From contig JANSYC010000019.1 in assembly GCA_024742605.1 (NCBI GenBank), forward strand, positions 1-60,675: 60,675 nucleotides of DNA, written 5' to 3'. The stretch comes from Alphaproteobacteria bacterium. GTDB lineage: Bacteria > Pseudomonadota > Alphaproteobacteria > Thalassobaculales > Thalassobaculaceae. Position numbers and translations under genes: made by a program. Below, piece after piece: positions 1-60,675 of this stretch; the stretch's first letter is position 1; each line of letters starts with the position of its first letter. The notes under the pieces are model-generated. The model saw nothing but the letters and a program-made list of their open reading frames with translations. It made no database searches and was not told the DNA's origin.

Positions 1-372
1 CAAGTGGTGTACCGCGACCACGGCGGCGGCGACCAGAACGGTGCGCCAGCAGCAAAAGGCCGCGACCATCGCAAGTCCCGCGAAATAGTACATGTGAACG
101 TCGAGCTGCCAGGGATCCCCTGACATGGTGAACAGAATGATCGACACCATGCCCATCAGGCCGGCCGCGAGTGTGTATCGTGTCGCGGGGGCATGGCGCA
201 TCTGCATTGCCATACCGCCGACGATTGCCGCGATCATGGCCGCACCCAAGGTCGGTGCAAGCCAGGGCTTGTCGTGGAGCCATGCGACCAGGGCGATCAC
301 CGGGACATGCAGGGCCAGATAGATCGCCAGAATTTCGGTGGCACGGGATCGAATGCGCAGCAGGCTTTCCAT
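1..372 (-). CDS. Methyl-accepting chemotaxis protein, N-terminal part (runs off the window)
   Basis: An open frame starts at ATG 372 and reads 124 codons to the window edge without a stop. The translation is a membrane module with hydrophobic helices at about residues 15-32, 40-57, 66-82 and 95-112. The segment DPWQLDVHMYYFAGLAMV, followed by CCWR and a terminal VHHL, resembles the membrane sensor part of a group of alphaproteobacterial chemotaxis receptors. In such proteins the HAMP and signalling domains come later, here outside the window. The identification rests on the membrane motif only; a different sensor protein with the same input module, such as a diguanylate cyclase, is possible. 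Confidence 0.6.
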   Translation of the reverse strand, partial: MESLLRIRSRATEILAIYLALHVPVIALVAWLHDKPWLAPTLGAAMIAAIVGGMAMQMRHAPATRYTLAAGLMGMVSIILFTMSGDPWQLDVHMYYFAGLAMVAAFCCWRTVLVAAAVVAVHHL

Positions 373-467
373 TATATCAGTCTTCCTTGGTCTGGTCCGA
401 CGTGGGGCCGTATGGGCCGGTCGGCGTAGTCGATCTGAAACGACGCAGCGCGTTTCCAGGGAGGGGG

Positions 468-818
468 CTAGGTTTTGCGGAGGCTCAGGCATCCGGACAT
501 GGACAATGGGTCAAGCAGCAGGAGGGCACCAGCTTCGGAGAGGAGCTTGTCGCTAGCCCCGCTCGGGCTGGCCACGACCAGGACGGAACCGGTGCCGCCG
601 GCGCGGACAATGGGAAGTCCGGTCGACGCGGCTGCCCCGAGAACAGCTCCATCGTCCCACCACGGCGGGAACACCGCCGCGATCATCCGATCGCGCGGCC
701 CGACCACTGACGTGCTGGACGCGGGCATCGCCGCGCTCAAGGCTACGATCAGGCCCATCGCGCAGATCAACCCCGCTGGGAGCAGAGCGCGCAGGCCACT
801 GGTGGGATTTTGGTGCAT
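468..818 (-). CDS. Small exported protein of unknown function
   Basis: The predicted 116-residue protein starts at ATG 818. Its N-terminus looks like a signal peptide or single membrane anchor: a short polar start, then the hydrophobic stretch ALLPAGLICAMGLIVALSAA. The rest is small and rich in Ala, Gly and Ser, with the segment MIAAVFPPWWDDGAVLGAAA, and could fold as a compact periplasmic domain. I do not recognise the family. It lies on the same strand as tldD, 86 bases beyond the tldD stop codon, and could be cotranscribed with it. Confidence 0.5.
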   Translation of the reverse strand: MHQNPTSGLRALLPAGLICAMGLIVALSAAMPASSTSVVGPRDRMIAAVFPPWWDDGAVLGAAASTGLPIVRAGGTGSVLVVASPSGASDKLLSEAGALLLLDPLSMSGCLSLRKT

Positions 819-904
819 ACATACGTACCCGGTTGCTGAGTGACGCTCTCAGTTTGGGCAGATTTGTATGAAGTCCAGGTTAACGCGTGAAATTTCCCAA
901 GGTG

Positions 905-2338
905 TCAGACCGCCGTACCACCGACGGTGATGCCCGCCATCTGCAAGGTCGGCTGGCCGACGCCGACGGGAACCCCTTGACCGTCCTTGCCGCAGGTGCC
1001 GATTCCCTCGTCGAGCTTCATGTCGTTTCCGACCATGGTGATCTTGTTCATGGCGTCCGGACCGTTGCCGATCAGCGTGGCACCTTTTACCGCGGGGCCG
1101 ATCTTGCCGTTCTCGATCAGATAGGCCTCGTTCATCGAAAACACGAACTTGCCGGAGGTTATGTCCACCTGACCGCCCGCGAAGTTCACCGCGAACAGGC
1201 CCTTCTTCACCGAGCTTAGAATTTCGCCCGGATCATCTTTGCCGGCCGCCATGTAGGTATTTGTCATCCTGGGCATCACGTGGTGGGCGTAGCTTTCCCG
1301 TCGTCCGTTGCCGGTCGGCTTCATGCCCATCAGCCGGGCGTTCTGACGATCCTGCATGTAGCCCACCAGAACGCCGTTCTCGATCAGCACGTTCTGACCA
1401 CTGGGCGTGCCCTCGTCGTCGACGGTCAGCGAGCCGCGCCGATCGGCCATGGTGCCGTCATCAATCACCGTCACGCCGTCCGCTGCGACTTTTTGTCCGA
1501 TCATTCCCGAATACGTCGATGTGAGCTTGCGGTTGAAGTCGCCCTCTAGTCCGTGGCCGACGGCTTCGTGCAGCATCACACCGGGCCAGCCTGGGCCCAG
1601 GACGACTTCCATCTCGCCCGCCGGCGCGGCAATGGCGTCCAGGTTCACCAGCGCGATGCGCAGGGCTTCGTCAACCGCGGTCTTCCAGTTCTCCTCGGTC
1701 ACAAATCGGTCGAACATCAGGCGTCCGCCGGAACCGTAGGATCCAGACTCCATTCGGTCTCCGTCCCCGACGACGATCGAGACATTGGCACGCACCAGGG
1801 GGCGGATGTCGGCGATCCGCTGCCCGCCGGGACGCACGATCTGAACCGCCTGCCAGGACCCGGTCAGCGACGCGGAAACCTGACGGACGCGCGGATCGAG
1901 CGCGCGGGCGTAGGCGTCGATCTCCGTCAGAACCTTGATCTTGGCCTCGGTACCCATGCCGGACAGCGGGTTCTCCGAGCTGTACAGTGCGCGATTCGTG
2001 CCTGATGGGCCTTGGGCCGCGGTTCCAGAGCGCCCGGCATGGACCGCACGCACCGTATCGCCGGCCCGCTTGATCGCCTCTTCCGACAGTTCGGCGGCAT
2101 GGGCGTAGCCGCGCGCCTCGCCGGAGATCGCCCGGAGACCGAAACCCTGATTGGTGTCGAAGGAGGCGGTCTTCAGCCGTCCGTCATCAAAGGCGAGGCT
2201 TTCGGATTGGCGGTATTCCAGGAACAGCTCGCCGTCGTCGGCTCCCTCGAGCGCGTCGTCGACCAAAGCCTGAACCCGGTTCGGATCGAGGCCGGTGCGG
2301 CCGTAGAACAGGTCGTCGGTGGTTGCGATATCGGTCAA
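905..2338 (-). CDS. tldD: Metalloprotease TldD
   Basis: TldD of the TldD/PmbA (U62) zinc metalloprotease family, which with PmbA degrades or matures small peptides in the cytosol. The zinc-binding motif HEAVGH is visible in the centre, followed by GLEGDFNRK, and the C-terminal part has the usual glycine-rich sheets. I place the start at TTG 2338, preceded by AGGGAG at good spacing; this gives 477 residues beginning TDIATTDDLFYGRTGLD, as in family members. The frame stays open upstream to an ATG at 2386 but that extension looks unlike the family. It is divergent from the cytochrome oxidase cluster. Confidence 0.93.
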   Translation of the reverse strand: MTDIATTDDLFYGRTGLDPNRVQALVDDALEGADDGELFLEYRQSESLAFDDGRLKTASFDTNQGFGLRAISGEARGYAHAAELSEEAIKRAGDTVRAVHAGRSGTAAQGPSGTNRALYSSENPLSGMGTEAKIKVLTEIDAYARALDPRVRQVSASLTGSWQAVQIVRPGGQRIADIRPLVRANVSIVVGDGDRMESGSYGSGGRLMFDRFVTEENWKTAVDEALRIALVNLDAIAAPAGEMEVVLGPGWPGVMLHEAVGHGLEGDFNRKLTSTYSGMIGQKVAADGVTVIDDGTMADRRGSLTVDDEGTPSGQNVLIENGVLVGYMQDRQNARLMGMKPTGNGRRESYAHHVMPRMTNTYMAAGKDDPGEILSSVKKGLFAVNFAGGQVDITSGKFVFSMNEAYLIENGKIGPAVKGATLIGNGPDAMNKITMVGNDMKLDEGIGTCGKDGQGVPVGVGQPTLQMAGITVGGTAV

Positions 2339-2640
2339 GCGGCTCTCCCTAGATGACGGCGGCGATTGACCACACATAAGCAACATCAGGGCGGAAGTCG
2401 ACGGCGCCGACGCTCTGGGACGACAAAACGCCGGGCGTTTCTCCTGCTAGGCTCCCCGCCCGGATGGTCGTTTACGCGACCGTATGCCGCGCGATGGCGA
2501 CTTGAGGGCGGCGGACAGCTGATCTAGCTTGTCAGTCATGACAGCAACACTGCGTTGCACCATCGCAATCTTGGTGTCATAACCAGCACCGCCTCAATGG
2601 GGGGCGGCAATTATAAACGAAGACGGAAACGGACCGGCTC
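2339..2640. other. Intergenic region between divergent tldD and coxB
   Basis: About 300 bases without a plausible gene. It must hold the promoters for tldD (leftwards) and the oxidase cluster (rightwards). Visible elements are a 7-bp stem with a 19-base loop (CCGGGCG at 2431, CGCCCGG at 2457), a weak dyad TGTCA-N4-TGACA at 2530-2543, and a TATAAA at 2612-2617 close to the coxB start that has no convincing -35 partner. None of these can be assigned a function from sequence alone. Confidence 0.4.
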
Positions 2641-5138
<2,498 letters not shown>

Positions 5139-5147
5139 CCGTGGAGG

Positions 5148-5168
5148 TCGGGTCGATCTCCGACCCGA
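5148..5168. other. Perfect stem-loop between ctaD and ctaB
   Basis: TCGGGTCG, a 5-base loop ATCTC, then CGACCCGA form a perfect 8-bp hairpin just after the ctaD stop codon. No T-run follows, so it is more likely an mRNA 3' stabiliser or partial terminator, setting ctaD above the assembly genes, than a full terminator. That role is inference. Confidence 0.5.
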
Positions 5169-5281
5169 TACAGACACCGAGACTTGCTCCCGGATCGGAG
5201 GCGGCACACGCCACCCGCTTCGGGAGCGGTTGTTAGACGCCAAGGCTTTCTAAGCCGAACCGACCTGAACGAGACCGTATC

Positions 5282-6199
5282 GTGAGCGAGACGACAGCAC
5301 AGAGCGTGACACCCGAGATCGACACCCTGCCGGGCGTCAGGGACTACATCGCGCTGCTGAAGCCGCGGGTGATGACCCTGGTCGTGTTCACCGGATTCGT
5401 CGGTATGGCGGTCGCTCCGGGACATATGAACCCGGTTCTGGCTGCGATCGCAGTGCTGTGCATCGCGGTGGCCTCGGGTGCCGCCGGTGCGATCAACATG
5501 TGGTACGACCGCGACATCGATGCGATCATGGACCGCACCAATTCTCGGCCCCTGCCGGGAGGCCGGGTCGATCCGGACGAGGCTTTGGCCTTTGGGGTGA
5601 TCCTGGCCGGATTCTCGGTCTTGGTGATGGGGCTGGCCGTCAACTACGTGGCGGCAGCGTGGCTCGGCGGTACGATCGGGTTCTACGTCTTCATCTACAC
5701 CATGTGGCTGAAGCGCCGAACGCCTCAGAACATCGTGATCGGAGGTGCTGCGGGCGCCTTTCCACCGATCATCGGATGGGCTGCGGCAACCGGCGAGGTC
5801 TCCTGGGCGGCAGTTGTCATGTTTGCGGTGATCTTCCTCTGGACCCCGCCGCATTTCTGGGCGCTCGCGCTCTGGCGCAAGCTCGATTACGCACGTGCTG
5901 GCGTTCCGATGCTGCCGGTCGTGGCCGGCGAACACGAGACCCGCCGGCAGATTCTGATCTATTCGGCCGTGATGGCGCCGCTGGGCGTGGCACCGGTGCT
6001 TTTCGGGGTCGGCGGCTGGATCTACGGTCTGGTGGCAGCCGCCCTGGGCGGGTTCTTCCTGTTGAGCGCGTGGCAGGTCTGGCGCGCCGAGGACGGGAAC
6101 GACGGACCGGCGAAAAAGCTGTTTGGGTATTCGATTTTCTACCTGTTCGCGCTGTTCGGCGCGCTGCTGGTGGACGTCAAACTCTTCTCGGGGGCCTGA
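5282..6199 (+). CDS. ctaB: Protoheme IX farnesyltransferase (heme O synthase)
   Basis: Membrane prenyltransferase of the UbiA family that farnesylates heme B to heme O, the first step to the heme A needed by this oxidase. The first Asp-rich motif is seen as [20 protein letters not shown], and the conserved second loop as [22 protein letters not shown]. Hydrophobic segments fit about nine helices in 305 residues, a normal length. It starts with GTG at 5282. It sits between subunit I and the Cu chaperone; no ctaA (heme A synthase) is present in the window. Confidence 0.96.
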
Positions 6200-6200
6200 G

Positions 6201-6356
6201 ATGACCGAAGACGATATCAAGCCCCAGGGCGACATGGACTCCCAGGCGTTCTACGCCCAGCGCCGGCGCAAGAACCTCGCGATTGTCGGAACCATATTCG
6301 GGCTGGCCGTCCTGTTTTTCCTGATCACCATCATTCGGATGCAGATCAACCAATGA
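6201..6356 (+). CDS. Small single-helix protein of the oxidase assembly cluster (CoxF/CtaF-like)
   Basis: A 51-residue protein, MTEDDIKPQGDMDSQAFYAQ onwards, with a basic QRRRKN segment and then one membrane helix (about 28-47, LAIVGTIFGLAVLFFLITII). Short single-helix proteins sit at this place, between ctaB and ctaG, in many alphaproteobacterial oxidase clusters; their role is not well defined. It starts one base after the ctaB stop codon and its own stop overlaps the ctaG start (ATGA), so translation is coupled. Confidence 0.8.
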   Translation: MTEDDIKPQGDMDSQAFYAQRRRKNLAIVGTIFGLAVLFFLITIIRMQINQ

Positions 6357-6985
6357 CCGACCCCGCACCCACACGCGGCCAGAGTACGGCTCGCCGCAGT
6401 AACCGCCGGATGGCCGGAGGACTGGCGGTCGTGGTGATCGGGATGGTCGGCATGGCATATGCCTCAGTCCCGCTCTACGAGATCTTCTGCCGTGTGACGG
6501 GATTCGGCGGCACCACACAGGTGGCCGAACTGGAATCCGAGCAGGTCATCGACCGCACCTTCACCATCCGCTTCGACTCGAACGTCAACGATGCGCTGCC
6601 GTGGCAGTTTGTGCCGGCGGTGAACGAGGTCGACGTCAAAGTGGGGGAGAACAAGCTGGGGTTCTACCGGGCGACCAATACCAGCGATGAGACGGTCGTG
6701 GGCACGGCGACGTTCAACGTCACGCCGGACAAGGCGGGTCTGTATTTCAACAAGGTCCAGTGTTTCTGCTTCACCGAACAGGTGCTCAAGCCCGGCGAGA
6801 CGGTGGACATGCCGGTCTCGTTCTTTCTGGATCCGGCGCTGATGGACGACGCCAAGATGGACGGTCTGACCACCATCACCCTGTCCTACACGTTCTTCCG
6901 CGCCCGGGACCAGTCTGCGGCGGAGCAGGTGGCGTTCGCGCCGGCATCCGCGAATGATGAGACCGTTTCGGGGTCTAACGACTAG
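6353..6985 (+). CDS. ctaG: Cytochrome c oxidase assembly protein CtaG (Cox11 family)
   Basis: Copper chaperone that helps insert CuB into subunit I. It has an N-terminal membrane anchor (about 20-38) and a periplasmic immunoglobulin-like domain. The copper-binding pair CFCF is at residues 137-140 (Cys137, Cys139), with the conserved VPLYEIFCRVTGFGG at 39-53 (third Cys46). Length is 210 residues, usual for the family. Its ATG overlaps the stop of the preceding small gene by four bases. Confidence 0.95.
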   Translation: MTDPAPTRGQSTARRSNRRMAGGLAVVVIGMVGMAYASVPLYEIFCRVTGFGGTTQVAELESEQVIDRTFTIRFDSNVNDALPWQFVPAVNEVDVKVGENKLGFYRATNTSDETVVGTATFNVTPDKAGLYFNKVQCFCFTEQVLKPGETVDMPVSFFLDPALMDDAKMDGLTTITLSYTFFRARDQSAAEQVAFAPASANDETVSGSND

Positions 6986-7055
6986 ATTTATGCGCGGTCG
7001 CGCGCTAACCAATGGAGAGGCAGCCGGAACGGGTTGTCGATGACGCGAGGGGACT

Positions 7056-7841
7056 ATGGCAACAGAACAAAAGCATCCCTATCACCTGGTTGAAGCGAGC
7101 CCGTGGCCGATCGTCGGATCCGGCGGTGCATTCGTCATGACGCTTGGCGGTGTGATGTACATGCACGAGATGGCGTACGGCGGCGCGCTTACCATGGTCG
7201 GCCTGGCCCTGGTTCTGATGACCATGTATTTCTGGCTGCGCGATGTGGTGCGCGAAGCGGTGTTTCAGGGGCACAACACTCCGGTTGTCGAGATCGGCTC
7301 GCGCTACGGCATGCTGCTGTTCATCGCCTCCGAGGTGATGTTCTTCCTGGCCTTCTTCTGGGCGTTCTTCGATTTCGCGCTCTACCCGCGCGGCGGCGTC
7401 TGGCCGCCGGGGGGGACCGAAGTTTTCGATCCGTTCGATCTGCCGCTGATGAACACCCTGATCCTGCTTCTGTCCGGCACCACGGTGACCTGGGCGCATG
7501 ATGCGATCCTGCGCGGCAACCGGCAGGAGACCCTGATCGGCCTGGGCCTCACCGTCGGGCTCGGCTTCCTCTTTACGCTGCTGCAAGCCTACGAATACAG
7601 CCATGCGGCTTTCGGCTTCACCGACGGAATCTACTCCTCGACCTTCTACATGGCGACCGGCTTCCACGGTTTCCACGTGATCGTCGGAACCATCTTCCTG
7701 GCGGTCTGCTGGTTCCGCGCGAAGGCCGGGCATTTCACGCCGGAATCCCATTTCGGGTTCGAGGCGGCGGCTTGGTACTGGCATTTCGTTGACGTGGTCT
7801 GGTTGTTCCTGTTCCTGTGCATCTACTGGTGGGGCGCCTGA
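7056..7841 (+). CDS. coxC: Cytochrome c oxidase subunit III
   Basis: Seven-helix subunit III of the aa3 oxidase, 261 residues. Characteristic segments include HPYHLVEASPWPIVGS at the start, FRDVVREAVFQGHNT-like sequence (LRDVVREAVFQGHNTP), SEVMFFLAFFWAFF, TVTWAHDAI, and the C-terminal FGFEAAAWYWHFVDVVWLFLF. The 70-base gap after ctaG and the upstream GAGGGG segment give it its own ribosome binding site. It is the last structural subunit of the cluster before DUF983 and SURF1. Confidence 0.96.
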   Translation: MATEQKHPYHLVEASPWPIVGSGGAFVMTLGGVMYMHEMAYGGALTMVGLALVLMTMYFWLRDVVREAVFQGHNTPVVEIGSRYGMLLFIASEVMFFLAFFWAFFDFALYPRGGVWPPGGTEVFDPFDLPLMNTLILLLSGTTVTWAHDAILRGNRQETLIGLGLTVGLGFLFTLLQAYEYSHAAFGFTDGIYSSTFYMATGFHGFHVIVGTIFLAVCWFRAKAGHFTPESHFGFEAAAWYWHFVDVVWLFLFLCIYWWGA

Positions 7842-7894
7842 TCCTCCGGTGATGGCCGGACTTTCGACCCGGAAATCTATTGGAGGGCGTGCTC

Positions 7895-8254
7895 ATGTCG
7901 AACCACGGTGGCGCGCCTTCCGCGTTTTCGGCAGGGCTCGCCTGTAAGTGTCCGCGCTGCGGCAAAGGGGGGGCGTTCGAAGGCTATCTGACCACTCGCC
8001 AGACGTGCGATGTCTGCGGTCTGGACATCGCGACATACGACGCCGGTGACGGGCCTGCTGTCTTCATCATCTTCATCCTAGGTGCGCTTGTGGTGCCCAT
8101 GGCCCTGCTGCTGGAGAGCCTTGCAGCTCCTCCGCTGTGGCTGCACGGCATTATCTGGGGAATTGTGATCCTCGGCGGAAGTCTTGCCCTGCTTCGGCCA
8201 TTGAAAGGGGTGATGATCTGCCTGCAGTATCGCCACGGGACCCCGTCGCAATAG
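7895..8254 (+). CDS. DUF983 zinc-ribbon membrane protein
   Basis: A 119-residue protein with a zinc ribbon made of CPRCGKG and CDVCGLD near the N-terminus, then two membrane helices (about 47-68 and 72-93). This matches the DUF983 family, often found beside subunit III and SURF1 in alphaproteobacteria and of undefined role, presumably in oxidase biogenesis. Start at ATG 7895 is chosen because TGGAGGG lies eight bases upstream; an upstream TTG at 7880 is less likely. Confidence 0.88.
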   Translation: MSNHGGAPSAFSAGLACKCPRCGKGGAFEGYLTTRQTCDVCGLDIATYDAGDGPAVFIIFILGALVVPMALLLESLAAPPLWLHGIIWGIVILGGSLALLRPLKGVMICLQYRHGTPSQ

Positions 8255-8380
8255 GGGATCGAGGCGGGTTGCCCGGGCCGCATGTCGCACCCGCTTGCAA
8301 GCACGCCCTGAATCCCCGATGTAAACGGGTATTCCCCTAGGGGATCGCTCAACGCGGACCGCCCCGCCCAGGAGACTTTC

Positions 8381-9127
8381 ATGACCAGCCGCTTCGGCTT
8401 TCGCCCGCGTCTCTTCCCGACGCTGTTCACCATCCCCGCCGTCATCATGATGTTGGGGTTGGGCACCTGGCAGGTGCAGCGCCTGATCTGGAAGACCGAA
8501 CTGATCGACCAGTTCGAGGCGCGGGTCACCAGTCCGGCCATTGCCCCTCCGGAGATCACCCCGGACGCGTTCCTGGCCACGGTCGAGGACTGGCGCTACC
8601 GCCATGTGGAAGCCGAGGGGCGGTTCCTGAACGATAAGGAGTTGCATCTGATCGGCCGGACTTACAAGGGCAATGCGGGATTCCACGTCCTCACGCCGCT
8701 GGTGCTGGACAGCGGGATGACGGTCTTCGTCAATCGGGGTTGGGTGCCCCAGGACCGGCGGCGCGCGCCGGAACGGCCCGAAACCCTTGTCGAAGGGGAA
8801 ACCTCCGTTGAGGGTCTGATCCAACAGGCCGGCCGCAAAGGCTATTTCGTGCCGGAGAACGAACCGCAGAACGATATCTGGTTCACCGTGCGCCCGGAGG
8901 CGATGGCGGAATTCCTGGGCCTCGAGGGGCCGGTCGCGCCCTACTATATCGACGAGTTGCGGCCGCTCGACGGAAAGCTGAGGCTGCCGTTCGGTGCCAA
9001 CCGCGAGATCGAGGTCCGCAACGAGCATCTGCAATATGCCATCACTTGGTATCTGCTCGCGTTGACCCTGATCGTGGTCTACGTGCTCTGGCACCGCTCA
9101 ATGGACAAGAAAGAACCGGAGGCATGA
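8381..9127 (+). CDS. SURF1 family oxidase assembly protein
   Basis: SURF1 (Shy1) proteins help deliver heme A to subunit I. The sequence has the family architecture: an N-terminal membrane helix (about 10-28, PTLFTIPAVIMMLGLGTWQVQR), a periplasmic domain with YRHVEAEGRFLNDKE and VNRGWVP, and a C-terminal helix (TWYLLALTLIVVYVLW). It is 248 residues with ATG at 8381 after CAGGAGAC. The stop overlaps the start of the downstream peptidase gene. Confidence 0.93.
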   Translation: MTSRFGFRPRLFPTLFTIPAVIMMLGLGTWQVQRLIWKTELIDQFEARVTSPAIAPPEITPDAFLATVEDWRYRHVEAEGRFLNDKELHLIGRTYKGNAGFHVLTPLVLDSGMTVFVNRGWVPQDRRRAPERPETLVEGETSVEGLIQQAGRKGYFVPENEPQNDIWFTVRPEAMAEFLGLEGPVAPYYIDELRPLDGKLRLPFGANREIEVRNEHLQYAITWYLLALTLIVVYVLWHRSMDKKEPEA

Positions 9128-10641
9128 GCATGGCTGAGGCCGTCCGCTACCAGACGCCGGCCCTGGATGCCCTCGAGTCCCGATTCCGACGGCTGTCGTC
9201 TCTCCACGGGGCGTTGGGGGTTCTCGGCTGGGATCGCAATGTGATGATGCCGTCGGGCGGCGGCGAGGTGCGGGCGGAGCAAAGCGCGACGCTGAGCGTC
9301 ATGGCCCATGAGATGCTGACGGCTCCAGAGGTCTCGGACCTTCTGGCCGCGGCGGCCGATGAAGCCGCGAGCGGAGATCGTGCGGTCAATCTGGCGGAGA
9401 TGCGTCGACAGCACGCCCACGCGACTGCGGTTCCCTCCGATCTGGTGGAGGCCCTGTCGCGGGCCGCCAGCGCGTCCGAGGCGAAGTGGCGGTTGGCGCG
9501 GGCCAAATCCGATTTCGCGTTGGTGCGGGCCGAGTTGACCGAAGTGGTGCGGCTGACCCGGCAGGAGGCTGCCGCCAAGTCAGAGGCGCTCGGCACATCC
9601 CCTTACGAGGCTCTGCTGGATCAGTATGAGCCCGGCGGATCGCTGCCGACGATCAATGCGTTGTTTTCGGTTCTTGAAGCGGAACTGCCACCGATCCTTG
9701 AGGCGGTTTTGGACCGACAGAGCAGGCTTCCGGCCCCGCAGGCGCCCGAGGGACCGTTTCCCGTCGCGGCACAGCGCGCCTTGTCCCGGCAGGTGATGGA
9801 GATCCTGGGCTTCGACTTCGACCACGGGCGGCTCGACGAAACCCTGCACCCGTTCTGCGGTGGCGTTCCGGACGATGTGCGGGTGACCACCCGGTTCTCG
9901 GAGGACGGGTTCGTCTCCGGGATCATGGGCGTGATTCACGAGACCGGACATGCGCTCTACGAGCGCGGCCTGCCACCGGAATGGCGCAACCAGCCGGCCG
10001 GCGACGCGCGCGGCATGGTTCTGCATGAGAGCCAGTCGCTCTTGATGGAGATGCAGGCCAGCCGGACACCGGAGTTCCTCAGCTTCCTGTCCGGTATCGC
10101 GCGCACGGCCTTCGGGGGCGACGGGGCCGCCTGGGAGCCGGAGAGCCTGCAGCGTCTCTATGCCCATGTGGAGCGCGGGTTCATTCGGGTCGAGGCGGAC
10201 GAGATCACCTATCCGCTGCACGTGATCCTGCGGTTCCGTCTGGAGCAGGCCTTGCTGTCCGGCGATCTTCAGGTGGCGGACCTGCCGGGCGCCTGGAACG
10301 AGCTGCACACCAAGCTTTTGGGTGTCACCCCACCGGACGACGTGCGGGGCTGTCTGCAGGATATCCATTGGTACGACGGCGCCATCGGATATTTCCCGAC
10401 CTACACGATGGGGGCTATGGCGGCCGCCCAGCTGTTCCAGGCGGCCCTCCGCGGCGATCCGGGGATACTGTCCGCGATCGGACGGGGGGACTTCACCGGC
10501 TTGCTCGCCTGGCTGCGCCCAAATGTGCACCAGCGTGCCAGCCTGGCCTCGACCGATGAGATCCTGATCGCGGCGACCGGCGCTCCTCTGGGCACAGACT
10601 CCTTTCTCGCCCATCTCAAACGGCGCTATCTGCCGGAGTGA
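9124..10641 (+). CDS. M32 family metallocarboxypeptidase (carboxypeptidase Taq type)
   Basis: A 505-residue zinc carboxypeptidase of family M32 that removes C-terminal residues from peptides. The zinc motif HETGH is at residues 272-276, followed by ALYERGLPPEW; the downstream segments HESQSLLMEMQ and GYFPTYTMGAM are also typical. Start ATG 9124 overlaps the SURF1 stop by four bases and gives the normal family length; a longer upstream frame lies inside SURF1 and is unlikely. Function is probably unrelated to the oxidase despite the coupling. Confidence 0.93.
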   Translation: MSMAEAVRYQTPALDALESRFRRLSSLHGALGVLGWDRNVMMPSGGGEVRAEQSATLSVMAHEMLTAPEVSDLLAAAADEAASGDRAVNLAEMRRQHAHATAVPSDLVEALSRAASASEAKWRLARAKSDFALVRAELTEVVRLTRQEAAAKSEALGTSPYEALLDQYEPGGSLPTINALFSVLEAELPPILEAVLDRQSRLPAPQAPEGPFPVAAQRALSRQVMEILGFDFDHGRLDETLHPFCGGVPDDVRVTTRFSEDGFVSGIMGVIHETGHALYERGLPPEWRNQPAGDARGMVLHESQSLLMEMQASRTPEFLSFLSGIARTAFGGDGAAWEPESLQRLYAHVERGFIRVEADEITYPLHVILRFRLEQALLSGDLQVADLPGAWNELHTKLLGVTPPDDVRGCLQDIHWYDGAIGYFPTYTMGAMAAAQLFQAALRGDPGILSAIGRGDFTGLLAWLRPNVHQRASLASTDEILIAATGAPLGTDSFLAHLKRRYLPE

Positions 10642-10658
10642 GCGCAGCGCGACTGGCT

Positions 10659-11861
10659 CTATGCGCGGCCCCGGGCGTTGTGTGCCGGACGGGGGTCCGG
10701 GCCCGTATAGCGGGCTCGGGGGCGGATCACGGTGTCGGTCCGGTATTGTTCACGAACATGCGACAACCAGCCGATTGAGCGTCCGATCGCGAACAATCCG
10801 ATGGCCTGGTCGGCGGAGAGTCCAAAGGTCGCCGCGATCGCCGCGAGGCCGAAATCCAGATTGGGCTTTAGGCCGAGCACGGCCGCGCCGGCCTCGGCGA
10901 TCTGAAGCACCGGGTCGGGACAGTCGGCGAGGGCGGTGAGCACCGCGCAGGCCCTCGGATCCCCGTCCGGATAAAGCTGGTGGCCGAAGCCGGACGGATG
11001 ATCGCCCTGACGGAGCCGGTCGGCCACGAGGTCTCGACCGTCGCCCCGGCGCATGGCCTCCAATAGCATGGCGAGGGTTTTCGGGGTCTGCCCGCCATGG
11101 CGGGGACCGGACAGGGCCGCCAGCCCGGCGATCAGCGCGGCATAGGGCGAGGCGCCGGTCGAGGCGGCGACCCTGACCGCAAAGGCCGAGGCGTTTAACT
11201 CGTGGTCCGCACAACAGATCAGCGCCCGCCGGATCGGATCCCGCGCCGCCGGGACCGCCCAGGCGTGCGCCAAGGCGAGATCGATCGGGGTTTCGGTACG
11301 CAGGGGCGCCCCGCACCAGGTCCCGACCAGGATCGCCAGGATCCGGCCCGAGACTGCGTCGATCGCCGCCGGGGTTCTGGCATGGGCGGCGGGATCCGCG
11401 CGCTCGGCGACGGCCAGGGCCTCGATGGCACCGGACAGCGTCGCCGGGGTGTGGGCCGCGGGCCGATATCCGGGAAGACGGATCGGCACCGCAGCTTCTC
11501 CATCGCCCCAGAGCAGGCCGGCAACGGTTTCCACCGAGGCGACCTCCGCCAGGGACAGCGCGTCCCGGCCCCGATAGTAGAAACGCCCATCCACGATCTG
11601 AGTGATCGCGCTGTCAAGCACCGGCATGCCGAACGCCAGCGCCGCCCGGGCATCCGCGGAGCGCGCATCCGGCTCCCGGGCTGACCTAAGCCGCGCGATA
11701 TCGCCTGCGGCGTACAGGCGTTTCCGGGTTCCCGCCTGCGCACGCGAGGTCACCAGACCCCGGCTTACATAGGCGTAGAGCGTCGCGCGGGCCACATTCA
11801 GCTCGCGGGCCGCTTCGGCGGCGGTGATCCAGGCCCGCTCGGGCTCGGCGTTCACTGTCAT
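10659..11861 (-). CDS. Helix-turn-helix citrate-synthase-family protein
   Basis: A 400-residue protein with an N-terminal MerR/excisionase-type HTH (ITAAEAARELNVARATLYAY) joined to a citrate-synthase domain. Citrate-synthase signatures are present: ADHELNASAFAVR (catalytic His region), GPRHGGQ, and LDFGLAAIA (catalytic Asp). The segment that reads GHRVYKxxDPRA in E. coli citrate synthase here reads GHQLYPDGDPRA, so the Arg after GH is lost and normal citrate chemistry is uncertain. The family is known in alphaproteobacteria but its reaction is not established. It may act as a regulator sensing an acyl-CoA or oxoacid (inference). It is divergent from the MFS transporter. Confidence 0.85.
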   Translation of the reverse strand: MTVNAEPERAWITAAEAARELNVARATLYAYVSRGLVTSRAQAGTRKRLYAAGDIARLRSAREPDARSADARAALAFGMPVLDSAITQIVDGRFYYRGRDALSLAEVASVETVAGLLWGDGEAAVPIRLPGYRPAAHTPATLSGAIEALAVAERADPAAHARTPAAIDAVSGRILAILVGTWCGAPLRTETPIDLALAHAWAVPAARDPIRRALICCADHELNASAFAVRVAASTGASPYAALIAGLAALSGPRHGGQTPKTLAMLLEAMRRGDGRDLVADRLRQGDHPSGFGHQLYPDGDPRACAVLTALADCPDPVLQIAEAGAAVLGLKPNLDFGLAAIAATFGLSADQAIGLFAIGRSIGWLSHVREQYRTDTVIRPRARYTGPDPRPAHNARGRA

Positions 11862-11872
11862 GGCCGAACTGT

Positions 11873-11916
11873 ATCAACATTGATCGCCTTTGGAATTGCT
11901 TTGACGATCGTTGACA
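11873..11916. promoter_or_regulatory. Candidate operator between HTH-citrate synthase and MFS genes
   Basis: The 86-base divergent gap holds two related dyads: ATCAA-CA-TTGAT at 11873-11884, and TTGACGATCGTTGACA at 11901-11916, which contains the palindrome ACGATCGT. Both contain TCAAC/GTTGA-like half-sites. Their position suggests binding by the HTH protein encoded next door, controlling both genes. This is inference from symmetry and placement. Confidence 0.4.
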
Positions 11917-11947
11917 GGGCTGGGTCGGGATCGCCTAAGCTCATCCT

Positions 11948-13330
11948 ATGGGATCTCCACTCTCAGACACCCGCTACGCCCGCCTGTTCTCCGCACAGGT
12001 GATCGCGCTGTTCGGGACCGGGCTGACCACCGTGGCGCTGAGCTTGTTGGCCTATGATCTGGCGGGCGGTCAAGCGGGTCTGGTTCTCGGAGCGGCCCTG
12101 GCGCTTAAGATGGTGGCCTATGTCGGGATCGCGCCGGTCGCGGGGGCTTTCGCGCATCGGCTGCCGCGGCGGGCGTTGTTGGTGTGCATGGATCTGGTGC
12201 GGGCCTGCGTCGTGGTGGCCATGCCCTTCGTGACCGAGATCTGGCAGATCTTCGCGTTGATCTTCGTCCTCAATGCCTGCGCCGCCGTCTTCACTCCGAC
12301 CTTTCAGGCGACGATTCCGGATCTGCTGACCGACGAGGCCCGTTACACCCGGGCGCTCTCGCTTTCCCGTCTGGCCTACGATCTGGAGAAGCTGCTGAGC
12401 CCGATCGCGACGGCGGGCGCTTTGATGCTGGTCAGCTATGACGGGCTCTTCCTCGCCAATGGGGCGGCCTTTCTGCTTTCGGCCGGGCTTGTCCTGTCCG
12501 TCGCTCTGCCGCAGGCTCGGCCGCCGGAACGGGTGGGCGGCTGGCGCGAGACCCTCGGGTTCGGGCTGAAAGTGTATCTCTTCACCCCGCGTCTGCGCGG
12601 CCTGCTGGCCCTGTCGATGGCGGTCGCGGCCGGCGGGGCGATGGTGATCGTGAACACCGTGGTGATCGTGCGCGACAGGTTCGGCGGCAGTGAGACCGAT
12701 ACGGCGCTGGCCTTTGCGGCCGCCGGAGCGGGATCCATGCTGGCGGCCCTGGCCCTACCCCGCATTCTGGACCGGGTTCGGGACCGTCCGGTCATGCTGG
12801 TGGGGGCGGGCGCGCTGGCTGCCGGGCTTCTCGCCACGCCACTGGCTTTCGGCGTGGCTGGGTTCGGCGGTCTGTTGGTCATCTGGTTCATCCTGGGCGT
12901 GGGGTCCTCACTGATCCAGACGCCGTCGGGCCGACTGTTGCGGCGGTCGGCGCGCGCGGGGGATCGACCCTCCGTGTTCTCGGCGCAGTTTGCCTTGTCC
13001 CATGCCTGCTGGTTCGTGGCCTATCCTCTGGCCGGGTGGGCAGGCGCGGCCCTGGGGCTGGAGACGGCGGCGGTGCTGCTCGCCGTGCTGGTGGGGGTGG
13101 GGACCGTGGCGGCCCTGCTGCTATGGCCGGAGGCGGATCCGCTGGTCGTGGTACATGCCCATGACCAGGTCGAACACCATCATCTGCATGTTCACGACGC
13201 CCATCATCAGCACGAGCACGAGGGCTGGGAAGGCCCGGAGCCGCATAGCCATCCGCACTATCATCCGCCGGTACGGCACAGCCATGCATTCATGGTCGAC
13301 ACCCATCATCCGTCCTGGCCGGGGCGCTGA
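11948..13330 (+). CDS. MFS transporter with histidine-rich C-terminal tail
   Basis: A 460-residue major facilitator protein with about 12 hydrophobic helices up to roughly residue 395. The family is that of small-molecule or drug exporters, seen from the N-terminal FSAQVIALFGTGLTTVALSLLA pattern. The last 60 residues are hydrophilic and carry 19 histidines in runs such as VEHHHLHVHDAHHQHEHE and HSHPHYHPP, which looks like a metal-binding extension, perhaps for Zn, Ni or Co. The His-rich tail is unusual for this family. The substrate cannot be read from sequence. Confidence 0.85.
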   Translation: MGSPLSDTRYARLFSAQVIALFGTGLTTVALSLLAYDLAGGQAGLVLGAALALKMVAYVGIAPVAGAFAHRLPRRALLVCMDLVRACVVVAMPFVTEIWQIFALIFVLNACAAVFTPTFQATIPDLLTDEARYTRALSLSRLAYDLEKLLSPIATAGALMLVSYDGLFLANGAAFLLSAGLVLSVALPQARPPERVGGWRETLGFGLKVYLFTPRLRGLLALSMAVAAGGAMVIVNTVVIVRDRFGGSETDTALAFAAAGAGSMLAALALPRILDRVRDRPVMLVGAGALAAGLLATPLAFGVAGFGGLLVIWFILGVGSSLIQTPSGRLLRRSARAGDRPSVFSAQFALSHACWFVAYPLAGWAGAALGLETAAVLLAVLVGVGTVAALLLWPEADPLVVVHAHDQVEHHHLHVHDAHHQHEHEGWEGPEPHSHPHYHPPVRHSHAFMVDTHHPSWPGR

Positions 13331-13333
13331 ACC

Positions 13334-13843
13334 TCAGTCCGCCGTATCCGCCAGAGCATGAAAGGCGGCGCCGTTCACCGCATAGGGCAGCCAAGGGCCC
13401 TTCTGGACCAGGCCAAGTCGTTCGTAAAACCCGCGTGCCTGATTGTCGGTTTTCACCTCAAGGCCGACGCGCAGGCATCCGTGGTCCCGGGCGATCCTGG
13501 CCAGACCTGCCATCAAACGCTTGCCCAGTCCCGAGCCGCGCAATCCCGCATCGACATACAGATCCTCGACGAACAGAACCGGCGTGCAGGTCCAGGTCGA
13601 GTAGGTGAAATAATAGAGCGCCAGTCCGACCGCGTCGCCGGTTGCCTTCCGGGCCAGCAGCGCCTGCAGCTTGGCGCCGTCATATAGGCCGTCCCGACGC
13701 AGATCATCGGGGGTTGAGGTCACCATATGTGCGGCGTTCTGAGCCTCGGCCAGGGCGACGATCAGAGCGTGGACGGCCTCTGCATCGTCGGCGGTGGCCA
13801 GCGCGATCGAGATGTCGGATGGGCTCAGAGCAGAATCGGTCAT
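13334..13843 (-). CDS. GNAT family N-acetyltransferase
   Basis: A 169-residue acetyltransferase of the GNAT fold: N-terminal ISIALATADDAEAVHALI, the central strand VLFVEDLYVDAGLRGSGLGKRLM with the acetyl-CoA pyrophosphate loop (RGSGLGKRL), and the C-terminal NQARGFYERLGL. It resembles diamine or small-amine acetyltransferases, but the acceptor is unknown. Start ATG 13843 is chosen because the fold begins ten residues later; the frame extends to an ATG at 13894. It converges on the MFS gene with a three-base gap. Confidence 0.85.
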   Translation of the reverse strand: MTDSALSPSDISIALATADDAEAVHALIVALAEAQNAAHMVTSTPDDLRRDGLYDGAKLQALLARKATGDAVGLALYYFTYSTWTCTPVLFVEDLYVDAGLRGSGLGKRLMAGLARIARDHGCLRVGLEVKTDNQARGFYERLGLVQKGPWLPYAVNGAAFHALADTAD

Positions 13844-13957
13844 AGCTGCAACGTATGGACGACCGTCGAAAAAAGGGCAAGCCTCCGCTTTCATGTGCCG
13901 AATCTTAGGGTTAAGCTGTCAACGTTTTCGTTCCTCCTGCCGTTTGGCCATTAACCG

Positions 13958-15739
13958 ATGTCGGATCATCTCGCCGGGCGCGCGTTCCTGGGGGTCAAGA
14001 AGTTGGTCAAGAACGACCAACTGGTGATGAGCCTGTTCGCATTGCTCGTGGGTTTCGCGGCGGCGGCGGGCGCGGTCGCGTTCCGGGAAGCGATCCATCT
14101 GTTCCAGAAGGGCTTTCTGGGGTTCAGCGGAGAACTGGTGGTCAGCGGCGTCGCCCTGATCCCGGACTGGCGGCTGGTTCTGGCGCCGACCCTTGGCGGT
14201 CTGATCGTCGGAATTCTGGCGAAATGGGTGATGCCTGGCGGCCGTCCGCAAGGTGTGGCGCATGTGATCGAGGCCAGCGCCCTACGGGCCGGGCGGATGT
14301 CCGTGCGGCAGGGGCTCGGAGCCGCCACCATCAGCGCGATCTCGATCGGCAGCGGCGCCTCGGTCGGTCGGGAAGGGCCCGCAGTCCATCTGGGCGCGGC
14401 GCTCGCCAGTTATGTCGGACGCCTTTTGAATTTCAGCCGATCCCAGTCCCGGACGCTGCTCGGCTGCGGTGTCGCGGCGGCGGTGGCGGCATCCTTCAAT
14501 GCGCCGATTGCCGGGGTGTTCTTCGCGCTGGAAGTGGTGATCGGTCACTATGCCCTGTCCGCCTTTGCGCCGATCGTCATTGCCTCGGTCTGCGGCACCA
14601 TCGTCAGTCGGATGTATTTCGGCGATTTTCCGGCGTTCGTGGTGCCGAGCCATCAGATCACCTCGTTCTGGGAGTTTCCGGCCTTCGCCCTGCTCGGCAT
14701 CGTCTGCGCCTTCGCGGCGATCGCGCTGATGTGGATCGCGGGACAGGTCGAAAAAGGCTCCGTCGTTCTGGGTGACAGGATCCCGCGCTGGGTGCACCCG
14801 GCGCTGGCCGGCATCGTGGTGGGGGTCGTCGCGCTTTGGTATCCCGAGATTCTGGGCGTCGGATACGAGGCGATGGATACGGCCCTCAACGGCGTCTACG
14901 GCTTCGAGATGTTGGTGACCCTCTGCGTGCTGAAGATCGCCATGACCGCCCTCTGCGTAGGGGCTGGGTTCGGCGGTGGGGTGTTCTCGCCATCGCTGTT
15001 CATCGGCGCGATGGTGGGCGGCGCGTTCGGCTGGCTGTCGCGGATCCCGTTTCCGGATCTGCATTCCGGTAGTGGGGCCTATACCCTGATCGGCATGGGG
15101 GCGGTGTCAGGAGCCGTTCTGGGGGCGCCGATCTCGACGATCCTGATCATCTTCGAGCTGACCGGGGATTATAGGCTGACCATCGGCGTGATGATCGGGG
15201 TGGTGACGGCGTCCGTGCTGACACGGGTTCTGTATGGCCACTCGTTTTTCGCCGATCAGCTCAAACGACGGGGACTGGAGCTGCAGGCCGGCCATGACGT
15301 GGCGGCCCTGCGCAGCCTGCGGGTTCACGATCTCACCCGTGACGACCATGTCACCGTGTCCCAGGATGCCAATTGTGACGTGATCCGGGACAACCTGCGG
15401 CACGCACCTCAGAACGAGCTGTTCGTGGTGGACGAGAAAGACCGGTTGGTCGGCACGATCACGCTTGCTGATCTGGGCGACGTCGCCTTCGACAAATCCC
15501 AGGACCCGGATCACAGCGCCCGCGATCTCGCCCGCCGCAACCCGCCGGTGCTGGCGATGGGTGATGATTTGCAGCGGGCGATTCGGATGTTCACTAAGGT
15601 CGACGAGGGGCTTCTGGCGGTTGTGGACAGCACCGAATCCATGAAGTTGATCGCCTGTCTGCATGAGCGTGATGTGATGCGCGCCTACAACCAGGCCCTC
15701 ATCAATCAGCGCGCCGAAGAGCACGGCGAGACGCTTTGA
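13958..15739 (+). CDS. ClC family chloride channel/transporter with CBS pair
   Basis: A 593-residue ClC protein. The selectivity segments are seen as GSGASVGREGPAVH (gating Glu present), GAGFGGGVFSPSLFIGA, and an intervening GVGYEAMDTAL. About 18 membrane helices precede a cytosolic C-terminal part (from about residue 450) with two CBS domains (VTVSQDANCDVI..., PPVLAMGDDLQRAI...), which often bind nucleotides and tune gating. Whether it is a channel or an H+/Cl- exchanger is not decided by these motifs alone. Confidence 0.92.
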   Translation: MSDHLAGRAFLGVKKLVKNDQLVMSLFALLVGFAAAAGAVAFREAIHLFQKGFLGFSGELVVSGVALIPDWRLVLAPTLGGLIVGILAKWVMPGGRPQGVAHVIEASALRAGRMSVRQGLGAATISAISIGSGASVGREGPAVHLGAALASYVGRLLNFSRSQSRTLLGCGVAAAVAASFNAPIAGVFFALEVVIGHYALSAFAPIVIASVCGTIVSRMYFGDFPAFVVPSHQITSFWEFPAFALLGIVCAFAAIALMWIAGQVEKGSVVLGDRIPRWVHPALAGIVVGVVALWYPEILGVGYEAMDTALNGVYGFEMLVTLCVLKIAMTALCVGAGFGGGVFSPSLFIGAMVGGAFGWLSRIPFPDLHSGSGAYTLIGMGAVSGAVLGAPISTILIIFELTGDYRLTIGVMIGVVTASVLTRVLYGHSFFADQLKRRGLELQAGHDVAALRSLRVHDLTRDDHVTVSQDANCDVIRDNLRHAPQNELFVVDEKDRLVGTITLADLGDVAFDKSQDPDHSARDLARRNPPVLAMGDDLQRAIRMFTKVDEGLLAVVDSTESMKLIACLHERDVMRAYNQALINQRAEEHGETL

Positions 15740-15800
15740 ACCGGCGGGATCCCAATTTCGCGGTCGGCACGGCGGCTCGGCGTGATATATCGGTCGGGTG

Positions 15801-18194
15801 ATGGCAGATCTGTTTTCGACGATGACCGACCCGGCCTTTCTGGCCCCGACCGACCCCGGCGATCTGGGACCGGACGCCCCGCCCGTGCGCCACGCCGACC
15901 CGAACGGCTATCTCGGCAAGCTGAACCCTAGCCAGCGGGAGGCGGTCGAGGCGCTGGACGGCCCGCTTCTGGTTTTGGCCGGGGCCGGGACCGGGAAGAC
16001 CCGCGTGCTGACCACCCGCCTCGCGCATCTGCTGGCGATGGGCAAGGCCCGGCCGTGGAACGTGCTGTGCGTGACCTTCACCAACAAGGCCGCCCGCGAG
16101 ATGAAGGAGCGGGTGGCGGCGATTGTGGGCCCCGCGGCCGAGCAGGTCTGGTTGGGCACCTTTCATGCGATCGCCGCGCGCATCCTGCGTCGCCATGCGG
16201 AGCTGATCGGCCTCAAGCCGAATTTCACAATTCTCGATACCGACGACCAGCAGCGTCTACTCAAACAGGTGTTGCAGGCCGAGGAGATCGACGACAAGCG
16301 CTGGCCGGCACGCATGGTGATGGGGGTGATCCAGCGCTGGAAGGATCGCGGCCTCACGCCGGACAAGATCACCACGGCGGAGGCCGGCGACCTAGCGGGC
16401 GGCAAGCTGCAGTCGGTCTACAGGCTCTACCAGGAGCGTCTGACGACCCTGAACGCCTGCGATTTCGGCGATCTTCTGCTGCACAATCTGACCCTGTTCC
16501 AGACCCGTGCCGATATCCTTCAGCAGTACCAGGAGCGGTTCCGCTATGTTCTGGTGGACGAGTATCAGGATACCAATGTCAGCCAGTATCTCTGGCTGCG
16601 GCTGCTGGCCCAGTCTCACAAGAACATCTGCTGCGTCGGCGACGACGACCAATCGATCTACGGCTGGCGCGGGGCCGAGATCGGGAACATCCTGAAGTTC
16701 GATACCGATTTTCCGGGTGCCAGGACCGTGCGCCTCGAGCAGAACTACCGTTCCACCTCGCGTATTCTCGACACGGCCGGCGGCCTGATCGCCCACAACG
16801 AGGGGCGGCTGGGCAAGACGCTCTGGACCGAGGGGGATGCCGGCGAAAAACTGACCGTGCGCGGGGTCTGGGACGGCGAGGAAGAGGCAAGGGTCCTGTG
16901 CGATCAGGTCGAGGCCTATCAGCGTCGCGGTATCGCGCTCGACCAGATGGCGGTGCTGGTGCGGGCCGGGTTCCAGACCCGCGAGTTCGAGGAACGACTG
17001 ATCACCCTGGGCGTGCCCTATCGGGTGGTCGGCGGCGCCCGGTTCTACGAACGGATGGAGATCCGCGACGCGGTCGCCTATCTGCGGCTGATCAACCAGC
17101 CCGACGATGATCTGGCGTTCGAGCGGATCATCAACAAGCCGGCGCGCGGCATCGGCAAGACCACCCTGCAGGAAGTCCACCATCTCGCCCGCAATGCCCA
17201 GATCCCGCTCAGCACCGCGGCCGCCCGGCTGCTGGAAACCGATGAGCTGAAACCGGCGGCGAAACGGTCCCTCGGCGCGATCATGGAAGCCTTCGACCGC
17301 TGGCGTCTGGCGCTGACGACCGAATATCACGCCGATGTCTGCCGGATGGTGCTGGATGAGAGCGGCTATACCGGCATGCTGCAGAAGGACAAATCGCCGG
17401 AGGCGCCCGGCCGTTTGGAGAATCTGAAGGAACTGTCGAGCGCTATCGAGGAGTTCGAGAATCTCGGCGGGTTTCTCGAACACATCAGTCTCGTGATGGA
17501 CAATACGGACAACGCCGCCGGCCCGCAGATCAGTCTGATGACCCTGCATGCCGCCAAGGGACTGGAGTTCGACCTGGTGTTCCTGCCCGGCTGGGAGGAG
17601 GGCCTGTTCCCGAACCAGCGGGCGCTGGATGAGAACGGGGCGGCCGGTCTGGAGGAGGAGCGGCGGCTCGCCTATGTCGGGCTGACCCGCGCGCGCAAGC
17701 TGGTGGAAATCTTCTTCGCCGCGAACCGGCGGATTCACGGACTCTGGCAAAGCTCCATCCCCTCCCGCTTTCTCTCCGAGCTGCCGAGCGAGCATATCGA
17801 GACCATCAGCGACAGCGGACTCTACGGTTCGGGGGTCCATGGCGGAGCCTATGGCCGGAATCCGAGTTTTGGCGGAGGTTTCGGCGACGGCGAGACCATG
17901 GACCGTGCGCCAAAGTTCGAACGCGCCGAGCGGATGTCGGGGCCCATCGAAGGCCGCGGCCCCGGCTACATGCGGCGCGGCGGCGGGGCGATCCGGACCC
18001 GGGCGCCGGTGATAGACGGAGAGGGTTATACCGTCAAGCGCGACGCCCCCTCGAAATTTGCGGTCGGCGACCGGGTGTTCCACCAGAAATTCGGCACCGG
18101 CACCGTCATCTCGAAGGACGGGGACAAGTTGGAAATCGACTTCGATCATGCCGGTACCAAGCGGGTGATCGAACAGTTCGTGACCGAAACCTGA
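15801..18194 (+). CDS. UvrD/PcrA-type superfamily 1 DNA helicase
   Basis: A 797-residue 3'-5' helicase used in repair and replication restart. Walker A GAGTGKT is near residue 61, Walker B is VDEYQDTN, motif III is GDDDQSIYGWRGA, motif IV is LEQNYRST, motif V is TLHAAKGLEFDLVFLPG, and motif VI is EEERRLAYVGLTRARK. The C-terminus has a Gly-rich linker and a small domain (FAVGDRVFHQKFGTGTV) usual in UvrD/PcrA. ATG 15801 is preferred over the adjacent GTG 15798. PrmA follows after 27 bases. Confidence 0.95.
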   Translation: MADLFSTMTDPAFLAPTDPGDLGPDAPPVRHADPNGYLGKLNPSQREAVEALDGPLLVLAGAGTGKTRVLTTRLAHLLAMGKARPWNVLCVTFTNKAAREMKERVAAIVGPAAEQVWLGTFHAIAARILRRHAELIGLKPNFTILDTDDQQRLLKQVLQAEEIDDKRWPARMVMGVIQRWKDRGLTPDKITTAEAGDLAGGKLQSVYRLYQERLTTLNACDFGDLLLHNLTLFQTRADILQQYQERFRYVLVDEYQDTNVSQYLWLRLLAQSHKNICCVGDDDQSIYGWRGAEIGNILKFDTDFPGARTVRLEQNYRSTSRILDTAGGLIAHNEGRLGKTLWTEGDAGEKLTVRGVWDGEEEARVLCDQVEAYQRRGIALDQMAVLVRAGFQTREFEERLITLGVPYRVVGGARFYERMEIRDAVAYLRLINQPDDDLAFERIINKPARGIGKTTLQEVHHLARNAQIPLSTAAARLLETDELKPAAKRSLGAIMEAFDRWRLALTTEYHADVCRMVLDESGYTGMLQKDKSPEAPGRLENLKELSSAIEEFENLGGFLEHISLVMDNTDNAAGPQISLMTLHAAKGLEFDLVFLPGWEEGLFPNQRALDENGAAGLEEERRLAYVGLTRARKLVEIFFAANRRIHGLWQSSIPSRFLSELPSEHIETISDSGLYGSGVHGGAYGRNPSFGGGFGDGETMDRAPKFERAERMSGPIEGRGPGYMRRGGGAIRTRAPVIDGEGYTVKRDAPSKFAVGDRVFHQKFGTGTVISKDGDKLEIDFDHAGTKRVIEQFVTET

Positions 18195-18221
18195 TTTTCC
18201 TTTGATTTCCATGAGGACCCA

Positions 18222-19097
18222 GTGACCGAACCCCTGTGGCGCATCGCGCTGACCGTGCCGGCCCGTGCGGCGGATGCCGTGGCCAACGCTCTTGAGCCTT
18301 TCGTGTCGGCGGTGACCGCTCTTGAGGAACCGTCTGGAGACACTTGGTCGATCGAAGGGCTCAGTGAAGGCGAGCCGGAGCGTCCCTCCATCATCGCAGC
18401 CCTTTCCTTGGCCGCGGCCACTGTGGGCACGCCGCCGCCGGACACGGTGATCGAGCCGTTGCCAGACGTGGATTGGCTGTCGCTCAATCGGCAGAGTTTT
18501 CCGCCGATCCGCGAGGGTCGGGTCTGGGTCCATGGCAGCCATGTGGAGGACGCGGCCCCGCCCGCCAGCGTCCCGCTTCTGGTCGAGGCGGCGAGGGCGT
18601 TCGGATCGGGCAGCCATGCGACGACCGCCCTGTGTCTGCGCGCGATCCAGGACACGCTGAAGGCGCGGCGGATTGGGGTGGCATTGGATCTGGGCTGCGG
18701 ATCCGGAATCCTGGCAATGGCGCTGGCCAAGCTGTCCCCGAAGACCCGCACGATCGCGGTGGATATCGATCCGATTTCGGTCGCCACGGCCGAGGAGAAC
18801 ACGCGGCTGAACGGTGTGGCCGACCGGGTGCGCACCGGCGTCTCCATGGGCTGGCGCTCGCCCTTGGTGCAGAAAGCCGGTCGCTACGATCTGGTCCTGG
18901 CCAATATCCTGGCGCGTCCGTTGTGCCAAATGGCGCCGGATCTGGCTGCCGGGCTGGCGCCGGGCGGAATCGCGATCCTGTCTGGTCTGATGAACGATCA
19001 GGAAGCCAAAGTCCTCGCCGCCCACAAATCCCAAGGCCTGACCCTGCGCCGCCGCTATCGGCGGGACGGGTGGAGTGCGGTTGTGTTGGGGCGTTGA
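18222..19097 (+). CDS. prmA: Ribosomal protein L11 methyltransferase
   Basis: SAM-dependent enzyme that trimethylates L11. The SAM motif DLGCGSGILAMALAKL is clear, followed by DIDPISVATAEENT and the catalytic-region sequence DLVLANILARPL. The upstream AFGSGSHATTALCL fits the PrmA consensus FGTGxHxTTxLCL. The GTG start at 18222 follows GAGGA. Length of 291 residues is normal. Confidence 0.94.
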   Translation: MTEPLWRIALTVPARAADAVANALEPFVSAVTALEEPSGDTWSIEGLSEGEPERPSIIAALSLAAATVGTPPPDTVIEPLPDVDWLSLNRQSFPPIREGRVWVHGSHVEDAAPPASVPLLVEAARAFGSGSHATTALCLRAIQDTLKARRIGVALDLGCGSGILAMALAKLSPKTRTIAVDIDPISVATAEENTRLNGVADRVRTGVSMGWRSPLVQKAGRYDLVLANILARPLCQMAPDLAAGLAPGGIAILSGLMNDQEAKVLAAHKSQGLTLRRRYRRDGWSAVVLGR

Positions 19098-19102
19098 GCT
19101 AA

Positions 19103-19140
19103 CGGACAACCAGCCGGAAAGAGTTCGTGCTGGTTGTCCG
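19103..19140. terminator. Stem-loop between convergent prmA and DUF1127 genes
   Basis: CGGACAACCAGC (19103-19114) and GCTGGTTGTCCG (19129-19140) pair as a perfect 12-bp stem with a 14-base loop, in the gap between two converging genes. No clear T-run flanks it on either strand, so it may end transcripts from both sides inefficiently or protect 3' ends. Confidence 0.5.
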
Positions 19141-19156
19141 CGTGCGCTTCAGGTGT

Positions 19157-19570
19157 TTATGCGACCCGCTGGCCGTTGCGGCCGGTCGGGTCGTTCGCCG
19201 CAGCGGCGCCTGGGACAATATCGCTGAGCGGGACCGAATGGGTGGACGGACGCCGGGGCCACATGGCCGGGCCGGAGCCGAGATCTTCGATCAGCTCGCG
19301 CCGGCGCAGCGTGCCGGAGGCGAGGGCCGACCGGTCGATGCCGATATCGGCCAGAATGTGCGCGTCGAGCGACCGAACTTCTGCAATCACCCGGCGCGTT
19401 GCGAGGTGGCTGAAGACCGGCTGCAGCACTGTTCGGTAGACAGCCTTGAAGCCGCGAGCGATCTGGGCGGCGACGAAAGCGTCGCGGGCCCGGCGGGCGG
19501 TGAGATACAGGTCGGTCGTGTCAGGGATGCCGGCGTCCCAGCGCGTACCCGCGTCTTGGTTCCGTGCCAT
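19157..19570 (-). CDS. DUF1127 domain protein
   Basis: A 137-residue protein with a DUF1127 region at about residues 70-95 (RRVIAEVRSLDAHILADIGIDRSAL). Such short Arg-rich domains are common in alphaproteobacteria; some influence RNA or phosphate metabolism, but no function can be assigned here. Start ATG 19570 has GGAG seven bases upstream. The frame extends further upstream but without a comparable ribosome site. The gene stands alone between convergent prmA and the ligA operon. Confidence 0.75.
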   Translation of the reverse strand: MARNQDAGTRWDAGIPDTTDLYLTARRARDAFVAAQIARGFKAVYRTVLQPVFSHLATRRVIAEVRSLDAHILADIGIDRSALASGTLRRRELIEDLGSGPAMWPRRPSTHSVPLSDIVPGAAAANDPTGRNGQRVA

Positions 19571-19765
19571 GAGGTAATCTCCATTCATCATCATGTTCAG
19601 CCGCGGGCGGGGCCGTTCAGCCGGGTCCGCGAGGTGGATACGAGCGATGTGCTCATTCGATGAATGGGAAGATGGGCGCTCCAAACGCGAAAGATAATTG
19701 CTCGTATTGCGGCGCAGCAATGTTCTGGGCGCATGGCTTGCTATGCATTTCATCGGCGGGCGGGT

Positions 19766-21865
<2,100 letters not shown>

Positions 21866-23536
21866 CTATCGGGATTGCATCAGCAGACTGTCGGCCGCGG
21901 CCCGAGCCTCGGCGGTGATGGCGGCGCCTGACAGCATGCGGGCGATTTCCTCGCGCCGCTCCGCCTCATCGAGCCCGACGACGGTGGTGGTGGTCGATTT
22001 GCTGTCCGCCCGTTTCTCGACTCGCCAGTGATGGGCGCCCTGGGCCGCCACCTGCGGGGAGTGGGTGACGACGAGGACCTGGAGCCGGTCTGACAACCGT
22101 GCGAGGCGATCCCCCACCGCCGCCGCGACGGCCCCGCCCACACCGCTGTCGACCTCGTCGAACACCAGGGTCGGGACCGGATGGACCCCGGCCAGAGTGA
22201 CCTTCAGGGCCAACAGGAACCGGGACAGCTCACCACCGGATGCGATCTTGGACAGGGCGCCCGAGGCGGCACCGGGATTGGTCGCCACCTGAAAGGCGAC
22301 ACCGTCCATGCCGGAAGGTCCCCACTTGCTCTCGTCCAACCTGTGAACTGCGGTCTCGAACCGGGCTTTATCGAGCTTCAGCGGCGGCAGTTCCTTGGTG
22401 ATGGCGGCGTCCAACCGTTTGGCGGCGGTATGGCGCGCTTCCGACAGACTTTTCGCGGCCGTCTCGTAAGTGCTGCGAGCCTCTCGCTCCTTGGCCGACA
22501 GTTGTGCGAGGCCGCCGCCCTGCTCATCGAGAGAGGCGAGGCGGTCGACCATCTCCCGGTGCAGAACTGGCAAACTGTCCGGCTCGACCCCGTGTTTGCG
22601 CGCCAGGTCGCGGATGGCATGCAGACGATCCTCGATGTCCTGCAGGCGGGCACCGTCGGCTTCGATATCGGCTGCCGCGGATTGGATTTCGGCGAGCCCG
22701 TCCTGGATTTCGGCGGCGCCCCGTTCCAGGGCGGCGACCGCCGGGTCCAATCGCCCACCGGCCTTTGCCGAAATCCGTTCGATCGCTCTCAGGGCCGCGC
22801 CCAATGAGGCTTCGGCACCGGTTTCGGATGCCAGCGCGTCGGCGGCCGCATTCATCGCCTGCAGCACCGCTTCGGCGTTTGCGAGCACGTTGCGGGTTTC
22901 GCTCAACTCGGTCTCTTCGCCGACCTGCGGAGACAGCGTGTCCAGTTCCTGCACCGCGTGGCGTAGAAAGGCCTCGTCGGCGCGCGCGCGCTCAACCTGG
23001 GCTCGGGCGTCGGTATGGGCTTTCGCGGCTGCGTGCCATCCGGTCCAGGCCGTCGCAACCGCCGATGCCGCCTGCGCCAGCCCGCCGAAACCGTCCAGGG
23101 TGTCCCGATGGGTGCCGGGGTCCATCAGGCCGCGCTGGTCGAACTGCCCCTGGATCTCGACAAGAGTATCGCCCAACCGCCGGAGCATTCCGACGCTGGT
23201 CGGCTGGTCGTTCACATACCCGCGCGAGCGGCCGTCCGCCGTCACGACCCGGCGCAGGATCAGCGGGCCTTCGCGAGGGTCCAGGTCGGCTTCTGCCAGA
23301 ATGTCGTCCACCGGATGCCGGGTCGGGAGGTCAAATTCCGCGGTCACGCTCGCCTGGTCTCGGCCGGTGCGGACCAGACCGGATTCGGCACGGGCGCCGA
23401 GCGCGAGACCCAGAGCGTCCAGCAGGATCGATTTTCCGGCTCCGGTCTCGCCGGTCAGCACCGATAGACCTGACCGGAAGCTCAGATCGAGCCGATCGAT
23501 CAGAACCACGTCTCTGATCGCAAGAGCGCTCAGCAT
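21866..23536 (-). CDS. recN: DNA repair protein RecN
   Basis: SMC-like ATPase of double-strand break repair, 556 residues. It starts with the RecN pattern MLSALAIRDVVLIDRLDLSF. Walker A GETGAGKS is at 29-36, a long coiled-coil-prone middle (about 150-360) follows, then the signature segment LSRFLLALK and the Walker B region TLVFDEVDSGVGG. It lies six bases after the bamD stop codon. Confidence 0.96.
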   Translation of the reverse strand: MLSALAIRDVVLIDRLDLSFRSGLSVLTGETGAGKSILLDALGLALGARAESGLVRTGRDQASVTAEFDLPTRHPVDDILAEADLDPREGPLILRRVVTADGRSRGYVNDQPTSVGMLRRLGDTLVEIQGQFDQRGLMDPGTHRDTLDGFGGLAQAASAVATAWTGWHAAAKAHTDARAQVERARADEAFLRHAVQELDTLSPQVGEETELSETRNVLANAEAVLQAMNAAADALASETGAEASLGAALRAIERISAKAGGRLDPAVAALERGAAEIQDGLAEIQSAAADIEADGARLQDIEDRLHAIRDLARKHGVEPDSLPVLHREMVDRLASLDEQGGGLAQLSAKEREARSTYETAAKSLSEARHTAAKRLDAAITKELPPLKLDKARFETAVHRLDESKWGPSGMDGVAFQVATNPGAASGALSKIASGGELSRFLLALKVTLAGVHPVPTLVFDEVDSGVGGAVAAAVGDRLARLSDRLQVLVVTHSPQVAAQGAHHWRVEKRADSKSTTTTVVGLDEAERREEIARMLSGAAITAEARAAADSLLMQSR

Positions 23537-23542
23537 CGCCGG

Positions 23543-24367
23543 TCAGAACGGCCAGAGATCGATGCCGAGAATACCGCCATCGGTGTCTTCTTCCCGGCTC
23601 CGTCCCTCCTGTACCAGGACATAGGCGTCCTGATACCACTCCGAGCCCGGGTAATTGTATCCGAGTACCGCCGCAGTCCGCTCCGCCTCCTGATCCAGGC
23701 CGAGAGCGGAATAGGACTCTGTAAGACGCAACAGCGCCTCGGGTACCTGATCGGTGGTATCGTACCTCTCGACCACGGTCTTGAACCGGTTGATCGCAGC
23801 GAGGTATTGGCTGCGGCCCATATACCATCGGCCGATCGACATTTCCTTGCCGGCCAGGTGATTGCGGGCCAGATCGATCTTCAGTTTGGCGTCGCGGGAA
23901 TACTTCGAATTCGGGAACCGGAGGATGACTTCCTGGAAGGCTTCCAGGGAGTCCCTGGTGAGCTGCTGGTCCCGTCCGAACGTGGAGTACGCGTATTATA
24001 TCAATCCCTTGAGATAATACGCGTAATCCACGTTCGGATTGGACGGGTTGAGCTGGATGAAACGGTCCAGCGCGTTGATCGCGTTATCGTATTGGTTCGT
24101 CTGATAGAGCGAATAGGCCGCCATCAACTGCGCCTGGGTCGCCCAGACCGAATAGGGGTGTTGGCGTTCCACCTCGTCGAACAGCGGGGCGGCCGCCTTG
24201 TAGTCGCCGTCCAGCGCCGCGCTGTAGGCTTCGTTGTAGATCTCTTCAACCGGCCGCTCGACATAGGGAGCGACTTCATCGTCCGAGCCGCAGGCCGAGA
24301 GCACGGCGAGCAATCCGGCGACAAGGCTCGCCTTGAAGGTCGATCGGCTCAGCGTTCGAGGTGTCAT
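23543..24367 (-). pseudogene. bamD: Outer membrane assembly lipoprotein BamD, interrupted by an in-frame stop
   Basis: BamD is the essential TPR lipoprotein of the BAM complex. The N-terminal part reads a signal and lipobox (AVLSACGSD), then TPR-like FDEVERQHPYSVWATQAQL and NPNVDYAYYLKGLI. The frame then hits TAA at 23996-23998. Beyond it, in the same frame, BamD continues with GRDQQLTRDSLEAFQEVILR, DAKLKIDLARNHLAGKEM and GRWYMGRSQYLAAINRF to a normal C-terminus. Homologues have Tyr-Tyr near the stop. The eight codons from the stop onwards are nearly the reverse complement of the preceding coding sequence. Either the locus is a recent mutation, it is read through, or the sequence is wrong. 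Another copy elsewhere is possible. Confidence 0.85.
23975..24038. repeat. 30-bp near-perfect inverted repeat inside bamD
   Basis: Arms 23975-24004 and 24009-24038 pair at 28 of 30 positions with a four-base loop; the mismatches are 23987/24026 and 24000/24013. The TAA stop in bamD arises as the reverse complement of bases in the Tyr-Tyr codons of the other arm. Such a long dyad inside conserved coding sequence is not expected by chance. Confidence 0.9.
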
Positions 24368-24601
24368 CTGGTCGCACACATCCGGGTCTTGCCCGCCTTG
24401 CCGACTGTAATTGGCCGACATGCCGCAGGTCATTCAGGTGGGCGAAAGATAAGCGTCCAGCCCCGCAGAGGGAAGACCTTCCGACGCGCGGATATCGCTC
24501 GGCCAGGGATTGAGCACACTTTCGGTCACCTCCAAGTGATTTGGCAACTGCCGCCGGTAGGATTAGGTCTAGGACAACAGAACCGCAGAGGGAGCGTCGT
24601 C

Positions 24602-25615
24602 ATGTTGATCAAACGTTGGAAGGGTTGGGAAATTCCCGAGCGGGAGGTGACCCCCCACAGCGTCTACATGAACCGTCGTGGTTTCATGCGCGCGCTTGCC
24701 GCCGGGCCGATTCTCGCATCGACCGCAGGGCTGGCGGCGTGCGGAGACGAAAGCCAGGCCCAGGACAGCAAGGCGGTCGAGCAGGTCGCGAAGGCTCCGG
24801 TCAGTGATCCGTCGGCGATCTACTATCCGGCCGCCCGGAACGAGACCTATAGGGTGGACCGGCCGATCACCGCTGAAGAAGACGCCACCACGTATAATAA
24901 TTTCTACGAGTTCGGCTCCCACAAGAATATTTGGCAGGCGGCTCAGGGTCTCCCGATTCGGCCGTGGACCGTCACGATTGACGGTATGGTCGAGAACGCC
25001 CAGACCGTCGACATCGACACCCTGCTGAAGGCGATGCAGCCGTTCGAAGAGCGGGTCTACCGGCATCGTTGTGTCGAGGCCTGGTCGATGACGGTTCCCT
25101 GGACCGGCTTCCCGCTGAGCAAACTGGTTGAGTTCGCCAAGCCGCTGTCCTCGGCGAAGTACATCAAGATGCAGACCTTCCAGAATCCCGACATCGCACC
25201 CGGACAGCGCCAGTTCTGGTATCCTTGGCCCTATATCGAGGGATTGACCATGGCGGAGGCCACCAACGATCTGGCCTTCATCGCGACGGGTATCTACGGC
25301 GAGCCCATGCCGCCGCAAAACGGCGCGCCGCTGCGTCTGGCCGTGCCGTGGAAATACGGTTTCAAATCGGTCAAGTCCCTGGTACGGTTCACCTTTACGG
25401 ATCAGCGTCCGGTCTCCTTCTGGGAGGATCTTCAAGCCTCCGAATACGGGTTCTGGGCCAACGTGAATCCCGATGTGGATCATGCCCGCTGGAGCCAGGC
25501 GACCGAACGGGTCCTGGGGACGAATGAGCGGGTGCCGACCTTGATGTTTAACGGGTATGGTGAGTTCGTCAGCGATCTCTACAAAGGTATGGACGGCGAA
25601 AAGCTGTACATGTGA
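24602..25615 (+). CDS. msrP: Periplasmic methionine sulfoxide reductase catalytic subunit (YedY/MsrP)
   Basis: Molybdenum-cofactor enzyme that repairs oxidised methionines in periplasmic proteins. A Tat signal is visible with the twin Arg at 25-26 (MNRRGFMRALAAG). The Mo-ligand cysteine is Cys157 in HRCVEAWSM; NFYEFGSHKNIW and VPWKYGFKSVKS are also typical. Length is 337 residues. The signal ends in GLAACGDE, which fits a lipobox, so the enzyme may be a lipoprotein. The usual membrane partner msrQ is not next to it. The ATG at 24602 opens the recognised sequence. Confidence 0.93.
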   Translation: MLIKRWKGWEIPEREVTPHSVYMNRRGFMRALAAGPILASTAGLAACGDESQAQDSKAVEQVAKAPVSDPSAIYYPAARNETYRVDRPITAEEDATTYNNFYEFGSHKNIWQAAQGLPIRPWTVTIDGMVENAQTVDIDTLLKAMQPFEERVYRHRCVEAWSMTVPWTGFPLSKLVEFAKPLSSAKYIKMQTFQNPDIAPGQRQFWYPWPYIEGLTMAEATNDLAFIATGIYGEPMPPQNGAPLRLAVPWKYGFKSVKSLVRFTFTDQRPVSFWEDLQASEYGFWANVNPDVDHARWSQATERVLGTNERVPTLMFNGYGEFVSDLYKGMDGEKLYM

Positions 25616-25683
25616 TCGCAAGGTGCTTCGTGATTTCGGATCAATGGGTTAGAGTTCAGGTTTCGTGATCTCGCCGGTGAGTC

Positions 25684-26520
25684 ATGCGCCTTTTCGCCAT
25701 CTCCGACCTGCATCTCGCGAGCGCGCCGAACCAGCAGGCGCTGGAGGACCTGCCAGCCTATCCGGAGGACTGGCTGATCGTCGCGGGGGATGTTGCGGAG
25801 AAGTTCGACACCCTCGATTGGGCATTCGGCCTGCTGACCTACAAGTTCGCACATGTGCTTTGGGTGCCCGGCAATCATGAGCTTTGGGCGATCCCCGGCC
25901 GTGAACCGCCGGAACCGAAAGGCGTGCAACGCTATCACCGGTTGGTCGAGATCGCTCGGCGTCATGGGGTGACGACGCCTGAGGATCCGTTCCTCAGGTG
26001 GCCGGGCCAGCTGCCCCAGGACGTCGGGGCTGCGGAACATCTGATCCTGGCACCGCTCTTTCTGCTCTACGATTACAGTTTCCGCCCTGCCCATGTGCCG
26101 CTCGACGAGGTGGTGTCCTGGGCCGAGGAAACCCACAATGTGTGCAGTGACGAATTGCTGTTGAGCCCCGAGCCGCATGACAGTCGGATCGCCTGGTGTC
26201 TTGAGCGGCTGAAGCTCGCGGATAGGCGCCTGTCAGAGGAGATTCCCCAGGAAGCGGCGAGCATCCTTATCAATCACTGGCCGTTTCGACACGACCTCGT
26301 CCGAATTCCCCGTGTGCCAAGGTTCACGCCATGGTGCGGGACCACCGCGACCCGGCAGTGGCATGTCCGGCATCGGGCCTATGCCGCGATCTCAGGACAT
26401 CTTCACACCCGCCGGACCGATGTCATCGACGATACCCGCTTCGAGGAAGTCTCGCTCGGCTATCCCCGCCAATGGGATCAAGGCCGCGGAATGGCGTCCT
26501 ATTTGCGACGGATCTTGTGA
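25684..26520 (+). CDS. Calcineurin-like metallophosphoesterase
   Basis: A 278-residue phosphoesterase with the two-metal motifs in order: ISDLH (residue 6 on), VAGDV, PGNHELW, NHWP and SGHLHTRR. These give the Asp, His and Asn ligands of the family. The substrate is not defined; relatives act on nucleotides, lipid phosphates or proteins. Start ATG 25684 places the first motif right at the N-terminus. Confidence 0.9.
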   Translation: MRLFAISDLHLASAPNQQALEDLPAYPEDWLIVAGDVAEKFDTLDWAFGLLTYKFAHVLWVPGNHELWAIPGREPPEPKGVQRYHRLVEIARRHGVTTPEDPFLRWPGQLPQDVGAAEHLILAPLFLLYDYSFRPAHVPLDEVVSWAEETHNVCSDELLLSPEPHDSRIAWCLERLKLADRRLSEEIPQEAASILINHWPFRHDLVRIPRVPRFTPWCGTTATRQWHVRHRAYAAISGHLHTRRTDVIDDTRFEEVSLGYPRQWDQGRGMASYLRRIL

Positions 26521-26605
26521 CGGGGCGCACGGTTGCGGGTGCGATGCCTGCGGTGCAAGTCTTCGGCAAAAGACCACCCCCTACGCATGGCCGAGGAGAC
26601 AGCCC

Positions 26606-27739
26606 GTGAAGACGAAAGCAGCGATCCTGCGCGAGATCGCCCCTGAGCGCCCCTACGCTACCAGCCGGCCGATCCGGATCGAGGAGGTCGATCTCGATGG
26701 GCCCCAACCGGGCGAGGTGCTGGTCAAGGTGATGGGAGCCGGTCTGTGCCATTCCGATCTGTCGGTGGTGGACGGTTCGCGGCCGAGGCCGCTGCCGGTG
26801 GCGCTTGGTCATGAAGGGGCCGGAGAGGTTGTTGAGATAGGGGCCGGGGTGCGGGATATAACCGTGGGTGACCCGGTGGTCTTTCAGTTTTCCGCCAGTT
26901 GTGGGCGGTGCACGAACTGCCAGTCCGGCCGTCCGCAGATATGCCTGACCCATGGAGCCGCCCGTGCCAAAGGGGAGCTCATGGGCGGCGGCAAGCGCAT
27001 CCGCGATTCCTCAGGCCAGCCGGTCAACCACCAGTCCGGGGTGTCCTGCTTCGCGGAGTACGTCGTGGTCGACCGGGGCTCGGTGGTGCGGATCTCCCGA
27101 GATGTCCCGCTTCAGACCGCCGCCCTGTTCGGCTGCGCGGTCATGACCGGGGCGGGTGCGGCGCTGAATACGGCGGCGGTGCGCCCCGGCCAGTCGGTCG
27201 CAGTGATCGGTCTGGGCGGTGTGGGCTTTTCCGGCCTCATGGGGGCCAAGATGGGCGGCGCGTTCCCGCTGATCGCGGTCGATATCAACCCGGAGAAGCT
27301 AGGCCTTGCCCGCCAGTTCGGCGCCGATCACACGGTCGATCCGAGCGAGCCGGACGCGATCGAACGAATCAAGGACCTGACCGATGGCGGGGTTGAGATC
27401 GCTTTGGAATTCGCGGGCGCGGTCCGTGCGCTCGAGACCGGCTACAAGATCCTGCGGTTGGGAGGCAGTCTGGTGACGGCGGGTCTGGCGCCCGCGGGTC
27501 ACGACTTCCCGATACCGGCCGCAGATCTGGTGACCCGCGAGATCAGTGTCCGCGGCAGCTATATGGGCGGCTGCGTTCCCGTGCGGGATATCCCGAGGTT
27601 TCTGGAGGCCTATCAACGCGGCGAAATGCCGGTGGATCGGTTGATTGCGGGGACGGTCGGCTTCGAGGACTTGAATGCGGGATTCGACAAACTCGCCGGC
27701 GGGTCCGTGATCCGCCAGATCCTAACCCCGCACGGGTGA
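26606..27739 (+). CDS. Zinc-dependent alcohol dehydrogenase family protein
   Basis: A 377-residue medium-chain dehydrogenase. Catalytic zinc ligands are Cys48 (GLCHSDL), His69 (GHEGAGEV) and a Cys in LFGCAVMTGAG. The structural zinc site has four cysteines (Cys99, 102, 105 and 113 in CGRCTNCQSGRPQIC). The nucleotide-binding loop is GLGGVGFSG, followed by Asp in AVDINPEKLG, which suggests NAD. Closest in style to class III/benzyl-alcohol-type enzymes; substrate unknown. GTG 26606 follows GAGGAGAC and gives the usual start. Its end overlaps the convergent acyltransferase gene by 18 bases. Confidence 0.9.
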   Translation: MKTKAAILREIAPERPYATSRPIRIEEVDLDGPQPGEVLVKVMGAGLCHSDLSVVDGSRPRPLPVALGHEGAGEVVEIGAGVRDITVGDPVVFQFSASCGRCTNCQSGRPQICLTHGAARAKGELMGGGKRIRDSSGQPVNHQSGVSCFAEYVVVDRGSVVRISRDVPLQTAALFGCAVMTGAGAALNTAAVRPGQSVAVIGLGGVGFSGLMGAKMGGAFPLIAVDINPEKLGLARQFGADHTVDPSEPDAIERIKDLTDGGVEIALEFAGAVRALETGYKILRLGGSLVTAGLAPAGHDFPIPAADLVTREISVRGSYMGGCVPVRDIPRFLEAYQRGEMPVDRLIAGTVGFEDLNAGFDKLAGGSVIRQILTPHG

Positions 27740-28651
27740 CTTTCGGCGGCGCCGGATCTTGGACGGTCCCTCGCTGAGGTCGTAGGTCACGGCACGGAGA
27801 TGATCGATCAGGGCGCGCCGATCGGTCAGATGCGCCAGATGCTGGGACGGAATCGTGTCGCCGATCCGGATGGCGATATCGGCGCCGATCTTGTTGGCGA
27901 CTTCTTTGAACAGAAGCGAGTAGCGCAGCGTCAGGCTGACATTGCTGGCGATCTGGAACAGGCGGCTGTTCTGCCCCTCAAAGAACATCGGCACCACATC
28001 CGCCTTCGAGCTGGTGATCAGCCGGGAGGTGAAGGTTTTCCATTCCGGATCGATCGCGCGGCCGAACATCGGCTTGGCCGTGGACACCGTACCCCCCGGA
28101 AACACCACGACGGCTCCGCCCTGCCGCAGTTCGGATAGGGCCTGACGCCGGGATTCCAAGTTGGTTTCGAGCGCTTCCTTGGTCTCGTTGAAATCGATCG
28201 GCAGCAGGAAAGGCCGGACCTCCTGCGCCCGGTAAAGCACAGAGTTCGTCAGAACCTTGAACCGAGGACGGATGCGCGAGGTCAGGTACGAGATCACCAC
28301 ACCGTCCAGGACACCGAAGGGGTGATTGGCGACTATCACAAGCGGCCCTTCTTTCGGAATCCTCTCCAGGCGGTCGCGATCGTAGATGAGATTGAGTTCC
28401 AACTTCCGGATGGCGGCGGTCCAGAAGTCCTCGTCCGGCACCGGGTTCAGATAATGATCCATATACATTCGTCGCAGCTTCGGCTGCCCAGTGACCTTCT
28501 CAATCGCGCGGATCATGAGTTGGGTTGGCCGGCCAAAGGAGGGGTCTGAATAGGAGAAGACCGGCGTATCGTCAATCACAGGTTGCTTTGGCCCCCATCG
28601 CTTCAGGAGCGATGTGGCAGGATCGGTAGGCATTTCCCCGTCACGGTTCAT
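27722..28651 (-). CDS. Lysophospholipid acyltransferase family protein (PlsC-like)
   Basis: A 309-residue acyltransferase. The catalytic HX4D motif is seen in VANHPFGVLDG, the second motif in VVFPGGTVSTA, and a downstream EGQNSRLFQ fits the family. It resembles acyltransferases that act on lysophospholipids or ornithine lipids. The 3' end overlaps the convergent dehydrogenase gene. It is the third gene of a same-strand set with a dioxygenase and a sulfotransferase, 91 bases after the latter. Start may be ATG 28651 or the nearby 28633. Confidence 0.85.
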   Translation of the reverse strand: MNRDGEMPTDPATSLLKRWGPKQPVIDDTPVFSYSDPSFGRPTQLMIRAIEKVTGQPKLRRMYMDHYLNPVPDEDFWTAAIRKLELNLIYDRDRLERIPKEGPLVIVANHPFGVLDGVVISYLTSRIRPRFKVLTNSVLYRAQEVRPFLLPIDFNETKEALETNLESRRQALSELRQGGAVVVFPGGTVSTAKPMFGRAIDPEWKTFTSRLITSSKADVVPMFFEGQNSRLFQIASNVSLTLRYSLLFKEVANKIGADIAIRIGDTIPSQHLAHLTDRRALIDHLRAVTYDLSEGPSKIRRRRKSPVRG

Positions 28652-28742
28652 CCGCGTTCTCTATGTTCTTCGCACGTATTCGGGCACCGTCCAATCGACG
28701 CACGGAGCAGAATGTGGGTCAAGCAGGGCTCGTGTCCATGCC

Positions 28743-29564
28743 TCACTCTTGATATCCGGCATCGAGGTTCAATGGGTTTATAGCGCGCGCGTACAGGTCC
28801 TGGAACGCTTCGTAGCCATGCTGGCGCCACATGCCGACCTTGCCGCGACTTGGCCGGTCCTGAACCGGAAGATCCGCGATCGATGTTGCGTGCTCCCGGA
28901 CGGTGCCGGTCGTCTTGAGCGCCGCAAAGAGAGCCTCATCGACATGGGGCAGTTTGAGAAACGTGTAGATCTCTCGCAGCTTTGAGACGGGATCGGCCAG
29001 GACATCCTCGTATCGGACGGCCAAGGTCTGCTTCAGCCGACGTCGCTTCAGGTATTTGAAGCCCTCGATCAGCGGCACCGCGAATTTGCTGGAAAAGACT
29101 CCTGCGTTTTCCAGGAAGGAGAGGTTCAGGTTCTGCCTGGCAGCGATGGTGCAGCGCAACATCAGGGAGTCCCGCAGATCGCTATGAACCCGGATGTACT
29201 GGGAACCCGGAAAGATCCGGTCGATATGTTGGAGACCTACCGCATGCTCCGGCGTTTTCTCCCCGAGGAGTTCGACATCCGTGATGTCGTGACGCTTGAA
29301 GAGGTCGGCGAACGGGGTCCTGGAGAGTTCGGTCACGGTTTCCTGTGGGACGTCGAACTCCGCTTGTCCAACTTCCTCTAGGCATTTGTTGCGGACGTTC
29401 TGGAACTGCATCATCGGCAGGATGAGCGTAAGAAACGTCGACGGTTCGTTCAGGCAAACGGCGCGCGGGTCCGTGTCGACAAGACTGCCGGTCCAGGTCG
29501 TCCCGGAGCCTTGGACACCGAGGACGAGGAAGGTTGTTCGACTGGAGAGCGGATCGTTGGTCAT
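28743..29564 (-). CDS. Sulfotransferase family protein
   Basis: A 273-residue P-loop sulfotransferase that would move sulfate from PAPS to a hydroxyl or amine. The PAPS 5'-phosphosulfate loop is FLVLGVQGSGTTWTGSLV, and RVHSDLRDSLMLRCTI matches the 3'-phosphate-binding region. LAVRYEDVLADPVSKLREIY is the typical tail. The acceptor is unknown. ATG 29564 opens the fold; the open frame also reaches back to a GTG at 29618 overlapping the upstream dioxygenase gene. It may be cotranscribed with that gene and the downstream acyltransferase. Confidence 0.85.
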   Translation of the reverse strand: MTNDPLSSRTTFLVLGVQGSGTTWTGSLVDTDPRAVCLNEPSTFLTLILPMMQFQNVRNKCLEEVGQAEFDVPQETVTELSRTPFADLFKRHDITDVELLGEKTPEHAVGLQHIDRIFPGSQYIRVHSDLRDSLMLRCTIAARQNLNLSFLENAGVFSSKFAVPLIEGFKYLKRRRLKQTLAVRYEDVLADPVSKLREIYTFLKLPHVDEALFAALKTTGTVREHATSIADLPVQDRPSRGKVGMWRQHGYEAFQDLYARAINPLNLDAGYQE

Positions 29565-29602
29565 CGCGGGATTATGATCCGATTCGCGGGTATGTGGCAG
29601 TT

Positions 29603-30274
29603 TTAAGTATCGGCCCACATGCGCATCAAATTCAGCCGGGCCTTCTCGACCTTGCCGAGCAGCGCGCGGTCTCCATTGTTGGCAACCAGATCGGCCATGA
29701 CATCTGCCAGATCGCCTAGCACTTCTCGGCGTGCGGGATCTCGGACCATGCTTTCAATCCAGGTCACGATCGCCAGGCGCCGACCCTTGGTGACCGGATT
29801 GACCCTGTGCAGGTAGTGGGTGGGATAGAGCACCGCGTTGCCTGCGGGTTCCTTATAGATCTGTTCACCGAATGGGGTTTGCAGGACCAACTCACCGCCT
29901 GTGTAGCCGTCCGGGCCATTCAGAAAGATGGTGATTGAAAGATCGGTTCGCATGCCGGGATAGGGTCCCATCAGGGCCGCGTCGATATGGTTGCCGTACT
30001 TGTGCCCTTCGGTATAGGACGCGAAAATCGGCGACAGAATCCGGCGCGGCATGGCCGAGATCGCGAAGCTGTCATTTTGCTTCATCGCGGTCAGCACCAA
30101 TTGGGACAAGTCCCGGTATTCCGGGCTTTGCGGCGACATCTGGGTGTTCTTTTTGATCTCGTTGCCGAGAGGCCCGCCGCTCATGGTGCCATCCACGAAG
30201 GAACTTCCCAGCAACTTACCCGCGATCAATTTGACCTGATCTTTCGACAGCAGTTCCTTGATCACCGCGACCAT
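29603..30274 (-). CDS. Fe(II)/2-oxoglutarate-dependent dioxygenase (PKHD-type hydroxylase, PiuC-like)
   Basis: A 223-residue prolyl-4-hydroxylase-like dioxygenase. Iron ligands are visible as His96 and Asp98 in NHIDAALMG and His156 in YLHRVNPVTKG; the following Arg (GRRLAIVTWIES) would bind 2-oxoglutarate. The order HxD...H with RTDLSITIFLN and GGEL fits the PKHD/PiuC family, often linked to iron uptake in other bacteria, though no siderophore receptor is next to it here. A ribosome site GGAGAGGATG precedes the ATG. First gene of the dioxygenase-sulfotransferase-acyltransferase set. Confidence 0.88.
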   Translation of the reverse strand: MVAVIKELLSKDQVKLIAGKLLGSSFVDGTMSGGPLGNEIKKNTQMSPQSPEYRDLSQLVLTAMKQNDSFAISAMPRRILSPIFASYTEGHKYGNHIDAALMGPYPGMRTDLSITIFLNGPDGYTGGELVLQTPFGEQIYKEPAGNAVLYPTHYLHRVNPVTKGRRLAIVTWIESMVRDPARREVLGDLADVMADLVANNGDRALLGKVEKARLNLMRMWADT

Positions 30275-30408
30275 GCCGCATCCTCTCCAAATATGTGCGC
30301 GCCTTTGCCGAGGACCCTAGCAGATGGTTGCAGATGGGGCGACGTCGCTTGCCTTTTGCGACCTTGATACCCATGTCGACCGGAAAGAAAAAGCCTGGGA
30401 CAGAACGA

Positions 30409-31374
30409 ATGGGTAAGCTTGTCGACGGTGTCTGGCATGATAAGGACCCGGTCAATCCGACCGACGGGTCGGGCGCCTTTCAGCGCAAGGGCAGTGCCTT
30501 CCGCGACTGGATTGAGGATCGTGACGGGGCGAAATTCCCGCCGGAAACGGGACGCTACCACCTGTATGTGGCCTATGCCTGCCCCTGGGCGCACCGCGCG
30601 CTCATCATGCGGAGCCTCAAAGGTCTTGAAGAGATGATCTCGGTGTCGGTCGTCACGCCGCTGATGCTCGAAAAGGGCTGGTCGTTCAGCGCAGAACAGC
30701 CGGACCATCTCTTTGGCGTCGACCATCTTCACCAGATTTATCAGAAGGCTGATCTCGCCTATACCGGCAAGGTCACGGTTCCGGTCCTGTGGGACAGGGT
30801 CGAAGGTACGATAGTCTCCAATGAAAGCGCCGAAATCATCCGCATGTTCAACTCCGCTTTCGACCGTCTGGGAGCCAAGCCCGGCGACTACTATCCTGCG
30901 GACCTGCGCGACGAGATCGATACCGTGAACGCGCGTATCTACGACACCGTCAATAACGGGGTCTACCGCAGCGGTTTCGCCCGCAAGCAGGAGGCCTATG
31001 AAGAGGCCTACGATGCGCTGTTCGACACGCTCGATTGGCTGGAGGACCGTCTATCCGAAAATCGCTATCTGATGGGCAGCCGGATCACCGAGGCGGATTG
31101 GCGCCTGTTCCCGACCCTGTTCCGGTTTGACCCAGTCTATCACGGTCACTTCAAATGCAATCGCAACCGGCTGATCGAGTTTCCCAATCTCTGGTCCTAT
31201 ACCCGCGAACTCTATCAGTGGCCGGGAATCTCCGAGACATTGAATCTCGCCCAGACCAAGCAGCACTACTACGGCAGTCATGAAAGCGTGAACCCGACGC
31301 GGATCGTGTCCAAGGGCCCGGAGATCGACTACCTCGCGCCACACGACCGGGACCGTCTGAAAGCGGCCGCCTAA
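30409..31374 (+). CDS. Glutathionyl-hydroquinone reductase (YqjG-type glutathione transferase)
   Basis: A 321-residue omega-class glutathione transferase that removes glutathione from glutathionyl-hydroquinones. The active-site Cys58 lies in YVAYACPWAHRALI, the segment VPVLWDRVEGTIVSNESAEIIRMFN is typical, and the C-terminal part has SRITEADWRLFPTLFRFD. Start ATG 30409 gives the family start GKLVDGVWHD; an in-frame ATG at 30373 is possible. It is divergent from the PKHD hydroxylase gene. Confidence 0.92.
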   Translation: MGKLVDGVWHDKDPVNPTDGSGAFQRKGSAFRDWIEDRDGAKFPPETGRYHLYVAYACPWAHRALIMRSLKGLEEMISVSVVTPLMLEKGWSFSAEQPDHLFGVDHLHQIYQKADLAYTGKVTVPVLWDRVEGTIVSNESAEIIRMFNSAFDRLGAKPGDYYPADLRDEIDTVNARIYDTVNNGVYRSGFARKQEAYEEAYDALFDTLDWLEDRLSENRYLMGSRITEADWRLFPTLFRFDPVYHGHFKCNRNRLIEFPNLWSYTRELYQWPGISETLNLAQTKQHYYGSHESVNPTRIVSKGPEIDYLAPHDRDRLKAAA

Positions 31375-31478
31375 GCGACACCGGTTCTGGCACGGCGTTT
31401 GCTTTTTCTCTTTATCACGGGAAACGAAGGCCTTGTCGGGCAACCGGCGGGTCTTCTCACGAAGATGGGAGATTGACC

Positions 31479-32207
31479 ATGTCGCTTACCGCAGCTCTCA
31501 AAAAAGGCTTGTCGGTCGCCAATACCGGTAGCGCGTTGAGCGATGATTGGGATCCGTATCCGGATCAACCCGACCAAGGCAAGCCGGTGAGCCGCACGAA
31601 TGCGGCTGTTGTCCGGTCTACGTCCGCTCAGAAAGCTCAGCCGAAACCGGCGGAATCCGCACCGGGAACCAAAGGATCCCTGCGCAAGAGCGGTGCCCTC
31701 AAAGCGATTGATGGTGCCAAAATCGAACCCGCGGCTCAGGCCTTGAAGCCGGCGGCTACGCCAGTTCAGCGCCCTGCCGCCCCGTTGCGCCGCGCGGCGA
31801 ATCAGCCCGGCCCGGCCTTGAAGTCAGAGCGGGTCCAGGACGACAAGCGCGCCAACTGGCTCGGCACGGCCGGCGTCGCGGTTGGCCACGTCAACCCGGC
31901 ACAATATGCCCGGGAGTTCGACCGGTTCGCTGCCGATGAAGAGCGGCGGGCGGTAACGGACACGCTGATGGATGTCCGGTCCACAGAGATTGAGGGAGTG
32001 GCGAAACTGGCGGCCCGCATCAAGGCCCGGTATCTCGCGAAGTTGCTGGACGTGGGAAATCCAGCAAAATCCGGTGTGCAGGAAACGGAAATTAAAGAAT
32101 TGGTCCGGTATCGTGAGACCTACGAGGAACTCGGACGTGGTCTGGATATGTTGAAGGCCGCGATCGAGGGCGGAGACGTTACCGTCTCCGGCATGATCCG
32201 CCGCTGA
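31479..32207 (+). CDS. Uncharacterised protein with disordered N-terminal half
   Basis: A 242-residue protein I do not recognise. Residues 1-35 include SVANTGSALSDDWDPYPDQP; about 36-125 is low-complexity Ala/Pro/Lys-rich (QKAQPKPAESAPG, LKPAATPVQRPAAPLRR), probably disordered. The C-terminal half is helical and charged (RAVTDTLMDVRSTEIEGVAK, LAARIKARYLAKLLDVGNPAK, ELVRYRETYEELGRGLDMLK). There is no signal peptide. A GGAG motif lies seven bases upstream of ATG 31479. A strong terminator follows, so this is a monocistronic unit or the end of one with the transferase gene. Confidence 0.7.
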   Translation: MSLTAALKKGLSVANTGSALSDDWDPYPDQPDQGKPVSRTNAAVVRSTSAQKAQPKPAESAPGTKGSLRKSGALKAIDGAKIEPAAQALKPAATPVQRPAAPLRRAANQPGPALKSERVQDDKRANWLGTAGVAVGHVNPAQYAREFDRFAADEERRAVTDTLMDVRSTEIEGVAKLAARIKARYLAKLLDVGNPAKSGVQETEIKELVRYRETYEELGRGLDMLKAAIEGGDVTVSGMIRR

Positions 32208-32260
32208 GCTCCCCACTCTCCGGCGGATCCACTTCCGAACCCGGACTTCTCCCGGGACCT

Positions 32261-32291
32261 GAGGGCTGCTCACACGGGCAGCCCTCTTTTT
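32261..32291 (+). terminator. Rho-independent terminator
   Basis: GAGGGCTGC, loop TCACACGG, GCAGCCCTC and then TTTTT form a classic intrinsic terminator about 55 bases after the end of the uncharacterised gene at 31479-32207. Confidence 0.9.
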
Positions 32292-32673
32292 GTGTGCAGA
32301 GGACCCCGGGGATCCTGTTGAAACAGACCGTATCCGTCCGGTGGAGCAGCGGCGTTGCATGGTCCCTGATTTGACTGTCAGAGCGGTTCAACGGTAGCCC
32401 GCTTAAACCATCTTCGGCGCAGTTTCATTGTGCCGCCATTTCGGACGAGGCAGTCCTACCCGAACAACGGCGGGTTACCGAACCCGGCGGTTAGGGTGTC
32501 CGGGGATCGTGGTGAATCTGGGGGGATGTGGTTCAGAACGACAGGCCGACAGGGCGGCAGTGGGCAAAACCCGAGGCTCTAGCGTTCACCGGTGTTGTCG
32601 GCGGACAAGCCGGGTCGAGCATTTAGAGCGCTTTGGGAGCCGCGCGCACCATGTCTTCTGGCCTGAATGGTGG
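32292..32673. other. Gap without a recognisable gene
   Basis: About 380 bases between two terminators. No reading frame with coding character or ribosome site was found. A stretch around 32385-32410 (AGAGCGGTTCAACGGTAG) superficially recalls tRNA T-arm sequence but no cloverleaf can be built. It may hold an unrecognised short RNA, but nothing supports one. Confidence 0.4.
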
Positions 32674-32712
32674 ATAATAAAAAGCCCCGCCTTTCAGATG
32701 GAAAGACGGGGC
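32674..32712 (-). terminator. Rho-independent terminator for the minus-strand gene at 32737
   Basis: Read on the minus strand, GCCCCGTCTTTC, a 5-base loop CATCT, and GAAAGGCGGGGC pair with one mismatch and are followed by TTTTTATTAT. It sits 24 bases downstream of the stop codon of the 184-residue gene. Confidence 0.9.
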
Positions 32713-32736
32713 GGTTAGGTGCAGGGTCCGGGAGGG

Positions 32737-33291
32737 TCAGTTCAGCCTGACGGTCGCCGGGCTGTCGGTTTCCGTCGGGCCGTCGATTTCACGCGGTCGA
32801 TAAATCCGAAGGAAAAGCTGGGCTTGAACCCGGTGCCGATCGTGGACGCTGTCCATGAAGAGCCGTGCCTGGTGGATGTTCTCGATACATCCTCCGTCGT
32901 CCAGCCGTTCCAGGAGACAGGTGTAGCCGATTTCCTTCATGCCCTCGAATTCCTCGTCGGACATGGCAGGCGCGTGCTCCCGGAACTGCTCGGCAAAGAC
33001 TCGCGCGAAATTGGTCATCAGGTCCCGGCGCATCCTCCACGGCTTGGCGCGCAGAAAAATCGCCCATTCATCGACCGCCTCCCGAATCACCTCCGGAAGC
33101 TGATCGAACAGCAGGGACTCCGCCGTCCGCTCGTTCTGATTTGCCGGAAACTGGCGGGACCCGATCTGAATCGGACCGGCGGCCGACCCGCAAAGCTCTT
33201 TTGGTGTGCGGCGCAGCACGGCTGGGATGGGCGCGTCCAGCAGAGTATCGGGGCCGTTCGCGGCAGGCGTGATTGGGGTGAAGGTCGACAT
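32737..33291 (-). CDS. Uncharacterised protein, helical and cytosolic
   Basis: A 184-residue protein I do not recognise. It has no signal peptide or membrane segment. The central part looks alpha-helical and charged: TAESLLFDQLPEVIREAVDE, WAIFLRAKPWRMRRDLMTNF and FAEQFREHAPAMSDEEFEGM. Cysteines occur in GYTCLLERLDDGGCIENIH. ATG 33291 has GGAG eight bases upstream. It has its own terminator and an AT-rich upstream region, which suggests regulated or strong independent expression. Confidence 0.7.
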   Translation of the reverse strand: MSTFTPITPAANGPDTLLDAPIPAVLRRTPKELCGSAAGPIQIGSRQFPANQNERTAESLLFDQLPEVIREAVDEWAIFLRAKPWRMRRDLMTNFARVFAEQFREHAPAMSDEEFEGMKEIGYTCLLERLDDGGCIENIHQARLFMDSVHDRHRVQAQLFLRIYRPREIDGPTETDSPATVRLN

Positions 33292-33669
33292 ACAGTCTCT
33301 CCGCGGCTGGTTGAGTGCTCGCAGAGGACCTCGCAAGGGACAGGCCAGTAGTATTTGTATTTAACTATCTGTAAATAATATATAAAAAATTGGAATTCGT
33401 CGTCTCCAGGCAACGCTTGCCGAGCAGGCTATGGGCCTCCGGCAAGGCTTGCCGGGCCACCGGGCGCAGATGCCCCGTGCCATAAAGAAAAAAGGGGCCG
33501 CCAATTGGCGGCCCGAGTTAAGGGAGGAAACGCCCAAGAAGTCTAACAGCATGTTGGGCAGTCATGCTGCGATGCACAATATGAACAACCTTGATCGGAT
33601 TGGCAAGCCCGGGCTTACTTTGCAGATGCAAAAAATTTCACCGTCTGATGCGACCGCCCCGAGGACCCC
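33292..33669. promoter_or_regulatory. AT-rich and hairpin-rich control region between hypothetical gene and desaturase
   Basis: This 378-base gap stands out. 33357-33395 is very AT-rich (promoter-like for the minus gene). A palindrome CCGGCAAG-G-CTTGCCGG is at 33439-33455. A 20-bp perfect palindrome GGGCCGCCAA/TTGGCGGCCC is at 33495-33514; with the A-run at 33486-33493 it reads as an intrinsic terminator on the minus strand. AGGGAGG at 33521-33527 looks like a ribosome site but has no start at proper spacing. Two TGC/GCA dyads follow: TGCTGCGATGCACAA (33565) and TTTGCA-GA-TGCAAA (33619). These resemble the TGC...GCA sites described for PhaR-type regulators, which is only a suggestion. Confidence 0.5.
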
Positions 33670-34606
33670 ATGTCCAACCGCGAAGTCCGGTGGACCGCAA
33701 TCGTCCCTGGAATACGGATCGGCTGCGGTTTTTCAAGCTCGTTGGGATTGGCCGGGTCTGTTGAGACTTGCGGCGCATCTCGGGATTCTGGCAATAACGG
33801 TCGCGGTGACGGCACGTGCGCCAGGGCTCTGGTATTGGCCGGCGGCGTTCGTTCAGGGCGTCGTCATGGTTTTCCTGTTTTGTCCGCTGCATGAGACAAC
33901 TCACCGCACCTGCTTTCGATCCCGCTGGGTGAACCATGTGGTCGGGGAGGTGACCGGATTCATCATGCTGCTGCCCTATCGCTGGTACGGGGCGTTTCAC
34001 ATGGCGCACCATCGCTTCACTCAGGACCCGGAGCGGGACCCGGAACTGGCCGTCGGCAAACCGACCACTTGGACGCAATATGCAGTGCTCCTCTCGGGAG
34101 CGATCTATTGGCGGTTTGCGGTGATGGGGCTGCTGAACCGCGCCCTTGGGCGCAAGGTGGACAAGGTGTCGGCCCCCTATCTCGACGACCGGACACGCCC
34201 GCTGGTGGTACGGGAGGCGCGAATTCACCTGGGCCTGTGGGCGGCGATCGCGACCCTGTCGATTTTGACCGGATCGGGATTCGCTTTGACCTACTGGCTG
34301 ATTCCGGCCGTGCTCGGCCAGCCGGTGCTTCGACTGTATCTTCTGGCGGAGCATTGGGGCTGCCCCGCGGTTCGCGACATGTGGCAGAATACGCGCACCA
34401 TGCGGACCCTGGCACCTATTCGCTTTCTCGCCTGGAACATGCCGTTTCACGCCGAGCATCATGCGAACCCCGGCGTTCCCTTCCACCAGCTGCCGGCCTA
34501 TGCCCGCAGCCCGCTCGCCCGTCCAGAAGTGGTCGAGGACGGCTACAGTCGGTTTCACGTTGGAAGACTTCGCGATCTGGCGCGGGGTCGTGCCGGCCCG
34601 GTTTGA
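33670..34606 (+). CDS. Membrane fatty acid desaturase family protein (apparent frameshift near the start)
   Basis: Diiron membrane desaturase/hydroxylase. The three His boxes are HETTH, HMAHH and HAEHH, with LLAEHWGCP before the third. Membrane helices are at about LAAHLGILAITVAVTA, FVQGVVMVFLFCPL and IHLGLWAAIATLSIL. The best start, ATG 33670 (GAGG upstream; SNREVRWTAIVP follows), is in another frame from the main body. Removing one base of CCTGG (33706-33710) would join WTAIVP to EYGSAAVFQARWDWPGLLRLAAHLG. The main frame is open upstream (ATGs at 33551 and 33626) but without a ribosome site. Whether the protein is made normally is unclear. Confidence 0.8.
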
Positions 34607-34764
34607 CGCTGTGGCGGGGCTGCCACGCACCCGGAATGGGATTGCCTGAATTTGCGGCAACCGCCTGTGCGTTGCAACATTATTCACCAAACGGCTGTAT
34701 TTCGGGAATCATATAACCCTCTGGAATATCTCAATTCTATCCTGGAAAAGGCGCCCCCTCTGGC

Positions 34765-34780
34765 TGGCACGCGGTGTGCG
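34765..34780 (+). promoter_or_regulatory. Candidate sigma-54 promoter upstream of urtA
   Basis: TGGCACGCGGTGTGCG has GG and GC separated by ten bases and matches the -24/-12 consensus TGGCAC-N5-TTGC with one mismatch (GTGC). It lies about 48 bases before the urtA ATG. This placement fits nitrogen (NtrC-type) control known for urea transporters elsewhere. No clear NtrC site was found upstream. Confidence 0.55.
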
Positions 34781-34827
34781 GATGCAGGGCGTTGTTAGGG
34801 CGCCGAGCCCGTTACTCAGGGGGTTAA

Positions 34828-36120
34828 ATGATGACGTTTGGAAAAATGCTCCGGGGGACCGCATTCGGCCTCGCGGCGGGCATGATGTTCGCGACGGCGG
34901 CACAGGCCCAAGAAACCATCAAGGTTGGCATTCTGCATTCCTTGTCCGGGACCATGGCCATCAGCGAGACCACGCTGAAGGACGCCATGCTGATGTTGAT
35001 TGAGCAGCAGAATGCCAAGGGCGGACTGCTCGGCAAGAAGCTGGAGCCCGTCGTGGTCGATCCGGCCTCCGACTGGCCGCTTTTCGCCGAGAAGGCCCGT
35101 GAGCTGATATCCGGCTCAGGTGCCGCGGCCGTCTTCGGCTGCTGGACCAGCGTCTCCCGGAAATCCGTCCTGCCGGTTTTCGAAGAGCTGAACAACATCC
35201 TGTTCTACCCCGTCCAGTATGAGGGCGAAGAGAGCCAGCGAAACGTGTTCTACACCGGTGCCGCTCCGAACCAGCAGGCGATTCCGGCGGTCGACTATCT
35301 GGCTGCGACCGAAGGCGTGGAGCGCTGGGTGCTGGCCGGTACCGACTACGTTTACCCGCGGACCACCAACAAGATCCTCGAGACCTATCTGCTCGACAAG
35401 GGCGTGGCACCCGAGGACATCATGATCAACTACACGCCGTTCGGTCATTCCGATTGGCAGACGATCGTCGCCGAGATCAAGGCGTTCGGTTCGGCCGGCA
35501 AGAAGACGGCAGTGGTATCCACGATCAACGGTGACGCCAACGTGCCGTTCTACAAGGAACTGGCCAACCAGGGCATCAAGGCTGAGGATATTCCGGTCGT
35601 GGCGTTCTCGGTCGGTGAAGAAGAACTGGCGGGTATCGATACCGGTCCGCTGGTCGGTCATCTGGCCGCGTGGAACTACTTCATGTCCGCCCCGACACCG
35701 GAGAACGACGCCTTCATCGCCGATTGGCACAAGTTCACCGGCAGCGAGACGCGTGTGACCAACGACCCGATGGAAGCCCACTACATTGGCTTCAACATGT
35801 GGGTGAAGGCGGTCGAGGCGGCCGGCACCACGGATCCGGATGCGGTAATCGACGCCATCATCGGGGTCAGCGTTCCGAATCTGACCGGCGGATATTCGGC
35901 GATGATGCCGAACCACCACATCACCAAGCCGGTTCTGATCGGTGAAATCCAGGCTGACGGCCAGTTCGAGACCGTTTTCGAGACCCCGGGCCTGGTGGTC
36001 GGCGACGCGTGGTCCGACTACCTGCCGGACAGCAAGGATCTGATCTCCGATTGGCGGAAGCCGATGAGCTGCGGCAATTTCAACGTCGCGACCGGTAAGT
36101 GCGGCGGTAAGGGCACCTGA
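34828..36120 (+). CDS. urtA: Urea ABC transporter substrate-binding protein
   Basis: Periplasmic urea-binding protein of the HAAT/UrtA family, 430 residues. A signal peptide ends near AAQAQE (about residue 27). The UrtA-type sequence follows: TIKVGILHSLSGTMAISETT, then FGCWTSVSRKSVLPVFEELN and FYPVQYEGEESQRNVFYTG. These distinguish it from amide or branched-chain amino acid binders. ATG 34828 follows AGGGGG. It is the first gene of a urtABCDE set, although no urease genes are in the window. Confidence 0.94.
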   Translation: MMTFGKMLRGTAFGLAAGMMFATAAQAQETIKVGILHSLSGTMAISETTLKDAMLMLIEQQNAKGGLLGKKLEPVVVDPASDWPLFAEKARELISGSGAAAVFGCWTSVSRKSVLPVFEELNNILFYPVQYEGEESQRNVFYTGAAPNQQAIPAVDYLAATEGVERWVLAGTDYVYPRTTNKILETYLLDKGVAPEDIMINYTPFGHSDWQTIVAEIKAFGSAGKKTAVVSTINGDANVPFYKELANQGIKAEDIPVVAFSVGEEELAGIDTGPLVGHLAAWNYFMSAPTPENDAFIADWHKFTGSETRVTNDPMEAHYIGFNMWVKAVEAAGTTDPDAVIDAIIGVSVPNLTGGYSAMMPNHHITKPVLIGEIQADGQFETVFETPGLVVGDAWSDYLPDSKDLISDWRKPMSCGNFNVATGKCGGKGT

Positions 36121-36148
36121 TTGCCCGCTCCGTCTCGGACATAAGGCT

Positions 36149-36213
36149 CCGGACTCCCTCCAGCCAGGGGGTCCGGGTGGCCGGCCGCCGAATGTTCCCA
36201 CCCCCGCGGCCGG
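36149..36213. other. Two stem-loops between urtA and urtB
   Basis: The first is CCGGAC-T-CCCT, loop CCAGCC, AGGG-G-GTCCGG (36149-36176). The second is CCGGCCGC (36181) and GCGGCCGG (36206) around a 17-base loop. Neither has a T-run. Such hairpins behind the gene for a binding protein often raise its expression above the membrane and ATPase genes by stabilising or partly ending transcripts (inference). Confidence 0.5.
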
Positions 36214-36311
36214 ACACAACTGGGCCCTTGGTCTGAGTGAGTCAGGAGCAGTTTTTTTAAGTTTCTCATAGATTTTACAAGACTATGCGACCCACTCAAG
36301 GACAGACGAGA

Positions 36312-37988
36312 ATGGCCTTTGGGATCGGCGACTTGCCCAGAATGATCTCCGGACCTGTCGGTTTGGCATCGCGGTTGAGATCGGTGACGCTGGCTTTGAC
36401 TTTTACGGTCCTGCTCGTGATGCAGGCCGGATCCGTCCAAGCCCAAAGCAATTCGATCCAAGAGCTTGCCGCCGGTCTGGCCGGCGCGGATTTCAATGAG
36501 ACCTCCCGAATCGTCGATCAGATCGCCGCAACCGGTGATTCGGGAGCGGTTCCGTTGCTGGAAGCGCTGGTCGCGGGCGACCTGTACTACCGGAAATCCG
36601 ACAATGCGATCTTCATCGCCGAACGCGGCGGGGCCGGCTATCTGCTGACCGATCCGTTTTCCGGCGCGGCTGCCGGCGAGGCCGGGCGACGGGATGTGAC
36701 TAAGGTTCGGGTCAACAACAGTCTGCGTCGTGACATACGATCCGCGCTGGGCGGGCTCACCCTGATGAGCACGGATGCGGATGTGCGGTTGGATGCTGCG
36801 TCGGCAATCCTGAAAAGCCGGGACCCCGAAGCCATCGAGGCGCTTGATCAGGCGATCGCCGCCGAGTCCGACGACGGGGTCAAGCTGGTGATGGAGCGCG
36901 CCCGCGCGGCCGCGATCCTCAACAGTGACAGCGACGAGTCCACCAAGATCGTGGCGGTCGAGACCATCGCGCAAAAGGCCGATCAGGAAGCGCGATCCAT
37001 TTTGCTGGCGGTCGCGGAGGAGGCAGACGGCGCGTTGCGGGCGGCGATCGACAAGGCCGTCGCCTCGGTCGAAGCAAGCCTCGCCCTGTGGTCGACCGCG
37101 CAGAACATCTGGTACGGCCTTTCACTCGGCTCCGTGCTGTTGCTGGCGGCGATCGGTCTCGCGATCACGTTCGGTGTGATGGGCGTGATCAATATGGCCC
37201 ATGGCGAGATGGTGATGATCGGCGCTTATGTGACCTTCCTGGTGCAGGAAGTCATCCGAACCCAGGCGCCCTATCTGTTCGACGCCTCGCTGCTGATCGC
37301 CCTGCCGCTTGCCTTCGTGACGGCAGGATTGGTCGGGATTGCCATCGAGCAGGGGGTCATCCGCTTTCTATACGGGCGCCCCCTGGAAACCCTGCTGGCC
37401 ACCTGGGGGCTGTCGTTGATCCTGCAGCAGACCGTGCGCACCATCTTCGGTCCGACAAATCAGGAGGTCGGGGCGCCGAGCTGGATGAGCGGCGCGTTCG
37501 AATTGGGCGGGCTTACCCTGACCTACGGACGGGTCTGGATCATCGTATTCGCGCTGGTCACCTTCGCCTGCCTTGTCGTCGTCCTGCGCCGAACGTCGCT
37601 CGGGCTGCAGATGCGGGCGGTGACCCAGAACCGGCGGATGGCGGGCTCAATGGGAATCCGGACCACATGGACCGACGCGCTGACCTTCGGTCTCGGCTCC
37701 GGGATCGCGGGCATCGCGGGCGTCGCTCTCTCTCAGATTGACAATGTGAGCCCCAATCTGGGCCAGTCCTACATCATCGACAGCTTCATGGTGGTGGTGT
37801 TCGGAGGTGTGGGGAACCTGTGGGGCACTCTTGTGGGCGCCTTGTCGCTCGGCGTGCTCAACAAGTTTCTGGAGCCCTATGCGGGCGCGGTGCTGGGTAA
37901 GATCCTGGTGCTGGTCTTCATCATCCTGTTCATCCAGAAGCGCCCGCGCGGTCTGTTCGCGCTCAAGGGCCGGGCGGTCGACCAATGA
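36312..37988 (+). CDS. urtB: Urea ABC transporter permease UrtB with N-terminal periplasmic region
   Basis: First permease, 558 residues. A signal-like N-terminus (LALTFTVLLVMQAGSVQAQ) is followed by a roughly 220-residue HEAT-like region (DPEAIEALDQAIAAESDDGV, STKIVAVETIAQKADQEARS), which is typical of UrtB but absent from LivH. The LivH-type permease domain then has FGVMGVINMAHGEMVMIGAY and VVFGGVGNLWGTLVGAL. ATG 36312 is chosen because AGGA lies upstream; the frame opens at 36285. The stop overlaps the urtC start by four bases. Confidence 0.93.
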   Translation: MAFGIGDLPRMISGPVGLASRLRSVTLALTFTVLLVMQAGSVQAQSNSIQELAAGLAGADFNETSRIVDQIAATGDSGAVPLLEALVAGDLYYRKSDNAIFIAERGGAGYLLTDPFSGAAAGEAGRRDVTKVRVNNSLRRDIRSALGGLTLMSTDADVRLDAASAILKSRDPEAIEALDQAIAAESDDGVKLVMERARAAAILNSDSDESTKIVAVETIAQKADQEARSILLAVAEEADGALRAAIDKAVASVEASLALWSTAQNIWYGLSLGSVLLLAAIGLAITFGVMGVINMAHGEMVMIGAYVTFLVQEVIRTQAPYLFDASLLIALPLAFVTAGLVGIAIEQGVIRFLYGRPLETLLATWGLSLILQQTVRTIFGPTNQEVGAPSWMSGAFELGGLTLTYGRVWIIVFALVTFACLVVVLRRTSLGLQMRAVTQNRRMAGSMGIRTTWTDALTFGLGSGIAGIAGVALSQIDNVSPNLGQSYIIDSFMVVVFGGVGNLWGTLVGALSLGVLNKFLEPYAGAVLGKILVLVFIILFIQKRPRGLFALKGRAVDQ

Positions 37989-39127
37989 TCACGAAACGGC
38001 TGTTCGAGTTCACCGGCCTGCCGGGCCTTCTGATGCTTCTGGCGCTGCTGGTGCTGGCCGTCTACGTGCCGTACGCCAACCTGGTTCTGGAAAAGGGTTC
38101 GGCGTTTCACCTGGATACCTCGGCGGTCGTGCTGCTGGGCAAGTATCTGTGCTTTGCCATCCTCGCCCTGTCGATCGATCTGGTCTGGGGCTATTGCGGG
38201 ATTCTCTCGCTCGGCCACGGGGCCTTCTTCGCGCTCGGCGGCTACGCGATGGGCATGCATCTGATGCGCGAGATCGGCACGCGCGGGGTTTATGGCGATC
38301 CGATCTTGCCGGATTTCATGGTGTTCCTGAATTGGGAGGAGCTGCCCTGGTTCTGGTACGGGTTCGACCAGTTCTGGTTCGCCATGGTGATGGTGGTTCT
38401 GGCGCCGGGCAGCCTGGCGTTCGTGTTCGGGGCTCTGGCCTTCCGCAGCCGGGTGACCGGCGTCTACCTGTCGATCATCACCCAGGCGCTGACCTTCGCG
38501 CTGATGCTGGCCTTCTTCCGGAACGAGATGGGGTTTGGCGGCAACAACGGGCTGACCGACTTCAAGGATGTCCTGGGCTTCGATCTGCAGGCCCAATCGA
38601 CCCGGATCGGGCTTTACCTGCTCTCGATCCTGGCGTTGATCGCCGCATATGTCGTGTGCCGGCTGATCGTGCTGTCACGGCTCGGCAAAGTGTTGATCGC
38701 CGTGCGCGACGCGGAAAGCCGGACCCGCTTCATCGGCTACAGGGTCGAGCACTACAAACTGTTCGTCTGGACCGTTTCGGCGATGATGGCCGGGGTGGCG
38801 GGGGCGCTCTATGTGCCGCAAGTGGGGATCATCAATCCCGGTGAATTCGCCCCCGCCAACTCCATTGAGGCGGTGATCTGGGTCGCGGTCGGTGGCCGCG
38901 GCACGCTGGTCGGTGCCGTGATCGGCGGGATCGGCGTGAACATGGGCAAGAGCTATTTCACCGGCGCCATCCCGGAACTGTGGCTGTTCGCACTGGGTGG
39001 TCTGTTCGTATTCGTTACCCTGTTTCTGCCAAAGGGCATCCTGGGCCTACTGTCGAACCTGAAACGCAAGCGGGCCGCGTCGGAGCCTGATGGACCCGGG
39101 ACCGAACCGGTGAAGGAACGGGCATGA
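37985..39127 (+). CDS. urtC: Urea ABC transporter permease UrtC
   Basis: Second permease of the LivM type, 380 residues. Hydrophobic helices alternate with AILALSIDLVWGYCGILSLGHGAFFALGGYAMGMHL and the conserved FGGNNGLTDF; the C-terminal AVGGRGTLVGAVIGGIGVNM is typical of the family. It overlaps urtB by the ATGA motif and ends overlapping urtD the same way, so the set is translationally coupled. Confidence 0.94.
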   Translation: MITKRLFEFTGLPGLLMLLALLVLAVYVPYANLVLEKGSAFHLDTSAVVLLGKYLCFAILALSIDLVWGYCGILSLGHGAFFALGGYAMGMHLMREIGTRGVYGDPILPDFMVFLNWEELPWFWYGFDQFWFAMVMVVLAPGSLAFVFGALAFRSRVTGVYLSIITQALTFALMLAFFRNEMGFGGNNGLTDFKDVLGFDLQAQSTRIGLYLLSILALIAAYVVCRLIVLSRLGKVLIAVRDAESRTRFIGYRVEHYKLFVWTVSAMMAGVAGALYVPQVGIINPGEFAPANSIEAVIWVAVGGRGTLVGAVIGGIGVNMGKSYFTGAIPELWLFALGGLFVFVTLFLPKGILGLLSNLKRKRAASEPDGPGTEPVKERA

Positions 39128-39876
39128 ACACCGAACTCACCAGTGCGGTGCTCTATCTCGATGACGTCTCGGTTTCGTTCGACGGATTCAAGGCTCTGAA
39201 TGCCCTCTCCTTCGTGGTCAAGCACGGTGAGATGCGGGCGATCATCGGGCCCAACGGCGCCGGCAAGACCACCATGATGGACGTGATCACCGGCAAGACC
39301 CGGCCCGATGTCGGAACGCTTTTGTTCGACGGCAGCCATGATCTGACCAAGCTCGACGAGGCGTCGATCGCGCAACTCGGCATCGGGAGGAAGTTCCAGC
39401 GCCCGACCGTGTTCGAAAGCCATACCGTCCGGGACAACATCCTGTTGTCGCTGTCCGGCGTGCGCTCCGTCTTCACCACTTTGTTCTCGGTCACGACCAA
39501 GGACGAGCGGGAGCGGATCGAGCGACTGCTGGAGCGGGTCAAACTGTCCGATGCCGCGGACCGTCTGGCGGCCGAACTTAGTCACGGTCAGAAGCAATGG
39601 CTGGAGATCGGCATGCTGCTGGCCCAGGACCCGTCGCTGCTGCTGGTGGATGAGCCGGTTGCCGGAATGACCGATGCTGAGACTGTCCAGACGGCGACCC
39701 TGTTGCGCGAGATCGCCAAGGATCACTCGGTGGTGGTGGTGGAACATGACATGTCGTTCGTCCGGGATCTCGACGTGATGGTGACCGTGCTGCACGAGGG
39801 TTCCGTCCTGGCCGAAGGCTCCCTCGACCGGGTCAGCGCGGACGAGCGTGTCATCGACGTGTATCTGGGCCGATAG
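39124..39876 (+). CDS. urtD: Urea ABC transporter ATP-binding protein UrtD
   Basis: ATPase subunit, 250 residues. Walker A GPNGAGKTT, Q-loop region GRKFQRPTVF, ABC signature LSHGQKQWLEIG and Walker B LLLVDEPVAGM are visible. The sequence is of the LivG/UrtD type. It starts in the ATGA overlap with urtC. Confidence 0.94.
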   Translation: MNTELTSAVLYLDDVSVSFDGFKALNALSFVVKHGEMRAIIGPNGAGKTTMMDVITGKTRPDVGTLLFDGSHDLTKLDEASIAQLGIGRKFQRPTVFESHTVRDNILLSLSGVRSVFTTLFSVTTKDERERIERLLERVKLSDAADRLAAELSHGQKQWLEIGMLLAQDPSLLLVDEPVAGMTDAETVQTATLLREIAKDHSVVVVEHDMSFVRDLDVMVTVLHEGSVLAEGSLDRVSADERVIDVYLGR

Positions 39877-39886
39877 GAGACCGGAC

Positions 39887-40585
39887 GTGCTGAAGATCGA
39901 GGGCATGACCCTGCATTACGGCGCCGCCCAGATCCTTTGGGGCATCGACCTTGAGGCGAACGCGGGACAGGTCACCTGCGTTCTGGGCCGCAACGGGGTC
40001 GGTAAGAGCAGCCTGCTGCGGGGCATCGTCGGCCACCATCCGACCAGCGGCGGCGGGCTGACCTGGGAGGGCAGGAACCTCTCGGACATGCGGCCGTTCG
40101 AACGGGCACGGGCCGGCATCGCCTATGTCCCGCAAGGTCGAGAGATTTTCCCGCTGCTCACGGTGCGGGAGAACCTTCAGACCGGGTTTGCCTGTCTGCC
40201 GTCGCGGGAGCGGCGCATTCCCGAGGAGATTTTCGAACTGTTCCCGGTCCTGAACTCGATGCTGGACCGGCGCGGCGGCGATCTCTCCGGAGGTCAGCAG
40301 CAGCAGTTGGCGATCGGGCGGGCGCTGGTCACCAAACCGAAGCTTCTGATCCTGGACGAACCGACCGAGGGGATTCAGCCTTCCATCATCAAGGATATCG
40401 GCAAGGCTATCGAAATCCTGCGGAACCGGGGCGAGATGGCGATCCTGCTGGTCGAGCAGTACCTGGACTTCGCGGTAGAGCTCGCCGATCAGCTCTCGGT
40501 CATGAATCGGGGCCGGATCGTGTTTTCGGGCGCCAAGGAGGGCCAGGACACGACCGAAATCGAGCGATTGATGTCGCTGACCTGA
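39887..40585 (+). CDS. urtE: Urea ABC transporter ATP-binding protein UrtE
   Basis: Second ATPase, 232 residues, LivF type. Walker A GRNGVGKSS, Q-loop VPQGREIFPLLTV, signature LSGGQQQQLAIGRAL and Walker B LLILDEPTEGIQP are clear. The GTG start at 39887 has AGGAGA upstream and gives the family length. Last gene of the transporter. Confidence 0.94.
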   Translation: MLKIEGMTLHYGAAQILWGIDLEANAGQVTCVLGRNGVGKSSLLRGIVGHHPTSGGGLTWEGRNLSDMRPFERARAGIAYVPQGREIFPLLTVRENLQTGFACLPSRERRIPEEIFELFPVLNSMLDRRGGDLSGGQQQQLAIGRALVTKPKLLILDEPTEGIQPSIIKDIGKAIEILRNRGEMAILLVEQYLDFAVELADQLSVMNRGRIVFSGAKEGQDTTEIERLMSLT

Positions 40586-40676
40586 TCCTTTGGCGCGGGA
40601 TCACAGTGCTTGACGCACCCCCCTTCGGTCCTTCAAGCCTGGAGTCTCACAAAATTCGGCGCTGAAGGGGGCGAGC

Positions 40677-42053
40677 ATGCTCAAGAACGATCGTTTGGAC
40701 CAATGGGATCGGGAGAGCTTCTTTCACCCTTCCACCCATCTCGCTCAGCACGCGCGTGGCGAAAGCCCGAACCGGATTATGACCGGCGGGTCCGGGATCT
40801 ATGTCGAGGACCGAGACGGCACCAAACTGCTCGACGGGTTCGCGGGGCTCTACTGTGTCAATGTGGGCTACGGTCGGCAGGAAATCGCCGAGGCGATCGC
40901 CGAGCAGGCGAAGGAGCTGGCCTACTATCACTCCTATGTGGGGCACGGCACGGAAGCTTCGATCACCCTCGCCAAGATGGTGATGGACCGGGCGCCGAAG
41001 GGCATGTCCAAGGTCTATTTCGGCCTTGGCGGGTCCGATGCCAACGAGACCAATGTCAAACTGGTCTGGTACTACAACAACATCCTGGCCCGGCCGGAGA
41101 AAAAGAAGATCATCTCCCGCTGGCGCGGCTACCATGGTTCGGGCCTGGTCACCGGATCGCTCACCGGTCTGGAACTGTTCCACAAGAAGTTCGACCTGCC
41201 GCTGGACCGCGTGCACCACACCACCGCGCCCTACTACTTCCGCCGTCCCGATCTGGCGTTGAGCGAGGCGGATTTCACCGCGCATTGTGTGGCCGAGCTG
41301 GAAGGGCTGATCGAGCGGGAAGGCCCGGAGACCATCGCCGCCTTTATCGGCGAGCCGGTGCTCGGAACCGGCGGCCTGGTTCCGCCGCCCGTCGGCTATT
41401 GGGAGGCGATTCAAGCGGTGCTGCGCCGCCACGATATCCTGCTGATCGCAGATGAAGTCGTCACCGGTTTCGGCCGCCTGGGCAGCATGTTCGGCTCCGG
41501 CCACTATGGGATCAAGCCTGATTTCATCACCATCGCAAAGGGTCTCACCTCTGCGTACGCCCCACTTTCGGGATCGATCGTCAGTGATCGGGTCTGGAAG
41601 GTTCTTGAACAGGGCACGGATGAGAACGGGCCGATCGGGCACGGGTGGACCTATTCCGCGCATCCGATCGGAGCCGCCGCCGGAGTGGCCAATCTGAAGC
41701 TGATCGACGAGATGGGATTGGTGAAGAACGCCGGCGAGACCGGAGGCTATCTCAATACCGCCATGCGCGCCGCCATCGGCGATCACCCGCATGTGGGCGA
41801 TATCCGCGGGGAGGGCATGATGTGCGCGGTTGAGTTCGTTCAGGACAAGACTGACCGGGTCTTCTTCGAGGCGAGCGAGAAGGTGGGGGCCCGCGTTACG
41901 GGTGCGGTGCTGGAACGCGGTGTGATCGGTCGCGCGATGCCGCAGGGTGATATCCTCGGTTTCGCTCCCCCGCTTTGCCTGACCCGTTCAGAGGCCGATA
42001 AGATTGTCGCGGCGACCAAGGCGGCGGTCGAGACGGTCCTGCCGAGGCCCTAG
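40677..42053 (+). CDS. Class III omega-aminotransferase
   Basis: PLP-dependent aminotransferase of 458 residues, related to omega-amino acid:pyruvate transaminases and putrescine or 2-aminoethyl-type enzymes. The PLP lysine is Lys288 in IAKGLTSAYAP; the Asp of the ring is in LLIADEVVTGFGR, and GLGGSDANETNVKL binds phosphate. Donor and acceptor cannot be read from sequence. It lies 91 bases after urtE and could be part of the same nitrogen-responsive unit, a link not proved by spacing alone. Confidence 0.9.
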   Translation: MLKNDRLDQWDRESFFHPSTHLAQHARGESPNRIMTGGSGIYVEDRDGTKLLDGFAGLYCVNVGYGRQEIAEAIAEQAKELAYYHSYVGHGTEASITLAKMVMDRAPKGMSKVYFGLGGSDANETNVKLVWYYNNILARPEKKKIISRWRGYHGSGLVTGSLTGLELFHKKFDLPLDRVHHTTAPYYFRRPDLALSEADFTAHCVAELEGLIEREGPETIAAFIGEPVLGTGGLVPPPVGYWEAIQAVLRRHDILLIADEVVTGFGRLGSMFGSGHYGIKPDFITIAKGLTSAYAPLSGSIVSDRVWKVLEQGTDENGPIGHGWTYSAHPIGAAAGVANLKLIDEMGLVKNAGETGGYLNTAMRAAIGDHPHVGDIRGEGMMCAVEFVQDKTDRVFFEASEKVGARVTGAVLERGVIGRAMPQGDILGFAPPLCLTRSEADKIVAATKAAVETVLPRP

Positions 42054-42158
42054 ACTCGGATCCGGCGGGCAAACTCTTGACATCGCGGCGCTGAATCCGC
42101 ATTTCCACCCGACCAAAAAGTCCATGACAAAAATGTTTATCAGGGTAGGAGACTGCGG

Positions 42159-43154
42159 TTGAGCGACCCGGGCGACGTCAATTCAAATGAGATGGCTCTA
42201 AAGATTTCCACCGGGCGGGCGCTGGTCTTCCCGGGCCAGGGCAGCCAAGCTGTCGCCATGGGCAAGGAGCTTGCCGCCGCCTATCCGGCTGCGGCCGAGG
42301 TGTTCGAGGCGGTCGATGCGGCATTGGGCGAGAAATTGTCCACGCTGATGTTCGAAGGCCCCGAGGACGAACTCACTCTCACCCGGAACGCGCAACCGGC
42401 CCTGATGGCGGTCAGCATCGCCGTGCTACGGGTCTTGAAGTCCGAGAGCGGCAAATCGATCGAGCAACTGTGCGACGCGGTCGCCGGTCATTCGCTAGGC
42501 GAGTACTCGGCCCTCTGTGCGGCGAACGCGTTGGATCTGGATGTGACGGCCCGTCTGCTCCGCTTGCGCGGCGACAGCATGCAGCAGGCCGTGCCGGTGG
42601 GCGAGGGGGCGATGGCGGCCCTGATCGGTGTCGACTTGGAAACTGCCCAGGCCATCGCGGACCAGGCGTCCCAGGGTGATGTCTGCGACGTGGCGAACGA
42701 CAATGCGGACGGGCAGATTGTGCTGTCCGGCGCATCGGGGGCGATCGATAGGGTGGTTGAGATTGCACCGAGGCTTGGGGCAAAGCGTGCCTTGCGCCTG
42801 ACGGTGAGCGCACCCTTCCATTGCAAGATGATGGCACCGGCTGCCGACGCGATGGCGGATGCCCTTTCAACTGTCGATCTGCGGGCGCCGAACGTGCCAT
42901 TGTTCGCCAATGTTACCGCGACGCCGACCTCGGATCGTGACGTGATCCGGCGGCAACTGGTGGAACAGGTCACGGGTCGGGTACGCTGGCGGGAGTCGGT
43001 GCTTGAGATGTCCGCACAGGGCCTTACGTCGGTGATCGAAATCGGATCTGGTAAAGTGCTGACGGGGCTGGCACGGCGGATCGACAAGAGTTTGCAGGCG
43101 GGGGCGATCAACGGTCCGGCGGATGTGGACGCCTTTCTGGCCACACTCGGCTGA
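42159..43154 (+). CDS. fabD: Malonyl-CoA:ACP transacylase
   Basis: Transfers malonyl from CoA to acyl carrier protein. Family motifs are FPGQGSQAVAMG, the nucleophile Ser in GHSLGEYSAL, and catalytic His in SAPFHCKMM. Length is 331 residues from a TTG at 42159 with AGGAG seven bases upstream; an in-frame ATG at 42192 lacks one. First gene of the fatty acid block fabD-fabG-acpP-fabF. Confidence 0.95.
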   Translation: MSDPGDVNSNEMALKISTGRALVFPGQGSQAVAMGKELAAAYPAAAEVFEAVDAALGEKLSTLMFEGPEDELTLTRNAQPALMAVSIAVLRVLKSESGKSIEQLCDAVAGHSLGEYSALCAANALDLDVTARLLRLRGDSMQQAVPVGEGAMAALIGVDLETAQAIADQASQGDVCDVANDNADGQIVLSGASGAIDRVVEIAPRLGAKRALRLTVSAPFHCKMMAPAADAMADALSTVDLRAPNVPLFANVTATPTSDRDVIRRQLVEQVTGRVRWRESVLEMSAQGLTSVIEIGSGKVLTGLARRIDKSLQAGAINGPADVDAFLATLG

Positions 43155-43179
43155 CGACAAGACGATCGAGGGAAAGGAC

Positions 43180-43926
43180 ATGTCCATGTTCGACTTGAGC
43201 GGTAAGACCGCGCTGGTCACAGGTGCGACCGGGGGTATCGGCGCCGGGATCGCCAGGGTGCTGTATGCGCAGGGCGCGTCGGTCATTCTGTCGGGCACCC
43301 GCGAGGAGGTCCTCAAGGAACTGGCGGGCGTCCTCGGGGACCGGGCCCAGGTGGCTCCCGCCAACCTCGGAGATAACGACTCTGTCGATGCGCTTGCCAA
43401 GACGGCGGAACAACTTGCTGGCGGTGCGATCGATATCCTGGTGAACAATGCCGGCATCACCCGCGATCAGCTGCTGATGCGGATGAAGGATGACGACTGG
43501 GATCAGGTTCTACAGGTGAATCTGACCTCCGGTTTTCGGCTCTCCCGGGCTCTGCTGCGCGGCATGATGAAGAAACGCGCCGGGCGGATCATTGGAATTT
43601 CGTCGGTTGTGGGGGCTACCGGCAACGCGGGTCAGGCGAACTATGCGGCTGCGAAGGCGGGCATGGTCGGGTTTTCAAAGTCGCTGGCCGCGGAGGTTGC
43701 GGGACGGGGGATCACGGTGAACGTGGTCGCACCCGGTTTCATCGCGACGCCGATGACGGATGTGCTGGCGGATGCCCAGAAGGAGAAGCTGCTGGCGACG
43801 ATTCCGGCCGGCCGACTCGGCACGCCGGAGGATATCGCTGCAGCCGTGACCTATTTGGCGAGCGATGAAGCCGGTTATGTCACGGGTGCGACTTTGCATG
43901 TGAACGGCGGAATGGCCATGCTGTGA
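43180..43926 (+). CDS. fabG: 3-oxoacyl-ACP reductase
   Basis: NADPH-dependent reductase of the SDR fold, 248 residues. The cofactor loop is TGATGGIGAGIA, then NNAG, the catalytic Ser in GISSVVGATGN, and the YAAAKAG Tyr/Lys pair. Start is ATG 43180 or 43186, both supported by the purine-rich GAGGGAAAGGA. It follows fabD by 25 bases. Confidence 0.95.
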   Translation: MSMFDLSGKTALVTGATGGIGAGIARVLYAQGASVILSGTREEVLKELAGVLGDRAQVAPANLGDNDSVDALAKTAEQLAGGAIDILVNNAGITRDQLLMRMKDDDWDQVLQVNLTSGFRLSRALLRGMMKKRAGRIIGISSVVGATGNAGQANYAAAKAGMVGFSKSLAAEVAGRGITVNVVAPGFIATPMTDVLADAQKEKLLATIPAGRLGTPEDIAAAVTYLASDEAGYVTGATLHVNGGMAML

Positions 43927-44090
43927 GCGAACATCCCGTAGGTCTTGGCTGGCGGAAGCTGGCCTTGCGTTCGGGATTATGATAAGGCGCGCCGTTCTAT
44001 ATTGCGGGAGTGTTCTTGCTAAAGGGCGCGCCGGGGGTGATGGTCGGATGATCCGGCCGAAACATGGACGAGCAACGAGGATCCTAGAAG

Positions 44091-44324
44091 ATGAGTGACG
44101 TCGCCGAACGGGTGAAGAAAATCGTGGTGGAGCATCTTGGTGTCGAAGACGACAAGGTGACCGAGAACGCGAGTTTTATTGACGATCTTGGGGCGGACAG
44201 CCTCGACACGGTGGAACTGGTGATGGCGTTCGAAGAGGAGTTCTCGTGCGAGATCCCCGACGATGCCGCGGAAAAGATCCAGACCGTTAAGGACGCGATC
44301 AAGTTCATCGAAGAGAATAGCTGA
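44091..44324 (+). CDS. acpP: Acyl carrier protein
   Basis: Acidic 77-residue carrier of growing acyl chains. The phosphopantetheine Ser is Ser37 in [10 protein letters not shown]. Four-helix ACP composition and length are normal. The 164-base upstream gap contains two GGCGCGCC octamers (43986 and 44025) that could pair, and may hold an independent promoter, as is common for this highly expressed gene. Confidence 0.97.
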
Positions 44325-44336
44325 TCGTGGTGATCC

Positions 44337-44362
44337 GGCCGCCGGAATGAACCTCGGCGGCC
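44337..44362. other. Stem-loop between acpP and fabF
   Basis: GGCCGCC and GGCGGCC pair with a 12-base loop shortly after the acpP stop codon. No T-run follows. It may limit read-through so that ACP is made in excess over FabF (inference). Confidence 0.45.
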
Positions 44363-44393
44363 TCATCCTGGAACCCGGGGACGGATCGAGGGT

Positions 44394-45656
44394 ATGAGAC
44401 GTGTAGTTGTCACGGGCCTTGGGCTCGTAAGTCCGCTTGGGTGCGGGGTTGAGTACTGTTGGGACCGGCTTCTCAAGGGTCAGTCCGGATTGCGGGCAAT
44501 CGACAGCTTCGATGTGTCAGACCTGCCGGCCAAGGTGGCGGGCATCGTTCCGTCGGGAACGCGCTCCGAAGGCGGGTTTTCCGCCGACGAATGGTTGGAG
44601 CCCAAGGAGCAACGGAAGATCGACCGGTTCATCCTGCTCGGCATCGCTGCTGCCGATCAGGCAGTTCAGGATTCCGGCTGGATGCCCAAGGATGAGGAAG
44701 GCCGGGAACGGACCGGCATCATCATTGGTTCCGGAATCGGCGGCCTGTCGACGATCTATGAGGCGAGCATCCTGCTCGAACAGCGTGGGCCGCGTCGGAT
44801 AAGCCCGTTTTTCATCCCCTCGGCCTTGATCAATCTGGTCTCCGGCCACGTTTCCATCAAATACGGGTTTCGAGGACCGAACCATTCAGTGGTCACCGCA
44901 TGCTCGACCGGCAGCCACGCGATTGGCGATGCCGCGCGGATGATTGCCCTCGATGACGCGGATGTCATGGTCGCCGGTGGAGCGGAGGCGGCTGTCACTC
45001 GACTGGGGATCGCCGGATTTGCGGCTGCTCGCGCGCTCTCAACGGACTTCAACGACACACCGGAGCAGGCGTCGCGTCCCTGGGACAAGAACCGCGACGG
45101 GTTCGTCATGGGCGAAGGGGCCGGTGTTGTGGTGCTCGAAGAGTATGAGCACGCCAAGAGGCGGGGTGCCAACATTCTGGCTGAGGTGGTCGGCTATGGA
45201 ATGTCTGGCGACGCACACCACATCACGGCCCCCGCTGAGGATGGCAACGGCGGATTCCGCGCCATGGCGGCCGCTTTGAAGCGGGCCGGTCTGAACACCG
45301 ACGACATCGACTACGTCAACGCGCACGGAACCTCGACCCCGGTGGGCGATATGATCGAATTCCGGGCGGTCAAGCGTCTGTTCGGGAATGCGTCTTCTGG
45401 GATGTCGATGTCCTCCACAAAGTCCGCGATCGGACACCTGTTGGGTGCTGCCGGCGCTGTAGAGGCGATCTTCTCGATCCTGGCGATCCGAGATCAGGTA
45501 GCCCCGCCGACCCTCAATCTCGACTCTCCCGAGGAGGGGACCGAGGGAATCGATCTGGTACCGCACCAACCCAAGCAACGCGAGATCAAAGCGGCGTTGT
45601 CGAATTCCTTCGGGTTTGGCGGGACCAACGCCTCTCTGGTCTTTAGCAAGGTCTGA
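44394..45656 (+). CDS. fabF: 3-oxoacyl-ACP synthase II
   Basis: Condensing enzyme that elongates fatty acids, 420 residues. It has the active-site Cys in [15 protein letters not shown], the two histidines in [11 protein letters not shown] and [12 protein letters not shown], and the terminal [15 protein letters not shown]. The start sequence [16 protein letters not shown] is standard. It follows acpP by 69 bases. Confidence 0.97.
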
Positions 45657-45662
45657 CGAGGC

Positions 45663-46640
45663 ATGGTGCGCTGGCTGATAAGGCTGGCTTCCGTCCTCCT
45701 GACGCTTGCGGTCATCGGTGGTTTCGTGGCCGCGATGGGCTGGAAGGCGTTCACCGACCCCGGACCCTCCGTCGCCGAGACCAAGGTCGTGATCCCAGCC
45801 GGTACCGGTCTTGACGGAATAGCGCGGCTTCTGGCCGATGCCGGCGTGATCTCCGATCCGAATATTTTTGTCTATGCCACCCGCGCGACCGGACAGGGCC
45901 GTGCCCTGAAGGCCGGTGAGTTCCTTTTCCCGGCGGGAATCAGTCAACAGCAAGCCCTGAACATTGTGGTCTCCGGCAAGACGGTGGTCCGTCGGGTGAC
46001 GGTCGCAGAAGGCCTGACCAGTGAACAGATCATCGACGCGCTGAATGCAGCCGAGGGCCTTGTCGGTGAGATCGATGTGGTGCCGGCGGAAGGTGTGCTT
46101 CTGCCGGAGACCTACCATTTCTCGCTTGGGGATACCCGTGCGGACATCCTGGCGCGTATGAAGGCGGCCATGGCCGGCAGTCTTGATCGCCTTTGGGCCG
46201 GCAGGGCCGAAGATCTCCCAATCGAGACCAAGCAGGAAGCGGTCATCCTCGCGTCCATCGTCGAGAAGGAGACCGGTGTCGCGGCGGAGCGGCCCCTGGT
46301 GGCCGGCGTGTTCGTCAACCGCCTGCGGCGCGGCATGCGGCTGCAGTCGGACCCGACCGTGGCCTATGGGGTAGCGGGAGGCGCCGGGCTCGACCGACCG
46401 CTGACCCGTGCCGATCTTCGAGGAGAGACCCCCTACAATACCTACGTGATCGACCGCTTGCCGCCGGGGCCGATCGCCAACCCCGGCGAAGCGTCACTCG
46501 CTGCCGTCCTCAACCCTGCAGAGACGGATTTTCTGTACTTTGTCGCGGACGGGACAGGCGGACACGCCTTCGCGAAGAGCCTGGCCGAGCACAACCGCAA
46601 TGTCCGGGCCTGGCGCAAGATCGAGCGGCAGCGGAACTGA
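45663..46640 (+). CDS. mltG: Endolytic transglycosylase MltG
   Basis: Inner-membrane lytic transglycosylase (YceG family) that cuts nascent glycan strands. One N-terminal membrane helix (about 5-22), a LysM-like region (VIPAGTGLDGIARLLADAGV), and the catalytic domain with Glu in ILASIVEKETGVA and SDPTVAYGV are visible. Length 325 is normal. It starts six bases after the fabF stop. Confidence 0.95.
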   Translation: MVRWLIRLASVLLTLAVIGGFVAAMGWKAFTDPGPSVAETKVVIPAGTGLDGIARLLADAGVISDPNIFVYATRATGQGRALKAGEFLFPAGISQQQALNIVVSGKTVVRRVTVAEGLTSEQIIDALNAAEGLVGEIDVVPAEGVLLPETYHFSLGDTRADILARMKAAMAGSLDRLWAGRAEDLPIETKQEAVILASIVEKETGVAAERPLVAGVFVNRLRRGMRLQSDPTVAYGVAGGAGLDRPLTRADLRGETPYNTYVIDRLPPGPIANPGEASLAAVLNPAETDFLYFVADGTGGHAFAKSLAEHNRNVRAWRKIERQRN

Positions 46641-46647
46641 CCGGCCG

Positions 46648-47415
46648 TCATTTTTTCGGCAACCGCCGGAGCACCGGTTCGATCAGTCCGGGCGACAGGG
46701 CCTGAAGCAGCCAGACGGCGGTCGCCATGGGCCAGGGGAAGGCGATCCGCGCCTTCCGTTTCGCAAGCCCTCGCTTGATGATCCGCGCCGCCCGCTCCGC
46801 TTCCATCAGAAATGGCATCGGAAACGCGTTGGCGTCGGTCATCGGCGTCCGGACGTATCCCGGACAGATAACGGACACACCCACGCCCAGGCCGTGCAGC
46901 GTGCCCGTCAGCCCTTCGCCGAACACTTTAACGGCCGCTTTCGAGGCGCAGTAGGCGGGCGCACCCGGAATGCCGCGGTAGCCGGCGAGTGAGGCGAACA
47001 TCGCGATCTGCCCGTGCCCGCGCTCGGACAGGGTCGGGATGATCGGGAGGACCGTGTTCATCACACCGCCCAGGTTCACATCAAACAGACGCCGGACCTG
47101 CTCTTCCGGCTCTGCGCCCGACAGGCCGGATGTGCCGCCGGAGATCCCGGCATTGGCGATGACGAGATCGAGCGGCCGGTTCGCATCCGATCCCACCACC
47201 CAGCGCCGCATGGCTTCGATATCGGTGACATCGACGATCTCCGTATGAACCGCGGCGCCGGCCGCCCGACAGGTCGCCGCAACGGTCTCCAGCCTATTCC
47301 GATCCCGTCCGCCCAGAAACAGGGTCACACCGGGATCGGAATAGGCCTCTGCAACGGCCGCACCCAACCCGCTGGAAGCTCCGGAAATCAGGATCGCGCG
47401 CGGCTGGGTCGTCAT
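46648..47415 (-). CDS. Short-chain dehydrogenase/reductase family oxidoreductase
   Basis: A 255-residue SDR of the classical type: cofactor loop SGASSGLGAAVA, NAGISGG, catalytic Ser in MFASLAGYRG and Tyr/Lys in YCASKAAVK. GGRDRNRLE suggests NADP preference. The C-terminus has a hydrophobic stretch (WPMATAVWLLQALSPGLI), which may associate with membrane. Substrate unknown. It is inserted on the opposite strand between mltG and yicC. Confidence 0.88.
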   Translation of the reverse strand: MTTQPRAILISGASSGLGAAVAEAYSDPGVTLFLGGRDRNRLETVAATCRAAGAAVHTEIVDVTDIEAMRRWVVGSDANRPLDLVIANAGISGGTSGLSGAEPEEQVRRLFDVNLGGVMNTVLPIIPTLSERGHGQIAMFASLAGYRGIPGAPAYCASKAAVKVFGEGLTGTLHGLGVGVSVICPGYVRTPMTDANAFPMPFLMEAERAARIIKRGLAKRKARIAFPWPMATAVWLLQALSPGLIEPVLRRLPKK

Positions 47416-47558
47416 TTCGATGAAGTCCTCGGATGGTGCCGGAATAGAGCCGGATCATGGTATGCGAATCGGAATATCGAGGATATAAGACGGTCTCATC
47501 ATCGTCGAACGCTCACCGTTGGGCAGTTCGGATGAGGGCAGTCGAGAGGATACGGGTT

Positions 47559-48500
47559 TTGTCGAACAGCACCGCCCCTTTCAGCATGACGGGCTTTGGC
47601 CGGGTCGACGGATCCGCCATCACCATCGGGGACACGGTCGGGCCCATGTCCTGGAGCTGGAGTTGGGAGCTGCGCTCGGTCAATGCCAAGGGAATCGATA
47701 TCCGCTGCCGGCTGCCGTCGCTGGTGGAGGGGTGGGAGTCCGAGGTGCGGGGACGCATTCAGGCGCGTCTGGCCCGGGGATCGGTCACGGCGAACTGGAC
47801 CCTCAAGCGCACCGACGACGAGGACACGACCGCGGAGTTGGTTGTCAATAAGCCCTTCCTGCGCCAACTGGTGATCCTGCAGCAGGAGTTGGAGGCGGAA
47901 GGGCTGATCATGCCGACCGCCCCGAATCTCGATCAGATGCTCCAGGTGCGCGGCGTGGTCGAAACGGTTGATCGTGCGCCTGATCAGGCGGTGGTCAACC
48001 AACTCAAGGTGGCCGCATTGGCGGATCTGGACGTGGCGCTGGACGCCCTGATCGCGGCACGACGGTCGGAGGGCGATCGGATCGTGGCGGCCCTCGATGT
48101 GCATCTGGAGGAGATCGCGGATCTTCTCGCACAGGCCCAGGCCGGGGCCGAGGCGCAGCCCGCCGCTCTGCGGGATCGGCTGAAGGACCAGATCGCGGTT
48201 CTAACGACCGGCGGGTCGCCGGTCTCGGAGGAACGTCTGGCTCAGGAACTCGCCCTGCTGGCCACCAAGGCCGACGTGCGGGAAGAGACCGACCGTCTGG
48301 CCGCACATGTCGCCCAGTGCCGGGCGCTCCTGGCGGATGGCGGTGCCGTGGGCCGCAAGCTGGATTTCCTGTGTCAGGAGTTGAACCGTGAGGCCAACAC
48401 CCTGTGCTCCAAGGCCGTGACCCTCGATCTCACAAATATCGGGGTCGAGCTGAAGACCCGGATCGAGCGGTTTCGCGAGCAAATCCAAAACATCGAGTAG
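47559..48500 (+). CDS. YicC family endoribonuclease-like protein
   Basis: Homologue of E. coli YicC, an endoribonuclease that affects stress survival and small RNA stability. The family N-terminal SMTGFGRVDG and ELRSVNAKGIDIRCRLP are present, and the end is typical: KLDFLCQELNREANTLCSKA. The TTG start at 47559 has GAGAGG nine bases upstream (313 residues); longer starts (47532 or 47457) are possible. It precedes gmk by 15 bases. Confidence 0.92.
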   Translation: MSNSTAPFSMTGFGRVDGSAITIGDTVGPMSWSWSWELRSVNAKGIDIRCRLPSLVEGWESEVRGRIQARLARGSVTANWTLKRTDDEDTTAELVVNKPFLRQLVILQQELEAEGLIMPTAPNLDQMLQVRGVVETVDRAPDQAVVNQLKVAALADLDVALDALIAARRSEGDRIVAALDVHLEEIADLLAQAQAGAEAQPAALRDRLKDQIAVLTTGGSPVSEERLAQELALLATKADVREETDRLAAHVAQCRALLADGGAVGRKLDFLCQELNREANTLCSKAVTLDLTNIGVELKTRIERFREQIQNIE

Positions 48501-48515
48501 AGTTGGGAGAGGTCT

Positions 48516-49148
48516 GTGGCGATATCCCGTCGCGGTTTGATGCTTGTGCTGTCGTCCCCGTCCGGCGCGGGCAAGACGACGATTTCCCGACGCCTGCTTT
48601 CGGAGGAGCCCGGAATCCGGATGTCGGTCTCGGCGACCACGCGCGCCCGTCGTCCGGGGGAGGTTGACGGTCAGGACTACTTCTTCGAACAACCGGAAAA
48701 TTTCCAGCTTATGGTCAACCGGGATGAGTTGCTCGAGCACGCGAAGGTGTTCGGTAACTATTACGGCACCCCGCGCGGACCGGTCGAAGACGCCTTGTCG
48801 GACGGAAAGGACGTGCTGTTCGATATCGACTGGCAGGGCACCCAGCAGCTCGAAGCCAAGATGCGGGATGATCTCGTCAGCGTTTTCATCGTGCCGCCGT
48901 CGGTCGCGGAGCTGGAACGGCGCCTCAAGAGCCGGGCCCAGGACAGCGATGAAGTGGTCGCCCAACGGATGGCCAAGGCGGCGGACGAGTTGAGCCACTA
49001 TCCAGAGTACGACTACATCATCCTGAACAACGACGTGGAGTCCAGCGTCGCCAGTGTCCGCGCCATCCTCCGGGCCGAGCGCCTGAAGCGGGAACGCCAG
49101 ATCGGTTTGCCGGACTTCATGAAAGGGCTGCGCGAGGGGCGCACTTGA
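48516..49148 (+). CDS. gmk: Guanylate kinase
   Basis: Phosphorylates GMP to GDP. Walker A SSPSGAGKTTISRR, the GMP-binding VSATTRARRPGEVDGQDY and DIDWQGTQQL are present. It has 210 residues from GTG 48516, which follows GGGAGAGG. It is the last gene of the plus-strand block that begins with fabD and converges on rsmA. Confidence 0.96.
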   Translation: MAISRRGLMLVLSSPSGAGKTTISRRLLSEEPGIRMSVSATTRARRPGEVDGQDYFFEQPENFQLMVNRDELLEHAKVFGNYYGTPRGPVEDALSDGKDVLFDIDWQGTQQLEAKMRDDLVSVFIVPPSVAELERRLKSRAQDSDEVVAQRMAKAADELSHYPEYDYIILNNDVESSVASVRAILRAERLKRERQIGLPDFMKGLREGRT

Positions 49149-49172
49149 GGTCCGGTGCGATCCGGTGCAGTG

Positions 49173-50048
49173 CTAGAGCGCGTTGGCGATCCGACAGAAA
49201 TCTTCGATCGACAGCTGTTCGGGGCGCTCGGTGGGCTTGATGCCGGCGCGTTCCAGCAGCGCGTCGCCGCCCAGACCCTTGAGACTCTGCCGCAGCATTT
49301 TCCGGCGTTGGGCGAAGGCGGCGGCGGTGACCCGTTCCAGGTCGGCGCGGTCGGCGGGCGCAAGCGGCGCTTCGCGTGGAATCAGCTGGACCACGCTCGA
49401 CTTGATCTTCGGGGGTGGGGTGAAGGCCGTGGCGGGTACGTCGAACAGGATCTTCACCCGGCAAAGCCATTGCGCCAGGACCGAGAGCCGCCCGTAGGCC
49501 TCCCCGCCCGTGGGGGCCACCAGCCGTTCGGCCACTTCGCGCTGAAACATCAGGGTAAAGGACGCGAACTGCTCCGGCGTTTCCAGCCAGTTCAGCAGCA
49601 GGCGCGTGCCCACATTGTACGGCAGATTGGCGACGATCCGGCGGGGGGCGGGACCCAGGTCTTCAGGGTCGACATCCAGGGCATCGGCGCAGACCAGTTC
49701 CAGACGCCCGTCGGACGCTTCAACCAGGGTCGAGAGCGCCGTGATCGCGCGTTCGTCCCGCTCCACCGCCACCAGCTTGGTTGCGCCCTGGATCAAAAGC
49801 GCCCGGGTGAGCCCGCCGGGGCCCGGCCCGATCTCGATCGTGGTGCCCGTCTCAAGCCCACCCGGCACCAGCCCGGCCGCCCGCGCGATTCGGCGTGTCA
49901 GGTTGAGGTCCAGCAGAAAATTCTGACCCAGGCTCTTCTTCGCACTCAACCCCGCCGCCGCGATGGCGTCCCGCAACGGCGGAAGCGAGAGCACGGCACG
50001 GGCGATCGGGTCTTGCGGGAGGTCGGCCTCCGGGTCTGAAGTGGTCAC
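49173..50048 (-). CDS. rsmA: 16S rRNA dimethyladenosine transferase
   Basis: KsgA/RsmA methylates two adjacent adenosines near the 3' end of 16S rRNA. It starts with [18 protein letters not shown], has the SAM motif [10 protein letters not shown], and the catalytic [11 protein letters not shown]. 291 residues. Its start overlaps the pdxA stop by four bases. Confidence 0.96.
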
Positions 50049-51085
50049 GCGGCGCGCTCCGAATGGGCGCGCCGGCTCGCCATCTGGGCTCCCAGCTTCA
50101 GCGCGGCCACCAGACTGTCCGGCTTGGCGCGGCCGGTGCCGGCAAGGCCGATGGCGGTGCCGTGATCGGGTGAAGTGCGAATGAAGGGCAGGCCTATGGT
50201 CACGTTTACGCCCCCCCAGATATCCAGGGTCTTGATCGGAACCAGGACCTGATCGTGATACATACCGAGTGCCACGTCATAGGTCTGGCGCGCTTCGGCA
50301 TGGAACAGGGTATCGGCCGGCGCAGGCCCGAACGCGTCGATCCCGTCCGCGCGGAGCTGATCGATCGCGGGGGCGATGATCGTGCCGTCTTCCTGTCCCA
50401 AGGTCCCACCTTCGCCTGCATGGGGGTTGAGCCCGGCGATCGCCAGGCGCGGCCGGTTGATTCCGAAATCCAGCTCAAGCGCCCGCGCCGTGATCCGGGC
50501 GGTCTCGACGATCAATGACGTTGTCAGCAGCCCCGGCACGGCAGCCAGGGGCACGTGGATGGTAACCGGCACCACTCGCAGCTCAGGGGCCACCAGCAGC
50601 ATGACCGGTCTGACGCCGGACCCCGCCAGGGCCGCCAGATATTCGGTGTGTCCCGGATACTTGAACCCGGCCTGGTAGAGTGTCTCCTTCTGGATCGGAT
50701 TGGTCACAACCGCCGATCCGTGACCCTCCCGCACCAGATCCACCGCGCGTTCGATCGCCCCGGCCACAGCCTGGCCGTTCGCCGGGTCGAGCTCCCCGGG
50801 GCGATCCTCGGTCACAAACCGATGCGTAAGAACCGGGAGCGCGTCGGTGAACGCGGCGGACGCCTCACTCGGATGGTCAATGGCGGCGATCTTCACGTTG
50901 TGCCCGATGCGGCGCGCGCGTGCGGATACCGCATTGGGGTCGTCGAGCAGGACGAAGGGCGATGGGTTGCCGTCGGCTGTGCTGCGACGGAGCCACGCCA
51001 TGACGGCCAACTCCCTGCCGACGCCCCCCGGCTCACCGGGGGTGAGAATGAGCGGGGCATGTCCCACGGGTTCAGACCCGGACAT
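50045..51085 (-). CDS. pdxA: 4-hydroxythreonine-4-phosphate dehydrogenase
   Basis: Enzyme of the DXP-dependent vitamin B6 pathway, 346 residues. [16 protein letters not shown] starts the fold, with [24 protein letters not shown], the metal site near [10 protein letters not shown], and [14 protein letters not shown] 51085 is chosen; it overlaps the end of surA by 14 bases, and a much longer upstream frame lies inside surA and is not coding. Confidence 0.95.
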
Positions 51086-52385
51086 CGACGAAGGCGTTTC
51101 GCCGTAAATCGCGAAGATACCGTTGCGCCAGGATTTCGAACCGTCGGTTCTCCAATTGGCGCCGGACCTGCTCGGCCTCGGCTTGGGTGCTGCCGGTCGC
51201 TTCGCGTTCGCAGAGCATGAGGACCATGACACCGTTTGGAAGCTCGATCGGCTGGGTGGTCTGCCCAACCTCGAGACCCGCCACCATCGTCCGCATGGCG
51301 TCCGGCAGCTCTGCAAGCGTGGTTTCGCCGAAGTTCGGGTCGACCGGGGATTGCACCTCCTCCGCGAGCGACGTCATGTCGGCGCAATCCCGCGCGGTCG
51401 CGGAGACGGCTTCGGCGAGCGCAAACTGTGCGCTCCGCGCGTCGGCGGAGGCATCTCTTGGGATCGGCAAGAACACCTGTTTCAGGTCCAGTTTCGCCTG
51501 GCCGGGGGCTGCGGCCTCGATCACGCGGGTGTCTGCCACCGCCAGGATCTGATAGCCGAAGACCGTTCGGATCGGATCGGAGACTTTGCCCTTCTCGAGA
51601 GACGCCACGACAGGTGCGACCTCTTCGCCCATCGTGTCAGGGATAATCCAGCCGATATCGCCCCCGTTGGTGGCCGAAGAGGCCTGGGAAAACTGCCGAG
51701 CGACGCTGTCCAGAGGAGCGCCGGCGCGAACCTCGCGCACCAGACGCTCCGCCAGTTCCCGCGTCCGCACCTCGTCCGCCGGATTGTCGACCGTCAGAAG
51801 GATCTCGAACACGCGTTTTTGGGTCTTGCCGACCTGCTCGGCAATCCGGGCCAGTTCGTCCTCGACCTCTTCCTGGCTGACGGCGACATCGTTGCCGTAG
51901 CGGCGGCGGACCGACGCGCCCCAGCCGATGTTGGCCCTCTGCTGCCGCTCGACCGTGCTCGGCTCAATTCCCAGGCTACGCAGGAACGGATCCAGTTGCC
52001 CCGGACGGAGGTTGTTCCGTTGCTCGACGACCGAGCGCGCCTGAGCGAGATCCTCCTCCGAAACCGAGATGTTAAGCCGTGCGGCTTCCTGTAGCTGAAG
52101 TTGCTCGTCGATCAGAGTCCGCAGAACCTGAGGGGCCAGCCGCTGGGCCACTTCGGGAGAGTTTGGCAGCCCGGAGGTGACGACGACCATCTGGACCCGT
52201 TCCCGCAGGTCCTGGGTCGACACGATCTCGTCGTTGACCACCGCGGCGATGCGCTGGATGTCTTGGGCCAAAGCGGGGCGAGGTCCTATCGACGGAAGCC
52301 CCGAGACCAGTGCAAACATGACTGCAAGAGGCGCCGCCGCAGCGACGGACCACCGTCGAACTGTCGCTGAAAGCGTTCGATCCAT
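51072..52385 (-). CDS. surA: Periplasmic chaperone and peptidyl-prolyl isomerase SurA
   Basis: Chaperone for outer membrane proteins. A signal peptide ends at ALAQD; the SurA N-domain follows (RIAAVVNDEIVSTQDLRERV), then a parvulin-type domain with VFEILLTVDNP, FSQASSATNGGDIGWI and VSDPIRTVFGYQILAV. 437 residues from ATG 52385; further in-frame ATGs lie at 52421 and 52412. It sits between lptD and pdxA. Confidence 0.93.
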   Translation of the reverse strand: MDRTLSATVRRWSVAAAAPLAVMFALVSGLPSIGPRPALAQDIQRIAAVVNDEIVSTQDLRERVQMVVVTSGLPNSPEVAQRLAPQVLRTLIDEQLQLQEAARLNISVSEEDLAQARSVVEQRNNLRPGQLDPFLRSLGIEPSTVERQQRANIGWGASVRRRYGNDVAVSQEEVEDELARIAEQVGKTQKRVFEILLTVDNPADEVRTRELAERLVREVRAGAPLDSVARQFSQASSATNGGDIGWIIPDTMGEEVAPVVASLEKGKVSDPIRTVFGYQILAVADTRVIEAAAPGQAKLDLKQVFLPIPRDASADARSAQFALAEAVSATARDCADMTSLAEEVQSPVDPNFGETTLAELPDAMRTMVAGLEVGQTTQPIELPNGVMVLMLCEREATGSTQAEAEQVRRQLENRRFEILAQRYLRDLRRNAFVDVRV

Positions 52386-52457
52386 AGCTCGGTCTTTCAA
52401 TTCGTTCCGCATGTCATTCAAGCGTGGGCACAGTGTAACAAGGCACGCACCGTTGGG

Positions 52458-54671
52458 TCACTGGCTCTCTACTCCGCCCAGATGCTTCAGGATCAGGCGG
52501 AACATCACGCGGTCGTCGGGCTCGATATCCTCGTCTTCGATGGAAGAGCGCTCGAAATCAAGGCCAAAGATCAGACACTCATCCTGATAGCTGATACCCA
52601 GCTTGCCGCGAAGCAAGCTGTTTCCGCCATCGGACAGGTCCTGAATGATGCCGCCGTTCAGGCCCCAGTGATCGGTCAGCCGGACGCTGCCCGCCGTCTC
52701 GAACTGCTCGCTGCCGCCGGCGAGTCCGCTGCTGGCGGTGCCATTCAGACTGATGTAATTGGCGACGACCGAGAACCGGGGCTGATAGATCCCGAACCCG
52801 ATCTCATTTCGGCGGAACGCGCCGTCGTCCTTGTCGAGCCGAAAACGATAGTTCAGATCGAAACCCGGCACGGGCGTGACCTTTACGGATCCGACATAGT
52901 CCGAGAGATCCTCTTCCAGGCCGGTGCCCTCTCCGAAGGCGCTGTCTCCGTAGAACCGGTAGCTCTGCCCGAACATCACCTCCGTTGATCCACCGCCGTC
53001 ACCGTAGATCCCGGTGCGCAGACCATAATCGATCCTGGACCCGCTGGTCACCCGGTCGACCCCATCGAACCGGTTAAGCCGGAAAAGATTGTCGGTTCCG
53101 AATTCGAAGGATGAACTGTCCTCATTCGGGATCTCGTCCGGGTTCCCTCCGCGTGGTCCCAGCACCAGCCCGACGATCGGCTCGATCATCTGGGTTGAGG
53201 TGCCGGCACGGCGCGCCCAGGGGTATTGCCATTTCAGGCCGACCTGCGGGAAGACCCGTCCGGTTGTATCGCTTCCGTCGCCATTGCCTGCTTGGTCGAC
53301 CAGATAGCCGTCGGTCTGAAGCCGCGTATCGAGCGTGAAGATCTGACCGAGATCGTCGGTATAGGGCAGTTTCCAACCGCTGACCGCTGAAATTCTGCGG
53401 CTGTCGGTGCCCTCTTCGCGCGTCAGAGACAGCAGGCTCGCGTCCAGATAGGTCTGCCCGCCGTACCGGCCTGGCTCGCCCACATGATTGTACTCGAAGA
53501 ACGGCAGGATCGTCGGGGTGTCGTCGGGATTTGTCGATGCCCGGAGATCCTGGAACTTATACGCATTGACCGCAGCGTAGTTCCGTCCCCGAAAACCTTC
53601 AGTATAGAGGCGGGTTGTCAGGATGTCGTCGGTCTGAAAGCCGAATCTGCGTATGTATGTCCGTTCGCTCGACTGCTCGAGATCGAATCCGCTGCGCCAG
53701 GTTTCATTCAGATCGAAGCGGCTTTCCAGATCGATGTGACCCTCCAGGCCCTGCTCGCCGGTCTCCTCTCCCGAATCGTCGTGCTCGTCGACATAGGCAA
53801 CCGACCCTTTCAGGTTTAGTTCGCCCCGTTCGAAGCGCTGTCGGTACTCGGTCAGCAGCACCCCGCCTTCGTTCGAGAACATGATCGGCTCCACCGTGAT
53901 GTCCTGAGAGGCGTCGAAAACGTGATGATAGGGCTGCCCATAGATTGCACCCAGTTCTCCGGAATACCCGACACGAGGGGCCAGCAGCCCACTGCGGCGA
54001 TCGACCGTCGGGTCGGGGTGGCGCAAATAGGGTGTGTAGGCGACTGGAACTCCGAAGAACTCGATCGTGGCATCCTCGTAGATCACATCCTTCGCGCGCT
54101 CGTCATGTATCACCCGCACGGCTTTGACCTGCCAAAGCGGTGCGCGGGACGGATCCTCTCGACAGAGGTCGCAGGGCGAGAAGACGGCGCGGTCCATCAC
54201 CTTGCGCTCCCCGGCCGTCCGCCGCGCGCGGTTGGCGGCGACCCGACTGCCGTCCGACATCAGAAAGCGCAGATTCTCCAGAAACCCGGTCTTGAGCTCA
54301 TTGTTGAGCTCCGCGTAATTGGTGAACAGGACCTCGCCTTCAGGCTCCAGCAGGGAGACGTTTCCAGAAGCCGTGGCGACGTCGGTCTTCTCGCTGTAGG
54401 TCACGGTATCCGCCATCAGGACCCGTTCGCCCTGCTGCATCTCGACCGATCCGCGGGCGGTGACCAGGCCCAGGTTCTCGTCGTAGATCAATTCGTCCGC
54501 GATCAGCAGGACCGGACCGTCCGGGGCGGACCGGTTGCCGGAGAACTGGGCATGTGCGGAGCCCCCCCCCAGTTGCGAGAACAGGATAAGCGCCAGCAGA
54601 GGGAGCACGGAAACCAATCGCCGGCTCGCACGGCGCCGGACAGATTCGAGAGGGGCTGTTGGGAACGTCAT
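52458..54671 (-). CDS. lptD: LPS assembly outer membrane protein LptD
   Basis: Outer-membrane beta-barrel that places lipopolysaccharide on the cell surface. An N-terminal signal (LVSVLPLLALILFSQLGGGSAHAQ) is followed by an OstA-type domain (LLIADELIYDENLGLVTARG), then a long barrel of alternating strands. Cysteines lie in FSPCDLCRE and near the C-terminus (YQDECLIFG). 737 residues from ATG 54671, which overlaps the lptG stop in an ATGA. Confidence 0.94.
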   Translation of the reverse strand: MTFPTAPLESVRRRASRRLVSVLPLLALILFSQLGGGSAHAQFSGNRSAPDGPVLLIADELIYDENLGLVTARGSVEMQQGERVLMADTVTYSEKTDVATASGNVSLLEPEGEVLFTNYAELNNELKTGFLENLRFLMSDGSRVAANRARRTAGERKVMDRAVFSPCDLCREDPSRAPLWQVKAVRVIHDERAKDVIYEDATIEFFGVPVAYTPYLRHPDPTVDRRSGLLAPRVGYSGELGAIYGQPYHHVFDASQDITVEPIMFSNEGGVLLTEYRQRFERGELNLKGSVAYVDEHDDSGEETGEQGLEGHIDLESRFDLNETWRSGFDLEQSSERTYIRRFGFQTDDILTTRLYTEGFRGRNYAAVNAYKFQDLRASTNPDDTPTILPFFEYNHVGEPGRYGGQTYLDASLLSLTREEGTDSRRISAVSGWKLPYTDDLGQIFTLDTRLQTDGYLVDQAGNGDGSDTTGRVFPQVGLKWQYPWARRAGTSTQMIEPIVGLVLGPRGGNPDEIPNEDSSSFEFGTDNLFRLNRFDGVDRVTSGSRIDYGLRTGIYGDGGGSTEVMFGQSYRFYGDSAFGEGTGLEEDLSDYVGSVKVTPVPGFDLNYRFRLDKDDGAFRRNEIGFGIYQPRFSVVANYISLNGTASSGLAGGSEQFETAGSVRLTDHWGLNGGIIQDLSDGGNSLLRGKLGISYQDECLIFGLDFERSSIEDEDIEPDDRVMFRLILKHLGGVESQ

Positions 54672-55768
54672 CCGTCCTCGAGATGCAATAGGCTTGTCAG
54701 CCCCAGAAGCATGGTTACCGTCGCCGGTGCCCATGCCGCCAGAACTTCCGGAATTCGGGCGGACAGCCCGAGCGCGAACACCAAATCAGACAGGAAATAC
54801 AACAGGAAACCGAAGAACAGTCCACTGGACGCCCAAAGCAGCGTGCCGCCCCGCCGGGTCAACCTCAGCGAGAAGGTCGCGGCAATCAGAACCATGGCGA
54901 TCAGGAGCAGGGGGGAGGCGAGCTGGGCGTGGAAATACAGCCGGTGCTTTACAGCGGAGAACCCGGCGTTTTCCAGTATCGCAATGAAGCCGGGCAGCTC
55001 CCAGAACGACATGGTCTCGGGGGAGGCAAAACTGTCCTGCAGGTTATCGATGGTCAGCCGGGTTTCGACGGAAACCTGGCGCTCCAGGGTGGGTCGCCCG
55101 GTCGAAGTGGTCACCACCGCGTCCTCGAGCAACCATTCCCCTGACTTCAGATCCGCCGCGGGCGCGTCGACCCGCCGGATGAATCGGTCGTCTGCATCGA
55201 AGATCATGATCATGACATTGTCGAGCCTGCCGTCGGAACTGCGGACCGAGCGGGCATGAATGACGTTCTGGTGTTGATCGTCCGGTTGTTCGCGGATCCA
55301 AAGCCCACCGCTGCCGACGGTCAGAAAGCTGTCGGCCTGGTTGCGCAGGACCCGGTCCTCAAGCTGTGAGAACCGTTCGGTCATGACTGAGGCCAACGGG
55401 TTGAAGATCGTAACCTTGAAGCCGCCGAGCAGGACCGCGACCATGATCGCCGGTGCGAGGAACTGCCAGACTGACACGCCCGCAGCCCGGGCAACCACCA
55501 GCTCGTTGGTCCGTGTCATCCGGGTAAAGGCCAACATCGAGCCGAACAGAACCGCGAAGGGCAGGATCTGCATCGCCATCTGAGGCATTTTCAGAAGCGC
55601 CATTTCCAGAAGCAGTGGGAAGGTCGCATCTTCCTTCGTGGCGCCGCGCCGCATCAGCTCAATCAGATCCAGCAGGAAGACGATGGCCATGATCGCGCCG
55701 AATGTCCCCAACACCCAGGTGGTGAATTGCTTGCCGAAATAACCGAGCAGGGTCCAGGAGTACCGCAT
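54668..55768 (-). CDS. lptG: LPS export permease LptG
   Basis: Inner-membrane permease of the LptBFG exporter, 366 residues with six helices around a periplasmic domain. It starts RYSWTLLGYFGKQFTTWVLG, then has FAVLFGSMLAFTRMTRTNELVVARAAG, typical of LptG. ATG 55768 is preferred over 55873, since the extension overlaps lptF. Eight bases separate it from the lptF stop. Confidence 0.94.
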   Translation of the reverse strand: MRYSWTLLGYFGKQFTTWVLGTFGAIMAIVFLLDLIELMRRGATKEDATFPLLLEMALLKMPQMAMQILPFAVLFGSMLAFTRMTRTNELVVARAAGVSVWQFLAPAIMVAVLLGGFKVTIFNPLASVMTERFSQLEDRVLRNQADSFLTVGSGGLWIREQPDDQHQNVIHARSVRSSDGRLDNVMIMIFDADDRFIRRVDAPAADLKSGEWLLEDAVVTTSTGRPTLERQVSVETRLTIDNLQDSFASPETMSFWELPGFIAILENAGFSAVKHRLYFHAQLASPLLLIAMVLIAATFSLRLTRRGGTLLWASSGLFFGFLLYFLSDLVFALGLSARIPEVLAAWAPATVTMLLGLTSLLHLEDG

Positions 55769-55776
55769 CGCGTGAT

Positions 55777-56889
55777 TTAGCTCCCCACCGAAAGCGCAGC
55801 AGAGGGGCGCTTGAGGCGATTGCGGGATAGAGCGGCCAAAGAAAGAAAAATCGGCAACAGAACGCTGATCCACATCAGCGCGATGAACGCGGGCTCCTTT
55901 GCGGCCAGGAACTTCGAGCCGAGCCCCGCCGCCTCCGCGATTCCGGCCAAACCGACCGCGACGAGAATGCGGACCGTCTGACCGCGACGCGAGAACTCGC
56001 CCGACAGCATGACCGCGAGGCCGATGGCTGTCAGAGACAGGGCCAGCAGCGGTGAGGTCAGCCGCTGGTTTCCTTCGGCGATATAATCAGTCAGATCGTT
56101 CGGGTTGGTGGTCGCCGGATCGGGGAAGAGCAGCTCATTGACGAAGAGTTCGTTCTGATCGCGATAGTTCCGCTGGACCTTGGCCTTCATGGTCCCGAGA
56201 TCGATGGTATAGCGGTCGAAATAGAGGATGTTCACCCGGCCGGTCGCATTGTCGCGCTCTTGACGGCTCCCTTTTACCATCACGACCCTGGGGCCGGTCT
56301 CGCTGTCGACCAGCGCACCCTGTTCGGCGACCAGGGTGACCGATGCCGTCGGGTCGCCCTGATCGTGGACGATCAGCCCGTAGAGCTGCCCGTTCTCCTC
56401 GCGGCTTCGGATGTACACGGTGACATCGTCGCCCAAGGTCCGGAACTCACCTTCCTTCAGGACCAGATGCTCCAGATTGTGGCGAATCTGGAATTGCAGT
56501 TCCTTGAAGCCGCGATAGCTCATCGGAACCAGATACAGGGTCATGAGATAGCAGAGCAGGGTGGCCAGAACCGCCACCCCCATGGCCGGCCGGGCCAGAC
56601 GCAGCGGGCTGATTCCGGCTGCCGACATCACGACCATCTCCCGATCGTTGGCCAGTCGGTTGTACACGAACAGGGTCGAGCCGAAGGCGGCGATCGGCAG
56701 CACGATCGACAGCCAGGTCGGCATCAGCATCACGGTCAAGGTGATGAAGGTGGTGATCGGAAGGCCGCGATTGACGATCAAATCGACAAACCGGAGCGAT
56801 TGCGACAACCAGATCACACAGGTCAACGACACCACGACGAACAGCATGGCGGTCAGAATCTGAGCGGTGAGATAGAGTGTAAGCCGCAT
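55777..56889 (-). CDS. lptF: LPS export permease LptF
   Basis: Partner permease of LptG, 370 residues with the same topology. Conserved LPIAAFGSTLFVYNRLANDREMVVMSAAGISPLRLARP identifies it. First gene of a minus-strand operon lptF-lptG-lptD-surA-pdxA-rsmA, with overlaps at lptG/lptD, surA/pdxA and pdxA/rsmA. It is divergent from pepA across about 190 bases. Confidence 0.95.
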   Translation of the reverse strand: MRLTLYLTAQILTAMLFVVVSLTCVIWLSQSLRFVDLIVNRGLPITTFITLTVMLMPTWLSIVLPIAAFGSTLFVYNRLANDREMVVMSAAGISPLRLARPAMGVAVLATLLCYLMTLYLVPMSYRGFKELQFQIRHNLEHLVLKEGEFRTLGDDVTVYIRSREENGQLYGLIVHDQGDPTASVTLVAEQGALVDSETGPRVVMVKGSRQERDNATGRVNILYFDRYTIDLGTMKAKVQRNYRDQNELFVNELLFPDPATTNPNDLTDYIAEGNQRLTSPLLALSLTAIGLAVMLSGEFSRRGQTVRILVAVGLAGIAEAAGLGSKFLAAKEPAFIALMWISVLLPIFLSLAALSRNRLKRPSAALSVGS

Positions 56890-57078
56890 CGGCGTCCGGT
56901 CTGCCTTGTCCGTTCACGGGCCGGTTCCGACGAGACAGTCGCCTTTCCGGTGTGTCCATGCATGATACTGTCTTAAGCCGGGAATTCACACCGCCCGGCA
57001 TTGACAGGATTTAGCCTCGACGGCTACCCCAAACCGGCTGGTGTCGCAACCTAGCCGACCGTTTCACAGGAGCGCTCT

Positions 57079-58548
57079 ATGAGGATCGCATTCGCCAAAC
57101 CCGCCCGACCGAACAAAGGCGCATTCGTCGTGACGGTCGCCGAGGGCGGCAAACTGGCCCCGACCGCCGCCGCGCTGGACAAGGACCTGGCAGGCTTGCT
57201 CTCCGGAGCGATAGCGCGGTCGAAGTTCTCCGGTAAACCCGGGCAGACCCTGACGGTGTTTTCGGCCGAAGGTCGGGTGGTGCTCTTGGGGGTCGGCGAT
57301 CCGGACAAGTTGGATGCGAACGGCGCGGCCGCTTTGGGAGGATCGATCTATGTCGATCTGGCCCATTCCGGTGAGAAGGAAGCGGCTGTGGTCCTGGATC
57401 TGGGCGGCGACACGCTTCCGGATCTCGCCGCCCATGTCGCGATGGGCTTCGGGCTGCGCAGCTACCGGTTCGACCAGTACAAGACCAAGTTGAAGAAAGA
57501 CGACAAACCGTCCCTATCCAAGCTGACGGTGATGCTGGACGCGCATGCCAAGGCGAAGAAACTGCACGAGATCGAGGCTGCCGTCGCCGAGGGGGTGGCG
57601 TTCACCCGCGATCTGGTGTCCGAGCCGCCGAACGTCCTGTTCCCCGAAGAGTTCGCCAACCGGGTGAAGGGGCTCTCTAAGCTTGGAGTCGAGGTCGAGA
57701 TCCTGGGCGAGAAAGAAATGGCCAAGCTGGGGATGGGCGCCCTGTTGGGCGTCGGTCAGGGCAGCCGGCGTGAAAGCAAGATGGCGATCATGCGCTGGAA
57801 CGGGGGCAAGAAGAGCGATCAGCCGATCGCCTTCGTCGGCAAGGGCGTCTGCTTCGATACCGGCGGCATCTCGATCAAGCCGGCCGGTGGCATGGAAGAC
57901 ATGAAGTTCGACATGGGCGGGGCCGGCGTGGTCGCAGGGCTCATGCACGGTCTCGCGGCGCGCAGGGCCAAGGTGAACGTGGTCGCCTGTCTCGGTCTGG
58001 TCGAGAACATGCCGGATGGCAATGCCCAGCGTCCGTCCGATGTGGTCACCTCAATGTCGGGTCAGACGATCGAGATCATCAACACCGATGCCGAGGGGCG
58101 GCTCGTGCTGGCCGATGCGCTCTGGTATATCCAGGACAAGTACAAGCCGAAATTCATGCTCGATCTCGCCACCCTGACCGGGGCCATGATGGTGTCCCTG
58201 GGCGAGGAGACCTGCGGCTATTTCTCGAACGATGATGAACTGTCCGACAAGCTGAAGGCCGCCGGTGACGCGGTGGCGGAGCCGATCTGGCGGATGCCGC
58301 TGGGAGACGCCTACAACAAGATGATGGACAGCGACATCGCCGACATGAAGAACGCGGGCGCCCGCTGGGGTGGGGCGATCACGGCCGCCTGTTTCCTGGA
58401 GCGGTTCGTGAACAAGGTGCCGTGGGTCCATATGGACATCGCGGGCGTCGCCTGGAGCCGCAAGGACAGACCGATCACGCCGAAGGGGGCGTCGGGCTTC
58501 ATGGTCCGGACCCTGGATCGACTGGTCCGCGACAACTACGAAGGCTGA
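57079..58548 (+). CDS. pepA: Leucyl aminopeptidase
   Basis: Cytosolic M17 aminopeptidase, 489 residues, two metals. The active site is seen in VGKGVCFDTGGISIKPAGGM and NTDAEGRLVLADAL, with MKFDMGGAG between. N-terminal macro-like domain is normal. A perfect TTGACA at 57001 could be a -35 element, though no good -10 follows. It lies 21 bases before holC. Confidence 0.96.
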   Translation: MRIAFAKPARPNKGAFVVTVAEGGKLAPTAAALDKDLAGLLSGAIARSKFSGKPGQTLTVFSAEGRVVLLGVGDPDKLDANGAAALGGSIYVDLAHSGEKEAAVVLDLGGDTLPDLAAHVAMGFGLRSYRFDQYKTKLKKDDKPSLSKLTVMLDAHAKAKKLHEIEAAVAEGVAFTRDLVSEPPNVLFPEEFANRVKGLSKLGVEVEILGEKEMAKLGMGALLGVGQGSRRESKMAIMRWNGGKKSDQPIAFVGKGVCFDTGGISIKPAGGMEDMKFDMGGAGVVAGLMHGLAARRAKVNVVACLGLVENMPDGNAQRPSDVVTSMSGQTIEIINTDAEGRLVLADALWYIQDKYKPKFMLDLATLTGAMMVSLGEETCGYFSNDDELSDKLKAAGDAVAEPIWRMPLGDAYNKMMDSDIADMKNAGARWGGAITAACFLERFVNKVPWVHMDIAGVAWSRKDRPITPKGASGFMVRTLDRLVRDNYEG

Positions 58549-58569
58549 TCGGAATAGCGGGAGCGGCGT

Positions 58570-59019
58570 GTGGCGGAGATCGGATTTTATCACCTGACCG
58601 TCACGCCGCTCGAGAAGGCGCTGCCGAAACTGCTGGAGAAAACGCTCGAGGCCGGCGAGCGGGCGCTGGTACGCGTCCCCACGGCCGAGCGGGTCGGCTG
58701 GCTCGACGGTCAGCTCTGGACCTATGACGACCGGTCCTGGCTGCCGCACGGCACTGCCGAGACCGGTTTTCCGGACGACCAACCGATCTGGATCACGCCG
58801 GGCGACGACAACGCCAACGGGGCCAGATTTCTGTTCCTGGTGGATGGCGCCGACGCGGAGGATCCTTCGGCCTTCACGCGGGTGTTCAATCTGTTCGACG
58901 GCCGCGACGACCAGGCGGTCTCGGAGGCCCGGGTGCGCTGGAAGGCCTATAAGGACGGCGGCCACAGTCTCACGTACTGGAAACAGACCGAGACTGGCGG
59001 CTGGCAGAAGGCAGGATAA
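58570..59019 (+). CDS. holC: DNA polymerase III chi subunit
   Basis: Chi subunit of the clamp loader complex, which contacts SSB. It starts EIGFYHLTVTPLEKALPKLL, with VRVPTAERVGWLDGQLWTYDDRSWLPHGT, the family pattern. 149 residues from GTG 58570 with GGGAG upstream. The pepA-holC order is common in proteobacteria. Confidence 0.93.
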   Translation: MAEIGFYHLTVTPLEKALPKLLEKTLEAGERALVRVPTAERVGWLDGQLWTYDDRSWLPHGTAETGFPDDQPIWITPGDDNANGARFLFLVDGADAEDPSAFTRVFNLFDGRDDQAVSEARVRWKAYKDGGHSLTYWKQTETGGWQKAG

Positions 59020-59044
59020 AGGCGGGGTCTGCTGAGGCTTTCCA

Positions 59045-59073
59045 TTGCCCCTCATCCCGCACCCCGCTATAAC
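59045..59073 (+). promoter_or_regulatory. Candidate sigma-70-type promoter for ndk
   Basis: TTGCCC and TATAAC are separated by exactly 17 bases, with a predicted start about 35 bases before the ndk ATG. Both elements are close to the consensus; -35 differs at three positions. Confidence 0.45.
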
Positions 59074-59114
59074 CCGCGCGAAATTCCACATCCGAACCAA
59101 ACGAGAGAGATCCC

Positions 59115-59537
59115 ATGGCCGTCGAGCATACATTTTCCATCATCAAGCCGGACGCGACCGAGCGGAACCTGACCGGTGGCGTCAATGCCATGATCGAGGG
59201 TGCGGGTCTCCGCATTGTGGCGCAGAAGCGAATCCAGATGACCCGCCCGCAGGCCGAGGCGTTTTACGCCGTCCACAAGACGCGGCCGTTCTTCGGAGAG
59301 CTGGTGGACTTCATGATCTCCGCCCCGGTGGTGGTCCAGGTTCTCGAAGGCGAGGGCGCGGTTGCCAAGTATCGCGAAGTGATGGGCGCCACCAACCCGG
59401 CCGAGGCCGCCGAAGGCACCATCCGCAAGGCGTTCGCCAAGTCGATCGGCGAGAATTCGGTCCATGGCTCGGACAGCGCCGAGAACGCCCAGATCGAGAT
59501 CGCGCAGTTCTTCAGCGGCAACGAAATCGTCGGCTGA
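59115..59537 (+). CDS. ndk: Nucleoside diphosphate kinase
   Basis: 140-residue enzyme that balances nucleoside triphosphates. It starts [20 protein letters not shown] and has the phosphorylated His in [25 protein letters not shown] precedes the ATG. A strong terminator follows 22 bases after the stop codon. Confidence 0.97.
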
Positions 59538-59559
59538 TCTTTTTTCCGCCGCGCACATG

Positions 59560-59592
59560 AAAACGGCCGGCCCCTGGAGGGCCGGCCGTTTT
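59560..59592. terminator. Rho-independent terminator after ndk
   Basis: AAAACGGCCGGCCC, loop CTGGA, GGGCCGGCCGTTTT form a 14-bp perfect stem. The A- and T-runs at both ends make it able to act for ndk and for the converging minus-strand cox subunit gene. Confidence 0.92.
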
Positions 59593-59629
59593 GTATTAAC
59601 TGGGTAGTGTTCTTCGGACGCTGCCGGGA

Positions 59630-59776
59630 TCAGACGACGAAGATCGCCAACAGGATCAACGCCACGATGGTAAGGCCGGCGCTGAATTTCACCAGGCCCA
59701 GAAAACCTGAATAGATCTTTGTATGCTCGCTGGTGAGCTCCGGAAACTTGTCGTCGGCATGGTTATGACTGGCCAT
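59630..59776 (-). CDS. aa3-type cytochrome c oxidase subunit IV
   Basis: A 48-residue protein, MASHNHADDKFPELTSEH then TKIYSGFLGLVKFSAGL, ending in one membrane helix (TIVALILLAIFVV). The His-rich start, short polar part and single helix fit the bacterial aa3 oxidase subunit IV family, which associates with the oxidase. GGGAG lies upstream of ATG 59776. It is on the minus strand between purN and ndk, far from the main oxidase cluster. Confidence 0.8.
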   Translation of the reverse strand: MASHNHADDKFPELTSEHTKIYSGFLGLVKFSAGLTIVALILLAIFVV

Positions 59777-59876
59777 CTGGATTCTCCCGCTGAACAAAAT
59801 GCAGCGCTCTTATACCGAAGCTCCGGACCGCGCGGAAGAGGGTAGATAGCGAAGCGCCGCTATCGCAGCCGGACCG

Positions 59877-60527
59877 TCAGACGGGGGGCATCACCACGGG
59901 GTCCGGCTCTCCCCGGCCGTTGTCCAGAATGGCCCGACGTCCCTCAATCCTTACCCGACCGGACGCCAGCCAGGCGAGTGCCGCCGGATAGATCCGGTGC
60001 TCCTGCTCCAAAATGCGGGCGGACAGGGTGTCCTCTGTGTCACTGGGCAGAACCGGCACCGCCGCTTGGGCCAGGATCGGGCCGTCGTCCAGATCCGGCG
60101 TGACGATATGGACGGTGCATCCTGCCAGGGTGACGCCGGCTTCAAGCGCTTTGCGCTGGGTGTGGAGACCTTTGAAGGACGGCAAGAGGGAGGGATGGAT
60201 GTTCAGCATCCGGTTCGGCCAGCGGGCGACGAAGTCACTTCCCAGAACCCGCATGAACCCGGCCAGACAAACGATCTCACAGCCGGCCCCAACCAGAGTC
60301 CGCGCCACAGACTCTTCGAACGCGGCCCGGTTCGGATAATCGTCATGGGGCAGGGTGGCGGTCTCGATGCCGGCTGCCCGCGCCCGCTCCAATCCATAGA
60401 CTTCCGGGATATTGGAGACCACCAGCGCGATTTCGGCCGGATAGCCAGGATCTGCCGTCGCGTCGATCAGCGACTGCAGATTGCTGCCCCGTCCCGAGAT
60501 AAGCACCCCGACCTTAACCCGGGCCAT
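59877..60527 (-). CDS. purN: Phosphoribosylglycinamide formyltransferase
   Basis: GAR formyltransferase of purine synthesis, using 10-formyl-THF; 216 residues. Motifs: VGVLISGRGSNLQSLI at the start, MRVLGSDFVARWPNRMLNIHPSLLPSFKGLHTQ with the catalytic His, and the Asp in VTPDLDDGPILAQ. It begins three bases after the purM stop, so the two are cotranscribed. Confidence 0.96.
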   Translation of the reverse strand: MARVKVGVLISGRGSNLQSLIDATADPGYPAEIALVVSNIPEVYGLERARAAGIETATLPHDDYPNRAAFEESVARTLVGAGCEIVCLAGFMRVLGSDFVARWPNRMLNIHPSLLPSFKGLHTQRKALEAGVTLAGCTVHIVTPDLDDGPILAQAAVPVLPSDTEDTLSARILEQEHRIYPAALAWLASGRVRIEGRRAILDNGRGEPDPVVMPPV

Positions 60528-60530
60528 GGC

Positions 60531-60675
60531 CTAGGACAGCCATGCGTTGGACAGACCGTCGAACATCACCGGCGCATCGGAGCGTGTTTCCATCAGGCCG
60601 ACGAGGACCGGAGCCTCGCCGGCACCGGTCAGCGCCTCGGTGACCGCCTTGACCTTGTCGGCGGCCACCACCAGC
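60531..60675 (-). CDS. purM: Phosphoribosylformylglycinamidine cyclo-ligase, C-terminal end (runs off the window)
   Basis: 47 residues before the stop codon read LVVAADKVKAVTEALTGAGE, then a short tail ending GLSNAWLS. The pattern and its place directly upstream of purN fit the C-terminus of PurM, which closes the imidazole ring of AIR. Only the end is in the window, so the call leans on context. Confidence 0.75.
   Translation of the reverse strand, partial: LVVAADKVKAVTEALTGAGEAPVLVGLMETRSDAPVMFDGLSNAWLS

Follow-up and report, generated by a model that had tools for sequence, protein, structure and literature searches.

An in-frame stop codon in bamD of an alphaproteobacterium lies in a hairpin probably created by fold-back template switching

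The bamD gene of an alphaproteobacterium that has Thalassobaculum and Nisaea among its nearest named relatives is interrupted by an in-frame stop codon that sits in one arm of a long, tight inverted repeat, and this arm is a near-exact reverse complement of normal bamD sequence lying immediately upstream. We are highly confident that fold-back copying produced the tract, wherever that copying took place, in cells or in vitro. On the evidence of the sequence, we give a little better than an even chance to a two-switch quasi-palindrome event that, at a very recent date, overwrote some 30 nt of bamD in the sequenced population or strain.

Results

The window, by which we mean the whole stretch of 60,675 nucleotides that was analysed, is contig C113 of a 4.47-Mb draft genome in 187 contigs. 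The bamD gene is encoded on its minus strand (24367-23543) and adjoins recN and ligA. The PF13525 (YfiO) profile matches the whole gene when the stop is read through (E 3e-55, 188 bits, profile positions 3-200 of 203), which places it in the BamD family. Translation reveals a single internal stop in the bamD frame, a TAA at 23998-23996 inside the profile match, so that the gene as it stands is a disrupted bamD; both before and after the TAA the frame remains open, in agreement with an earlier note on this DNA, which had stated that BamD resumes in the same frame after the stop. The features of the gene and of the repeat are listed below.

23999..24367, minus strand: upstream part of bamD, with signal peptide, lipoprotein motif LSAC and first TPR repeats (translation and PF13525); 123 codons, provided that the ATG at 24367 is the start
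23996..23998, minus strand: premature in-frame TAA (translation and profile search)
23543..23995, minus strand: downstream part of bamD, in the same frame as the upstream part and running to the normal end
24009..24038, minus strand: source arm, reading TCCGAACGTGGATTACGCGTATTATCTCAA and encoding ..NPNVDYAYYLK..; normal, and in agreement with relatives
24005..24008, minus strand: hairpin loop, GGGA, 4 nt
23975..24004, minus strand: copied arm, reading TTGATATAATACGCGTACTCCACGTTCGGA; reverse complement of the source arm at 28 of 30 positions, with 30 nt in place of 33 normal nt
23969..24044, no strand assigned: whole inverted repeat, 36-nt arms at 89%

The earlier note had described a 30-bp inverted repeat around the stop, and this description stands: the two arms match, ungapped, at 28 of 30 positions, with the TAA inside, and the internal mismatches fall at 24000 (opposite 24013) and 23987 (opposite 24026). 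The repeat can be extended to 36-nt arms (23969-24004 and 24009-24044) at the cost of two more mismatches. Folding of the transcript strand gave an energy of -53.2 kcal/mol (z = -10.4). The hairpin score at bamD was 24, and no other hairpin scored above 15 in a 1.02-Mb sample of the 4.47-Mb genome, which rules out such hairpins as a genome-wide property. It is extremely improbable that point mutations produced the tract by chance, or that a mobile or regulatory palindrome, such as a REP-like element or a structured RNA, was inserted. The probability of at least 28 matches in 30 is approximately 3e-15 at one alignment; against an insertion, the length change is -3 nt and the sequence is found nowhere else in the genome, while the Rfam search for structured RNA returned sub-threshold animal microRNA models only, which fit any long hairpin.

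Smaller inverted repeats occur elsewhere. The second strongest hairpin in the window is an inverted repeat with perfect 16-nt arms that lie 23 nt apart (47292-47307 and 47331-47346), and contig C3 (L224) carries two perfect inverted repeats of 14-15 nt within 1.3 kb, near 10850 and 12110, which account for two of the four hairpins above threshold in the whole 1.02-Mb sample.

Comparison with relatives, which the earlier note had proposed as a check, establishes the direction of the change: the reading frame is intact in all 30 of the other BamD homologues aligned, and none of the 80 homologous loci where the segment is recognisable has a stop there. The closest comparison is with a sister species of the same genus (G001), whose sequence is also present in L034, a metagenome-assembled Rhodospirillaceae genome. 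Here the sister species reads KGL-SYYERIVDV-GRDQ and the window KGL-I*YAYSTF-GRDQ, so that nine codons are replaced by eight; both the loss of one codon and the un-BamD-like character of YAYSTFG had been pointed out from the sequence of the window by itself. The block in the window aligns poorly to the homologous DNA of the sister species, and matches instead the reverse complement of the source arm, which lies 4 nt upstream of it. The exact center of the hairpin is occupied in the sister species by CTCAA-GGGG-TTGAG, a fold-back whose loop is 4 nt long; among the 90 homologous loci surveyed, this fold-back (CTCAAGGGGTTGAG) is restricted to the same-genus sequence, of which the data hold two copies. 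At the far boundary of the block, the tetranucleotide TCGG is common to the window and the sister sequence. The earlier preference for a template switch or a fold-back artefact over a point mutation is thus borne out both by the match of the block to the reverse complement of adjacent upstream bamD and by the fold-back primer already present in the sister species.

These observations suggest the following course of events. A strand synthesised in the gene-sense direction would have folded back at CTCAA-GGGx-TTGAG; its 3' end would then have primed on its own upstream sequence and copied some 20-25 nt of reverse complement, with the shared TCGG as the point of return to the normal template. The outcome would be the replacement of 33 nt by 30 nt, with the import of an in-frame TAA. 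Together, fold-back, copying and return would account for the tract and its boundaries as well as for the shortening by exactly one codon.

The copy is not exact, as two of its 30 positions differ from the source arm. Had the copy been exact, it would read TTG AGA TAA TAC GCG TAA TCC ACG TTC and contain two stops in frame. The window departs from this, in gene sense, by T for G at 24000 and by C for A at 23987; both are transversions, and the one at 23987 removes the second of these stops. We would expect a fresh event to give an exact copy, but do not make exactness a strict requirement, because it can be lost through errors in copying or by mutation afterwards. Both transversions could stem from error-prone copying, from mutation after the event or from errors in sequencing. 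Drift after the event that was long enough to produce two changes within 30-60 nt would, however, be expected to have marked the rest of bamD too, and no such mark was seen.

Simple Nei-Gojobori counts relative to the sister species give an omega of 0.007 for the last 88 codons upstream of the lesion and of 0.052 for the 144 codons that follow it; the neighboring genes give 0.061 (recN) and 0.054 (ligA). dN/dS is low before and after the stop alike, as it is in recN and ligA, which indicates that the lesion is either very recent or present in the assembly only, and rules out an old pseudogene. By these counts, normal purifying selection acted on bamD up to a very recent time, or continues to do so.

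Taken literally, the gene would yield a fragment of approximately 123 codons that lacks the C-terminal TPR region, a truncated lipoprotein whose allele would be null or near-null. In E. coli, the C-terminal TPR region of BamD helps to bind the signal that client proteins carry (PMC10945584). BamD is an essential protein of the alphaproteobacterium Caulobacter (PMC3359395), and its loss in E. coli can be bypassed by mutations in bamA or rcsF (PMC12421809). A second bamD, for which the earlier note had suggested searching the genome, was not found in the 4.47-Mb draft assembly. The native BamA (contig C69), considered as a compensating partner, is ordinary apart from two mild changes at conserved columns.

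Contig C65 (L194, 5321 bases) carries a further dxr-rseP-bamA operon, whose identity to the native operon on C69 is 36-55%. Its low identity and the 5.3-kb size of the contig make it most likely a contaminant, and its BamA was discounted as a rescue copy; tetranucleotide use does not set C65 apart. The presence of this foreign-looking contig indicates that the genome is probably a metagenome bin.

We consider it very unlikely that the allele works as it is, with the stop read through or hopped over, or with the two halves acting as a split protein. The exact resumption of the frame, the low omega after the stop, the position of the replaced stretch at a loop of variable length among solved BamDs and the two in-frame GGA codons that flank the TAA are all consistent with a working product. 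However, a very recent lesion would equally give a low omega, none of the 43 tRNAs found is an ochre suppressor, no relative shares the state, and the nearest usual start codon downstream of the stop is an ATG at 23842, 50 codons away. The narrower proposal, in which ribosomes would pass the GGA-flanked stop within the hairpin by read-through or hopping and would go on producing BamD in slightly altered form, is more improbable still.

Discussion

The same fold-back copying could have occurred in vitro, during end repair or fill-in or during amplification, or in assembly, with the consensus taken from it at a thinly covered spot while the cells have an intact bamD. We treat this as a serious possibility, if one that falls short of even. 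It would explain how a gene that is essential in Caulobacter and under normal purifying selection comes to contain a stop; the inexact copy (2/30) and the draft status of a genome that is probably a metagenome bin point the same way, and each of these observations counts against a real allele. Palindrome-centered multi-nucleotide artefacts are, moreover, known from enzymatic fragmentation (PMC6941819). Such artefacts, however, lie mostly near read ends and appear as read-level variants, whereas the change in bamD is joined on both sides and forms part of the consensus in the middle of a 60-kb contig. The absence of any similar hairpin from the 1.02 Mb scanned, together with the colinearity of the neighborhood with the sister genome over 15 kb, indicates that the assembly is not generally prone to such changes. 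On balance we lean slightly towards a real, recent allele, and we infer from the assembled sequence that the event would have occurred in cells, that its product would be the majority allele and that it would impair bamD function there.

Quasi-palindrome template switching is well established (PMC7202029; PMC8794818; PMC8604942), and the present tract is a new and unusually legible case of this known mechanism, in a gene that rarely tolerates such a change, rather than a new kind of event. As in the quasi-palindrome mutations of E. coli (the thyA hotspot and the lacZ QP reporters; PMC7202029), one arm has been copied onto the other to give a more perfect repeat, by a multi-base change with a small change in length. 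It differs from these in the length of the tract (~30 nt), in the weakness of the starting repeat beyond the 5-bp fold-back, in affecting a normally essential gene, and in being known from an assembly rather than from laboratory selection. Short template switches inferred from phylogeny, in rRNA hairpins (PMC8794818) and yeast coding genes (PMC8604942), likewise form a hairpin in one event by reverse-complement copying, and 4-nt loops are enriched at such changes (PMC8794818); by contrast, the bamD case lies in a bacterial protein gene and its outcome is a stop codon. The artefacts of enzymatically fragmented libraries resemble it in being multi-nucleotide changes centered on a palindrome.

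If the change is an artefact, it would provide a useful signature of false pseudogenes in draft genomes. If it is real, it would show cleanly, in nature, how a single slip of replication can overwrite some 30 bases and knock out a gene essential to related bacteria, and the fold-back that primed it can still be seen in the sister species; one would then have to ask by what route outer-membrane proteins are assembled in such cells.
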